Assembly (NCBI GenBank): GCA_026874595.1
Contig: CM049317.1
Coordinates: forward strand, 22,642,882-22,706,881
From: Sipunculus nudus
Lineage: Eukaryota > Annelida > Sipuncula > Golfingiida > Sipunculidae
Reading direction: 5' to 3'
Length of the DNA stretch: 64,000 nt
Made by a program: the position numbers and the translations under genes. Below, piece by piece: positions 1 to 64,000 of the stretch. The notes under the pieces are model-generated. The model was not told the origin of the DNA. It made no database searches and worked only from the letters and a program-made list of their open reading frames with translations. Each line of letters begins with the position of its first letter. Positions within the stretch are counted from its first letter, which is position 1.

Positions 1-23
1 ACATGAGCAAATCTGGAGAGTAC

Positions 24-213
24 CTGTATAGTAAAAACCCGCCATTGCCATATCCTCAGGCGGTATCAGATGTTCGTGAGGCCAGCCGGAGAACGATCTA
101 ACTCGTGCACTTTCTAAAGTCATTGCGGGGTTACATGGTTCTACTGGTCCAGTAGGAGTTTCTGGATTTTGTGGCGTATCCGTAGGCCTAATTTTCTTCC
201 ACAATGCTTTCAT
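24..213 (-). CDS. BIR-domain first coding exon of a second BIR-kinase-type gene (partial, gene runs off left edge)
   Basis: Read on the minus strand from the ATG at 213, this exon gives 63 codons plus one base and ends in a GT donor (TATACAG|GTACTC). Residues 31 onward (MTLESARVRSFSGWPHE, then DMAMAGFYYTG) are the N-terminal half of a baculoviral-IAP-repeat domain. This half packs against the zinc-binding half, which should be encoded in the next exon, left of position 1. Start context, length, intron phase (1) and the MTLES..R..SF.GWPH and DMAMAGFYYTG blocks match the exon at 9901-10069, so the two are tandem paralogs. BIR proteins bind caspases or signalling partners; a kinase exon for this copy is only inferred from the neighbouring paralog. 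The first 20 residues or so are Pro/Thr-rich and poorly conserved. Confidence 0.8.
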
Positions 214-1509
214 TGTCCTCCCGTTTTGTCAGTGTATAAGTCAACCTGTGTTTGATCAATGGTTCTCGAAGTAAAGAGAGCTACTAGCGGATTCGATTAA
301 CGCGTTGCAAGTATTATAACGTACATTCCACGTGGTAAGGAACAACGGCCCTTATCGCTTATCACCATAAATGAGGTTGCACTTAGGTGGAGGGTTCATA
401 AACCCAACCTTGGAATCCCGAGCCTACGCAGTTACACATTATGAGGACAAGGACGTATTTAGACCACTTAAACTCTTAGTGTCTCATACTTTCTGTTAAT
501 CACCCAGGGTTACCACTTTACGTAAGACGGTACATGCTGACAAATAACTATGTGTGCTGATTGAACTCTTTAGTCATTGGGAAAACCATGGTTCATAAGC
601 AAATGCCTCTCTGCGTAGGTAATGTAAAAATGTTAAGTGGCCACATCAGCTTACAGGTTCTTTCCTTTTATTCATGACTAATTGCTTTGAGCTAACGTGT
701 TCCTTTTTATAACCACAGGCAACGTCCTGGTATGTTCCGTGTTGATCTCTTTTATATTAACTTCAACCCTAGTAGGATATTGGAAACTGAAGTTATGTCC
801 AACATTTAATTATGAAACAATTAATGTTTTGTTTGCTCATTCAAAATAAATTATATGAACGGATTCTTGTAAAATGTATATACAATGTGATATAGAGTTC
901 ACTTCGGCAGTGACTTTGACGGGCTATGTTATCTGCTAGACATGGACCAGACAGCCAAGCTTGTTAAGGCTAAAATATACAGGGCTCTTCCTGTTGGCAG
1001 TCCACGTCATATGCTCCGAATGGGAGCAGTTTGTTTAATGAACTGGCTTTCTGGAATGAATGGGACTGGTGATGAGGAAAAAAAAACGTGTATGTGAAGC
1101 GTTGGCGATTGGAGGGAATAAAGATAAATAGCTCATTTCTGCCTCTTGTGAAAAGCGTTTATTTTTATCGATAATTGAATATATATGCCTCAGTCCATAA
1201 AACACCCCGTAGGTGTAACAATTAATCAATAATTTATAAAACTAGCCGTATACCCTTTATTCCGATATTAGACTTAAGCCGATAATGGAAGGATATAAAA
1301 CCGGAACTTATGGTTGGAACACGGGAGGGAAACGTTTGTCACTGGAAGGTTTCTGTGAACTTTATACATCAAACAATTGTGTTCAATACCAGAGTCCCAA
1401 TAATATGCGCCGGTACATCTAGGTATATGTATAATGTGTCCTTGTCGTCGTCCGGTTTTCATAATCCACATTTTTGTTCCCACGCTCCGCGAAAACGGGC
1501 ACATTGATT

Positions 1510-1570
1510 TGGGGTTATCTGTCTGTCGTCAGGTCTGTCTGTTTGTCCGTCAATCCGTCAGGTTTTTTGT
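1510..1570 (+). repeat. GTCC-rich interspersed repeat head
   Basis: This is a CTGTCTGTCGTC/GTCTGTTTGTCCGTC run. Similar GTCC-rich starts occur near 2165-2200, 2620-2655, 6715-6750 and 43340-43400. It looks like a dispersed repeat family with a degenerate tetranucleotide head. Confidence 0.5.
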
Positions 1571-1713
1571 TTCTGTGCGATAACTTTCCTAAATGTTATT
1601 CGATTTCATTCAAATTCGGGTCAGTGATTGCTCTCATGCATACCTTGGTCGGGATTGGTTTTGGAGTGACTATCAGAAAAATAATTCTCTCCAGCTCAAA
1701 AACAAAATTATCA

Positions 1714-1860
1714 AATTTTGGTCCCATTTCTCCATGTGTTTTAGTTTTTTATCTTCGCCTGCAGATGTCTCCACATGCCATAGTGCATTTTGGTCCTATC
1801 TCTCACTGTGTTATAGTTTTTATGTTCGCCTTCAGATGTCTTCACATGTCAAAGTGGATC
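1714..1860 (+). repeat. Two-copy tandem repeat, about 71 bp
   Basis: Two adjacent copies each start ttttggtcc and contain ttcgcctkcagatgtctyc. The overlapping open frames of 134 and 151 codons here come from this repeat and are not taken as genes. Confidence 0.6.
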
Positions 1861-2123
1861 TGTTCATGTTTTCATGCACTCTTACGATTTCTCCACATGT
1901 CATACTTTTGGTTGCATATCAAAGCATGAAAGGCAACAAAATCCCAAAGCGGAGGAACATTAATTCCACGATTTTGCTTGTTTTATCCTATCTTTAACTT
2001 ATCCTTTTTATTTACGTATCATTTGCATTATTTTCATGTATCGTTCAAGATGTTGCAGTAGTATCTTGATGTGCTTTCTTCGTTGATTGAGCAATTAGAC
2101 TAGACAAAAATGACAATCCATTT

Positions 2124-2530
2124 TTAGCTCAGCTGATTAAAGTAAACTAAGGTATAAGAATGGCGCTTTGTCCGTCGTCCGTCCGGCGGTCCGTTTGCAA
2201 GACACAAATCGTAGCCGCAGAACCTAAAAGCTTCTAAGTAGACATCCAGCTAGGTCAATAAACAGTCCCCTCGGAATCTTGAAATAAGGTCACTGCGACC
2301 TATATCCTCTGAGCTACGGGGCTTGTGAGTACCATAAAATAATTTTAAAAAAATTATACAAACTCCCCAGTACTTGATACTTAATGCATGTATTGCCATG
2401 ATTCTTGCTTTGATTATTGACCATGTCTAGTACTGTCGGTTTTTTTTAAACATGGTGGTGCCGCCATTATTTTTTTCTAAAATTTTTACGACTTATTTTC
2501 TATTTTTGAGACCGTCAAATAACGCTTTTC
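2124..2530 (+). repeat. Interspersed repeat, TTTTAGCTCAGCTG family
   Basis: It opens with tttttagctcagctg, then a GTCCGTC stretch, then text like cacaaatcgtagcc, ggtcactgcgaccta and tatcctctgagct. The same text recurs in tandem at 37781-38980, and the opening recurs near 43290. It is non-coding. Confidence 0.6.
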
Positions 2531-5392
2531 TATGTTAGTTTCTGAACTGTGGTTTAATTAAGTGTCCCAAAATTAGGTGTGTATATTAATCATAAGTGGG
2601 TGCACTATGTTTATCATCCTGTCTGTCCGTATGTTCGTCTGTCGGTCCGTAAATCTATTCACAAATTCGTTTGGAGTGACATATGGATTCCAAATTGATT
2701 TATATATGGCCCAACACTGAAGCAAGAAATTTTGAGGTCACGAGGTCAAAGGTCAAGGCCAGAGGGCCCACTTATTTAAAAAGATTGTTGATACATGTTA
2801 AGCCAAACTGTTCATGTCACATCCGTCTTGTGGATATCGCTGACCTGCCAATAGAGAAGGGACCAAATTGATTTTGGGGTCATAATGTTCAAGGTCGCAA
2901 GGGGCAATTTGTCCACAAATTTGTTTCTAGATGATAACGCCAGATTGGATTGAAATAATTGACTCAAACTTGCATATATATTGCTCACTACTGAAAAAAA
3001 ACATTAATTGGTTTTGAAGTCATGAGACCAAAGAGCAATAAGGAAATGGAATAAAGTGTATGTCTGTATGGTTCTTAAACTTTCAGATCTGGACACCTGA
3101 CAGTACATCCGAATTCCCACGCTCAAGCGGAACTGCCAAATATTATGTTCAAGGGCGGATTTAGAGGTTGCTCAGTGGACCCAACAGGGAAATAAAAGCA
3201 TACCCTTAATACAAAACAGCAGGGTTTCAGCGTTTCTCCCCTTTACTTATGCTAGCGATATCTATAAAATACATAAGTCGTCATATCACACTTGGTTCAA
3301 TGTGGCACGGTGCTGAGCCCCCCCCCCCCCCCCCCCTTTCCCTGTCCTGTATCTGTCTCCCCTCTCTCCTGTCCTGTATCCACCCTTTATGTTGCGACTG
3401 TGTTCGTGATTAAATACTTAAGATGGGTTAGCTTTTTTGAAATCCAAAGTTTCATGAACCGAAAACTATTTGATCTCTTGGCTGTGGTGGCTTCCATAAT
3501 AAAGGCCTCTCGGTTCACGCGTGTTTAAACTTATTACTTCCCGGCTGTGGCATATAACTGTATTAGTAATCGGGTGCATGAGTAAAAAATAAATAGCATA
3601 GGCATGGGACATTTATTTGTTAACGATGATCGTATATGGAATACATTTCTCCATGCCTGGGATGAATTCATTCAATTGTTACCGGAATATATATAGCTGA
3701 TAAGTGATGTATTTATTTGGATTACGATAATTGTAGTCAACGTTTAGAATAAGCGCACTTGCTTAATGAATGTATATTTTGTCACGTATACAGACCTTAA
3801 GGTATATTTTATAATGGGAATATAAAGTCGGGGCCATTTGAACCCATACTAATATAATTTTTATGTGTATTTTGTGTGCATTTAATATGTTGCGTTTTCT
3901 CAGACAATGACATATATTTCCAATTTGAAATGACAGAGATAATGTTTAATATACAATATTTAATATTTATTCAACAAATACACGCAGTTCATGCATTGTA
4001 GCCGTTCAATTATCAACAGACATTTATAACAGCTTTTTCTAATACTACAACTAATATTCCTGGTTTTACATGTTTTACTGACCAGTATGACGCATTAAGG
4101 AAGATTCAAAGACTTGAAACACAACGGTCGCCAATCCTAAGGTCTCCTCACTTGTTACCGGCTATTAACCGACTCCTTGAAAATGGTACGGCTGCATCGC
4201 ACAGACGAACGCTTGCGCTTTGATGAAGTTTTCTGAAACTCTAACCTATCTTCTCAAACTATTTAAGAATAATTATTCAAATAAAATCGACCGTCTCACG
4301 CCATATTAGGGATAACAGTTTATGAACGATTTCTAGGCCGACAACAAATAACACTTTCTTGCCTAAGCATTTTTTTTGGTTTCCTTTGACATTCAAATGC
4401 AGGATAAGTCTAAGGTTAGTCCTGACAATAACTGACTATTCTCTTTGATATATTACCTCACTTTTAGAGCCAAGTAGCCGTGGAAAGCAACATATAGAAA
4501 CATGGCATATTCTTCTCAAATATTATATATATTGTAACATATAATTTACGAGCTATTTATGAAGTTATGTCAATGGTTACTTGCATATCGTACAATGAAG
4601 CACACCTAATATTCGACAATAGTTCATTAAAATGTACATTATCATGATTTCCATTTTTTCCGCCATAATTCAATATCAAGTTCCTTAACTTAACAATGGA
4701 GTTGCATGCATACATACATGTTTATGGTAACATACAACACAAAGGAACAATAAAAAACCTTGTGTTAATTTTCCTGTTATTAACAATTTTTCTTGTTATT
4801 AATACTTTTTGTTATTATAATTATTATTATTATTATAAAATTTTATTTTTATTATAAGTTTTCTTCGTGTATGTTGATTCAGAGGGCAAACATTTCCCTG
4901 TGCCCCGTTAGATGTTACAGATACAAAAAATAATTTATGAAAGTATTTGAAGTAAATCAAAACTGCTGAGGATCAAAAACTAAAATATAAGGATTTACTG
5001 CATTTTCAAAATGATCGAGAGATAAATATATAAAACTCGTTTTCCTTTAAGTAGCCTATTCGGATATCTGTGAAACTAACGATAATTCTATGAAGCGCTT
5101 ATACTTACAGGCCATAAAACGCAGGTTGCTGGTTTAGTTGATATCTGCTTTTATATAAATTTTGGGAAACAAATGAAGAGATATCGGCAAGTCAGACGGA
5201 CTAGAGTTTTCCAAATGGATACCTTTCAACCGTATATATTCAAACAACCACATTGTAATGTATACTAACAACTTGTATATAGAACAAGCAAAATGGCATC
5301 CGGCAACCTGTTTGCTAGATTTGTTGATTCGATCCTTCTAAACTTTTGGGCATATCCTGTTTTAGTAAGACTAATTCTCAGAATGTTGTTCC

Positions 5393-5395
<3 letters not shown>

Positions 5396-5453
<58 letters not shown>
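5396..5453. repeat. (TA)n microsatellite
   Basis: A near-perfect TA array just beyond the 3' end of the BIR-kinase gene. Confidence 0.95.
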
Positions 5454-5457
<4 letters not shown>

Positions 5458-5536
5458 CTATACCTTTAAATCTAACAAGTCTAATTGTTTAAATGTTCCT
5501 TCAACAGGAGCAATATAATCTCGACGCCAGGTTTTA

Positions 5537-6643
5537 TTACTTTCGTGGTCCCACGTGCCGGGTTCTGCCAGCATGTTCTCTCGCCCAGGTGTCCAGACCT
5601 GACCATTCAGGGTCATCCGACGGATCATCACGTGACAACCAGGACCGCGCTCTCGCTTGATTTGTTTCGAAGGTGTATATGCCACTCTCTTCCACGTCTC
5701 CCCCTCGTAGCTGCCTACTCCGTGCCTCGTTGCCATATGACTTTCTTCTGGCTCTCTCTCCAGGACGTGACGGCGTTTCGGTGGTTTCGCTTTCTTCTTC
5801 TCCTTGATCTCCAATTATCTTCCTTATATATCTTATCTTCCGGTATACATCCTCAGCTGTTGGTCTGTTTCTGGGCTCGAAGGAAATCATATCAGCGACG
5901 AGGGCCCCAAGTTCTGGCACATTCCGGAAATATGTTTTTGAAAATTTCATGTTGTTGAATGATGGGCCCACAATTTGATTTATCAATTTATTGCCCGTCT
6001 TGTCTAATCTTGGTTCCAGAAATGAAGGATTTTGCTTTGAAATCATTCTAGTTGCAGCTGCAAAGAAGACAAGGCCTAATGAAAAGATGTCAGCACTGAG
6101 GGTGTATTCCTGGTGTTCTAATAGTTCTGGGGCCACAAACATTGGGGTACCGCAAATAGTTTTAAAAGCATCCTGTCCAACGGGAAGTGCCTTTGTTAAA
6201 CCGAAATCTGCAAGTTTGCATAGCATTCGTCCTTTCTTTGGAACAGCCAGGAGAACATTATCAGGCTTCAGGTCTCGATGCATGAATCCATCTTTATGAA
6301 GAAAATTTAAGCCGTCCGCAATATCCTCCATGTAACAACATATGGTGTTCAATTTAGGGTTGTCATTTATAATATGGTCATTCAGGTTTCCCCCGTCGCA
6401 GTACTCCATAACCATATACATGCAATCTTTGCTCAAATCAGAGAAGAAATCGTATATTGTGACAAGGTGTTGGTGTCTCTTTCTTGCAAGAGCAAACTGT
6501 AACTCGTATGTTGCTGAATCTTTTTTATCAGAGAGAGAGGGCATTTCCTTTACGGCGTATTCTTTTTTGTTTTTGGTCACGTGGTAGACAATCCCGAATG
6601 ATCCTTCATTTATTCTTCTTATGATCTTGTATTCTCGGATCAT
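5537..6643 (-). CDS. Ser/Thr protein kinase domain exon (PDIK1L/STK35- or NEK-like)
   Basis: A 368-codon open exon. Within it: glycine loop NEGSFGIVY at 12-20 (first Gly of GxGxxG replaced by Asn), ATP-binding Lys 32 in YAVKEM, alpha-C Glu about 47, hinge MVMEYCDGGNLN at 77-88, catalytic HRDLKPDN at 122-129, DFG at 146-148, activation segment ending GTPMFVAPE at 165-173, and a C-lobe motif RNRPTAEDVYRKI. All catalytic residues are present, so it should be active. The exon starts immediately after an AG acceptor, so its ATG may be an internal Met. Past the kinase core the tail is charged and Arg-rich. A second frame stays open over 5458-5814, so the tail frame is uncertain. The closest remembered relatives are PDIK1L/STK35 kinases; subfamily is inference. 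Confidence 0.9.
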   Translation of the reverse strand: MIREYKIIRRINEGSFGIVYHVTKNKKEYAVKEMPSLSDKKDSATYELQFALARKRHQHLVTIYDFFSDLSKDCMYMVMEYCDGGNLNDHIINDNPKLNTICCYMEDIADGLNFLHKDGFMHRDLKPDNVLLAVPKKGRMLCKLADFGLTKALPVGQDAFKTICGTPMFVAPELLEHQEYTLSADIFSLGLVFFAAATRMISKQNPSFLEPRLDKTGNKLINQIVGPSFNNMKFSKTYFRNVPELGALVADMISFEPRNRPTAEDVYRKIRYIRKIIGDQGEEESETTETPSRPGERARRKSYGNEARSRQLRGGDVEESGIYTFETNQARARSWLSRDDPSDDPEWSGLDTWAREHAGRTRHVGPRK

Positions 6644-7280
6644 CTGAAATTAAAATTTGAACCTTATTATTAGGGCCACGCTTGACAAGCGGTGCCCTAT
6701 AGTGATCACCGTATCAGTCCGTCCTTCCGTCTATCCGTCCTTCCGTCAGTGACACTTTCTTTTGCGCGCGATAACGTAATGCAGCTTTTCCATTTTCACA
6801 GGGATCATTGGTGCCTGTGAGGGCTCCAGACCTATTGAATTACAGACTTGCTCAAAATCAAATATGGCCAACAGACTACATTCGGTAATTTTCTATTGCA
6901 CACATTATTGCAGACATATCTTCTTTAATATAATTTGATCCAGTAGGATTTTTTCCCTCATGCATATGGATAGAAACCTGTTTTTGTTTGTCATATTTTT
7001 CTAATTTAACTTAATTTTTCACCCTCATGTAAACTAGTCCAGCACTGCCAGAAATGCGGTGCCCTCTGAGGACCATTGTCCGACCATATCTAGTTCTTAC
7101 TAGAATTTTCCGAACCTGTTATTATCTAGAGGAATAGAACAGTCTAATACTTTTTTATGAATGGTATATTGTAATATTGTAAATTGGACGCATTAAATTT
7201 GACGATTTGATTGTTTCCAAAAAATATTAAAATTAAATGACTTTTGCAAGGTTTGAAAGCGTATATATTTACTGTGTTAA

Positions 7281-7339
<59 letters not shown>

Positions 7340-8549
7340 TGGTACCCCGCCTTGCGACCACCCCATAATTACGACCACTTCGCTTGGTCCCGAATTTATT
7401 TTAGTTTATTTATGTGTATAAATGACTAAAAATTACGACCACCCATGAATTTAGAATTACGACCAGAATTCTTGGCCCCAGCGCTAATGCGACCCCGCTA
7501 ATACGACTACCACCGATAAGTACTGAAACAACATGTGTCACGAGTCAGATCTAAGAGGGTAACAAGGTTTCCCAACTTGGGTGTTTATCTGGTCCGGCAT
7601 ATCTTCCTGACTCGGCGTCCGCGCTGAGACTCGTTGAGGCGTAAGTTATAGATCAAAATGGTAACCATCGGCCTGATGACTTAATGAGGCGGTCTGCCTG
7701 GCTAACTGCCCTTGGGTCTTGGGCTAGCGATGCTTATTGTCCCTCAGTGCTCACCTATATTACAGCTACCCCAAGTGCGGCGGTGAGAGTTCATATTTCT
7801 ACTCATCACATATTGTTTCATTGGTCAGATTAACGTACTAGTTGATCGTAAATGTGCTCTCACCTTACAACAAGTATTAAGCAGTCAGTAAAATGTATTA
7901 AAAAAGCTTGCATGTGGGCAAATCCCACACATTGTCTTGCCTTATCAGATAGAGCGCTTTCAGTTTATTTCTCTACTGGTTCAGTTTGCACTTAAATTGC
8001 TTTGCTGTTGTGCGACAATGCCTCGGAAAGAGCTCTCCTTGAAGGAGAAAGTAGCGGTATAATCAAGGCGAGAACACCATGACGCAGTCAGCGCCAACTG
8101 GCTCGGCAGTTTAGCGTCGGTAAAACTCAAGTGCACGCAATATAATTATTATACTGAAGCGGAAGGGTAAATACAGACAGCCACGTATCATGTTCAATAT
8201 GTATTCAGTAGGTTGTCTTCGTATTGCCTCTGGTGTTATTATGTGTTAATCAACAGTAACTACGTTTGTGTATATGTATATTAATTTTTATAATGAATAA
8301 ATATATAAAACAATTTTGTTTTCTTTACAGCTACACACAAAAATCATTCATAATAAAGGTCCTTTGCTAAGTAGATTTTTTGTTATAATTCACATTAAAG
8401 ACATGCAATAGATACACACTTATATCAACATTAAACATCGGCTAGTTATATGCGACCAAGGTAACAGTTTCACAAATACGACCATCCCCAAATTACGACC
8501 ACTTTGCTCAGTCCCTCGGGTGATCGTAATTGTGGGGTTCCACTGTATA

Positions 8550-8600
<51 letters not shown>

Positions 8601-10069
8601 TGGATTTTTATGCTTATACATACCTCGGATTTTCTTGTCCCGGATTTTTCTTTGATGTACAGACACTCGGGTCTGTGTTTCAGATGTTCCTCAACGGGAT
8701 CATCGGTTGGCTCCCATTTGTTCAGAGGAAGATCACAAAAGAAGCATCTCACCTTGTCCTCCTTACCTGCCGATCAATGTCAAGAACAACAAATAACAGG
8801 AAAGTACTGTCTACAGAGAGGCGTTTGAAATTGAAATCGTGATTGTCAAAGCATCTTTTATATATATTCTATAGTATAGTCAATCATATAACCATGAGAA
8901 CGGAACTATAAAACTTTGGACCCTCGTGTTAAAAGTGTAACGTAAGGGTTAACGTCAGGGTCATCGTAGACTTATCTATTAAAGTTATCTAAACCCTTCT
9001 GTATCTGAAATCTTATGTTATAATGTTATATGATGGGGCGGGGGGGGGGGGGGGATTCTCATCTATATTGTTCTTTATTGTTGAGATTACAGATAAATAA
9101 TCTTTATATTTTATGCAAACTATTAAACACAGAATGTAAAACAAGTGAAATATTTGCGAGATATCTTGTATGAGTCAATATACATACACATAATACACAT
9201 AAAAAAAGCAGATACACATACATATATATATGTATAAATACACAAATATATAAACATATACACATTATACCCGAATACATATATATATACACATATAGAA
9301 ATATATATACAAGGACTGGACCCGGACAACGTTTATCTTGCCCATTATATAGACTTTACCAATAAACTGACCTCTCACTATCATCCGATATTAACCACTT
9401 TGACCTTCACGTAACGTCATGAAAATAATACATCGTTGTCCCGCTAAAAACAACGGTATACTCCGGAAATTTTCTAAAATTAACCTATATACCTGTGTGG
9501 CAACAACACATGTTATGTATGTATACAACTACAAATGTACTTATATACACACATTTACACATTGGTACATACACATGACAGTCATACATACATAAACATA
9601 CATATATGCATAAAAATGCATATATATCCATACATAGGCGTGATTACACCTTGACACAAAATAAAATCTATAATCTGTGCGATTGTTTTAGTTTCCTGCT
9701 ATGACAAAAGGATTGCTCTCACAGATGAAATGGATCCGATCATAAGTATACGTCTGAATTATTTATGATTTTATGTATATATTATTATGAATAGCTAGAA
9801 TAATTTTTTTTTTGTGTGAAACAACAAAATATATGTGTAGAACAGGTTATCAAGGATTAGTTGATATACTACAATATTGTTAAAAGAGCTCTGACAGTAC
9901 CTGTGTAATAGAAGCCCGCCATCGCCATGTCCCTGGCCGGAATGGTTTTATTATGTGGCCAGCCGGTAAACGAAAGAAGTCTCACACTTTCTAGAGTCAT
10001 ATTTGGCTTGCAGGGTTCTTCTGTCTCTTCTTTGGACAATTCTGCGCGTTTTTTCAGAAATCCTTTCAT
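5537..10069 (-). CDS. BIR-kinase fusion gene: IAP-type BIR domain joined to a Ser/Thr protein kinase, 3 exons
   Basis: Minus-strand model: complement(9901-10069, 8624-8766, 5537-6643). Exon 1 ends one base into a Gly codon (ACA G|GTACTG). Exon 2 begins GT after a CAG acceptor and completes that codon, then ends on a whole codon (TCC GAG|GTATGT). Exon 3 begins directly after TTTTAATTTCAG, in phase 0. The joined protein is about 472 residues: an N-terminal tail, one BIR domain (residues about 24-95), a short linker and a complete kinase domain. By family knowledge BIR domains mediate protein-protein contacts in cell-death and innate signalling and kinases phosphorylate Ser/Thr; combining them in one polypeptide is inferred from phase and order. 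Intron 2 contains a Tigger element. The alternative is that a BIR fragment and an ATG-initiated kinase gene are separate, since the kinase exon itself begins with ATG. Confidence 0.72.
6680..7090. repeat. Interspersed repeat bounded by gcggtgccct
   Basis: Lies in intron 2 of the BIR-kinase gene. A GTCCGTCCTTCCGTC-type head follows gcggtgccctatagtg, and gcggtgccctctgagg recurs at the far end. No coding content is seen. Confidence 0.4.
7284..7336. repeat. (TA)n microsatellite
   Basis: The array directly abuts the left end of the Tigger-like element, which inserts at TA. Confidence 0.95.
7337..8545 (+). mobile_element. Tigger/pogo-like DNA transposon, decayed, 1.2 kb
   Basis: The left end reads CAGTGGTACCCC and the right end is the inverse of CAGTGGAACCCC. 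Both termini are followed inward by related ACGACCACTT-type sequence. The element is flanked on both sides by TA, the target of pogo/Tigger transposons, in fact by (TA)n arrays. Inside is a broken transposase start (8018-8170). At 1.2 kb it is shorter than autonomous Tiggers (about 2-3 kb), so it is internally deleted and non-autonomous. Confidence 0.85.
8018..8170 (+). pseudogene. Tigger transposase N-terminus, CENP-B/Psq-type HTH, broken
   Basis: From the ATG at 8018 the frame reads MPRKELSLKEKVAV and then hits TAA. In another frame the text continues RQLARQFSVGKTQVHAI, the standard helix-turn-helix of Tigger transposases. At least one stop and one frameshift separate the two parts, and no DDE catalytic domain follows. 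Confidence 0.8.
8546..8599. repeat. (TA)n microsatellite
   Basis: An imperfect TA array at the right edge of the Tigger-like element. Confidence 0.95.
8624..8766 (-). CDS. BIR domain exon 2: zinc-binding half
   Basis: Codes GKEDKVRCFFCDLPLNKWEP, then TDDPVEEHLKHRPECLYI and a basic linker ending KSGTRKSE-like. The zinc ligands fit the BIR signature CX2CX16HX6C exactly (Cys-Phe-Phe-Cys, His, Cys), and WEP.DDP.EEH is diagnostic. The acceptor is GATCGGCAG and the donor is GAG|GTATGT. It enters in phase 1 (matching the BIR exon at 9901) and exits in phase 0 (matching the kinase exon). A read-through open frame runs on into the TA array, but the strong donor makes that an artefact. Confidence 0.9.
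9901..10069 (-). CDS. BIR domain exon 1: start codon and N-terminal half
   Basis: 56 codons plus one base. It begins MKGFLKKRAEL and continues MTLESVRLLSFTGWPH and ARDMAMAGFYYTG, which is helix 1 and the conserved AGFYYTG of BIR domains. The ATG is preceded by in-frame A/T-rich sequence with no good acceptor and is aligned with the start of the paralog at 213. The donor is ACAG|GTACTG. The N-terminal 20 residues are charged (KKRAELSKEETEE). Confidence 0.88.
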
Positions 10070-10953
10070 ATTTATTGTGTCTATCTGTATTCAAATATAC
10101 TGATTGCTGTGTTGTTAACTACTGTGTAGTCCACCGATGAAATCAGTGGACAAAATGTACCCAGATGTTATATACACCTTTTAGTGTGACGCGCACACCG
10201 TGGATTAGGTGCTTGAAAACATAGTACGCGATAACGTAAACACTAGGTCCAGAGTCTAGTATGCAGAGTATGTGTGTCTGTGCGGTTCTTAAACTTTAAC
10301 CCCCATGAACCCCCCCCCCCCCCCCCCAACTACATAAGAATTCTCTCGCATTAGAATATCTGCATGTTATATCATGTTCAGGGCGAATTCATTTGGTCGT
10401 CGGGGCATCCCGCCGCCTCTAATTCGAACAAAAGTACCAAAGAAATAGAATAATATACGCCTTACACAGATACAAACCTTTATTCATTGTTTCCCCATAT
10501 TTCTGCGAGAGTAATCTATAAAACATACCAGCGTACTACGTTTAACTTTGGCACGCTGCTTTACCCCCTTTCGCTTGGTTCTATAGTCGTCCCTAACCAA
10601 GACGAAGATTGTCTTAACCCGCTCAAAAGCAAAGGTTTGTGTACCACCTAGTATTTGCTAGTCTGTCTGTGGCTCCTATAATATAATAGAAGCTTCTCAG
10701 GTAAGGGGTTTTTCAATAATATAGCTGAGCTGTACTCCCATATTGTGGCAAAGTAATGTAAAAAAAATGTCAATGCCTAAGGCCAATTCATTTAAATATT
10801 ACCGGACTGTTCATAACTGTAAACACCAATGAAGTCTATTAATTTATAAACATACTTTCAACTAGACAGACCTCATGCTTACGGTAGATATCACAATGGA
10901 AATATCTAGTAGGATGGATTAGAACCCATGTCATGAATAGTCCGTTTTACTTC

Positions 10954-11023
<70 letters not shown>

Positions 11024-11340
11024 CTTGGATGCCTTTAATGAACCATAAATAGATGCAAAATGATTATACATCAGAATTTAATATAATTTATATGGGTATA
11101 TTGTATGTATTGTGAGTTTGACAGTGAATAACAGCTATTTCACAGTCTGATGTAACCTTGCTATTATAGCCTTTTTGTGTATGCTGATTCACAAGGCATT
11201 CATGTCCAAATGCACCGGCCGATGGCGCAATAGACACAAAATAACAAATGGAAAAATAGTTAAATAACTCCCCCCTTAAGCATCTGGCTTACATTTAAAG
11301 GGACATAATCAGGGACAATATTAGGACTATTCTTGTACAT
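10070..11340. other. Upstream region of the BIR-kinase gene; no gene
   Basis: Presumed to hold its promoter, but no clear TATA box or initiator was picked out. It contains a C17 tract (about 10314), a TA array, and blocks shared in order with about 3030-5000. It is the right-hand duplicate of the BIR tandem unit. Confidence 0.5.
10957..11022. repeat. (TA)n microsatellite
   Basis: About 33 TA units. Confidence 0.95.
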
Positions 11341-11356
11341 TTTCAGTCCATTTTAC

Positions 11357-11603
11357 CTTTTTCAAAGTGTGTTCCAGCAAAATCATTCCAGCACACTGTC
11401 TCAGTGCATTCCCTGTGTAACATCTTGTCATGGTTCTGCGTGTGAGTAAACACGGTCCACGTGTGTCTGTTAAGCATAACAGTGCTACGTGACCGGATAT
11501 CCGGTTTTGACCAAGCGCGACTGCTCTCAAAAAAGGAGTTGTCCAAACTAGAAGGTCCAGGTATGGAATAAGTCCAAAATGAACGCGCACGATTGTAAGC
11601 CAT
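11357..11603 (-). CDS. Candidate first coding exon, unknown protein
   Basis: On the minus strand an ATG at 11603 opens 82 codons, rich in Trp, His, Arg and Ser (starts MAYNRARSFWTYSIPG, later MLNRHTWTVFTHTQNHDKM). It ends at a plausible donor (AAAAAG|GTAAAA). Base composition is richer in GC than its surroundings. No family is recognised and no following exon was found down to the BIR-kinase gene. A second frame is also open for 87 codons over the same interval, which lowers confidence. Confidence 0.35.
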
Positions 11604-11970
11604 TAGCGAAAAAGGAAAACGCAGGTTGCGTTCGCACCATTTTAATTTTTTTTTTATTATTAGTTAACAATCATTTACAAGCGTAAGCCAACAGGTAAAC
11701 GCAATATGTTAGTGGAAGGAATTGTTTTCTAATCATAAAAAAATGTTTGAAAAATAAACACAACCCGTGATCGAGTATTAATCGATAATTATATATATTT
11801 TTTCTCTGTTACCTTAAAATATGCTGTATACTAGAATACCTTTACTATTGACCCCAGTAAAGACTCTTACGTGTACATCGGTATTCATAAAGAAACAACA
11901 AGTTCACCCGCATCCAAGGTCGACTTGCCGTCGAACGATTGTTGGCTCCGCAAGGTTTTGTATTGGTATA

Positions 11971-11974
<4 letters not shown>

Positions 11975-12026
<52 letters not shown>
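11975..12026. repeat. (TA)n microsatellite
   Basis: A TA array with a diverged tail to about 12072. It produces several spurious Tyr/Ile-rich frames. Confidence 0.95.
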
Positions 12027-12027
<1 letters not shown>

Positions 12028-12947
12028 TGTATATATAGTATATAATATTCTGTAAATATATATATATATATACATTGTGCAAACATGAAATTTAAAATAA
12101 ATCCACTTCTTTGGTTGACTAAATAAAAATGTTAAACCAAATACTTTCGAATATCTGTTAAGGAGTGAACCATTTCTTATCATATCTCTTCTTTGTCCGC
12201 GGGATAATTGCTGTGCGTTTGGAACTTTTGGGTATTCTATGTAACATTATGAAGTACCTGGGTTCGGCTAGGGAGAAAATGCTATTAAGAGTATCTAGTG
12301 CCAGGGATAATGTATCTTATTAATCAAGGATTTAGTTGATGTTAATTTAAGTTTCACATCATTAATAGTGCAACAGAGATGATTATCTACTCTCATATTT
12401 CGTTCTTTGGTGCACTGGTCTTGCGATAGCGACGGTAAATATAGAAACAATCACCATTATATGTGTATATGATTTAATCATGAAAACATCCAAATTCATT
12501 TTAATGGGTGTCAGGACGTGAGTTTGCAAAGAACAACTTTGTTACAAACGCTACAGAAATGTTAACTGTTTAAAAGTAACAGCTGTTGCATTTTACTGAA
12601 CATCCAGGGTTTCATTTTTTTTAATTTATCCATCTTTATAATTAAGCTAAAATAATGGAACCTCCCATGGTTGTTTTTTTAGACAACGACAAAGTTTTAA
12701 GAAGCACACCTTACAATAAGGCAAAGTTAGGAAAACATTAGTCCCTTTTATTGAATAAATAGTGTACAGTGTAAGTAAAGTGATCCTTTGAACCATTGGT
12801 ATCGTTCAAATATATCATTATATAACTTTTCTGTCAGACGGTGCCATGTAGTTACTGCAGGGGCTGTATGATTGTGCTGTCACAGACGCTAAGAATATGA
12901 ACGTGGAACTAAAATACATGGGAGTGTAGACGTAAATTTTGTGGACC

Positions 12948-13027
12948 ATGTCAGCACCGGAGAAACTATCCACCCACCGGACACCGAAAGGTAAGTAGGC
13001 ATTTCAGGGGTCAGGTATAAATCTGTT

Positions 13028-13119
<92 letters not shown>

Positions 13120-13351
13120 CGATGAACGACGATAATATATAAAACGATGAAGAAAACCAACACTTCCTCAGGTGAGTGTTGTTAAAATGAACTTCAAATG
13201 AGCTAAGTTTTAACATCATTCATCTGAGGATCCGGTCCCATCCCGTGAAACAGTCTGTGTTGAAGTTACAGTATTGTTTTTCTTCACAGTTATATTGCTC
13301 TGGCCTTGTCTGAAGGCCATAGAGCACTTTTTATCAGAGGGTAACTCTACC

Positions 13352-13429
<78 letters not shown>

Positions 13430-16308
13430 TTACGGTCTCATTCAATTCGAACTTGACCGAAAAATGATGGGAGGTAGACACCCCAATTTTGAAAGAAAAA
13501 AATTAAATATACGGGCTAAACGAACATGATTTCAATCAATTTTCAATAGCAAAATAGCAATAGAAATATAGCAAAACAAACAGTATGATTTCCGAGTGTT
13601 AGTTTTGTTTACTATTTTAGTAACAAGATATGTATATGTCAGTGTGAACGATTACCACAAATTTAGGTCCGACTGCCCTGGCTGGTGTTTTTTTTTATTA
13701 TCACTGTAGTTTAGCATAAGACGTAAATAAAGTACGCATAGTTATATTATAATAAGAGAGTACGTACCAATGACGGAAATATTTTATATTTCCAAAGTTG
13801 ATGTGGCTCAGCAACTGGGACCATCCACTAATGAAATGTGCAGGGGTTTGAGCTCAATATTGTGTTTACATTTTTTTCAGTTTTAATTGGCCCCATTAAG
13901 GTCTGGTTAATAATAAAGGTTTTCATACCTTACTTAATTTAGGCTTTTATCATTCAGCAATATGTATAAAAAGCTGCGATATTCTTAAATTTCTGCTTTC
14001 AATTTTTATTGCTTTTAATCGTAATATATGTAGTGCATGAAACCATTTATGTATGCTGCAAATCTAAATTAGTTAAATTCTTGTTCCAATGCATGTTTAT
14101 AATTATTTCCATTTTGTGATTTGTCTGCACGCAATACACCAAGACTTTATAAATGTTTGGTCATGAATAAATATTTCAAGATACCTCGTTTCTATTGATT
14201 TAAACTACAAATCATCTGAATATCGCATCTGGTTGGTAGGAAACCTTTTAAAATGTTCTGTTTATTTTTCTTTAAGATCTTGAAAGAGGAGGTTATATTA
14301 ATCAAAAAGCCAAATATTCTTTTAATACTTAGTTCCCCTTCTTGGTTGAAAAAAAAAAATAAATCCGCTTAATTAAAATAGTCTCAGCTTGGTTTAGTAT
14401 CAAACAATTGCGTTAATCCAACTGATTGTCTCATAAAAATCTTTACTATTAAACCTTTACATATTTAAAAAAAAACGTGAAACCATGTAACTTTTTTATC
14501 AATATATAGCGCATAACAAGATATCACGAGGTAAAATGATGATTCAATAGCTGTAAATGTTTCCGTATCTGAATACTATAGGAGTTGTATATCCATATAC
14601 TACAATTCTATTTGTTGGACACAACCGCACTTGCTATGGCTTTATGCGTACCAGACTTTGGCCAAGCATTGCTCGATGTAGAAGGTATTCAAACACATTA
14701 TGTTTATTTACCACAATCAGGGTTTCACTTTAAACCAAGTATGTGTTCGCTTCTCTTGTGTTTTTATTACTTTGGTGTCCGTCGCTTAACAGAGTCAACA
14801 AATGAACCGCTACCATTTTCCCGAGTCAATCTTAACCTCCCACGTTTACTGAGTAAACAATTCATTCTTGCCGTTGAATAGCAATTCTGCAAATTATCAA
14901 AACATCACTTGCTATGTGTAAAAAAAAATGTCACCAATTCCATTTATATACACCTTTCATTTGTCACTCATATTTTATTTCTGTGCATGAACTTTTTTCC
15001 CTTGTATCCTTAATTGCAGTCATGAAAGCTTTGTTACATATATTTTGTTAATTATGTATGGTCAACATTTCACTGATTATGTAGAGTTAGAACAATTCTA
15101 TTCAACATAAACACCGTAGAGGGCAAATTTACTATGAATATCCTGAGTGGCGAACTCGTAGGACCTTGTTCACAGATTGCTTTCACTAGGTAATGTTTAT
15201 ATCAATTATGTATTTCCAAATAAGAAACAATATCAATACAAACACGATACAGGTAAAATATATGCTCGCGAGTTAAATATTGGCAAGTAAACGTTTGGAT
15301 TTAACTTCATACTGGGCTAGTTGTTAAGCCGATGTTGATTAATTATTAGGATGGTTAAAAATATTATGCCTGGCAAGGTATAGAGTATAGAACTCAAAAC
15401 CGAGATATCATCGGCAAGGATCATACCCCGGGAACAGCTGGATTGTCTGGGTCCGTCCCTAAGAATAGTGAGCTGTGTATCTCTTCAAAAGTTTGCGAAT
15501 GAAGCCTTATTATTCCGTATTTGGTGATTACACCAGAATATAATGACCTACATGTCATGCAGTCTGAAACGGACATTTTAACCTGTAGATTTAAACGGAG
15601 TTAAGTGGCAGTTACCCCAATATAATATTTAAAAAAAAAATAGGTAAGAAAAAGGCCTGTCTGGGACTAGATCCATGAGTTTCGATTTCCCGATTTTGAA
15701 ACTCCTACAGGGATTTGGAGCCTGGAACTGCCTAACCTTTTTACGATGATAAATATTTTATCTCAGAAGAAACTGATCAACATTTCTTGCTTTCTATATG
15801 TATTAAAACGTACCTTAGGATGAGGTGGAAGAATTAATTAGTGGACAATAAAAAAGAGTGAGTAGATTTTTCCCCGCTGATGTTCATATATATATTTGAA
15901 CCTTTTGCCCTCTATAACACCACTCTGATTTTTCATGTCAATCTCTGTTACCCAGACCCCCTGAGGGTGTAGCAAGCTCTCGTTTGTTTACACTAGCAAC
16001 CTTAGCCACGACAGGTGATCAATTAAGATGTCCACAAGTAAGTGATGGATCATAAGAATCTAAGTTTAATGTATATTGCCCAACCACTGAAACCATCATA
16101 ACAAGGTTCCTCCTACGAACTGAACATGACTTAGTGAGTAGCCTGAATTTCCCTGTGGATCTTTAGATACACTGTCACTATATATTTTTTGATTGCATAC
16201 AATCCAGAAACCTATGTGCAGGGTCCGTGTGTTTCAGGTTTGGCCTGACGATTCATATAATGATGAAACCAATAGTTGCCTAAGTTGTATGTTGGCTTGG
16301 TTCTTCAA

Positions 16309-16370
<62 letters not shown>

Positions 16371-19300
16371 GTGTGTGTGTATGCACATGTACATGCACTT
16401 TCACGACATCATTTCAAGTTGTCTATCAAGTCAAGTTGACTGCTGCTCAAACACGATCGTCTTGCTGTCACTTATCAGAGATATGGAGTCAGAGAAGAGA
16501 AAACCGACCGGTTTATGCTTTGATGACAAGCTGACTATGCTGGCGCGGCATGGCCGTGGTGACAAGCCGGCCAGAAACATATAGAGATAGAACATTCCCA
16601 TAAAACTAAGTCAGGAATTTAAACATGCGACTTCGGGCTAGGGCATTCAATATGTTTATTAACCTACGTTAGATCTGAAATTATAAATTATCCATTTTAA
16701 TTTGTAGGCTCCACGGTCGTTCGGAAACTTCTCATCCCTTGCCTTTCACTCTTGGTACGTGTGCCGCATTGGCGCCCCTATGGGCAGTTAGAGAAACTAT
16801 CCAAGCTTCATCAATGGCGATGATATTTGATTTTATCCTCCAGTTTACCCTTGAATTTAATGAAAAAAAGGGCACGCACGTATCTTAAAACAGGTTAGAC
16901 TGATCTTTACCCATCAAGCTCTGCAATAAATCCAAAATTCTCATATGTACATTACGGAGAACGAAAGGAACCACGGCGTTAATGGCGTTAAAATAATCAG
17001 AAACTGTCGTACAAACTCGCCGTTTGACCCCTGACCGATTTTCAGAAAACTCGTTTTTTTCCATCAGAAAAGCTTGTCCCCCGACGCTTTCGATAACAAC
17101 GGCGGTCTACCTGTACGTTGGTCTGAAGCAGTAATGAAGCAAGATGGGGTGAACAAACCTTCTACTCCTGCTGAGTGAACAGAGAGTTCGACTTAGATCG
17201 TTTATTGGCTGGCCCCTCGAAAACACCATACTGGTAGATGGCATGTCGAAGACAGGCTTCTATTTTACAGGTAGTTAGGCATTCTTTCTATTTGAGTTAA
17301 TTTAATTCCTTGTACAATGTGTATCAATGCCACAGTGTTGATTTTTTTTGTTATTTAGGGTTGTTTTGTGTTCAGTGCTGTATGGCGTGTATGTCTTTAC
17401 TGAAGAGATAAAAAAGAAATAAATAACAAATGTTTTAATGATGGTTTTATAGGGAGTGACATTCTTATAGCATTGTTTTTTTGTCTGTATGACAGAAAAT
17501 ACTTAAAATAAACTATTGGCCAAAGCAGTAGGCCCGAGATGTAAGTGGTTTGGCACACAATATCAAAGGGAATCAGCTTCTACCCCATATATAAATTTCA
17601 AGAAGAGGTCGGATGTAGAAACATACGGCTCCGACACATGAGATCATTCGAAAGGCACACGCACAAACTTAAGAATTTGTGTGCAAATGAATCTCGGGAT
17701 ACCTTTCACAGTAGGCTTAACTGTTTCGTTTTTATTAACTATAATGTTTATTTCCGGCATCAACCGATCTTATTTAATAAACAAATATATACTTATGTCA
17801 GAGTTTAAAAATGACGCTTTGGATAAACCTAAGTATTAATGGAATGCCTACCAAATCAGCAAATTACAGTGAACTCCCGCATGACGCCAACCCTTTAACA
17901 CGACCACTCCGCTAACACGACCACTTTTCTTGGTCCCAGAAATATCTTATATAAATTGTCATATAAAAAACTTCGGTAACACGACCACTCCGCCATCTCG
18001 ACCAAAGACCAGCTTTTTAGGTCCCGACCTTTGGATGTGGCCCCATATCACGACCACCGGCCCAACGATTGCGGCCCGTTGAGCAGATAACACGCTAATC
18101 GTCCAGCTTGGACTTAGATAATAGCCCTTAATTAATTAGCCGTATCACGACCACTGGCCTGTGGCGACCGCGGCTTGTTCAGCAGGTGACATGCTTATCG
18201 CCCAGTTTGGACTTAGACAACAGCCCGTGATTAATTAGCCGGGCACGTTTGAAAGCCTGCATTCATCTGCCCGGCCAAAGTGAGGCATATTTATAATGTA
18301 GCCCAAATTGTTAGCCAAATTAATCAACAGATTGTACATGGTCCGTTACATTGATTGTTGAGTACAGTTGCTGGATTAGCTTTAAACATACTGATCAAAA
18401 GAGTCTGGCGCACATAACTGAAACCACACGCCTAGAGTCAGGTGAGTAAAGTAAAGCTGTGACTTATCACATTTCAATGATCAAGCAGGAACCATATAAA
18501 TAACACTTAGAATTTGATGTGTTCTTTCTGTTCTCACTACGTGTTCGACAGCAGGCCATCTTCGTGTTAAGACCAATGCTGTAAGAATGATTTCAACGAC
18601 AACTGTTTGTTCCATTTGTGTATTTTATTTCTATGTGAATAAAAATTTTGAATCATATTTACTGACTTTTTCAGGATTTTGTGGGTCGGGGCGGGCCAAA
18701 AAAGAATCTCTGCCGGGCGGGGCGGGTGCGGGCTAAAAGGTGGGATATGCGGGGCGGGGCGGGTACATGAAATTTTAGTGCGGGTTTCTGCTAGCCGAAA
18801 ACATGGTTATATAGCGAGAAGAAGATCACATTTACTTATATGTAAAGCCTGCAGGTCTATTTATGTTCCTTCGGTTATTTAATTTTCTGAATTACTATAT
18901 TGCACTTGTGAAATATAAATTCCCTGAGTTTAAATATTGGACATTGTAAATATGTTCAAACTGCAGTTATGGTGTTAGATAAATATATGAATATGTTGAA
19001 TTTATAATTACTTTAAATATTTAAGGAGACCAATGGCAATATTTGATAAGTGTGTCCCAGTTAATGACATTTCAAGTGATATGGCAGTAAATAATTGTAT
19101 TTTCGTAAGTGGTAATTTATTTTTAAATAACAAAATGCAGTGTCAACAGTTCTTACCTGTGAAAAAACTGGAAAATGTCCTACCATCAACTAAACATAAT
19201 AACGCTATCTACTCAGATGGCAATTCATTATTAATATCTGAAAATAAATCATATTTTTTTTAGTTGGCTACCTTTTTGGTGGTCCCTTATGTTTATCTGC

Positions 19301-19495
19301 GGGTTGAATGCGGGCTGACTTTTGGTAAAAATGCGGGGCGGGGCTAGTGCGGGCTGAAAAATATATATGCGGGGCGGTTGCGGGTCGATATATTCTTTAT
19401 AGGTGCGGGTTTTACAACTGCGTGGCGGGCGGTTGCGGGCTGAAGTTACGTTTTGCGGGGCGGGTGCGGGCTCTAAAATCTGGCCCGCGCAGGGC

Positions 19496-19561
<66 letters not shown>

Positions 19562-20790
19562 TGATCATAAATAAATAATCATGAACAGGCGCTTTTGAGG
19601 GAAAGCAAAAGTATCCATGTGTATCATCCTTTATAATGTATTATTATTATTTTTTTGCCTGTTGTTTTATGAATTATTTCCTTCAGTGAATAATAAGATA
19701 CAGATTATATGGTCTGTTGAATAATGCACCGATAAATGACACAAAAAATTGGCTTGTCTAAGTCCTGTGTATTTTTGTTTTCAATTTGTTATTATTCTAA
19801 GATTTTTGGAAGAGGTATTGGCCTCCTTTTTTTTAATGTTCACTTAACTAAGTACTTTTTACATCTTCCATAACGGTTTCAGACTAGGTGAAAAGGGCTT
19901 ACATGCGATGATCCTGGTGTCAAACGGATTCGGTGCAACACTCCAACAGGCCCAGGTTGTGTCATCCCCGTTGTCTTGCCCGTAACTCCGAGCAACCCCC
20001 GAAAGGTGCTCTCGTTTGTTAGTTTTCCTACAGCACCTCTGTTGAGATCCGAACTCACGGTCTCCCGGCTATGAGTCCTAAGTTCTGCCCTTAGACCATG
20101 GAAGCCAGTAAGTGGCATCCCTGCCATCCTTATATTCCAATATTCACCTATGTCATTCCTGGTCGGTTACTGCTTTCAACTGTTATCATGCACCTCTTAA
20201 GTGGCCATTCCTCATAAATGCCCGATGTTGGTCTTGAGTTGTAGCGAGCGCTAGTAGAGTTGTCCTATATAGGGGGGGGGGGGGGGGCATTAATTTCCAT
20301 TCATCCTCCCTGAAGCCACAGATCCTGCGATTTATCGCAGAGGGGGTAGTTAAGCGCTATTTATCATTAACAATGGCAAACATCACAGACGAATGAGAAT
20401 TACCCTTTGAACCGTTGCAGATGAGGGCTTTCAACCGTAACGTGTGGCAACAGAACCTGTCGGTTCGTCTATTAATCAGGGCAAACAAGGTTTCATTTTA
20501 GGGTTTATAAATATCAGATTGTGATTATGTCAGGTCACGTGACACAGGTAAATGTATCTGACCTTTCCCTTCCTGGGTACATTTTTGTTTTCTGCTGAAT
20601 CATAATTCCTCTGTTGATGTCACAATAAAAACGGAATTATCGAAATACTCCTGTAGCCCGATATTTTTTAGCTTGTATAACTTATTGGTTTCGCGTAAAA
20701 TGCCTTAAAAATTAGATCATGCTACATAACATAGAAATGCTCTGGCCAGCCATCGAGCATTCTGCCATCTGTGTTTTCCAATACTAATGA

Positions 20791-20836
<46 letters not shown>

Positions 20837-22860
20837 ACTCAATACACCGAAGCTGAGGATGTAAGTATTAAACACGTTGGCGCAGTGAGCTGCTGCTACT
20901 AGTTCACGCCGATGTTAAAGTGGGTGTATGTTTACCCTCCATTAGGCTACTGTTGCACATGATCGGTACACAGCAGTACATATTATTTTTTTATACTTTA
21001 GGGAATAGGGATATTTAAACTTGTGTAAACCTATCTGTGTTTGGTTGCTTTTTGTTGAGTAATATGTGGTACTTCTCTTCCATACACGGATTTCACTGAA
21101 CCGATGATATGACATTGCTGGATAATTTTCAGGTGATTGAGTTATTACGTATAGGAATATAAGGAATATAAGTAGGTTTATTTGAGTTATGACCATGGAA
21201 ATGGTTTGCCTATTCGATCTGGGTAATCAACAGATCGAGATTCCTTGCACCATGTACACACAACATTAAATTATTGAGCAACAGCAAAGGGAAAACAGGC
21301 ATATCCCCCTTGCGCCAAGGGTCTGCTGAGGATATGCATGCACATATTAACACAGATGTGCCTTTGAGTGTGTACAGCTTTGAATTGCCCCTAATACTTA
21401 TGGCAGACTAGATTATTTCCACCAACAAAAAAAAAACACCAAGGCCACTTCGCGTATGTGTAATAGCATTTTGACTTTTAGATCATAACATTTTTGTTGA
21501 GAGTGTTAGTTTGAAATATATATTTATATATAGTGACGCGTTGCTACATTTAAGGAACATATCGGTACGACTTTCCGCACATTTGTTTATTTGCAGAAAC
21601 AGAACAAATCATAGAAAAACTTGAAGAACTTAGGGATTGCATGAAGACCAAGAAAGATTACACCTACATGTATTCGGATGATGCTTGCATCTTAGGGGAA
21701 GGAAGAGCACCAGTGGTGGGAAAGGGTATATGACGTTTGATGAATGATATTATATAAAACACAAAATGGGAATATTAGACATAATGTTCATTAACGCTCC
21801 ATCATGTTTGAAAATCAGCGGTAAACCATAATAATTCAGGTGAATTATAACACCAAGTTACATTTTAACTTTAACGAGGGAAATTCAATATTGATATTAT
21901 ACATAGTATTCCTAATTGCTCCTTCACCCCGTTTAAAACAGATTCGGTATTTAATTGGCATTTAAAATCAACATAGACATAAAGTTGTGTTCATTTTCTT
22001 TCCCAGAGCAAATTGCTAAACAACTTGTGTTCGAATTCAGTAGAGGGATGCCAAATTTAATATATGATGATCCCGTAATCGAAGTACACGGAAATATCGC
22101 CATCTCCTGGATGTTGAACAATCTAGTTAACAAGGATGGTGAAGTCTATTTTGAGGGCAAGTGAGTACGATCTCGCCCACACGCATATTCCCTGATTCCC
22201 TTTCCTCTCGGTCTTCCTTACTGTGTTTCCATTTTTCTCAGCCATACAAACACACATATACACCTTGCCGTCTCTCGTCCGTTTGCGGATTTCTCTCAGT
22301 CGGTCCGTTTGTCCGAACCTCACACTTCCTCTTTGTCTCATTTTCTACCCTGTTCCCCTCAAGTCTGTCTGTCTGGGTGGCTAACCACCCACCTTCATAT
22401 ACAAAAGAATATGCACGCAGCAGTCTGTCTCCATGCCAGTTACTCTCAGTCATTCATTCTCTTTGTTTTCCAGAAACTCTGTACCTTTCTGTCTGCGTGA
22501 GTGGCTTATTGCTCCCCCTCCCCTCTCTGTTTCTCGTTTTCTACGTGATTCAATCATTGAATCAAATAGTACATAACAAAATAAGTTGAAAATGAAAGAG
22601 AAAAATCAGTTAATAATTTATTGTTTAATCTTTTTTTTCTCCTTACTAAATAGTTTAAAGGATAGCATGACTGATATTTATATTTCATTCATTTTAGAAA
22701 GATAGTGTTATTAATCAGAAGGGGTATCACATATTCCGTAATTCGAAGGATTATCTGTCCACAGATGCATGTTTGTTTGGAAGAGGCATCCAGAACGCAA
22801 GGAATGGCAAATGCATATGTACAACTACGGAAGATGAAGTCCCGAAGCGAAGATCACAAT
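12948..22860 (+). CDS. SnoaL/DUF4440-like (NTF2-fold) protein gene, 4 exons
   Basis: Model: join(12948-12990, 21597-21725, 22007-22160, 22698-about 22860). Exon 1 (MSAPEKLSTHRTPK) ends in phase 1 at AAAG|GTAAGT. Each later junction keeps frame (phases 1, 1, 2). The assembled domain reads YMYSDDACILGEGRAPVVGK, then QIAKQLVFEFSRGMPNL, EVHGNIAISW, NKDGEVYFEGK and KIVLLIRRG. This follows the DUF4440/SnoaL pattern of a cone-shaped alpha+beta barrel. Such proteins are small, cytosolic and of varied, often unknown function. Linking exon 1 across an 8.6-kb intron is inference. The 3' end is unsettled: the frame runs into a TA array, so a further donor or a decayed end is likely. Confidence 0.6.
13030..13118. 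repeat. (TA)n microsatellite, interrupted
   Basis: Two TA arrays separated by TAATA, about 89 bp in all, just inside intron 1 of the SnoaL-like gene. Confidence 0.95.
13357..13425. repeat. (TA)n microsatellite
   Basis: About 34 TA units, in intron 1 of the SnoaL-like gene. Confidence 0.95.
13427..16310. other. Intronic AT-rich DNA, nothing recognised
   Basis: No domain, exon signature or repeat family could be supported. A 98-codon frame at 14585-14881 has neither a recognisable domain nor supporting splice context. Confidence 0.5.
16311..16370. repeat. (TA)n microsatellite with short GT tail
   Basis: A TA array followed by ATGTGTGTGTGTATG. Confidence 0.95.
16700..16850 (-). pseudogene. 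Possible Tc1/IS630-like (DDE_3) transposase relic
   Basis: A minus-strand frame reads NIIAIDEAWIVSLTAHRGAN, then AAHVPRVKGKG and a stop. The I-D-E..W and RG...VP..KG spacing resembles the second catalytic Asp region of IS630/Tc1-type transposases. No first Asp, terminal Glu or inverted repeats were located, so this is weak. Confidence 0.3.
17134..17270 (+). pseudogene. Frameshifted relic of a BIR first exon
   Basis: The ATG at 17134 opens MKQDGVNKPSTPAE and then TGA. Shifting one base gives EQRVRLRSFIGWPLEN and DGMSKTGFYFTG, ending at ACAG|GTAGTT. That is the same start, length, BIR half-domain and phase-1 donor as the exons at 24-213 and 9901-10069. One extra base destroys the frame, and no matching zinc-binding half was found downstream. 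It lies on the opposite strand to the intact array, inside intron 1 of the SnoaL-like gene. Confidence 0.75.
17867..18260 (+). mobile_element. Tigger-like element, left end and internal tandem repeat
   Basis: Begins after TA with CAGTGAACTCCCGC. Repeated AACACGACCACT text is related to the termini of the 7337-8545 element. Two copies of an approximately 95-bp unit follow (shared text: cagyttggacttagayaa, then ttaattagccg). The right end was not identified and no transposase frame is seen. Confidence 0.5.
18670..19497. repeat. G-rich GCGGGGCGGGTGCGGGC-type repeat arms
   Basis: Two G-rich stretches (18675-18795 and 19297-19490) enclose AT-rich DNA. The left stretch has runs fitting a G-quadruplex (18715-18732). 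The right stretch ends gcgcagggctctaa next to a TA array. This may be the subterminal part of a non-autonomous hAT-type element, but true termini were not established. A 76-codon frame at 19033-19263 lies between the arms and is unassigned. Confidence 0.4.
19499..19557. repeat. (TA)n microsatellite
   Basis: About 29 TA units, abutting the G-rich repeat. Confidence 0.95.
19880..20115 (-). mobile_element. tRNA-derived SINE
   Basis: On the minus strand: a tRNA-like head with GGTCTAAGGGCAGAAC (A-box region) and GAGTTCGGATCTC (B-box region). It is followed by the family core ggttgctcggagttac and a tail ending near gtttgacaccaggatc. The same core is in the copies at 27848 and 39549. Confidence 0.7.
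20272..20287. repeat. Poly-G tract
   Basis: A run of 16 G, one of many homopolymeric G/C runs in this window. Confidence 0.9.
20800..20834. repeat. (GT)n microsatellite
   Basis: A pure GT array following a short TA run. Confidence 0.95.
20835..21170 (+). repeat. Interspersed repeat, uninterrupted copy
   Basis: Text such as tagttcacgccgatgttaaa and catgatcggtacacagc recurs at 54830-55010, and tatgtggtmcttct...gatttcactgaac recurs at 56470-56520. Here the two halves are contiguous; in the other copy they are 1.4 kb apart. Confidence 0.65.
21597..21725 (+). CDS. SnoaL-like gene exon 2
   Basis: Acceptor TTATTTGCAG, donor AAAGG|GTATAT. It encodes an acidic helix (ETEQIIEKLEELRDCMKTKK) followed by YTYMYSDDACILGEGRAP, the 'tdDavl..pg.p' strand typical of DUF4440/SnoaL. 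Phase 1 in and 1 out. Confidence 0.65.
22007..22160 (+). CDS. SnoaL-like gene exon 3
   Basis: Acceptor TTTCTTTCCCAG, donor GGGCAA|GTGAGT. It encodes EQIAKQLVFEFSRGMPNL (the helix with the usual G.p. turn), EVHGNIAISWML and LVNKDGEVYFEGK. This is the core beta-sheet segment of the fold, and 'EVHGdtA' is the most characteristic block of the family. Phase 1 in, 2 out. Confidence 0.7.
22698..22860 (+). CDS. SnoaL-like gene exon 4 (last recognised)
   Basis: After ATTTTAG the phase-2 frame reads KKIVLLIRRGITYSVIRRII, which aligns by length with the last two strands of the family (GK.VVI.KK.....Y.I..D). The expected Trp/Lys-rich and Asp positions are poorly kept. An alternative frame is also open for about 55 codons (with GYHIFRNSKDYLSTD) and would be reached by a downstream acceptor. 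The coding end is uncertain because the frame enters (TA)n. Confidence 0.45.
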
Positions 22861-22883
22861 TCAGTTTTTTCTAGCTTTTTTCA

Positions 22884-22892
22884 TATATATTT

Positions 22893-22960
<68 letters not shown>
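22884..22960. repeat. (TA)n microsatellite, interrupted
   Basis: TA runs broken by ATAAATAT. It creates a spurious Ile/Tyr-rich C-terminus for exon 4 of the SnoaL-like gene. Confidence 0.95.
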
Positions 22961-22965
<5 letters not shown>

Positions 22966-22974
22966 ATAACTTGA

Positions 22975-24333
22975 TATATAATCAGTAAATATTACTTTCC
23001 TATTATTTTCCAAATGTTTGGTAAGCAAATAAACTAAATTCTCCTGTATGTACTCTTCTTATATTTGGCTTCTCTTTTTTCAATGAAACTACAACCATTG
23101 TGAACTATTGTTTGTTTTTTTATTATTTTGGGATTGATAGTTGAAATGACAAAATCTAAACGTGAAGGTGGCATTTATGGAGTATACAATCGCACGTGGC
23201 AGAATTAAAATAAAGTTTCCTTTATCTAACGAAAGATCACGACTAATAAAATAATATTTACCCATTTCAAGATTACGAAGATGAGACCTTTGCTTAGGTA
23301 TTATCCAATCAAACACAGCGCAAATGAAAGTCGCAAACACCGGAAAATCATTAAAACACTTATTTTCCGCCCTATGACATTTACCAACATTTTTGTTGAC
23401 ATGCCAACAGGATATCGAAGCGAGTAGTAAAGAAACTTAATGAATGCCCGGATATCTGCGTGCATTCCTGTAATCCTTGTACCTGTTCACCCACAAGATA
23501 AAGACTATTTACAAAAGTCCGCACCTAGATGGTTTACTTCATAGGCCCGAATCTGTCGTTTGCACCGATATCTTAATATTTTCGAACATTTTCAGTGCTT
23601 TTCCACACGTGGAAAAGGGATCATCTCAAAATAAGTCTCTTGTAAACCTAGGAACATCTTTATGCCATTATGGAGGTAACCACTTCTAATTATTTAAAAA
23701 GTGGGCTAAACTTTGTACATTTTCAAAATGTTTTTTTTTGTTATGCTCTGTTTTGCTGTAAATCAAAGGTCATGTGTCTGAGGTGCATTTGTTTGTGGGT
23801 GAAACAAAGCCATTGTGCACGGCGTTCGCACAAAGCTTGTAGACAGTTTAAAGGGGGGGGGGGCGGGGGGGGGGGCGACCGTTATCCATATATATGAGTA
23901 ATCAGAAGGTACATCCATACTGTCACAAAGGAAAACTAAATGGTACACCTTAATAGTGCCTTTAGTAGTTTTGTCGATAGGCTCATACATATACCTATAT
24001 TTTCTTATTGGTATGAACAAAATCCAATGAGGTATTTTAAATCAATTTCGTTCAACACGTATGCATGACCCTGTTTTTAATGATTGCAAACTTTATTGTA
24101 ATTATATATCAAATCCTAAAGGCTCCTTTTAATGAATACCTATATGCCCCCCTCTATGCTTGCGTACTCTGTTTTGTACACTTGCATATAAATATAAACT
24201 TGCATTTGTCAAGACCTGAATGTGCGTGTCCGGTCAATGAGCCTACTAGACGGGAATATCGTATCTCTCTCTTTATATAATACAGATAAACACGTAATAT
24301 TATCTCTTTAGATATACATATATAATAATAATG

Positions 24334-24370
<37 letters not shown>

Positions 24371-25831
24371 TGAAATAATAATAATAATATCAGCCTGCAG
24401 TTCCTGATATCATTTACTGTAAATAAAGGCTATCCAAACCATGGATATAAAAGATGCTCACCAAGAAACAAAACATACTGTCTATATATATATATTCTTT
24501 AACAGAAAAAAAAGCACAGGAAAATAATGCTATATATTAATATACAATGAATTACATAAGTAAAGTTCATTTATCTGGCCCATGTTCCTGACTCTCTTGT
24601 ACAGAGTGCGAAGTGCTACTATTTATAACATTATTAAAAATCCATGGAGGAAGACAACTTAACACATAACTAAATCTGTAAATATCTGTAAACATTTGAT
24701 TAAAATATAACTTCGAATTAAACTTCAACTGTACCAAGTTTTGGTTCAATATTCCCATCTAGACTTGAGGATATCCGAGTTTTCGTTACACATATAGGAA
24801 CTAAAATCCTGCTTCGTACTAAGTTAATAGAAAACCCAATACAATGATACATAATGATTTTCCTAAATAACTAAAGAACGGACTCGGGCCTCACACCTGG
24901 AACGGCGTAATTTAAATGTTGCTTTTACAGTATCATGCACTTTGTTAAGGTAAAAGTGTGCCAATATCTACAAAATTAGGTGAGCCAGAAACTTATAAAT
25001 ATAACTCGTCCTTCGAACTAAATTCTCCTCGGATTAATTTTACGTCACACTTGTGTATCTTAACTTCAACCGCCAGTGGTAAAAATCAAAAGTTTTTAAA
25101 CAAAAGCTTTTTGTTTGGTTTCATCTTGAGTTGACACAGCAGCAGTTGGATAAATAATCTGACACGCGCAGTAACAAAGGAATCACGCGGCCTGCAGTTG
25201 GTTCGATTTCAATGAGTTCATTACTGAGTCGTAATTCGGACGCCATTTTCAATGACATGTTCATAAAGCATATGAATAACACCTTGTGTAGATTTTCACA
25301 TAGATGTATTAATTAGCAAACAATAGTATAGAACCCCTAAAATGACGGCAAACTCGTATGTTTGGAAACCTACGTCTTCTACATAAGCTCATCTCATTTG
25401 TGTATATGTATCGGAACCAACATTTTAGCCATCAGATTCGGTGATGATGGATGACTTTGTACCTAAATTTTAAATGCAAATATGAGCTGTTGCAGGCATG
25501 GACTCTCACAGATTGGAAAATGATAGCATCACTAGACTAGTACTGTATTTTCTGTTGTAAAATAAAAAAATATAACACAACATTAGATATTAGATTAGAG
25601 AGGTAATATATTTGAGGAGCAAAATTGCGAGGAAACATCATTAATCGTCATCGTTGTAAAACAAAAGTAAACACAGTTATAGTTTTATTGACTGGGTGAT
25701 ATAATGTGCCAGGCCGTTTATATGTATATAGATATATATACGTTTAAGTCAGCTTGTTTTCTTTTTAGACTGCAGCTTATAAGGAGGAAAATGACAGTAT
25801 AACAGTATATAGTATATGTCTGCTCCCATAG
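22975..25831. other. Gene-poor DNA
   Basis: No supported gene. It holds a G9/G11 tract around 23857 and an AAT-type microsatellite. Short open frames lack motifs and splice context. Confidence 0.5.
24319..24389. repeat. (ATA/AAT)n trinucleotide microsatellite
   Basis: An ATA repeat of about 70 bp with ATGATG interruptions. Confidence 0.9.
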
Positions 25832-25896
25832 GTGTCCGACAAGTAAAAAAGAATTTACACGGATGAGAAAAATGTGTGAGAACACATTAATGGGAG
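25832..25896 (+). CDS. Candidate small internal exon, unknown family
   Basis: Bounded by TGCTCCCATAG and GGGAG|GTAAAA. Only one frame is open: CPTSKKEFTRMRKMCENTLM, then Gly. It enters in phase 2 and leaves in phase 1, which is compatible with the candidate exon at 29832. Family unknown; it could belong to an extension of the SnoaL-like gene or to another plus-strand gene. Confidence 0.35.
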
Positions 25897-27847
25897 GTAA
25901 AACTTATTTTATTTTTAAAAGATATCACCAGTTACCATTGGCAAATATGTAGTATTATGTTTGTTTGGATAATTCAAATTCAAAACACATTTTTGTGATA
26001 AAATGTTATACCAGGTCAGGTTATGTTTAATTAGAACCTCATAGGATAACAAGATTTAATGGGGAAAAATAATAGTTAATTATATTTAAAAATGTTTTAT
26101 TTATTATACTCAATACCTGTATTGAAATGTTAGTAGGTAGGTCGTTTAGTCCGTAAATGGTTCAGCATTAATTGCTTATTGTGTTAACTACTTCAACTTA
26201 CTCTGCCACGGTTTATTTTTTTTTTTCCATCAGCTGACAGTAAGTTACAGGAGCCTTGTGTGTTATTTCTTTCATACGGCTTCGAGAACACCTGAACGCA
26301 CATTAGTAGAAAATTTTTGTTTTTTGTCGAAACGAAACTGTATTTGTGTCTTTGTAGCTATTTGACGGCTAGAAAAGCAAAATGGGACTTTCTCGGAATA
26401 AACTTGTTTTGGTACCCCTGGGAGTTGTTTTAATATTTTGGAATTTGGCGTGAAAGCTCCCGATAAATATGTCCGCTGAGCGCGTGTCATATGACACTTT
26501 AAATATACTATTCCGCATGAGATATGAAGATAATATTGTATTGAAAATGTGAAATGCATGTGATTGAAATACAATACCACTCCAACGCGGACTATTATTC
26601 TTTATACCTCAACGCTACCGGCTCTACAATGAAATTCAAACTAATCACGGCGTCATCTTATGACAAGCAAAAATGCAAATTTATAGTTCTCCGTTATTAC
26701 TGATCTAATCACTAAAAGAAATGATCGATCTAAAAAAAACCTCATTATGACCCGCAAAATCAATTCCCTCAAAAAGGCAGCCGTACGGCCAAACTGGATT
26801 TGGCCATATCTGAATTCGATAGTTATTCTTGAAGCGCAGATAACGAATGCCAAAATCGCTGCCTGTCGAGTCTAAAATTCAATAAAGCACATTCTCTTGT
26901 TATAATGACGATAGCTTGTACGGTTCGTGAGATATTGTTCTCAAACGGAACCGAAGACCGTTATTACGGATGATGTCGTCACATTGCATGGTTTGTATAA
27001 ATGCCTGATCCTCTAGTAACCTGCAAGGGGTTCTCGTCAATTCGGATGACAGAATCACTGAATTTTGTGTTTCCATTTTTCAAAATTTGAGAGATAGGAA
27101 CAGAAAAGTCGGCCGAGTACAGGAAACGGGCGACGAGAACAATGTATAAAGACGACACATACGAAAATTTCCTGTTATTCCGAATATCCCCGCAGTGCCC
27201 TAGCTGAAACGGCACGCCAAGCATTCCAGGCCGTTATGCAATACGTGTATTATTACATTTGCATGGTCACTAAACTACCATGCACGTCCCTAAACAGCAT
27301 AGACAACAGAAAAAAAAATCACAATAGTATACAAGCAGAACTTTTTTTACACAAATTTTACAAAATTCGGGCTGCACCATCGGAACATTTATAATGATCA
27401 ATATGTTTTAGTATGAGTGAAGCTTTCTCAAACTGCACTGGATGTTTCGAAAATCTGCACCTAGTGTCTTAACGTGATATCCTTGTTCCAATGTTTTCCA
27501 ATTAGATATTATTACCAGATTATAAAACGAGTCCTTGTTTTCAATTACGTTTTGTAAACATCGGGCTACGAATGACCCCTGATTGTTACCCATTTAGTTT
27601 TTACACTACATATAAAAAAACATTTTCACCATAATACCAGTGACGGACAATAAAAACCAAAGTTAAAGGAACGTGTACATTGAAGTTATAACTCGCATTA
27701 CTTTTCTAAACCAAGAAAACCACATTTCCTCTAGTAAAATCAACAAACACCATGAATCGAGCCTGCCACTGATCATAACTCGCGCACAGACATTAATGAG
27801 TGCGAGCATAACTGATTGTTTTGTAGTCATAACATTATAAATGTAAC
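25897..27847. other. Gene-poor DNA
   Basis: Several 60-100-codon minus-strand frames occur (for example 26272-26580 and 26979-27224). Composition and lack of motifs argue against coding. Nothing else recognised. Confidence 0.4.
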
Positions 27848-28118
27848 CGGCTTCGGTAGCTCAGGGGTAGAGCGCAGGACACAAAACCGGGAGATCGTGG
27901 GTTCGATTCTCAGCCGAGGAGGTGAGGTTTATCTCGGTCGACCCCAACCAAGGGTGAGCGTTCTGTAGGCTTAATGGGAAGGTTGTGCCCCACAGCCGTG
28001 TAACACCCAAATACGACTGTGTCTTTGGGGTTCCTCGGTGTTATGTCCCAGCAATGGGAATGATTACACACCAAGGACCCGCAATGCGGTAAGCACCGAG
28101 CCTGGTTGACACCAGTAT
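27848..28118 (+). mobile_element. tRNA-derived SINE, most intact copy
   Basis: The head has an RNA polymerase III A box (TAGCTCAGGGGTAGAGC) and B box (GGGTTCGATTCTC), spaced as in a tRNA but without a proper cloverleaf. The body continues with ggggttcctcggtgttatg, caatgcggtaagcaccgag and gttgacaccagtatac. The core matches the two minus-strand copies. Confidence 0.85.
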
Positions 28119-29610
28119 ACAAAATAAAATATGATAGGAAGCGAGTGCCACCGCCCTTTCAAGTAGTCCTAAACCAAATTGGAAAATCTACAGATGTACA
28201 TACTTTGTGGAGGCGGAGGCGGTTACCTACACCAAAAAAAAAAAACATTATAAATGTCCACACACTTGTTCTCAATTGCGCAAGATTAAGAAATATTGAA
28301 ATTCGTGTTTGTGTTAGTCAAGATATCCATGTGTCAAGAGCTACTGTAGAGAATTGTTAAAAAGCAGTTTTAAAAATTGAGTTGATACTGGGTTACACTT
28401 TATACTAGAGCTCTTTTGACCTATACCGTAAGAAGATATATGTAGAGTACCACGCTCAGTCATAAGAAGAACAGGACTAAGCTATTTTATTTTGTGAAAA
28501 TACGCAGTAACTGAAAATGAGCCAGACCAATCCTTAGATATGTTTCTGAACTGTCAAACTACAGATACTTTGTACGGGAAGAAGTCTGTTGCAAAATAAA
28601 AAAAATCGCACTGTAATTTCTGCTTGCATGAATATAAGCCTTGCTCGCGCGGGTTGCTGGACGATACCGAACTTGTACGCGACACAGATCATGACTTGTC
28701 AACATATATTTGGATTTGCACTTTAGTTTGTGATTTCAAATTATTCTAATTTGATAATTCGAAGTTTAAAGGAATATTACTACATGTTTAACACGATATA
28801 GATTCAATAGGATGAATGCTGGTTGGAGTGCAAGTTGTAGAATGACTTACGTTACGACTCAAGTATGCTATCAAGTCCAATATAAATGCCTTCAGAGTCG
28901 GTTATTAATTTATAACTTTATACGTCTGCGGTATGGTCAGTGCTGCCAACTCAGCGTTATGTAAAAACCGTAAACTATCATCAGAGTCCTTAATATACTA
29001 TCAATAACATTGAATTGTTGCCAATAAACAAACGACAAAATATGGATATTTTACCACTGGGCTACGGTTGACAACAATAGTATAAGAAACGCATTGTCCT
29101 GAATTAATCTAAAAAACAGCAATCAATTGGCACCGTTTTCTGTGTGATACCAATGAATAAAATATAAACATCTGTTCGATTTTTCTCAGCTGTTTAAACA
29201 TAATTAAAGTATCTTGTACAGTGTTAATCACTGCCTATACTAGCAGTGTAATGTAAATATTGCCTTCCTTTTTATCGGTTTGAAGTATTAGAATTGTTGT
29301 CAGCGAGCCATAATATTCCAACAATTCAATTAGACTTTCGTTTCATGTCTGTCCTTTCCCATGTCCAGCTTGACCATTACGGTAGTTTGGGACTTTTAAC
29401 ATCCTCTTACAAGCTTTTTCACTTTCGGGCTAATATTTATATTAGACATTTAGTAGTTCAAAAATGTTCAAAATTGAAATCTTCCCAGACCAATGAAAAA
29501 AAAAACCTTTTTTTTATATTTTGTAAGTTTTCATTTATTCGAAGAGAAAAATAACCTTTTAGAAGGCTGAGGTATTGTTTGACAGAAATGTCACGACAGA
29601 ACCTCTGAAG
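28119..29610. other. Gene-poor DNA
   Basis: AT-rich. The frame at 29294-29554 has no motif. Nothing supported. Confidence 0.4.
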
Positions 29611-29620
29611 AATGTTGTCA

Positions 29621-29658
29621 GTTTTAGCTCTATTCCTTGAAGGGAATAGAGCTAAAAC
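29621..29658. repeat. Perfect 16-bp inverted repeat (hairpin)
   Basis: GTTTTAGCTCTATTCC, then a 6-nt loop, then its exact complement. No U-run or gene end identifies it as a terminator. Confidence 0.85.
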
Positions 29659-29831
29659 CTTACAAAAAAATGTATAATGCCTTTATAAGGTACGGGGAGT
29701 CACTTACCACCATTCACGCCATAATTTGCAAACGCGCAATATGGTCCTGCATAGCAGGCGCCTTCAATATCCAATGCACCTCAGCGGCTTTATGTTTTAC
29801 TTTAGGTAAATACACTGTATGTGTTCCGCAG

Positions 29832-29996
29832 GAAATTCGCATACATTTGGAGGTTGGTCAATGGCGAGTATTACCGTAGTATCTGGCGACAACCGTATTT
29901 TTTTTGGTACAAATTTGGATGACCATTGGAGAATATTTCATGGAAACCATATCATTAAGGCTACATCTAGAATTCCAAACGCAAAAACACACACAG
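29832..29996 (+). CDS. Candidate internal exon, unknown family
   Basis: Acceptor GTTCCGCAG, donor ACACAG|GTCAGT, 165 nt, phase 1 in and out. The frame reads GNSHTFGGWSMASITVVSGD, then RIFFGTNLDDHWRIFHG and ATSRIPNAKTHTG. It looks like a beta-rich extracellular or enzyme segment, with evenly spaced aromatic residues. I do not recognise the family. Confidence 0.45.
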
Positions 29997-29999
29997 GTC

Positions 30000-30656
30000 A
30001 GTTTTATTGTGGTTTACTCCTATTGTAATCTGATACATTTTATTTTAGGTACTGGAAAGTAAGAACGTCAGACGTAACTTTAAATACATCTTTTGTACCC
30101 GATATAATATGTGAATTCAGCTGATACGTCGGTATCATTCGTATTGATTAGTATTATATGCTTAATAATTGAGTATTTTAAATAGCATAAGCAGTTTATG
30201 TAAGCCATACGGACGCTGAAGAAGATACCCTTATAAATGGCAACCTGGGACAAAAAATTCCAGCCGGAAATAGTGTACGTACATTTATTCCTTGAATGAA
30301 ATTGTTATACCAATCTGAATAAATTGCTTATGCTCATACCTGTCTAATCCTTATACATTCATGTACAAACTAGTAAAGTTCCCTTTCCCTTTAACGTGGT
30401 ATCTTAACATTTTAACTGGCCATCATAATTTTTTTATTTGCCTAGTCATGCTGTTCTCATGGCATGTTTTCCTAAACCATCATCGAATTTCGATCAAATT
30501 AGTGTGCCATAGTATTCGATGCGTTTTGTGTGCAGTATGAACAGCACCGCAGAAAGGGTATATTTATTGTAATTATTAGAAAAGTGGCGAGAGCTTGAAG
30601 TATTAAAAGCATTTTAATACCCTAATGTCAAGGCTGTATCACATACACACACATAT

Positions 30657-30704
<48 letters not shown>

Positions 30705-31085
30705 CTTTCAATAGGAAGAAACTTCGAAGGGTCCGGGATTCTCAGGCAAACATTTAGGGGAGTGCCGTCTCAGTTTATAGCGTCAGTTTGTTCGTCTTTG
30801 ATGTAATTATCATATCATTATTGTGTTATTATATAAAATTTGCTTATAGCTAAATGAAAGCTACAGTTATCGACGCGACGTTTACACAACTGACTGGTTC
30901 GGTTGAGGCACCCTGTAATGGACAGTGACTGCCACGAGGTACTTATGCCAGTAATTTCCGCGTCCCATTGGACGCTTTCGTGAGATATTTCAAGCGTCAG
31001 GGACGCTTATTTATAAATATTTATATTCTGAAGATTATAAACACATATTTTTTTTTTTAATTTTCTGGACACGATATTCAAATAA
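30000..31085. other. Intergenic DNA between plus-strand exons and the minus-strand membrane-protein gene
   Basis: Contains one TA array. No coding feature seen. Confidence 0.5.
30664..30702. repeat. (TA)n microsatellite
   Basis: About 19 TA units. Confidence 0.95.
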
Positions 31086-31347
31086 TCACAGATTGAGAAT
31101 GTTCCAGAACCTGATTGAGAAAGGTCTTGACCCTCTGGCGGAAGTAGAATTTGAGGCTGGCTGAGTGAATCTAGAGAACCGTTTGACCCTCGCGAACTTC
31201 CGCATATCTTCGTAGTCACTGACCACGGTGTAGAGAGGTTCACTCCCTGAAGACGTCAGAGTGTCGTTACGTGCCTGGTAACCGGGTCCAAGGTTGATGT
31301 CTTCAACATAGCCGTCATCACTCCCCGTAGAGCGACGCTGTGAAGCT
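31086..31347 (-). CDS. Cytoplasmic-tail exon of the membrane glycoprotein
   Basis: Acceptor ATCGACCAG, phase 2. It encodes 86 residues to a stop: basic juxtamembrane sequence (RASQRRS), then acidic sequence with three tyrosines. DYEDM fits YxxM (a PI3K SH2-binding type) and LYTVV resembles an immunoreceptor-type YxxV, though Pro precedes it. Gly-Ser-Arg-rich sequence follows, ending FWNILNL. Phosphorylation roles are inferred from motif form only. Confidence 0.65.
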
Positions 31348-31678
31348 CTGGTCGATATGTCATAATTATATTTTGTAAGCATCATAAGTACTGTTAAACT
31401 GACATATATATCCATGATTTTGAAAACATTAGGTGGATTTCTTTTTTTTTTTTTTTTTTTTTTTTTTTGATGTCTCATTTAACTGTTGTTATGGTTAAAC
31501 CTGCGTTTCGCCGGATGAATCAAATGTTATCTTGTTATACAATAATAATAAAGAGTTGTAAATGAATAAAAATATCGCAATATTTTCTCTCTTAACATGC
31601 CAAACAGGCTCAATTAACGTTTATTAGAATAAGGATAACAGGAAACAATCACAAAATAAAATGTAGCCTAGAAAGTAT

Positions 31679-31723
<45 letters not shown>

Positions 31724-33991
31724 TGAGTGCCTGTCCTCTTGGTTGTAGGTTTCAAATGCGCGGGTCGAGATATAAACCGGTTAGGCTTGAACAGTTCTGC
31801 TCTTTTGGCCAACATATTAACCCCTGGACTACGTTCATTTGGAATAAGTTTTGTTGAATGAACACATACAAATAACGAAGACCTACTGACCTCTGTCTAC
31901 CATATCGTATCCCGGCACACATGATCAGACCCGTGACTACAGAGCCTAGAACGGCGTAGATGGCGGGCAGAGCCGACTGTAGCAGGTCCCACCATTTGTC
32001 TATACGATAAAATAATAAAAAATACGTCACAGGGAAGTGAAGGTACAAGAGTGAAAGCGATATTGAAGCGATGTTTAAATTAAGAGAACCGTTGTTATAC
32101 GTACCTCGGCTCGAACTAATATTTTCATAAATTTTAATATATTTTACATATATTAATTGTATAATGATATCACTTTTGAATTGTTCGATACTAGTATATG
32201 CACACTTATGCTCTCTGTCACAGATTAAACTCCAATAAAGGAGGAAGCAACCATTCTGTGTGTCTTGTTCTGTCTCAATGCAATGAACAGGCATGGCTAT
32301 TCTCTATATAAATCTTAAACTCTTTTGCAACATTTTTATGTGTATTGTTTACAATATATATATAAATATATACATATATGAACATATATATTTTATGGTT
32401 TATATGATTAAAATTTATATAAAACTGGTTCTTTCGATGGATTTCAATTCCTTAAAGCAACATAATATCATAATAGTGTTATATCATAGATAAAAAAACT
32501 GTATTCATCGTTGGAATTTGCATTACGGGTTTACCGTTTCGAGGTTCTTTTGTTGTAGATTTCGAAAGAGTCGTCGTGTCAAGCGCTGAAAATGTAATTA
32601 AAAAATGAGCCTTCCTAGTATACACAACGTTGCAGGGTCATAAATCATATGGTTATATACACTGGTTCATAGGTAATTATATATTTAATGCATATTGCCT
32701 CTCAAATAAAGTCAAAGGCCCTTATTACACCAAGCTGACATTTTAATAAATAAATTCTGCATGCATATCAAGGAAGATAACAGGCTGTTTAATGCCATGA
32801 AAACCATCATTACATGCTTATATTACCATCGTACATTTAGCATCATTTTGGTTACTTAGGTTAACTATGTTGATCCAATACATTAAAGAACAAAAATAAT
32901 TGCAGGGATTTACAGTCGCTTAATCATGATACACATTCTATCTTATCAATAAGTCATATGAATATAAAAATTATACTGGCAGGACATGATACTGTTATAT
33001 TGTGATATATGTTTATTAAAAGTTAAGTAATAAAGAAATAAGCTCTCTCATTATGTTTTGTTCTGTGTTGATGTGTTCATTAGATATAATTATAACATCA
33101 AAAACATATGATATAACACTAAAGACCTAACAATATAATACAATACTCAAAGTAAACATATCAGTTTTATGAATTACAAGGATAAGGAATAGACAGTGAA
33201 AATGCAATACGTTTCTTTCTTCATATGTTTTCAGGAAAAGTCTATTAAATGAAAATAAAGTAATAAATATGATAATAATCAAATACACATTATTTTATTA
33301 GAGATATCTATGCAGTCTTGAAGTAGAGAGCTAATATAAGAAGAAATCATTTATCAATAACGTGCTAACTAATAAATATCATGTTTACTTATTGTACCTT
33401 CATCAAAAGTGCTTGTAGCCGTATTCTCCTTTGTCCATGTCACATTGAATTGGCCTGTGATGAATATTATAAGCCCTTACTATTATAAAGACAAATATGT
33501 CAAGTTAATAAAGCACGCTTTCCCTATTCCCGGAACCAGTGTTTTTCTTGATATTATGTTCCTTGCCTTAAATTGGTTGTAATTACAATAAATCTACAAT
33601 AACTGGATTTAAAACAATAAATGAAAAGTTGTATATTAGGTTACATATCAGGGGAATTATTTATTCAATATTATTATACCACGTGAAATTCTTCCTGTCA
33701 CATTAATCAAGCCGACCAGAATTCAGTTTTTTTAGAATGCATCACACGAACATTTCTTCAGCACGAACTGTGATAGTCAACTGCAACTGTGATAGTCCGG
33801 AAACTTTATTTATAGGAACAGTTTATTATATAGTATGGTGAATCAAACACTTACTTAAATTTGTTGAAATGAACAGTCCTTCAGAAGAGTTCACAAAAGT
33901 CAAAAGTGACGAAACTGCAACGGCATATACCCTATGAGTCATATAAGTGTATATAAGTGAACTATTTAATGTATAATATAATGTATGTTTA

Positions 33992-34040
<49 letters not shown>

Positions 34041-36057
34041 GGTTTTATGTCAATAAAAGAAAGAAATGAAACAACAATTAATAAATACTTGTTAATTCAG
34101 AAAATAAGCAGCCATCTAAACGACCGAGTTCTCCATTTCATTTTATGAGACGACAGGTAGTTACTTTGACATATATAATTTTGTACATGTATCAGTACAT
34201 GTCTATGTTAAATTGGCCAAATTAAAAATCTTACCCTCAGAAGTATTCATTTCAGTGGTTGAATTTTGCGTACCTAAAAAATAATTGGTTTAAATATTAA
34301 TACATTATGAAAATTTAATTATTATACTATCATTATAACAGTATACGTTATACGTCATTTCTGTCTGATGACAACTCAAGCAGTATAGCCTAAGCTAATG
34401 GTAAGCAGCATTGGTCGACCTGTTCCAGACATAAACAGTTCAGTGTGATTACACATCATTATTATCACATGCCTATCTTCATTTTGTATTAACAATGCCG
34501 TATGTGTGTTTAGAAATCTTGCATAAAAGATGTCGTATATCTCTCGAGTGCTTTGTTTAAACAATGTCGGATGTCTTACTGAAGCCTTAAAAAACAACTC
34601 CGTGTTAGTTTTGTAAAACCTATATCGTATGTATTTCGGTGAATCTTGTCGAGTCAAACCCAGGGTTGCAGACACCCCTCTTTAGTGGAACACCCATCGG
34701 TACGAAGAGTCTTCGGTATGGCCAATAGTATTTTTATTATTTCAATAACCCCTCCGGGGCGGACAACCTGCTATTCAGGACAACGGTCACTTTTTTTTAC
34801 CTCCGGTAATAGACACCTTTACGGCAGCCTAACAGCCGTCTTGCCAGTAGCTGGAGAAATATTTGGTAACCGCCCTTACATCCGTTTTTATAATATAGAC
34901 AGGTAGCTATGGCAACAAAACAAAAGACATTTATACTCCATTACCTGGAGGTTTATAAGATGAAAGTATGACGTTGCGGGCCTTTGGAATTTACATGATG
35001 CCGAGCTTTAGCTGAAGTGAAATGATCTTTCTGGTTTCAGGGCAATATTGGCCCTGGACTGAGGATGATAACCTATTTGCTAGTTGTTACACACAAGGGC
35101 GTATCTGCGAGTATCTTTCAGTCAAGTTTGGCAAGTATATTCTCAATCAATGTACGGCGTATATGACCCGATTAACGATTCATAAGAGCCTGATAAACAA
35201 AAATATAAATGCAATTTTTCATGAACGTTTATGTACATTGACCAAGGATATCCGGACACAACAGGACCGCCGGGACAGACCCCCTCTGGGGAAGGACACC
35301 CCGCTATAATTGGTAAATCGTCCGCTGCAGAGAGGTTTCACTGTATAAACAAGGTCGTATGCCTATCACTTAGTCTTGAGATAACAATGTCGCATATCTG
35401 ACTGGAATCTTCAATAAACAGTACATTTGTCCCTTAAAAGTCTTGAATAAACATGTCGTGTGTAGCCTAATTTTGCGCGTCGTGAATCACATGAGTTTGA
35501 TCATTTATTGTGTATCTAGTATCTATAGTCACATAAGCGTGGTTGTAGACATATTTTTCACATTATCTTGTGCCCAGAAGCATGCGGAAAAAAGTAGCGT
35601 GCTACTTGAGATGTGTATAAGTAGTAATCTGAGTCTAGAGTCTTTAAGCATTGTGTATCCAGATTTTAGAGTATCACCTTTCATAAATAAGAATGAGGGG
35701 CATCGTTTCTCAGGCCATATATTTTCAGTCTAATTTAAATGTGGAATCATTTTTGTCAGGAGTGGGCACACACGTGAAAAGTATCAGGCTATGCATATAC
35801 TCTATTGTAAATATGATAAATATATGTAAAGTGTCATACGTTTGTACCCAGTTTATACCGTATAACATGTCCAGTTAAATATGTTCGGATTAGTGTTACA
35901 TTATTGTTAACAAGTGAATAATATGTAGATGGGAAGTGCACTTTGCAATAATAAAAACAAACATGGTGATGGTGAACTTACTTGAGTTATGAAGTGCACG
36001 GGCTGAAGTCATCACAGGAAAATACAGCAAGAATAATATACATCGTGGTGTTCCCAT
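31086..36057 (-). CDS. Predicted type I single-pass membrane glycoprotein, 7 exons, unknown family
   Basis: Model: complement(35982-36057, 34235-34273, 33855-33914, 33398-33454, 32535-32585, 31891-31999, 31086-31347), giving 217 residues. Every boundary is GT/AG and every phase agrees (1,1,1,1,1,2). Exon 1 gives a signal peptide (MGTPRCILFLLYFPVMTSARA). Exons 2-5 encode a Ser/Thr/Asn-rich ectodomain with six N-glycosylation sequons including NSS, NST, NTS, NLS and NVT. Exon 6 holds the transmembrane helix and exon 7 the cytoplasmic tail, with DGYVEDI, PLYTVV and DYEDM. The short symmetric exons could be skipped freely. No known ectodomain fold is evident, so it may be a mucin-like stalk or co-receptor. 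No homolog is recognised. Confidence 0.72.
31443..31468. repeat. Poly-T tract
   Basis: A run of about 26 T in the last intron of the membrane-protein gene. On the minus strand it yields a spurious poly-Lys frame. Confidence 0.9.
31680..31721. repeat. (TA)n microsatellite
   Basis: About 20 TA units, in the last intron of the membrane-protein gene. Confidence 0.95.
31891..31999 (-). CDS. Transmembrane exon of the membrane glycoprotein
   Basis: Acceptor ATCGTATAG, donor GACAGAG|GTCAGT. It encodes DKWWDLLQSA, then the hydrophobic helix LPAIYAVLGSVVTGLIMCAG, then the stop-transfer cluster IRYGRQR. An extracellular aromatic girdle (KWWD) followed by positive charge inside fits a type I orientation. 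Confidence 0.75.
33991..34038. repeat. (TA)n microsatellite
   Basis: About 24 TA units, in an intron of the membrane-protein gene. Confidence 0.95.
34660..35345. mobile_element. Probable non-autonomous DNA transposon in intron 1 of the membrane-protein gene
   Basis: The right edge reads agaggtttcactgta, then host-like text. The interior near both edges has GACACCCC/GGACACCCC and GGGGCGGACA motifs, as in pogo/Tigger-type ends. Host text with an aatgtcggatgtc-like sequence lies on both sides. The left terminus (expected TACAGTG) is not intact. Open frames inside are not coding. Confidence 0.4.
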
Positions 36058-37240
36058 AGTAACTAGCTCTCTTTGTATCGGTGTTAATCCAAGAGAGAAT
36101 TACGGAAGCGTAAATCTCAACCATCGGTGCGTTATGTCAGAGTCTCAATACCACGTGATCTCCGATTTCTGGTTGTAATGGCTACTAGCTGTACCTTGTG
36201 ATTATAACTCAGCCAGATGCACTTACACGTTACTCAATCCGCGGTTACATACAACGTATTTATCCGTTTACAGGTTAATATTACCATTAACCATGTAATA
36301 ACTCTGTATAAGCTCAGAATGGAACATCAGTTTATTTGCTCATGACAGACAATCTAAATATGCGGTATGTGATTAGTCGCGATTTTGTTGTTTTGTTCTA
36401 GACAGTTTTTACTATGTTAATTTGACCTTTCCCTTTTCAAATACAAAAACAAAGGATAAAGTATAATCCCTCATCTATATATTGACATTATGCAACGATT
36501 TAGCACAGCTGAAATAATTTAACTTATACGTAAATATAACGTTGTTAACGTTCATAATCCTTGATTATTTAATACCCTGCATCTTTCATTTTGAGGGTCA
36601 TAAAAAATCAATAAAAATGCGACCATCTTAATAAAAAACAGTAACATATCAACATGTTGTAACAGCGCCAATGGCACTAATTGACAGATGCATTCCACGA
36701 AGATAAACAATGACAAATCAGTCATTACTATTTATATTTTGGGTCCATAGGTTTTACAAAAGGACAATTGCCCTTGATAGTACGCGTGTAGACCTTGCGA
36801 GATAAACCTTGCGAAATCTACAAACACCCGTCTTAAGGCTAACATGTGAGAAAAACAGGACAACACATACTCACCCTCCGTTCTTGCAAAAGTATTCATG
36901 ACGTTAATATAGGACTGACGCCTTAAGATGTTTATATATAGATAAGGCTCTTGATGATTAATCGCTGTGCGTGTCGAAATTTATAGATTTATAAATATAT
37001 ACTTGTACCCGTCTCCTGAATGTTTTGTATCATGAGTTCAGATATCGCCGTTTCTTCATTTTTACTGATCCTTGATCATTTTGATGGTCTCTTTACAGCA
37101 CGTGTCGTGTTGTCTTGATTGTTCGTATTAACGGTCTCGTTAACCGTACGCATCGGAATTCTTGATTGTATAAACGGCCTCTTGAATTAAGGGACCGCGG
37201 TCTTTTAGTTGTACCTATTTACATCATTGGTTGTACATAT
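36058..37240. other. Upstream region of the membrane-protein gene
   Basis: Presumed promoter and 5' UTR (minus strand). No TATA box was assigned. An exon-like ATG segment at 36875-36899 (minus) ends in a good donor; see findings. Confidence 0.4.
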
Positions 37241-37249
37241 TGCGGGTTC

Positions 37250-37510
37250 TCGACTGTGCGTGTCTAGAATTGTGGTTTCAGGTAATTATGTCTTTGATTG
37301 AAGGTATCTAGATTTGTGGTTTTATGGAATCTAGGTCTGCGATTGTAGGTATCTAGGTTTGTGGCAGTATGGAATCTAGGCTGGTGGTTTTAAGAAAACA
37401 AGGTCTGCGGTTGAAGGTATCTGGGTCTGCGGTTATATCTGTTCAGGTCTGCAGTTGTAGGTATTTGGTCCACTGTTCTAATTGTTAGGTCTGCAGTTGT
37501 TACTATCTGC
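37250..37510. repeat. Degenerate minisatellite, about 24-48 bp units
   Basis: Repeated ggtatctaggtttgtggt, tatggaatctaggtctgc and ggtctgcggttgaaggtat-like units, diverged from each other. Confidence 0.65.
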
Positions 37511-37780
37511 ACTATAGTTATGCGGCGTACTATCCTGTGGGTTTCTTTTGCTTATTGTTGTCCATGTAACTGCTACGAGACTCTGGAGATCAGTAATGAC
37601 AATCTATGCGCTTCTGTTTATGAAATACCAGTACTGAACACTAATATTCTATTACTCACAGGTTCATATGTTTAAACAGAAAAATATAATAATGTAATAC
37701 ATATTGGTCATGATACTGATGTGTATGTTATCTTTAACAGGGGTTTCGATATGAAAACCCATTTTTATCATCTATTTTTA

Positions 37781-38980
37781 GCTCAGCTATAGCGTTATCA
37801 GGGCACAAATAGTAACCGTAAGAGCTAGGATCATGAACCTTGTGCAGTCTTGTGGGTTCTAAGAAGATCCTTGGAAACCTGAAATTAGGTCTTTGTTACC
37901 TATATCCTTCAACCTATGGTATTTGAAAGTACCACAAAGGAAAATAAAAAAAAATTGATACAAAAGCTCTATTATATGAACCGCTTATGCATTGATTGCC
38001 ATGGATCTTTGCCAATTTATTGATCATGGAAATGTTTCATCAGTTTCTTAAAAAAAATGGTGATGCCGTATGGATTTTTCAAATATTTACGCATTTTTCT
38101 CCATTTTGAGACCTTTAATGATGTGGTCTGTTAACAAGCTATAAATCGTGATCATTGGAATTTGAAACTTCTAACTTGACATCCCAGGGAGGTCCAGAAA
38201 AAAATCGTCATGGGATCTGAAATTAGGTGTCTTTTACTCATATCCTGTGAGCTTTGGGCACAGAAGTAGTTGCTAGAATTATTAAAAATTTGATACAAAA
38301 GCTCTAGTGTCTGAGCCACTTATGCATTGATCACCATACTTTTTGCGAACTGGATCTTTTGTCGAATTTAAACACATTTATTTCTCCTTTTTTTGAGATC
38401 TTCAAAGATGCGGTCGTCTGTTAATAGGGTACAAATCGTAACCATTGGACCTTCTGGGAGGTCCAAGTACAATCGTCTTGGAAACCTAAACTTATGTCTC
38501 TGTTTCTCGTATCCTTTGAGCTATAGGGCATTTAAATACCTCAAGCATAATTAAAAAAATTGATACGAATCCTTCAGTATCTGAACAAATAATGCATTCC
38601 TCATCATCAGGTTGTGTTTCCTCAGTCCCTGCATGACTGGTGGCACCACCTGCATTTTTTAGAATGTTTACGATTTTTATTTTAATTTATAGACCTTCAT
38701 ATATTCTGTCGTCTGTTATTAGGGCACAAATCTTGACCATTGCACCTAAAATCCGGTTTAACTTGACCCCCAGGGAAGTCCATGAAAAATCTCCATGCAA
38801 ACCTGAAATTAGGTCTGTATTACCCATATCCTCTGAGCATTGCTTCATATGAATGTGGATACCATCTACAAATTTGTCATTCAAATGATAACATTCCTTT
38901 TGATTATTGATTATGACTATTTTTTATCAGTTCCTGAAGACTGGTGCCACTACCTGTACTTTTTAGCTCAGCTGAAAAAA
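37781..38980 (+). repeat. Tandem array of an interspersed repeat, about 290-340 bp units
   Basis: Opens tttttagctcagct and closes with the same text near 38960. Four units carry caaat..t.accattg (near 37804, 38141, 38437, 38723), each with gaaattaggtct and ttacccatatcctytgagc. The same family occurs as a single copy at 2124. Confidence 0.7.
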
Positions 38981-39362
38981 ATATCCTTGCAAAGCTTAAA
39001 TAAGGGCATGGTCATCTATATTCTGCAAGCTGTGAGCTGGAAACACCGATTTCACTGTCGGACCCGTAGCAAATGTTCAGTCATGCTTATTAACACTGAT
39101 TTGCCCTTAAACCATCAAGTAATGTGCTTCATGCGTACAAATCTTCCTGCCCCTCCCCAAAATTTACCAACATTTGCAATCATTTTCTTCTAAATAAGAC
39201 AACAGTTGTAAAAAAAAATAGGCTATTATCTAATGCTCGTCAACTGAGGGTCATGACCAATGGGTCACTTGTTTGTAGTAGGATTATGTTTTATGCCTGT
39301 TGCTCTATGTATTATTTTGTCCAATAAATAATAATAGAATTTATAAGCTAACTTGAAATCAA

Positions 39363-40385
39363 GCAGGTCTGTTGAATAATGCACTGAGAAATCACAACGA
39401 TAAATTGGATTTTGAAAGGCCAGTGTTATTTTTCTTTATTTCATTTTAGTTTTCTAAGGTTTGTTTGATGGAGGTATTGGCCTCAGTGTTTTAATGCTTA
39501 CATAACTTTGTACTATATACATCTGTAGAATTCCATTACGGATTCGGCCTACCTCGGGCTTAGGTGCCATAACCCTGGTGTCAAACAAGCTCGGTGTACT
39601 AGTTGCTCCTGTGGGTCCTGTGTCGGTGTGTCATCCCCATTGCTGGGTCGTAACGCCAAGGAACCCCAGAAAGGCGCACTCGTTTTTGAGTAAACAGTTG
39701 GTCTCGGCCCTCCTGTTAAACCTGTAGAGCGCCCACCCTGGGTGAAAAAAATCTCACAGCTCTTCGATTGAGATTCGAACGCACGAATTCCATGTTTGGA
39801 GCTTTGTTTTCTACCCTTAGACCACGTAGGCCGGCAGGTCCTGAGGTATAAGCATTTCAAGCCCAGTAATCCTTCTGATCCAATGTTCACCTCGGTCATT
39901 GATATCATAATGGTCGTTCGTTGCGTCGACCGTTGTCACGCACCTCATAAGTTGCCAGTCCTCAGAAAATATCCCGATTTGGTCTTGAGCTGTGGTAAAC
40001 GCTGGAAGATGTTTCCAAGGGGGGGGGGATAAGTCATATCCCCCCTTCCCCCTCCCCCAACACACACAAATCCTGCGGAAGATTACATTATTTTGCAAAG
40101 AGGATACTTTAGCGCTACCTATCATAAACTATGCCAACTATAGCAGACCAGTCAGTATACCCCACTGGCTTTTGAAATGTTGCAAATTAAAGCATTTTAA
40201 CCGAAATGTGTGGCCATAGAAACAGTCGGTTCCCCGTTAATAATGGGAAACAATGTTTTCGTTTTGGGGTTTGAAAAAAAAAAAATCTCAGATAGTGATT
40301 TTGTCAGGTCACGTGACACAGGTCGATGTTTCCGACCTTTTCTATCCCTGATACATTGTGTTTTGTTTTCTGTTGAAATGTAGCT
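39363..40385 (-). repeat. Long interspersed repeat copy B (carries a SINE)
   Basis: Collinear with 19715-20590: tctgttgaataatgcac at one end, SINE in the middle, a G9 tract, and gtcaggtcacgtgacacagg at the other end. Confidence 0.65.
39549..39842 (-). mobile_element. tRNA-derived SINE
   Basis: On the minus strand: CCTACGTGGTCTAAGGGTAG (A-box region) and CGTTCGAATCTC (B-box region), then tggggttccttggcgttacg and gtttgacaccagggt, as in the other two copies. Confidence 0.7.
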
Positions 40386-40613
40386 AGAATTTCATCGTAG
40401 ATATATAACACTGAATTATAAGAACACTCCCATAGCACGAGAAACTGTTAAATCTTCGTCCTCGAAGAAAATCTGTTTTACATGGAAATACACAAGCCAC
40501 TAAGACAAATGTTTAAATACATACTGTTGTCGATACAACAATGTTTAAGTTACACTGTCCATGTGCTATTATTTATGACCCTCTGTCTTAATATCGGGCA
40601 ATCTTCCACGTAC

Positions 40614-40835
40614 TTAGGCATTAACTTCAATGTCAATGGAGAAATGGGATAAGATCCTCGCCACAGGATTTCTGAAAATTAGGATCAACTTCACATATTG
40701 GTTGGTTTCGTAGAGATAACGCAGTGCAGTTAAACGGATCGGTAAAATAATTTGATTTCTCACACGTAAATTGGTCAGAACGAGAGGGATGCATCTGAGC
40801 AAGGTACTTATCTCTACCTTTTGTACGACCTACCG
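40614..40835 (-). pseudogene. Sulfotransferase (PAPS-dependent) fragment, frameshifted
   Basis: One minus-strand frame reads KYLAQMHPSRSDQFTCEKSN, then YFTDP. The adjacent frame continues RYLYETNQYVKLILIFRNPV and ARILSHFSIDIEV before a stop. This matches the central part of Golgi carbohydrate/heparan-sulfate-type sulfotransferases: the '.EK...YF' segment, and 'KLI.i.RNPV.RA.SHF', which binds the 3'-phosphate of PAPS. A one-base shift at about 40735 splits it, and neither the N-terminal 5'-PSB loop nor the C-terminus was found. Probable pseudogene; a very short intron is less likely. Confidence 0.55.
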
Positions 40836-40839
40836 AATA

Positions 40840-41555
40840 ACATGAATTCTTCACCACATGACGTAACGGGACCCGGATGCAAGGAAAAGAAGCTTCCAGA
40901 GGGCACAATTACCTCATTTCATGACTAATGATAAGAGCTGTCGGTAGGCGGCTCTCAATGGCAGGGGCGAGCGCAATACAGATTTTCTGATTTCAGTGTG
41001 GTGTGGTCTTTATATCCCCAACACTTATTTTGTAATACAGATTATAATTCTGTGTGAGTGTATGAGTATGACTAAAAAGCTTAAAGATGCAAAAGCTTGA
41101 AGACAAAAATGACTAGTTGATGCTTATATGCCATCACACCAGTTAAGACTTCTGGATATTTTGCAGACGATTAATGGAGGTAGTTTACAATGCTCCCTGA
41201 TATGATGGATTTGTTTGACGTATCACGTGTTCGGGTCAGCTGTGAGCGTTTACTGTGAATAAAGAAAACTAAGAGTCAACCATTGGAGGTCAGTAATTAG
41301 GAACTGAATACCTTCTTCAGAACGTCAAAAGGCCATATTCATTCATATGAACAGTGTCGAAAAGTCGAAATGTACGCTGTCATTCTATTACCTACCTCTA
41401 CTAAGCTTTCTTATAACAGGGCGTGTGTGCCAAAAAAAATACCATTACGCATTCAGGAAGTTTAACGGTTAACAAACAATAAACAAAGTATAAAAAGGAA
41501 AAAAAATGGCAAGATCGTTAAAACAAGCCTTGTCCACTGAGATGTTGTCTTACTA
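40840..41555. other. Intergenic DNA, nothing recognised
   Basis: No exon, domain or repeat family could be supported between the sulfotransferase fragment and the large TIR element. Confidence 0.4.
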
Positions 41556-41639
41556 CACTCTAAAAACAGTGTTTAGCAGTTAAGCGTTTAGGAATGTGTT
41601 TTAAAGCAAAACATATATAGGTCCACTAGAAACGAAATG

Positions 41640-41965
41640 TGTCATATTGCAAAACACGTTTAGCAGCTTTACATGCCTGACAAAATGTTTAGCCTAACAA
41701 TTATATAGGGTTATATAAAAACAAATGGTTATGCTTAACACAATGCTTAACACCTCGATTGCTAAACACAATGGTGCGACCCGCTCTAAGGTTAAACGTA
41801 TTTAGCGTATAAACACATTTTGTAAAACACATTTAGCAGCGTTACATGTCTGACAAAATGTTTAGCCTAAGGTTATATAAAGGCACATGGTTAAGTTAAC
41901 ACCTCCAATGCTAAAAACCATGGTGCGGCTCGTATGAAGGTTAAACGTGTTTAGCGTTTAAACAC
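41640..41965. repeat. Left subterminal tandem repeat, about 173-bp units
   Basis: Two units share tagcagcktt, acatgyctgacaaaatgttt and aaggttaaacgtrtttagcg. They are part of the large TIR element. Confidence 0.65.
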
Positions 41966-42063
41966 ATCGGTATTCATACATCCATATAGCAATGTGTTTA
42001 GCATAACAAGTATATTATTGATTGATGTGTGTGTAAAATAATTATGTGTATGAGGGTGTGTGT

Positions 42064-42445
42064 GTGTGCAGTGGCGGATCCAGGGGGAAAGGGAGTCCCA
42101 GGGGTCTGGACCCCCTCTTTTGGAGCCTAAACATATTTTTTTTAACGGTTTCATACCAATTTTGCCCCCCCCCCCCTTTCCCCGGACGAGAGGACCTGAG
42201 TTTGCCACCCCCCCCCCCCCCCCACACCTCCCTTTTCAAAATCCTGTTGCTTCTGGTAGTAGAATCGTTTTTTATTTGTTATGCAAATAATATATGAGAG
42301 TTTTGTCCGGCAAAAAAATAATAAAAAAAAAAGAATAAAAAAAATTAATTATTAATTTTACCCCCCCCCCCCCCTTCCGCCACCGTGGGTATTAATTTAA
42401 TACGCCCGGTTGCGGAAGGGGGGGGGGGGTGGGTAAATTAAAACC
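42064..42445. repeat. G/C-tract-rich short repeats
   Basis: Contains gtggcggatccagggg, repeated near 43035 (ggggcggatccagg), with C10-C17 and G13 tracts and an inverted cttccgccacc copy. This is probably a short SINE-like family ending in homopolymers. Open frames here are artefacts. Confidence 0.5.
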
Positions 42446-42544
42446 TTAGTGCCAACAGAGTGGCATGTTACGTAGGCCTAAGTATCTACTTTTATGTTTT
42501 ACAATTGTTTCGCATTCAGAACCGTTTTTTAAGTACAAGTGCAC

Positions 42545-42737
42545 GCGGGCAGACGGGCGGTTATAAATATCAGTCAGGCTGGTGTCGTCACCGCGGGCAT
42601 TGCTGATTGGTTGTTGCTGCTGACGACCCCGCGCCTTTCGGATTCAGTGTGAGAAGTCGGCATCAGTTTTTGATCAGAGCGGAAGTAGGCCTACCATTTC
42701 TACTCGGTGCATTCTAAATTTCTTTCTTCATGTATTG
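42545..42737 (+). promoter_or_regulatory. GC-rich promoter and putative non-coding first exon
   Basis: A GC island in AT-rich surroundings with TTATAAATAT at 42560 (TATA-like) and a reversed CCAAT box (GATTGGTTG, 42604). The downstream sequence ends in a consensus donor ATTG|GTAAGTAT at 42738. Promoter function is inferred. It could drive the transcript ending with the SAMD3-like exon at 49572. Confidence 0.5.
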
Positions 42738-42787
42738 GTAAGTATATTGTTCTTCCTGTCATCTGCTGTTACAAATTGTTTGTGCAG

Positions 42788-42884
42788 AATATTGAGACTA
42801 ATCGCACTGACAGGGGGAAGCGAGGATGTTATTAAGTTGTTCTCAACTCCAGAACTGGGTGCATTGTTCACCAGATGGATTCAG
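42788..42884 (+). CDS. Possible exon, unknown
   Basis: After TTTGTGCAG one frame reads ILRLIALTGGSEDVIKLFST and PELGALFTRWIQ, then a possible donor CAG|GTCATT. It looks protein-like and lies 50 bp after the promoter-like first exon. However, the frame is also open upstream through the putative intron, so the structure is unclear. Confidence 0.25.
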
Positions 42885-43266
42885 GTCATTTTTCTACCTT
42901 GATACCGTACTTGACTGGTTATTCAGTCACCCTGGTTCTGACCCGATACGATCATTTTGCACCATGCTCCTGCCACTGGCCTCAACTGCTGAACAGGTCA
43001 TTTGGCCTGCTTGGCCAGTTCTGCCTCCATATTTCAGGGGCGGATCCAGGATTTAGGAAAAAGGGGGGGGGGAGGGTCCAACCCAGGAGGACAAATGAAA
43101 ACCCTAAAGAAAAGGTCCTCAGGTCTGGGGGGGGGGGGGGGGGGGGTCGAGGCGTGAAAATTTTGTCTGAAGCCCTTAAAAAAACGTTTTAATCTGAGAT
43201 ATTAATTACCCCCAGGGGGAGGGGAGGGTGTGCAGAGTGTGGATTTTCTTTTAAAATACGTGTTCA

Positions 43267-46200
43267 AAATTGCCATTTCTGTGAGTATTTTTAGCTCAGC
43301 TGACTATAAGTCATCTGAGCTATAGTCATGGTCCATTGTCCGTCGTCCGTCCGTCTGTCCGTCCGTCCGTCTGTCCGTCTGGATGTCCGTCTGGATGTTC
43401 GTCCGTAAGACTGGCACGTTTTGACACCGTTGGACCTACGAATCTGAATTTCGGCATACAGTTAGATGTCCCCATAATCTCCTACCATGCCAAAAATTGG
43501 GTCAATAGGACTTTGTTCCTTTGAGATATTAAGGAAAAACCTCAATTTTTTTATTAGAAATCTATTTTCACACTTCAGGACTGCCTAATATCAAAACCAC
43601 TCATCTGGTTTTCTTCATATTTACCATAAATATTCCTCTATACAGTTCCTATGTACATGCCAGATATTAAGTCAGTATTATATAATTTAAAAAAGTTATG
43701 GGCCAAAACATAATGGACTTTGTAAAAAAATCAGGTAGGATATTTGGTCACTTAAGACCAAAAGTGTTAAAGGTAGGGACTTTTTTCTAGTAATAAAACT
43801 TTAATTAATCAAAATTTAATTGTATACCAAAAATTAGATCAAAATTTGTTAAATTTTTTTAAATATTGGCAAAAATATAAAATTGGTACCTTAAATTTTG
43901 CCCAACTTTGGCCATGGCACGTTTTTTTCCTGTAAGTACTGTGGATTTAATTTTCACACCATGTATACATAAGGATTTAATCTGTTAAAATCTGAAATTT
44001 AAAAATAAAAGCTGCAAAATTAGGCTAGTTATTGAATTGTTTTGGAGGCTCTTGTTATATTCCCTTACATTGTCAAGCAGTCATTGTAGGTCATTCAGTG
44101 CACATCTCTATGCTCCCCAGGCTGGTGACATAATTTTAGATGTCCCCAAAATCTCCTACCATACCAAAAATTGGGTCATTAGGACTTTGTTCCTTCGTGA
44201 TATTAAGGAAAAAAACTCCGTTTTCCATAAAAAAAAGCCATTGTTACACTTCAAGCCTGCCTAATATCAAAACCACTGATCTGTTTTTGATCGTATTTAG
44301 TATTCACATTCTTTTATACATTTTCTATGAACATACAAAAAATTAGGTCAGTATTGGGTATTATTTTGAAGTTATGGGCCAAAACATAATGCAATTTTAA
44401 AAAAAAATAGGAAATATATTTACTCACCTAACATGAGAATTGCTGAACCTAGAGACTTTTTTTATAGGAATATAACTTTATTTAATCAAGATTCAATTGT
44501 TTACCCAAAATTAGATCTGAATTTTGCAAATTTTTCAAGTAATTAGCATAAATAAAAAATTAATACCTTAAATTTTGTCCAACTTTGGCACTGTTGATTT
44601 AATTTTCCCAGCATATATGCATAAGGTTTTAATCTTTTAAATTCTGAACTTTCAAAAGAAATTGATTGGAATGAATAGTTTTATTCATGTTTTCATACAC
44701 CATGTCAAGTGTTGTTTACATCTAGCCCACCTAGTAGTACAGCCTTCACTTGCATTATGTAACCCACCCCAGGCAGCTTACCTTGGCCCAGCTTGGCCAC
44801 TACTAGCAGGCTTCCCCTCTGCCCTGCACTCATCCCCCCAGCTGGTGCATAAACTAGATGAATGTTATAATTTTTCTGTATTTTATTTTATTCTTGGACA
44901 TGCTACATTTTAGATTTTGTATTGAACCACCAGGGTTACAATGATTTAAGTGTACATTTAATTGTGTCCACAAAGTGGTGTATTGCTGTGAAAGTGTGGA
45001 TGTTCATCAGATAAGTAATTCCTTACTTCAGAAGAGTAAAAACTTCACCAGGTGTGAAATTGACTATTAATTCCAGTAATTAATTAAAACTGGGATAGTA
45101 ATTAGCACAATGATATTGTTTGTCCCTCATTCAACCAACAGTGTGTATACTTTATTTGAAAAGATGTTTTATTTTATCAAATTTACTTTTATTTTATTTT
45201 GGTGAATAAAATTAAGCATGTCCTGAAAACTCCAATGTGCAAAACTTTTTAATAGTGATTCAAGGAATATTCTTGTAGATGCCATGTTGTGGCATTATTT
45301 TCTTTTAAAATCAGTTTAAACATTTGTAATTAAAAATAATAAAATATATGTGTATGCTTAATATGACCCAATGTTTTTTACTCGGTATATATTATGATTG
45401 CAACTTTTGCAACAATTCTAATATTTTAACTTATATTTTCAGGTTTTTTAATTAAAAATTTATAAACATGTAAATAAAAAAAATGATTCAGATAAAAACT
45501 TCTTAATGGAAAAAGTGGATCTGCTTAAAAAAATAGGATTATATATAAACTTAAATGCATTATTCTCTTGAAAGTGAAATAAAGGTATTAGTCCATTCTG
45601 TCCACTTGCCTGTCCATCTGTAAATTTTCATATGCAACACAGTATCTCAAAACTTTTACTGTTTTTCTTCATGACAGTCTTGTCAGAGTATTAGTTTACA
45701 ATCATATATTTAGAACTTTACTATAACCAAGTAGGAGGGCCCCTTTCCTCTTAGCTTTTCATATTCTTATATAAATGAAAAACATTACAATAGAATATTT
45801 CTACATCCACCTTCATGCTGCCCTCACTTTTCCCTTCTCCGAACCCCATCCCAAAGTCAGCCTCAGTAAGCAAGAACAAGATGAATCAGATATATTCATA
45901 CTTTAATATATTGTATAACTATTCGTCCATAGGTACCTATGTACATGCCAGAAATTATGTCAATATTGTGTAATATGTAGACATAGTGGGCATCACAATA
46001 ATGTACCTTGTCAAGACTAAAGAGATATTGTGTCATACAGTCACATATTCATAAGTCACTTCATCAGCATAGTTAATCATAACATCATATCTGTCAGATT
46101 GAACGCTTGCAGACTACCATACACTTTAGATCCTTCAACAAATAGCCTTATCCTCATTCTACTACTGCTTATTTCGCTTTCATTGCATTCATATTTGCTC

Positions 46201-46480
46201 AAATATATCACAATTTTCAACCCCTCCTAAATAAATAAAAAAAAAACCACTTTATTTGACTGTATTAATCCATCAGTCAGGTAATTTCATTTATCATTTA
46301 CTCACATATTACATTACATTCCTTTATCATAGCCCAACATGTACATGATATTCATAAGCTTTATCGACTCGATATAGTATCACAGTGGAGAAACATTTAT
46401 AGTCCAATCCAATCAGCTGAGCGCCGTGACCCATGGGTCCCTTGTTCTTATAAAATAAGCTCTAATCACAGAACATAATT
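43267..46480 (+). repeat. Repeat-filled interior with a 674-bp tandem duplication
   Basis: Starts with tttttagctcagctgac and a GTCCGTCC run. Text gatgtccccawaatctccta at 43465 recurs at 44139, followed by the same accompanying sequence in each unit. Ends near cagctgagcgccgtgaccca. No genes. Confidence 0.55.
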
Positions 46481-46514
46481 GCTTGTTTTACCCACATATT
46501 TTGATGGTAACTAA

Positions 46515-46890
46515 GGTCTAAAAAAAAGTTCTTTGTTTCCAATTACAGTGGTGAAAAATTTAGAGTAGGTAGGTAGGGAATTTATTTTATTTTTTATATT
46601 TTTTTTTAAAGACCCGATATAAAACAGGCTTTTCAGAAGAAAATTTTCAGATGAGATTTTGCTGCTGTTGTTAAGATTAAATTAATTCACGAGATATCAC
46701 TGATTTTGCATCAACTTCTTCACAAACACATGTTAATTTAATGTTATAAGTTGAAATACTAGCTTATACAGGATGTTTGACATGACATTTTGTGCCTCAT
46801 AGCTCAAACTGTTAATAAATTTTTTCAACTAGCAGGATTTTTTTTAGAGTAGGTAGGGTTACTGGAAACAAAGAACTTTTTTTTTAGACC
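46515..46890. mobile_element. Small foldback MITE, 376 bp
   Basis: Terminal inverted repeats of about 28 bp: ggtctaaaaaaaagttcttt at left and its near-perfect complement ending tttagacc at right, both including tttgtttcc. Non-coding interior with a TAGAGTAGGTAGG direct repeat inside each arm. Confidence 0.75.
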
Positions 46891-47673
46891 AAAGTGATGA
46901 AAACCCTTCAAACTGAACGTTGTTGCTTATACTGCAAACTTTTTATTTGCCTATAAAAATGCTCAGATCCTCTCCCTCTCATCGGAGGTATCAGTGTGTA
47001 AGAGAACGATAAGGGGAATTAGGAACCCCCCCCCCCCCCCCCACACACACATACACACACATTTTAACATGAATTTGCGCCCCTAACCCTGCTGTTATGG
47101 AACACATTTGCTTAAAAACTGCAAAAACAACTTTTTCTCTTAGATTCTGTGAAGAGGTATGTCATTTTTTTTTGGACATTTCATTTTCCCCACTTACATG
47201 TTAACAGGTACATAAACTAGGTTATTAAGCCACTTAAATTGTGGCCAATAGTTTGCCCGGGCTGTTCTGTTGTGCGTAAGAAGTAACTTAATTTTTGCGT
47301 TAACTGAAAGCAGCTGAGCCCAGAACTAGGGCAAATGTTGAAAATTTGTTCAAAATACAAAGTCTCAGTTTCTGTTGGTTTTTCCTATGCATAGAATTAT
47401 AGGCCTACCTCACGTCAGGGTTGAGAACCACCGACAATTGGTAATGTGTCTATTCGATCAAATTATAAAGAGTAATTAAAACTCAGTGATGTTTGAGTAG
47501 AAAGGATATATTTTATCTAGTTTCCTGAAGATAATATGTTGACATTCTGAATGTGACTCTAAGTTAAATTAACCCATAAGGGATTGAACACCACACACTG
47601 CAAAATATTCAGGAACGTCCTGAAAATTTGGGAATTTTGTTCACCCCTAAATTTTTTTAAACAGATTTAGGGG

Positions 47674-47701
47674 GGGGGGGGGCTGCCGCCCCCCCCCCCC
47701 C
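47674..47701. repeat. Poly-G / poly-C inverted pair
   Basis: A G12 run, then CTGCCG, then a C12 run: a simple G:C hairpin. Confidence 0.8.
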
Positions 47702-47847
47702 TTGAACACGCCTCTGTATATGATATAACACTTTTTCTGCAAATAGGTATACATGGTTTTCCTTGGAAATAATTGAAGGCAGCTACTAAGAACATTTCAG
47801 TTTTTATAATAGTGAACATTTATATTTTATTATTTCTGTGATCTTAA

Positions 47848-47848
<1 letters not shown>

Positions 47849-47918
<70 letters not shown>
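47849..47918. repeat. (TA)n microsatellite
   Basis: About 33 TA units, 20 bp before the long hairpin. Confidence 0.95.
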
Positions 47919-47919
<1 letters not shown>

Positions 47920-47937
47920 TAGAAATTATATAAACAA

Positions 47938-48062
47938 AAGTTGATGGAAAAGATTAACGCATTATTAACTACCCGCAGGTTTAGTGCACACTTTATGGCA
48001 TTCATATAGTGTGCACAAAACTGGTTGGTAGTGAATAATGCCTTAATCTTTTCCATCAACTT
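47938..48062. ncRNA. Long imperfect hairpin, miRNA-precursor-like or foldback element
   Basis: Two 54-nt arms pair with only seven mismatches around a 17-nt loop. The outer 20 bp (AAGTTGATGGAAAAGATTAA) are perfectly complementary, and the loop-proximal 8 bp GTGCACAC also pair. Size and loop suit a pre-miRNA on either strand. The outer perfect arms also fit a very small foldback transposon. Expression cannot be judged. Confidence 0.5.
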
Positions 48063-48169
48063 ATGACAGCTCCACAATGATGACTGCTCACTGCATCATA
48101 TTTGGCACCCACAGTTCAGCCTGAATCTATTTATAGCTTTGGCAGACTGCCAACTGTGTCAGGTTATGC

Positions 48170-48264
48170 AACATGTCAAGAGTTCACTCAGTGCAGCCAG
48201 GTACATGTCAAAAGTTCACTCAGTCTAGCTGGGTGCAGGTCAAAGAGTTCACTCAGTGCAGTAG
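48170..48264 (+). repeat. Minisatellite, 3 copies of about 31 bp
   Basis: Units share rgttcactcagtsyagc preceded by catgtcaa or caggtcaa. Confidence 0.75.
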
Positions 48265-48364
48265 CTTAAAGCAGCAATTTGTCACAGGTCACTGGGGGGG
48301 GGGGGGGGGGGGGCAACTGCCTTACTCACCTAAGCCTTGTCAGCCCAGTGCATCAAACTCTGGG

Positions 48365-48712
48365 GATGTTTGATGTATTGGGCTGATATTTTGACCTGTC
48401 TATGCGTCTTTGATGGTATTCTCATTTACAAGACAGGTGGTGCCATGTACATTGACTTTTGCACAGTGTATGTGCCTGCTAATTTCTACAGAGGAATTTA
48501 ATATATCAGCCTGAAATTGGGCATATTTATACATATCGAATAGCTGTGTCATATACAAGACTTGTGGTGCCACCTACAATAATTTTTGCACAGTGTATGT
48601 CCCTGCTTATATCTCACAAGGGGTTTGATATATAAGTCTGAAAATTGGGCATATGTGTCTATCTCTGATAGCTTCGTTGTATACAAGACTAGTGGTGCCA
48701 GCTACAATCGTT
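48365..48712 (+). repeat. Tandem repeat, 3 copies of about 127 bp
   Basis: tacaagac..gtggtgcca recurs at 48427, 48554 and 48682. Units also share ttttgcacagtgtatgt and aaattgggcatat. Confidence 0.75.
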
Positions 48713-49571
48713 TTTGTGTTGTTTGCACCCATGCCAGAATTTCAGGAGTGATATTTGTGTAATTTTTTTCTTATTCAAAATGTTTAGTACTTGCATTGTT
48801 CTTATACATGAAAATAAATTGTCCAGCATTGAACCGTTATACCTGGTGTATTTCCCAATGCACAGGTTCGCATTAGGCCTGTAGGCCTTGTTTATATTCA
48901 GTTATGAGCAGATCAAGTGGAAATAATATGTAATGTTTTTTGTCCCCTGATAAAAGTGAAGGGATACCATGGCTGGTGCCTTGGCATGCACTGTCACATT
49001 TATCCTTGAGGGCACAACAAAACTCAACTAAGGGACATATTTAAACAAATGATGTATTGTCAGATTTTGTATTAAAATCAATAATGGTGACTGTTGATCC
49101 TTGTATACAAGTGTATAAAACTACTTTTAAGCAAAACAAATTGTGCAACGGACAGATCCATCAAACAAAATTGCCATAGGAATGTTCTTTAACATTTACC
49201 AGTGGTTTGCCATCTTAAGATGTAAAAGGTGAAAACTTTAAAATCAACAATTTGAAACTGTGTAAATGGACAGTTACTAGTACACTGACTATAAAATTTA
49301 TTTTGACCAAATGGAATGCCTGGCCAGATGAGAAAGTTTTAGCTCTGAATGCTAGGATTACAAAACTGGCTTGACTAACATGGATAAAAGTTTACTGACG
49401 CAAAGACCAGTTTCATGGTGTTTTGAAAAATTAGTCAAGTAACTTGTGTCATATAACATAGGAATCTTGAAAGAATTAACCCCCTGTTAAACAAGTATAT
49501 CACATATTACAGTTTAGCCCTTTATTCAAGATTACTTCCAATGCACTGATGCAAGTTTAACCAATTTGCAG

Positions 49572-49874
49572 GCAGTGGACATGGACACAGGATGTGCTGC
49601 AAAATCTCCTCCAAGAGTTATCATCACCAAAGATGGAACAAGGATTGATCAGGCTTGACTTGTGGCAGACACAATGGAAATTACACTAGACACCTCGTGT
49701 CTATTTCAGGTGCTCTACTGCCTGATAGGGGCATATTATGCCTGGGATCTTTCATACCCAAAGGAGTATCAACTTTTGGGTTTTCTTCAGAGATACATGA
49801 TCTGTGACACCAAAAATCCTTTCTTCAAGTCATCTGTGTACATAAAATTTGAAAAGAAATTTAATGAAATTTAA
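49572..49874 (+). pseudogene. SAMD3-like / uncharacterised-family C-terminal exon with in-frame TGA
   Basis: After CCAATTTGCAG one frame reads KSPPRVIITKDGTRIDQA, TGA at 49656, then VADTMEITLDTSCLFQVL, YCLIGAYYAWDLSYPKEYQ and GFLQRYM to a stop at 49872. The 'PR.I......v.e...I.......l.al..l.a.YYv.dl.YP......l.FLQ.' layout is the C-terminal region of a widespread animal family sometimes labelled SAMD3-like, often repetitive and possibly transposon-derived. The TGA breaks it, unless read through or an assembly error. Family assignment is by memory of the pattern. Confidence 0.5.
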
Positions 49875-50390
49875 CTATCACTAGATGGCATCTGGACATC
49901 AGTGCATAAATATGGTAAATGTTGTAAATCTGTATTCAAGGATATGTCTGCAGTTAAAAAGTCATATAACTGATTCTGTAATTTTGTTCATCTGCATTTG
50001 GTTCAGTACATTTGGCCAGTCACAGGAAACTGAACTTGATTATATTCTGTAAACATGCTTAAAAAATCGTTCTGCAAAATGTTTTTCCAGTTAAGAATAA
50101 GGTCTGTATTGGTTAGCGTGACACAGAAGTTGTCTCTAGAATAATTCTTTTAATTTTTTTAATGGTTCTGCTTGCAGTGTTTATGTTGAATTATTGGACT
50201 TAGTTTTAGTTATTGGACTTATTACTTAGTTTATCTTGTATGTTAGCTTTGAGAAGCTGTAATATGTGCCATGGCATTCATTTATCAACATTTATTGCAA
50301 CATGCCAAGAGATGTAGTAGGTTAGTATATGTTAGTAGTAATATATTTGAAGCTCTCTATATGGAAATGATAATTACATTTTGGTCACAC

Positions 50391-50850
50391 TTGAAAGATT
50401 TTAAAATTTTTTTATGATTTAAAAACAGATTTAAATCATACATGACATGTATGGGATTTCTCAAAAAGTGTAACTCATGTCCACTTTTAAATAAAATTGT
50501 AAGAGTGTCTATGGATCTTCTTACCTGGTTATGTTTTGGTCACACTTGAATGATTTTCATATTTTTTAATTGATTTATTTTTTAACAGTTTTAATATAAT
50601 TCATATGTGATGTGTTATCTCAAAACATTATACTCAAACCTACTTCTAATTATAATGTCATGTGTATTGTATGGGTTTCCTGAGCTGATGAGTTTTAGTA
50701 ACTATTGAATGATTGTCTTTTTAACTTTGACTTATGTAATTCATATGTACTCTTGTATGTCAATAAGTGTCATTTGATCCACCTCTATACCTAGTGTTTA
50801 AGGCATGTGTATGGGTGTTCTCACTTGATTGGGTTTAAGTTGCATTCTTA
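50391..50850 (+). repeat. Tandem repeat, about 145-158 bp units, diverged
   Basis: ttttggtcacacttgaa near 50389 and 50534, then gttttagtaactattgaa near 50692 and gggtttaagttgc near 50829. Each is followed by related AT-rich text with aattcatatgt. Confidence 0.55.
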
Positions 50851-51430
50851 TTAACTTTAATAAATTTCTCTAGTATTAAGCCAGTCAAAGTTCACATATC
50901 TTGCATTCCTTTTTAGCAGGAGATTTAGTGCTCATGATATTTATCTAGTTAAAATAAATACATTAATTTGAAAAATATATATTGTAGGGGGAAACAAGTG
51001 AATAGCAGTGTACTTACTATTTCATTACACAGGTTTGCATTGGGCCTGCAGGCCGTATTTTGTGAAAGCTGCTTGGAATCACACATATCCTTTGTTAATA
51101 AATACCTTTTGTTTGAATAAATGTTTATTTTGAAAGTAAAATCATTTGTTATGTAAACATTCAGATATCCAGTTTATTTAACAAATGAGCAAGGCTAGTG
51201 GCTAATGGTGGGCACTAGAAGGGGATAGGTGTGATGTCTGGCAGAGTGTGGGCACAATTTATATTTTTTTTCTTTGGTATGCTAATATGATTTTTGCTAA
51301 ATTATTTTAACATTTTGAAAATTAGCTGTTGTTAACAAACTGTAAAGTAGAATAGCAGGCAATATAGATTTTTGTAATTTATCTGTGGCAGTCTTGATAA
51401 TATAAAATCCCCAATGTATATGAATTAAGG

Positions 51431-51813
51431 GCTAAACACATGCGTTTTAAACATGCTTAGCAGCTAAACGTGTGGTAAAAGTGGGGACAAATCAGGCGTT
51501 CAGGAATGTGTTTAGGCCCTGAACATGATAAACAGCTAAACGTGTCTCATCCGTTAACACTTTCAGGGCTAAGCACATGCAATCTTAACATGTGTAGCAG
51601 CCAAACGTGTGGTAAAAGTGGAGACAAATCAGGCGTTTAGGAATGTGTTTAGGTCCTGAACATGATAAAAAGCTAAACGTGTCTCATCCGTAAACACTTT
51701 CAGGGCTAAGCACATGCAATCTAAACATGTGTAGCAGCTAAACGTGTGGTAAAAGTGCAGACAAATCAAGCGTTTAGAAATGTGTTTAGGCCCTAAACAC
51801 CATTTTTACAGTG
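51431..51813. repeat. Right subterminal tandem repeat, 137-bp units
   Basis: Starts at 51437, 51574 and 51711 with cacatgc; units share cagctaaacgtgtggtaaaa and tcatccgtwaacactttcag. The array ends in the right terminus of the large TIR element. Confidence 0.85.
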
Positions 51814-54081
51814 TATATTTATATTTTCGTAAAAATGTAAATATTGTTCGTTCGATATTTATATTCTGGGGTACTTAAAATATGCATTAATGATAATACA
51901 TCAAAAAGCTTAATGATAATACATCATGAGAAATGTCAATGGAATTGGAACATTTACAACCAAGAGATTACGAGCCAAAAAACGAAGAGTATTTTGGGGG
52001 ACACCCTCTGTATTATTTATCGTATTCTATTTTCTTTCCAGTATAGGAGTGTACATTTCTGCGGTTTAATAAATTATACATCAGCTACCATAAATATATG
52101 GTATATACATAAAAACCATTGGACTACATGCATATATGATTTAAACATGGGCTTCCTGTTCTTTTACTACCTCCATCCGCGCAATGTCTTACTTTATTAT
52201 AAACTTTATATCGTATTTAACAACGATTACATTTAACACATTGTTTACCCATGCAGCCCGCTTACTTTTATGCTTTTATAACGAAGTGTTACCATTAGTA
52301 AAACTCTCCCCAGAAACCACCTCTTTTCAGTGGGGTATTAATACCAGTTAGTGGGTGTACTGAAGAATGGTTCTAATAATTAAAATTCACCTCAAAGGTG
52401 GAGAGTTTAAGGGGAAATCTTTTCCGATTCTCAAATGGAGCAAAGCTTCCGGGGCAGCGCCATTTAGTTTAACATTACCAAATATAAAACATGGTTAGCC
52501 TGCAGTAACAATGAGGAGAAGGTTAATTTTAGCAATATGAAATGCACCGGTCCATTCGCGTTCCTTGAACTATTTTGCTTTCTAAATAGATATTATTGCA
52601 AAGATATTCAAATTGTGAAATTTATATTTCATCAGTAGATTCATCTTTGCAATGGCTACTGGCCATGGTATTGTACACAAGCGGCTAGTCGTTGTGCTGT
52701 ACATTTGGAATGTTCAGCACGGTAATTCTATACTTTTGGCTGGTCTCGCATAATACATACCGTGGCTTATTTTGGAGCACCAGCATGATTACCTGTGACC
52801 TTACAATAACCCGCTGCACGGGATGCATCTGGCTTTGTTATTTAGCTGGATATAACTTTACATAACTTACGAAGCTTGAGATGGCACAAATATATCACTA
52901 GCCGCATTATTTATAGCGCTAGATGGGCGAAGCAGAACACTATACAATTTTTTTTTTACCGCTGTGTACTCAAGCTGGATTCCCTCTGTTGGATACCCTT
53001 TCCCCTTTTCAGCTAATTAGCCGATACTCACTTAGCATGGTTTACCTGATGACCCTATCTTTGTCCAATACAAAATATGAAGCCTGGTGAGCCAATAGTG
53101 CAACCTTCTAGTGCATGTGGCTAAAGGTATACATACTTAATAGAAATTAGTCACATATTCTCAATTTTGTCTGCATTTCAGTAAAAAATCATGTATACGC
53201 GAAAGATATATTTTAACAGTGGGGTGAAGTATGGTATTTTGTTTTATGCACTGAAGCCGTATATATGCCAGTAAATACATGTAAATCCAGAGTAAAAAAA
53301 ATAATAATAAAAAAAGAAAAACAGGACAGACCGCTTAATAAATTTAGGGGAATATCCTATATTTGTGCGGATATTTGTAAAACATATGTTTTATTGAATA
53401 TGATATCGATATATAAAAATTATTGTGAACACATTGGTCAAACCTGGACCCGGCTGATCCTGGTATACACCTAACCCACACCCAGACACAACTAGCAGAT
53501 ATTGTTGAATAAATATCATTGTGATATTTTGGTTTAATCGTATGGTTCAGCAATCTTGGCTCATAAGGGAACGCTGTGGACTTGTGTGCAAAAAGAAATT
53601 GAGCTTTTCATGGCGATCGATTACAGGTTGTCTTTAAAAACGGGAGTTATGTTTAATGACACTTCCTCCGAACATTTACCACCATGCGAGAAAATATTTT
53701 TCGCAGATTTACATGGTGCTTTTTTATGACTGAGTAGGCATAAATGTTTATTCTTTATCGACATTTGGGAAGAGTATTCCTACAAGTATCCTCATTGCAA
53801 GATCAGTAAAAAATGACGGATCTAGCAGGCGACCTATCAGCTATGTACCCATGGTACATGTCTGGTTTGATTATATCCAACCGAGCGAAAACTATCATAA
53901 ATTAGAGGTCGGACATTTGAGAGTACCCGTATTTTCTTTTTATCGTTCAGGAGAGACATACGTTTAAAGGTTGAGCACGATTTGCATCCTGAAAAGTATT
54001 GGTTGACTAATACATCGCTCAGACAAAGAAAATAACGAAATATTCTTTAAAATGTCAGGTAAGGATTGCTCTCAACTGTAA

Positions 54082-54082
<1 letters not shown>
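51814..54082. other. Gene-poor DNA
   Basis: A 130-codon frame at 51844-52236 is rich in Tyr, Ile, Asn and Phe, as expected of AT-rich chance frames, and has no motif. Nothing else supported. Confidence 0.4.
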
Positions 54083-54127
<45 letters not shown>

Positions 54128-54128
54128 T
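54083..54128. repeat. (TA)n microsatellite
   Basis: A TA array interrupted by ATGTATAT. Confidence 0.95.
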
Positions 54129-54524
54129 AATGTATGTGTTATGTAGAATTAACTGAACTAAAATATAACACAGAAACGCTCTGGCAAGGCATCGCTAATA
54201 TACAACAGCCTGCTATAACAAAGTGGCTAATTTTACAGTTAGATCATGGACGCATGGGAAATCGGTAGCCGTTTAATCAATTAATTGACCCCACGGTCGA
54301 GCGAAAAATATGCAGCTTCGCAACGTGTGAATGATCATCCATGGAATAAAGTGACACGATGTTTAACTCTTCATATTTGCTGTGTTTAACTTGGGAGCAC
54401 ATCACACCGTGACAGGAGCACGGACACGCATTAAGGTAACAACTGGGGATTGCATAATCCATTGTGTTCTATTCCAAGGAACAGCACAGTACTGCATGGT
54501 GGTCTCCAATGTTGCCCGGGGCGA

Positions 54525-54757
54525 GTGATCAGTGTCCGCCGGAGGTGGCGTATCGTGACCGCATTTGTCAGGTTCATTTACTCTTAGAATGTCGGTTTGA
54601 GTTGAAATCTGCTGTCCGTTGTCCGCAGTGGTGAGGTGTCCGACTTACAGAGGTTCCGCTTATACATAACATATAGGGAATTTTGAAGGGACTTAACTGT
54701 CTTGTCCGTTAAAGCCAGTTGTCCGCCTTAGTGAGGTGTCCGTTAGACCAGTTTTCA

Positions 54758-54760
<3 letters not shown>
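54525..54760. mobile_element. Right end of a Tigger/mariner-like element
   Basis: Ends gaccagttttcactg followed by TA. Repeated GTGAGGTGTCCG and GTCCGCCGGAGG / GTCCGCCTTAG motifs are typical of such subtermini. The left end was not found. Confidence 0.5.

Positions 54761-54811
<51 letters not shown>
54761..54811. repeat. (TA)n microsatellite
   Basis: TA array starting at the transposon end. Confidence 0.95.
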
Positions 54812-54814
<3 letters not shown>

Positions 54815-54829
54815 CACTCAGTATTTGAA

Positions 54830-56590
54830 TTACATAGTTACATTACTAGTTAAAAAAATAGTTCTCAATACATCGAAGTAGGGGATGTTAGTATTAAACA
54901 GGTCGAGGCAGTAAGCAGCTGCTGCTCCTAGTTCACGCCGATGTTAAAGTGGTGTATGTACTCCGTCAGGCCCCTGTTGCCCATGATCGGTACACAGCCG
55001 TACGTGTTATTTTTTTACGGTTCGTTGGCTTTATTGACCAGGGAAATTTATTATTTTATTGCTTGCCGGAATCAGAGATGTTTTTCTGTCTCCACTCTAC
55101 AGGCCACATTTTTCAAGCAATCGCTCTGAAACTTATAGACAACCTGTAAAATCAATAACCCTCGGTGCCTATTGTTTTTTGCCATGATCGGTCAAAGACC
55201 CATCAAGACCCCCAAATTTTTTGTTTTGTTTTCTTCATAACCTGGTCAAGACTAATCGTAGCCACAATAAATAGGTCATTTTATTTCTCATCGAATGCGC
55301 ATTCTTCTTGAGGCAAAGCCGGCTCATTCTGTGGTTACCATGGTAATAATTTTTCTTTTTTTTTGGGGGGGGGGGATCTTGAAATTTCAAATTAAAAAAA
55401 ATTATTTTTGTAACTTCTTCAATTTTAAAGTTAGCGAGGTCTATTTTTTTGCAATATGTAAAATTTAATTAAAATTGCTCGGTTGTTTTTAGGTTTTTGA
55501 AAAATGGCCACCAGGGGACGCTGCACGACATTTTTGAAAAATTTCATTTATGATGGCCCAGAGGCCCTAATTTTGAATAAATCACTTTGAAACTCATACT
55601 TAATATTTTAAATAGAAAAAATCTTGAAAGCAATTCTTAATTTTTCGAATATAGCCACCTGAAACTACAATCAATGGGCTAATTCCTAGGTACACGTGAC
55701 CTAATCTGCGGTTACCATGGTGACCTATTTTAAGGAAAATTCTTGGCATTTTTACCTTATCTTTTGTAACATTGTCATTTTTAACGCTAGAGAGGTGTAG
55801 TTTTTTGTATCATGTAGAGTTCTCCTAGTGTTACAAGATTATTTTCAAGTTTCACAAAATTACCACCGTTGGCGCTGCAGGAGCTTTTTGTGATATCTCA
55901 CTTAATGAGGCCTAACATGCCTCAATTTTGCAGCAATATGATATATTTTATGTTCTACAGATATATCTCAAAAACAATTTTTTTTTTTAATTTTGGTATA
56001 TGACATCCAAGGGCGCTGCACTGACAACACTGCAATATATCATTATTGTGCCATATCTCTTTATTACTGCATGTGAAACCAGAAAAATCTGCCATAATGA
56101 TGTTGACCTAATTTAGGGTAAAACCAACTGACTTGGAAATAGTTCTATCTCTGGCACGGGCCCCATTTCATGAAATCGCTCTGAAACCTATACCGTTGGT
56201 AAATATCTATTACCATCAGACCCATTTTTTTTCAAAATTTAGTCAAAGCTGAAGTGTCAAGGCCACAACACGCCAAAATATCGTATTTTCTTCCAATTTC
56301 TGTTAATAAATTGTCGCATCCACATAAACTGTTGCTCATTTTAGTCTCCTGTTCAATCTTCATAATATAAAAAAATAATTTGACCTTGACTTATATCTCT
56401 TTCAACTTCATGCAAGCGTTCGACCTATGGTCCCTAGTTTAAACCTTTCTGTGTTTGGTCTCCTTTTTGTTGGGTATTATGTGGTCCTTCTGTTACATAT
56501 AGAGATTTCACTGAACTGATATGTGCTTCACTATATGGCTGTGGTGGGTTTTTCCTGAGGTGATTTAGTGAATAGAGAGTAATTACGTTT
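54830..56590 (+). repeat. Interspersed repeat copy split by a 1.4-kb insertion
   Basis: 54830-55010 and 56440-56590 match the two halves of 20835-21170. The intervening DNA is non-coding, with three short ggcgctgca/ggacgctgca-bearing stretches (near 55515, 55870 and 56010), suggesting its own internal repeats. Confidence 0.6.
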
Positions 56591-56971
56591 CAGGCTCTAA
56601 ATGTTTAGAAAGATCCGTTTCCTTTTTTAATCTTTTATAGTTTGGTAACTTGTTTGTGGTTATTCAGATTTTGATAGTTTCATATGCTACCCGATGTCGC
56701 AATACTCGGAATGTAAATATTGTCGAAACCAGTGAATTCCGGATTATCTTTTGCGTACAGGAACGGATCCAGATAATTTCGATTGGTGGTATAATTCCAC
56801 CATTCTTCCGGATGTCCCTTCAATAGGGGCTACCCGGATAAGCAGCTGGCAGCCTGCCAGCCACTGATGTAGGGGCAAAGACAGGGGGGCACATCGTATT
56901 ATTTACACAAGTGTGTATAGATCAGCAGCAACAGGTCACTTGTTATTTCTTGTATTTTGATTTATTAATTT

Positions 56972-57460
56972 GATAAAAGGCCGGTTCAAGAATTGCAAGC
57001 TTATCTGCAGGAAAGGGGAGTTTTTATAGCTAAAAGCAGAAAAGCGGCATTGGTTAAACCGTGCAGAGCAAGCCAGGAATTAGGACCTGAAGTTAACCCT
57101 GGCGATCTAGTAAAAGATAGGTTCTAAGTCATTGGACAGAAACTGATGATGATTTGTACCATGATAATCCTGGAATGTTCAATGAAAATGGTTCTTAAGA
57201 TATAAACATTCTACCCACAATGTTTGTGTTTGATATCTATGATTACCTGACTAGGTTTGGTAATCACAACATAGGGACAATGAAAGAAAACCATAAGATG
57301 GAGGGGTATATACCATGGCCCAAGACGGCTATGTGCTTCATGTTGAATTTTACAAGTATCCTGATCAGCAGTATTTTACTCTCAAGGGTAAAGTCAAACC
57401 AAGGACCTGGGAAAAAAACCCTGTGACTAAGCTGAACGGGTATGTATCCCCCACTTTTTG
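56972..57460 (+). pseudogene. SAP-domain N-terminus of a mobile-element-type protein, broken
   Basis: The first frame reads RPVQELQAYLQERGVFIAKS and RKAALVK, a SAP-like helix-turn-helix, up to TAA at 57125. After shifting: DDDLYHDNPGMFNENG, TAA, then FVFDIYDYLTRFGNHNIGTM and KENHKMEGY. After another shift: AQDGYVLHVEFYKYPDQQYF and KGKVKPRTWEKNPVTKLNG. These blocks, in this order, are known from a repetitive invertebrate family that couples SAP, SWIM-type zinc-finger and YqaJ domains. Two stops and at least one frameshift make it a pseudogene. Confidence 0.6.
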
Positions 57461-57817
57461 ACAAACGGGGGGGGGGGGGGGGGGATGTTCAATGAAATCA
57501 CCCCCATACTATTTAGAGAGCATTATTTATATATTGCAAATGATATAAAATGATAAATAGAATTATAGACTCTGGTTTCATTGATGAGTTCACTATGAAA
57601 TATTACATCTAAACCTGGTTTAGAATTAACCTATACTGGAAACATAATACCTTATTTTTTAAAAACTTTATACTTAATGTAACATATTTGAAATACGATT
57701 GAGTATATAAATTTCAAATATGTCATACAGATGCTAAGAAGGTATATATAAATATATGTGTGTGTATGTCAAATTACTCATGATGTATGAGGACCTCTCT
57801 GTTTTGATGAATGCTTT

Positions 57818-58120
57818 TTGTCCATGTTCAATTATGATGAAATGCGGAATATAGAAGTTGAAACAAGAGAACAAAATGATAACCGCAACTGGCATAACAT
57901 GAGGAAAGGTTTATTGACAGCCTCCACATTTCGCCAGGTAGTACATTTAACTTATAACAGTAAAACAGCTCAAGCTTTGTTAAAATGCAGTAGTTTGGAT
58001 GAAAAAAACTTGCCTGTCCCTGTGAGATACGGAAGACGGTTTGAGAAAATTGCAGTAAACATATATGTCAAATCACATCGGTATCAGCATCAAAAATGTT
58101 CATTAACTCTACCCGGATAA
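57818..58120 (+). pseudogene. YqaJ-like (lambda-exonuclease-fold) nuclease fragment
   Basis: A 100-codon frame. IEVETREQNDNRNWHNMRKG then LLTASTFRQVV matches the YqaJ start 'T..Q..n..W...R.gr.TAS.f'. VRYGRRFEKIAVNIYV matches the 'wG...E..A...Y' block that contributes metal or substrate contacts. The frame stops before the catalytic D...E.K region, so it is truncated. It lies 360 bp after the SAP-type fragment on the same strand, so both probably come from one dead element gene. Confidence 0.65.
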
Positions 58121-59074
58121 TACATCAGACATCGACATGCGGAGACAGTCCCATGGAAGTAAATTGTTTATTCAGTAAAAGAAACATTTATGCAGAGATT
58201 GCTTTAAAAATGATTAACATATGTAGGTTGAAGAGTGTTCTCGTTATAAATCCTGCACATCCTTAGAATTATTACAGTCAGACACAAGGGCAAATGGCAT
58301 GTACAGAAATACATACATGTTATCTGATTGGCTACACAGAGGCATAGACAGTATTTATTAAAATCATTTTTACCTGCCATAAAACAAGAAATATACAAGC
58401 AAGACAGTAAAGGCTAAAGAAGTTATGAACAGACAAATCGAACAGCATAAGGGAATTGCTTGTCAAGAAAATGACATTGCTTAAATGTTCAGGCTAACCT
58501 TTGCTATAGTTTATTCATATTACTGGAACTATTGTTGTTGTTTGATTTATCAAACATCTCATTTTAATAGGAAGGATACCTGGAAGTAACTTAAATGTTT
58601 CATTTGTCTAATTATAGCAATATTAAGCTATATTCACAATAAACAATGAGATAACTGGTTCATGCCCAGGTGCAGTACTGTATAATACCACTGCTGACCA
58701 AGTGACCTGGGCCATCTGTTTGCCCCTACATGCCCCATCCAAGACCCCCTGCTGAGCCTTATCCGAAGTGGCCCTATTCAAAGCGTACGACTTCAAGTTA
58801 GGCACTGTAGTACGCCTGTCAAACATTAACATCCCATTTGTGAAAATCGTGACAAATTAAGTTTAGATTATAAAATAGCTAAATATTGGGAGTAAACTTT
58901 TTTATGACATATTAAAGTGAAAGGCATGTGCAAACTAACGCAATAAAACTGCATAAAATGATCTCAAAACCTCGCTTTAGCGTGCTATTTATGACATTTT
59001 GGACTCGGCCTTGTCTTCAAAAAGACTCGCACTCGATTTATGACTCGAGCTGCTTCTGCCGGGACTTGGATTCG

Positions 59075-59159
<85 letters not shown>

Positions 59160-60440
59160 CAGTTAATCTTTGGTAAGGGACTACATTTTAACAAAAATAT
59201 TGGTTGATGTTTGTAATAATTAATTGTCATAACAATGCTCAAACTAATTGACAGGTTCTCCCGCGAACAACATTGAATAATATACTGTATCTATCACGCA
59301 TATAACAATATCATTGCAATTTGTCTCAAATATCCATAATTCAGTCTCGTAAGTCAATGATAAAATATATTGTTAGGAAATAAAGAAAAAAAAATCGCTG
59401 ACACATTATAGAATAACAAGAATAATAAATTCAATGAATAAATGTAATGATCATTACAAAAGATCACGAAAAACTGTCACTTTCTTAACTTAAGTGTTTT
59501 GATCAGTTGAGGAGACTTCGTTCCGGATTTGATTTGATTACATAATATCTGTAACCGCGTTTGGAAACTATTATCCTCGTAAACTTGAATTTAACCACAA
59601 TCCTGTTATTGAATTGAAGAACTGGCTTAAAGAAGGATCGGCTTTAATTATGTTAAACTAAACCTGACTATTGTGATTTAATCAAGTTTGAAATTGTTAT
59701 TTTTCGTAGGCTCACCGGCACATTTATTTTAAAGCCATCGTAAGTCTTTATCACCCATTACCTCCCAACACCCTTTGTGCTCAGACTGTTAAGATATGAC
59801 ACATGATTATAATTCTATCATTGCTCTAATAATAATATAATAGCTTTTGTGAGAGGGATGTAAATCATAAAATCCTCATTTCCAAGTTCCATAAAACCTT
59901 CATATTGAACCTCTACAAAAGGCAAACACAAAATGACATTCCCGAATACCACCGATTATATGACGTCATGGTAGGGTTAACGTCCAGACCTGTCGGATAA
60001 ATGTCAATGCACTATGTAGAGTCGTTTACTGACTTAGTTAATCTGTCCGGGCGACAGATGAGGGAAGCGATTTCGGGTCCAAAGGAAAAACGGATAGGTG
60101 TGAACGCCCCTTTAATCTGCTACAAAACTGGTGGCTCACGCATGTTTGAACATGTTACCTTATACAGTGAAATTGGCGCTATCTCTCTGACAATGAGAAA
60201 GCATCGGATCAGGCATATTTCACGGATCTGAATAATGTTCATCCTGAATTTTGGTTTGTGAAAATCTCCAAGATTTTTAATTCATATGTAAATCTAAGAT
60301 TAAATAACTAATGACGAGTGTTTGAAGTGGGCCTTTATTACCCATAGTACGAATTCAGAGTAGCCAATCACAGATCCATCACACTATGCCATGCATTATG
60401 GTCATTAGAAATGGTTTATTTAACATATATATACAGCCGA
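58121..60440. other. Gene-poor DNA
   Basis: No domain recognised. A 76-codon frame at 60001-60231 has no known motif. Confidence 0.4.
59082..59156. repeat. (TA)n then (GA)n compound microsatellite
   Basis: A TA array of about 48 bp followed directly by about 27 bp of GA. Confidence 0.95.
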
Positions 60441-63180
60441 TTTCTATACCTTTCCACTTGACACCTGATAAAGGAGCTTTAAGCTTCGAAAGCTCGTGAA
60501 TGAAAGAAAAAAGTCAACACTAAGCCGTCTTCATCCTGTTATCTATACAATAAGATACAAACACGGCCATACGCATTTTACATCATGACGTCTGACGCCA
60601 CATGCAGAAAGAACTATTGGAAAATCATCAATATCAAGAACAAAATAGCCAGAATTGAAAGCGATATTTATTTCATCAATCAGTGCAAGAAGGAGGACCT
60701 CGTATCAAAGGAACTACTCGTCACGAATCCGATGGCAAGGATATACAATACAGACTTCTCAGCCAGGCTATGAAGAAGTTTGTCGAAGAAACTCAGGAAC
60801 CACCTCTCTCGCGTTCTGTACTCTAGAAAGGACACGTACAACTGGAAGTATGAAGAAATACTTCACCAAATCAACCCGGACTCTGAAACAATCACTGAAA
60901 TAACTAACGTGCATAGGCGGGAGCTACCCATATACTTTACCCGGAAGACAGGTAAGCTTGAGAGACTCTCACAACACGGCCATAATTTCAGAAAATCCCT
61001 TGTTAAAAACAATTCGAACCAATGTACACTCGAACATTTTGACAGACAGTTTCACACATGACTTGGCCGTTTATACAGAAAGGTTGGACAACAAACGCAC
61101 ATACAGACTTGCGACATCTGACCCATCTAAGGTTATCAACTTATCCGCTTATAAATTAACTGATTCTGAAACTAAATTACTCTTCAAGGTTCTCGAGTTA
61201 TGACCGACTAAATCAATATATAATATAGCGTTGTGTGGTGATCTTGATGCTTTTTTTCCGGAGACTCCGCCTGGCAGAATATTTTAGTAGAGACACAGAT
61301 GCATCATGCAGACAACAAACACACACGGATAAAAAAACTTAAACTGATAGAAACAGCAAATGGACACCTTACCCGGGCGGAATAAAAAATTAGATTAAAA
61401 CATAAACACATTCAGGAGCAGGCTTAAATCCAAAATTATAGACAAAATAACCAGAATATAATTTAACCACCGGTAAACGCAAAGCAGTGATTTAATTACA
61501 GAAAAATAATGATATTGTTATCAGACCTGCCGATAAAGGGGGAGCCACTGCCATATAAAATAAGAATGACTCTGTAAAAGAAGCGTATAGCCGACTATAT
61601 AATAATAAGTATTACAAAAAACTAGATAAAGAACCAACCATACAATATCTGCAAGAACGAAACGGTCTAATCTCGACATTTCCTCAAGAAATACAACCTA
61701 AAATTAACGGATTGATCCCTTGTAATCCTAAACCGTGCCAATTCTGTACACTTCCCGAAATTCACAATAGTTAGTTACGTTCGAAACACCAACGATTTCT
61801 TAAACTAACTTAGCCAAATCAACGAAATTCAACGAGATTCTATCTTAGCAAACCTTGATGTGGAATCCTTTTACACTAATATACCCCATAATGACGGGCT
61901 TGCTGCATCTTTACAATTAATCACAAAAGTTCATACCGAAAACGCGACAACCCTATCAGTCGTGAAAAAAACTAGCGGAATTTATTCTCGACCATAATTA
62001 TTTTAGCTTCAAAAATTAGATTTATCTTCGGTTGATGAGAACGGTCATGGATACACGCGTGGCGCCCGTCATGCAAGCACATTTATGATTTCCATGGAAG
62101 AAAATTTTCTTGATCAACAAAGATTTAAACCTTTACTCTATCTACGTTACATCGACGATATCTTTCTATCACGGTCGTGAAAACCTATTAAATTTTTATA
62201 GTGATTTCAATAATTTTCTCCCAGACATAAAATTCAAAATGCAGCATTCCGTAGATAAGATAATTTTCCTTGACACCACAATAAATTAACAGATGGCAAC
62301 CTACACACATCTATATACCGCAAACCCACCGGCAGATATAATCATATCCATCCTACTAGTTGTCACCTAACCCATGTCGGTAAATCAATTATTTTCAGCC
62401 AAGCCTTAAGATACAATAGGATATGTTCCGGCAAATCTGATCGAAATAGAAAAAATCCGAAACTACATAAAATTTTATCGAGATAGGATACAAATAGAAA
62501 ACAGTAGAAAAACAAATAGGAAAAGTCACTAAAATTTCATGCAGTACTCTACTACGTCCCATAATCAAAATAGAAAACCCTCGTACACTTTTAGTTACAA
62601 CATATCATCCCCGCATACCTAAACTTCTGAAGAGAATTATTCATGATTTACAACCTTTATTAGAATCAAAAGCAACATTTAAACCCGTCTTTCCTGAGAT
62701 ACCACTTCTCTCATATAAACAACCCAAGTATCTATAAAAAATAGTAAAAAATCAAAGCTTCAAAAATGTTAACACCAATGGCGCATTCCCGTGTAAGAGG
62801 CCGCGCTGTCGCACATGCCCAATCTTAGTCCGCAAACAAACCCTAATTATCCATGGTGCGAAACACACCATTCAGGGACACTTTGGCTGCACAGGTAAAG
62901 GTACAGTTTATGTCATATTATGTAAACTATGTCCAGAAATTATTCATATAAGCGAAACCAGCCTTATGCTGAGTCTCAGAATTAATGGACACAGACAGTC
63001 CATTAAAGCGCAAGACATTAACTAACCGGTCGGAGAACATTTTTCTCAACAGAAACACTCGCCAGAAAGCATGCAGATTTGCATTCTAAAGGGTCGCATA
63101 ACCGACACACGACAACGACAAATATTGGAAGTAAAACTGATTGACAAATTTGACACCATAAGAAAGGATTAAATCGCGAT
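60440..63180 (+). mobile_element. Penelope-like retroelement (RT plus GIY-YIG endonuclease), decayed
   Basis: Domains in order: an N-terminal region (60585-61203; frames around MTSDATCRKNYW and YRLATSDPSKVINLSAYKL), RT motif VIRPADKGGATA (about 61515-61553), NLDVESFYTNIPH (about 61847), LLYLRYIDDIFLS with catalytic YIDD at 62148-62159, FLDTTIN (about 62267), a linker zinc finger (FPCKRPRCRTCP, about 62783) and a GIY-YIG domain (62890-63172). YIDD with a C-terminal GIY-YIG is diagnostic of Penelope-like elements, which reverse-transcribe their own RNA at the cut site. Many stops and frameshifts show it is dead. Confidence 0.9.
62890..63172 (+). pseudogene. GIY-YIG endonuclease domain of the Penelope-like element
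   Basis: The frame reads GKGTVYVILCKLCPEIIHIS, then ETSLMLSLRINGHRQSIK, a stop, then PVGEHFSQQKHSPESMQ and ILEVKLIDKF. This is the GIY-YIG order: VY..tC..C, Y.GeT (here HISET, with the second tyrosine lost), R..H, EHF...H, and the metal-binding Glu. The lost Tyr and the internal stop predict no activity. Confidence 0.8.
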
Positions 63181-63402
63181 GCCGACAACAATAATATCAA
63201 GTTATCCACAAACGTCATCATCTTATACGTTAACTTTCTCATACAGAATATTTAATATATAATTTAATATACCATTTATGTATGGATTATCTCCATTCAT
63301 TATCATGGACGTGTACAACAAGATCGCCACCACATTAGTCGTCAACCATCATCAGCATTGAGTCTATGAGCATTATGAACTTTAAACCATTAATGTGTCA
63401 GG

Positions 63403-63405
<3 letters not shown>

Positions 63406-63448
<43 letters not shown>
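63406..63448. repeat. (TA)n microsatellite
   Basis: About 21 TA units downstream of the Penelope-like element. Confidence 0.95.
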
Positions 63449-63451
<3 letters not shown>

Positions 63452-63707
63452 GTTTCCTTTTTGTATTTTGAACTGGTCCACAAGGCATCACGTGGTTAGC
63501 TTTTTATTACACAAAAAAGGATGTTATCATGAGCGAAGGCTCTTTTCATCCAGTACAGTGAGTAATCAATGCCGAAGAAGCAATTAAATTTTCGTTTATT
63601 TTGTAGTATTTATAGTAGTCAAATAAAAATAAATAATTATAAATAACAAAGTTGGGGTTCCAGCGTTGTAGTCGTCTCACCAAGGCTTAGTGATTTGTGC
63701 CCTTCTT

Positions 63708-63711
<4 letters not shown>

Positions 63712-63779
<68 letters not shown>
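63712..63779. repeat. (TA)n microsatellite
   Basis: About 34 TA units. Confidence 0.95.
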
Positions 63780-63781
<2 letters not shown>

Positions 63782-63784
63782 TCA

Positions 63785-64000
63785 TTAGTCCGATATAATT
63801 TCCATGGAAATTAAAATAAATGATGATGGATTAAAAACTGTTGTGTCCAAATTCTGTGAGGTACCCATACAACACATCAGGTTTAGCTGTTTAGCTTCTT
63901 CATGCAATTGTTGGTTAAATTTTATATGAGAGCAAACAAACTGATTTAATATTATTGCTTCGTTAACTGCATGTTCCTCAGGGTACGGGTACATGGATCT
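63785..64000 (-). CDS. Possible exon running off the right edge, unknown
   Basis: A minus-strand frame open from the window edge: RSMYPYPEEHAVNEAIILNQ, then FVCSHIKFNQQLHEEAKQLN and LMCCM. A weak donor (TATGG|GTACCT) lies near 63865, beyond which the frame loses its protein-like look. No family recognised. Confidence 0.25.
   Translation of the reverse strand, partial: RSMYPYPEEHAVNEAIILNQFVCSHIKFNQQLHEEAKQLNLMCCMGTSQNLDTTVFNPSSFILISMEIISD

What the first reader, a model, noticed from the sequence alone, without database searches (positions are those of the whole stretch)
5537..10069. BIR domain fused to a protein kinase in one gene
Three minus-strand exons with correct splice sites and matching phases (1, then 0) join a complete BIR zinc domain (CX2CX16HX6C) to a complete kinase with all catalytic residues. 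Known animal IAP proteins pair BIR with RING, CARD, UBA or NACHT modules; I know of no well-described BIR-kinase receptor or effector. Bivalves are known to have greatly expanded IAP families, so this could be a lineage-specific immune or death-signalling kinase targeted through its BIR domain. The kinase exon starts with ATG, so separate genes remain possible.
Basis: partly seen in the sequence, partly recalled or inferred. Interest (0 to 1): 0.88.

Follow-up and report, generated by a model that had tools for sequence, protein, structure and literature searches.

The report
Clam gene joining BIR to kinase
A clam-like genome carries a small family of genes that join a BIR domain, the part that gives cell-death inhibitors their grip on partners, to a protein kinase in one protein; both halves have been kept by selection, which points to a kinase aimed by a death-regulator domain.

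Summary
Exons 10069-9901, 8766-8624 and 6643-5537 (minus strand) splice with GT-AG sites in phases 1 and 0 into a 472-aa protein with one BIR (Pfam E 7e-24) and one kinase domain (4.2e-50). One gene or two is largely settled by the window's own genome (1.43 Gb). At least five loci on one chromosome carry BIR exon 1, BIR exon 2 and a kinase exon in the same order and strand. In 4 of the 5 the splice sites are consensus with the same phases; in three of these the BIR-kinase intron is only 344-384 nt. The tandem neighbour B is intact too. Between A and B dN/dS is 0.20 overall, 0.17 in the BIR and 0.14 in the kinase. The other three copies are decayed. Two relatives of the kinase exon show no BIR in the flanks searched and seem to start with a phase-0 acceptor, so exon shuffling is the likely origin. 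Oyster, clam and scallop IAP surveys, as far as read here, report no kinase partner. Function is inferred: the BIR groove probably binds a partner and so steers or gates the kinase. No transcript was available. New variant of a known kind.

The parts
9901..10069 (-). Exon 1 of gene A: start codon, N-terminal 29 residues and first half of the BIR; donor CAG|GTACTG, phase 1
8624..8766 (-). Exon 2 of gene A: zinc-binding half of the BIR and short linker; donor GAG|GTATGT, phase 0
5537..6643 (-). Exon 3 of gene A: kinase domain, C-terminal tail and stop
8767..9900 (-). Intron 1 (1134 nt), phase 1, inside the BIR
6644..8623 (-). Intron 2 (1980 nt), phase 0, between BIR and kinase
8654..8766 (-). 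BIR domain, part in exon 2 (zinc ligands C64, C67, H84, C91); the rest of the domain is 9901-9982
9901..9982 (-). BIR domain, part in exon 1
5843..6631 (-). Protein kinase domain (residues 109-371)
5540..5842 (-). Charged C-terminal tail (372-472) with a motif like ESGIYTxET seen in paralogues too
7337..8545 (.). Probable transposon-like insert with short terminal inverted repeats that enlarges intron 2 (ends approximate)
   Evidence: arms 7284-7348 / 8534-8598, mostly TA repeat; the reading as a transposon is inference
24..213 (-). Exon 1 of tandem paralogue B; its exons 2 and 3 lie left of the window (C12:22641385-22641222 and 22640837-22639812)

Best explanation
Gene A is a real three-exon gene for a single protein: one BIR, a linker of about 14 residues, an apparently active serine/threonine kinase and a charged tail. 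It arose when a phase-0 intron brought the two-exon BIR module usual in clam IAP genes next to a single-exon kinase that already had a phase-0 acceptor; the fused gene then duplicated on one chromosome, two copies staying intact and three decaying. Shown: architecture, paralogues, splice agreement, selection on both domains. Inferred: the origin by exon shuffling, and that the BIR groove binds the free N-terminus of a partner (an IAP-binding-motif protein such as a cleaved caspase or Smac-like protein), which brings kinase and partner together or relieves an inhibited state, so that the kinase phosphorylates components of cell-death or NF-kB signalling. It would do in one chain what survivin does for Aurora B, or what XIAP BIR2 docking does with RIPK2, in separate chains.
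For: Open 472-aa spliced frame with both domains. Five loci with identical order and strand. In A, B, D, E (4 of 5): CAG|GTA donor 1, AG acceptor 2, GTATGT donor 2, AG acceptor 3, with exon 2 lengths all leaving phase 0; exon 2 is 164 nt in B, D and E; intron 2 is 384, 362 and 344 nt there. A-B dN/dS 0.202 (bootstrap 95% 0.142-0.302), BIR 0.169 (0.063-0.369), kinase 0.143 (0.074-0.239), while the best intron alignment has E 0.26. B also matches BIR and Pkinase in Pfam. BIR of A has E83, H84, H87, C91, the set that Witkop et al. use for conserved Type II (passages), the type said there to bind IBM proteins. Most hard clam IAP genes begin with a two-exon BIR, followed by an exon after a phase-0 intron (PMC7831173, section 8 read). 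Kinase relatives F and C2 have an AG in phase 0 just before the kinase and no detected BIR.
Against: No RNA or protein evidence. Three of five copies are decayed, so turnover is high. B has DFC in place of DFG and R at the H87 site. BIR and kinase identities do not rank alike: D's BIR is as near to A (75%) as B's (74%), yet its kinase is the farthest of the five (54%); part of D's row is read out of frame, which lowers the figure, but a mosaic history is not excluded. Of the survivin residues K62, E65 and H80, A keeps only the last (survivin residues from passages), so histone-tail binding is not expected. Caspase or IBM binding is untested. The kinase could not be placed in a known family.
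Confidence: 0.5

Rival explanations
1. Two separate neighbouring genes: a short BIR protein (exons 1-2) and a single-exon kinase with its own promoter in intron 2.
For: The kinase exon begins with ATG in A, and that Met is conserved in all five copies. No transcript was seen.
Against: Five loci keep the pair; in B, D and E only 344-384 nt separate them; donor 2 and acceptor 3 agree in phase in 4 of 5 under consensus sites; acceptors sit two codons before the Met in B-E.
Confidence: 0.06
2. The BIR acts by self-association: BIR-BIR or BIR-kinase contacts bring two kinase domains together for trans-phosphorylation, or hold the kinase off, with no IBM partner needed.
For: XIAP BIR2 binds across a RIPK2 kinase dimer (PMC10485824, discussion part 1 of 2 read), so BIR-kinase contacts exist in trans; the linker here is short.
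Against: No structure could be predicted, so it is untested; Type II residues are kept in A, which suggests peptide binding.
Confidence: 0.3
3. The family is dying: A and B are survivors without function.
For: C, D and E carry frameshifts, stops or a lost zinc ligand; B ends early and has DFC.
Against: A-B dS is about 1.27 with dN/dS 0.20 and both frames open.
Confidence: 0.07
4. The gene derives from the virus-like element that carries several BIR genes in this genome.
For: The best BIR matches outside the family are ORFs of that element, about 45% identical.
Against: 45% is ordinary between BIRs (other matches outside the family lie at 35-52%); element BIR ORFs match without interruption, while this BIR is split by an intron as in clam IAPs; by position none of the 55 kinase matches lies in an element copy.
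Confidence: 0.04

Closest known systems
Bivalve IAP genes (clam, oyster, scallop BIR families)
   Same: BIR split over the first two exons, then a phase-0 intron; tandem duplication and purifying selection also reported (PMC7831173, section 8 read)
   Different: Partners named in what was read are RING, UBA, UBC, death domain, BIRC6, WD40 (PMC8917759 section 8) and RING, UBC (PMC7893105 passages); no kinase among them
Survivin in the chromosomal passenger complex with Aurora B
   Same: A single BIR recruits a kinase to its site (PMC9253516 passages); W74, D78 and H87 occupy positions of survivin W67, D71 and H80 (W67 and D71 recalled; placed by zinc-ligand spacing)
   Different: There the BIR and the kinase are separate proteins; of K62, E65 and H80 only H80 is kept here
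XIAP BIR2-RIPK2 complex
   Same: A BIR contacts a kinase domain in NF-kB signalling (PMC10485824)
   Different: Separate proteins; XIAP is a RING ligase that ubiquitinates RIPK2
NAIP (BIRC1)
   Same: Best solved-structure matches of the BIR
   Different: Three BIRs with NACHT and LRR (recalled), no kinase
ULK1/ULK2 and other serine/threonine kinases
   Same: Best solved-structure sequence matches of the kinase (ULK1 106 bits, ULK2 97, then DAPK3 91; with the family profile ULK1 137, NEK1 131)
   Different: Narrow margin; relative F matches NEK1 and then mostly CDK2 best; no ULK C-terminal domain match

Membership tests
IAP (BIRC) family | BIR domain with CCHC zinc ligands | tested here: met
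   Pfam BIR 7e-24; C64, C67, H84, C91
IAP (BIRC) family | Type II groove residues (E/Q76, H77, W/H80, C84) | tested here: met
   A: E83, H84, H87, C91; B has R in place of H87; criteria from passages of PMC8917759
IAP (BIRC) family | RING or UBC for ubiquitination (common, not universal) | tested here: not met
   No such Pfam match in A or B
Protein kinase superfamily | Catalytic Lys, alpha-C Glu, HRD, DFG, APE | tested here: met
   All in A; B has DFC
Protein kinase superfamily | Catalytic activity | not testable with these tools
   Needs an assay
Survivin (BIRC5) | K62, E65, H80 for binding the H3 or Sgo1 N-terminus | tested here: not met
   L69, N72, H87: 1 of 3 kept (residues from PMC9253516 passages)
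ULK kinases | Clear best match and ULK C-terminal domain | tested here: not met
   Narrow lead only; no such Pfam domain

The most novel reading that the evidence does not exclude
A new class of one-chain signalling enzyme, a BIR-guided kinase: the BIR reads freshly exposed protein N-termini, such as those made by caspases, and the kinase marks those proteins, turning protease activity into a phosphorylation signal in clam cell-death or antiviral immunity.
Probability: 0.3. Interest if true: 0.82.

Novelty: new variant of a known kind. Interest (0 to 1): 0.62.

Why it matters
BIR domains are known mainly for ubiquitination or caspase blocking, and where they serve a kinase (survivin-Aurora B, XIAP-RIPK2) the two are separate proteins. 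A fusion kept by selection gives a direct genetic link between BIR recognition and phosphorylation, and shows that the large bivalve IAP radiation has probably taken up a new effector type. In the listings and papers seen here no BIR-kinase protein appeared, so it may be undescribed, though databases of mollusc proteins and most subscription papers were not available.

Tried and rejected
Two separate genes: rejected on paralogue evidence. Kinase family assignment by solved structures: inconclusive; my recollection that the C-lobe resembles PDIK1L/STK35 was not tested. BIR upstream of kinase relatives F (C12:13817229) and C2:12138182: none found in about 3.9 kb and 6.5 kb upstream; the only real hit near F is copy E's own exon on the other strand. 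C6:60795322 showed none in 1.5 kb either side. A search with a 41-residue stretch across the junction found only the five known loci and matched essentially the kinase side, so it says nothing on the junction. Structure of the kinase exon: job failed, then the tool was off. The first dN/dS script used a wrong exon 2 start for A and its A figures are void (its B model stands); repeated correctly. Copy C could not be fitted: its BIR acceptor is in the wrong phase, its kinase has a frameshift and only a GC donor fits, and the string match for C failed, so C is not in the splice count (4 of 5).

Full report
What was checked. Pfam finds a BIR at 30-94 (E 7e-24, 84.6 bits) and a protein kinase at 109-371 (E 4.2e-50, 171 bits). 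The BIR has all four zinc ligands and the kinase the main catalytic residues looked at; only the first glycine of the glycine loop is replaced.

One gene or two. The window's genome can be searched: 1,426,538,692 bases in 153 contigs, window at C12:22642882-22706881. A search with the kinase exon gave 55 matches (149 candidates, 111 scored) and one with the two BIR exons listed 150 matches (522 candidates, 150 scored); the tool calls such counts lower bounds. They coincide, in the same order and on the same strand, at five loci, all on C12: A (window), B about 5 kb downstream of A (22639812-22643094), C at 22.98 Mb, D at 22.46 Mb on the other strand, and E at 13.81 Mb.

Splice agreement. In A, B, D and E (4 of 5) donor 1 is CAG|GTA, acceptor 2 ends in AG, donor 2 is GTATGT and acceptor 3 ends in AG; exon 2 is 143, 164, 164 and 164 nt, each keeping phases 1 and 0; intron 2 is 1980, 384, 362 and 344 nt. 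In B, C, D and E the acceptor lies two in-frame codons before the Met that opens the kinase exon in A. A separate kinase gene would need no such acceptor, and in three copies there is little room for its promoter. A's longer intron 2 holds a stretch between two TA-rich inverted arms that I read as an inserted transposon (inference). Copy C does not fit: its BIR acceptor is out of phase and its kinase carries a frameshift.

Selection. B is intact: 459 residues with both Pfam domains, ending earlier than A. Over 442 aligned codons (280 identical residues) the Nei-Gojobori estimates are dN 0.256, dS 1.269, ratio 0.202 with bootstrap range 0.142-0.302; BIR domain 0.169 (0.063-0.369, 65 codons), kinase 0.143 (0.074-0.239, 263 codons), tail 0.419 (0.184-0.806, 71 codons) (193 to 200 of 200 resamples usable). 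dS above 1 is near saturation, so the ratios are rough. The best alignment between introns of A and B has E 0.26. Both domains were therefore constrained together after an old duplication. C, D and E are decayed: stops, frameshifts, and in E the first zinc Cys is Tyr. Against a simple history, BIR and kinase identities to A do not rank alike: BIR D 75%, B 74%, C 63%, E 61%; kinase B 68%, C 58%, E 56%, D 54%. D's kinase row holds stretches read out of frame, which may explain it; exchange between copies is not excluded.

Origin. Two further kinase exons are related to this kinase: F at C12:13817229 (head to head with E, 43% identical) and one at C2:12138182 (36%). In each an AG that would be a phase-0 acceptor stands just before the kinase, and no BIR was found in the upstream DNA examined. 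The C2 copy has HRN for HRD and may be inactive. In the hard clam most IAP genes, retroposed ones excepted, start with a BIR spread over two exons, followed by an exon flanked by a phase-0 intron, and the authors propose insertion or mixing of exon modules (PMC7831173, section 8 read). The simplest origin is that a BIR module of this kind was placed before a kinase exon of matching phase (inference).

What it may do. By the residues used for oyster BIRs (passages of PMC8917759) A has a conserved Type II BIR, the type said to bind IBM proteins such as caspases and Smac; B would be Type II-like with Arg at the key position. Placed on survivin by zinc-ligand spacing, A keeps H80 but not K62 or E65, so binding of histone H3 or Sgo1 in survivin's way is unlikely (passages of PMC9253516). 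BIRs are known to work with kinases in trans: survivin with Aurora B, and XIAP BIR2 across the RIPK2 dimer (PMC10485824, discussion part 1 of 2). I therefore favour a BIR that recruits an N-terminal ligand for the attached kinase; self-association is the main rival. None of this is tested here.

Comparison with print. Oyster IAPs carry 12 non-BIR domain types; those named in the section read (RING, death domain, UBA, UBC, BIRC6, WD40) include no kinase. The word kinase stands 15 times in that paper's main text; 12 of 23 passages were shown for my terms, and the kinases there were names of pathway proteins. The word does not occur in the main text of the hard clam paper or the scallop paper. 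Six literal names such as BIR-kinase are in 0 papers of the library, and broader term searches listed no such protein (titles and abstract starts only, beyond the papers read). Subscription papers, supplements and protein databases were not searched, so absence is not shown.

Organism. Long contigs seen run from C1 to C17 (63-111 Mb where a length was printed; C14, C15 and C17 known only from match positions; contig numbers just above C17 not seen), and no haemocyanin beta-sandwich domain was found, though that search had no positive control. Mya arenaria has 17 chromosomes and 1.22 Gb and a lucinid has 17 and 1.58 Gb; neither size fits closely. A heterodont bivalve is likely; the species is not known.

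Verdict. A confirmed observation, a real fused gene with high probability (about 0.92, my estimate), a plausible but untested mechanism, and a new variant of the IAP family.

Noticed in passing
Genome G000, e.g. C4:59682193-59802864, C10:28422579-28559840, C6:2324188-2445326; inside view L072: By hand count, 54 places with a BIR ORF of mostly 263 or 273 aa and near-equal scores, and about 50 with a BIR ORF of about 195 aa; in four pairs that I subtracted the two lie 117-137 kb apart on the same strand. One search adds BIR ORFs of 387 and 211 aa close by. Ten kb inside one copy holds long ORFs on both strands, 1 of 4 scanned with a sub-threshold Herpes_env match (E 0.0043). It looks like a giant multi-copy element, perhaps an integrated herpesvirus-like virus with IAP genes. 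None of the 9 DNA polymerase B matches fell in these copies.
   Followed up: partly
C6:59.98-61.61 Mb: A cluster of further BIR matches, many in long open frames, with a decayed relative of this kinase at C6:60795322 in the same stretch; no BIR was found within 1.5 kb of that kinase.
   Followed up: partly
C12:22975057-22981200 (copy C): The DNA after C's kinase holds several repeats of the tail motif (ESGIxTL..T ... DLSGLDML), as if the tail had multiplied.
   Followed up: no
C69:1034348-1037983 (L021), C114 (L025), C106: Small contigs with kinases and a polymerase in long open frames that look bacterial to me; possible symbiont or contaminant DNA in the assembly.
   Followed up: no
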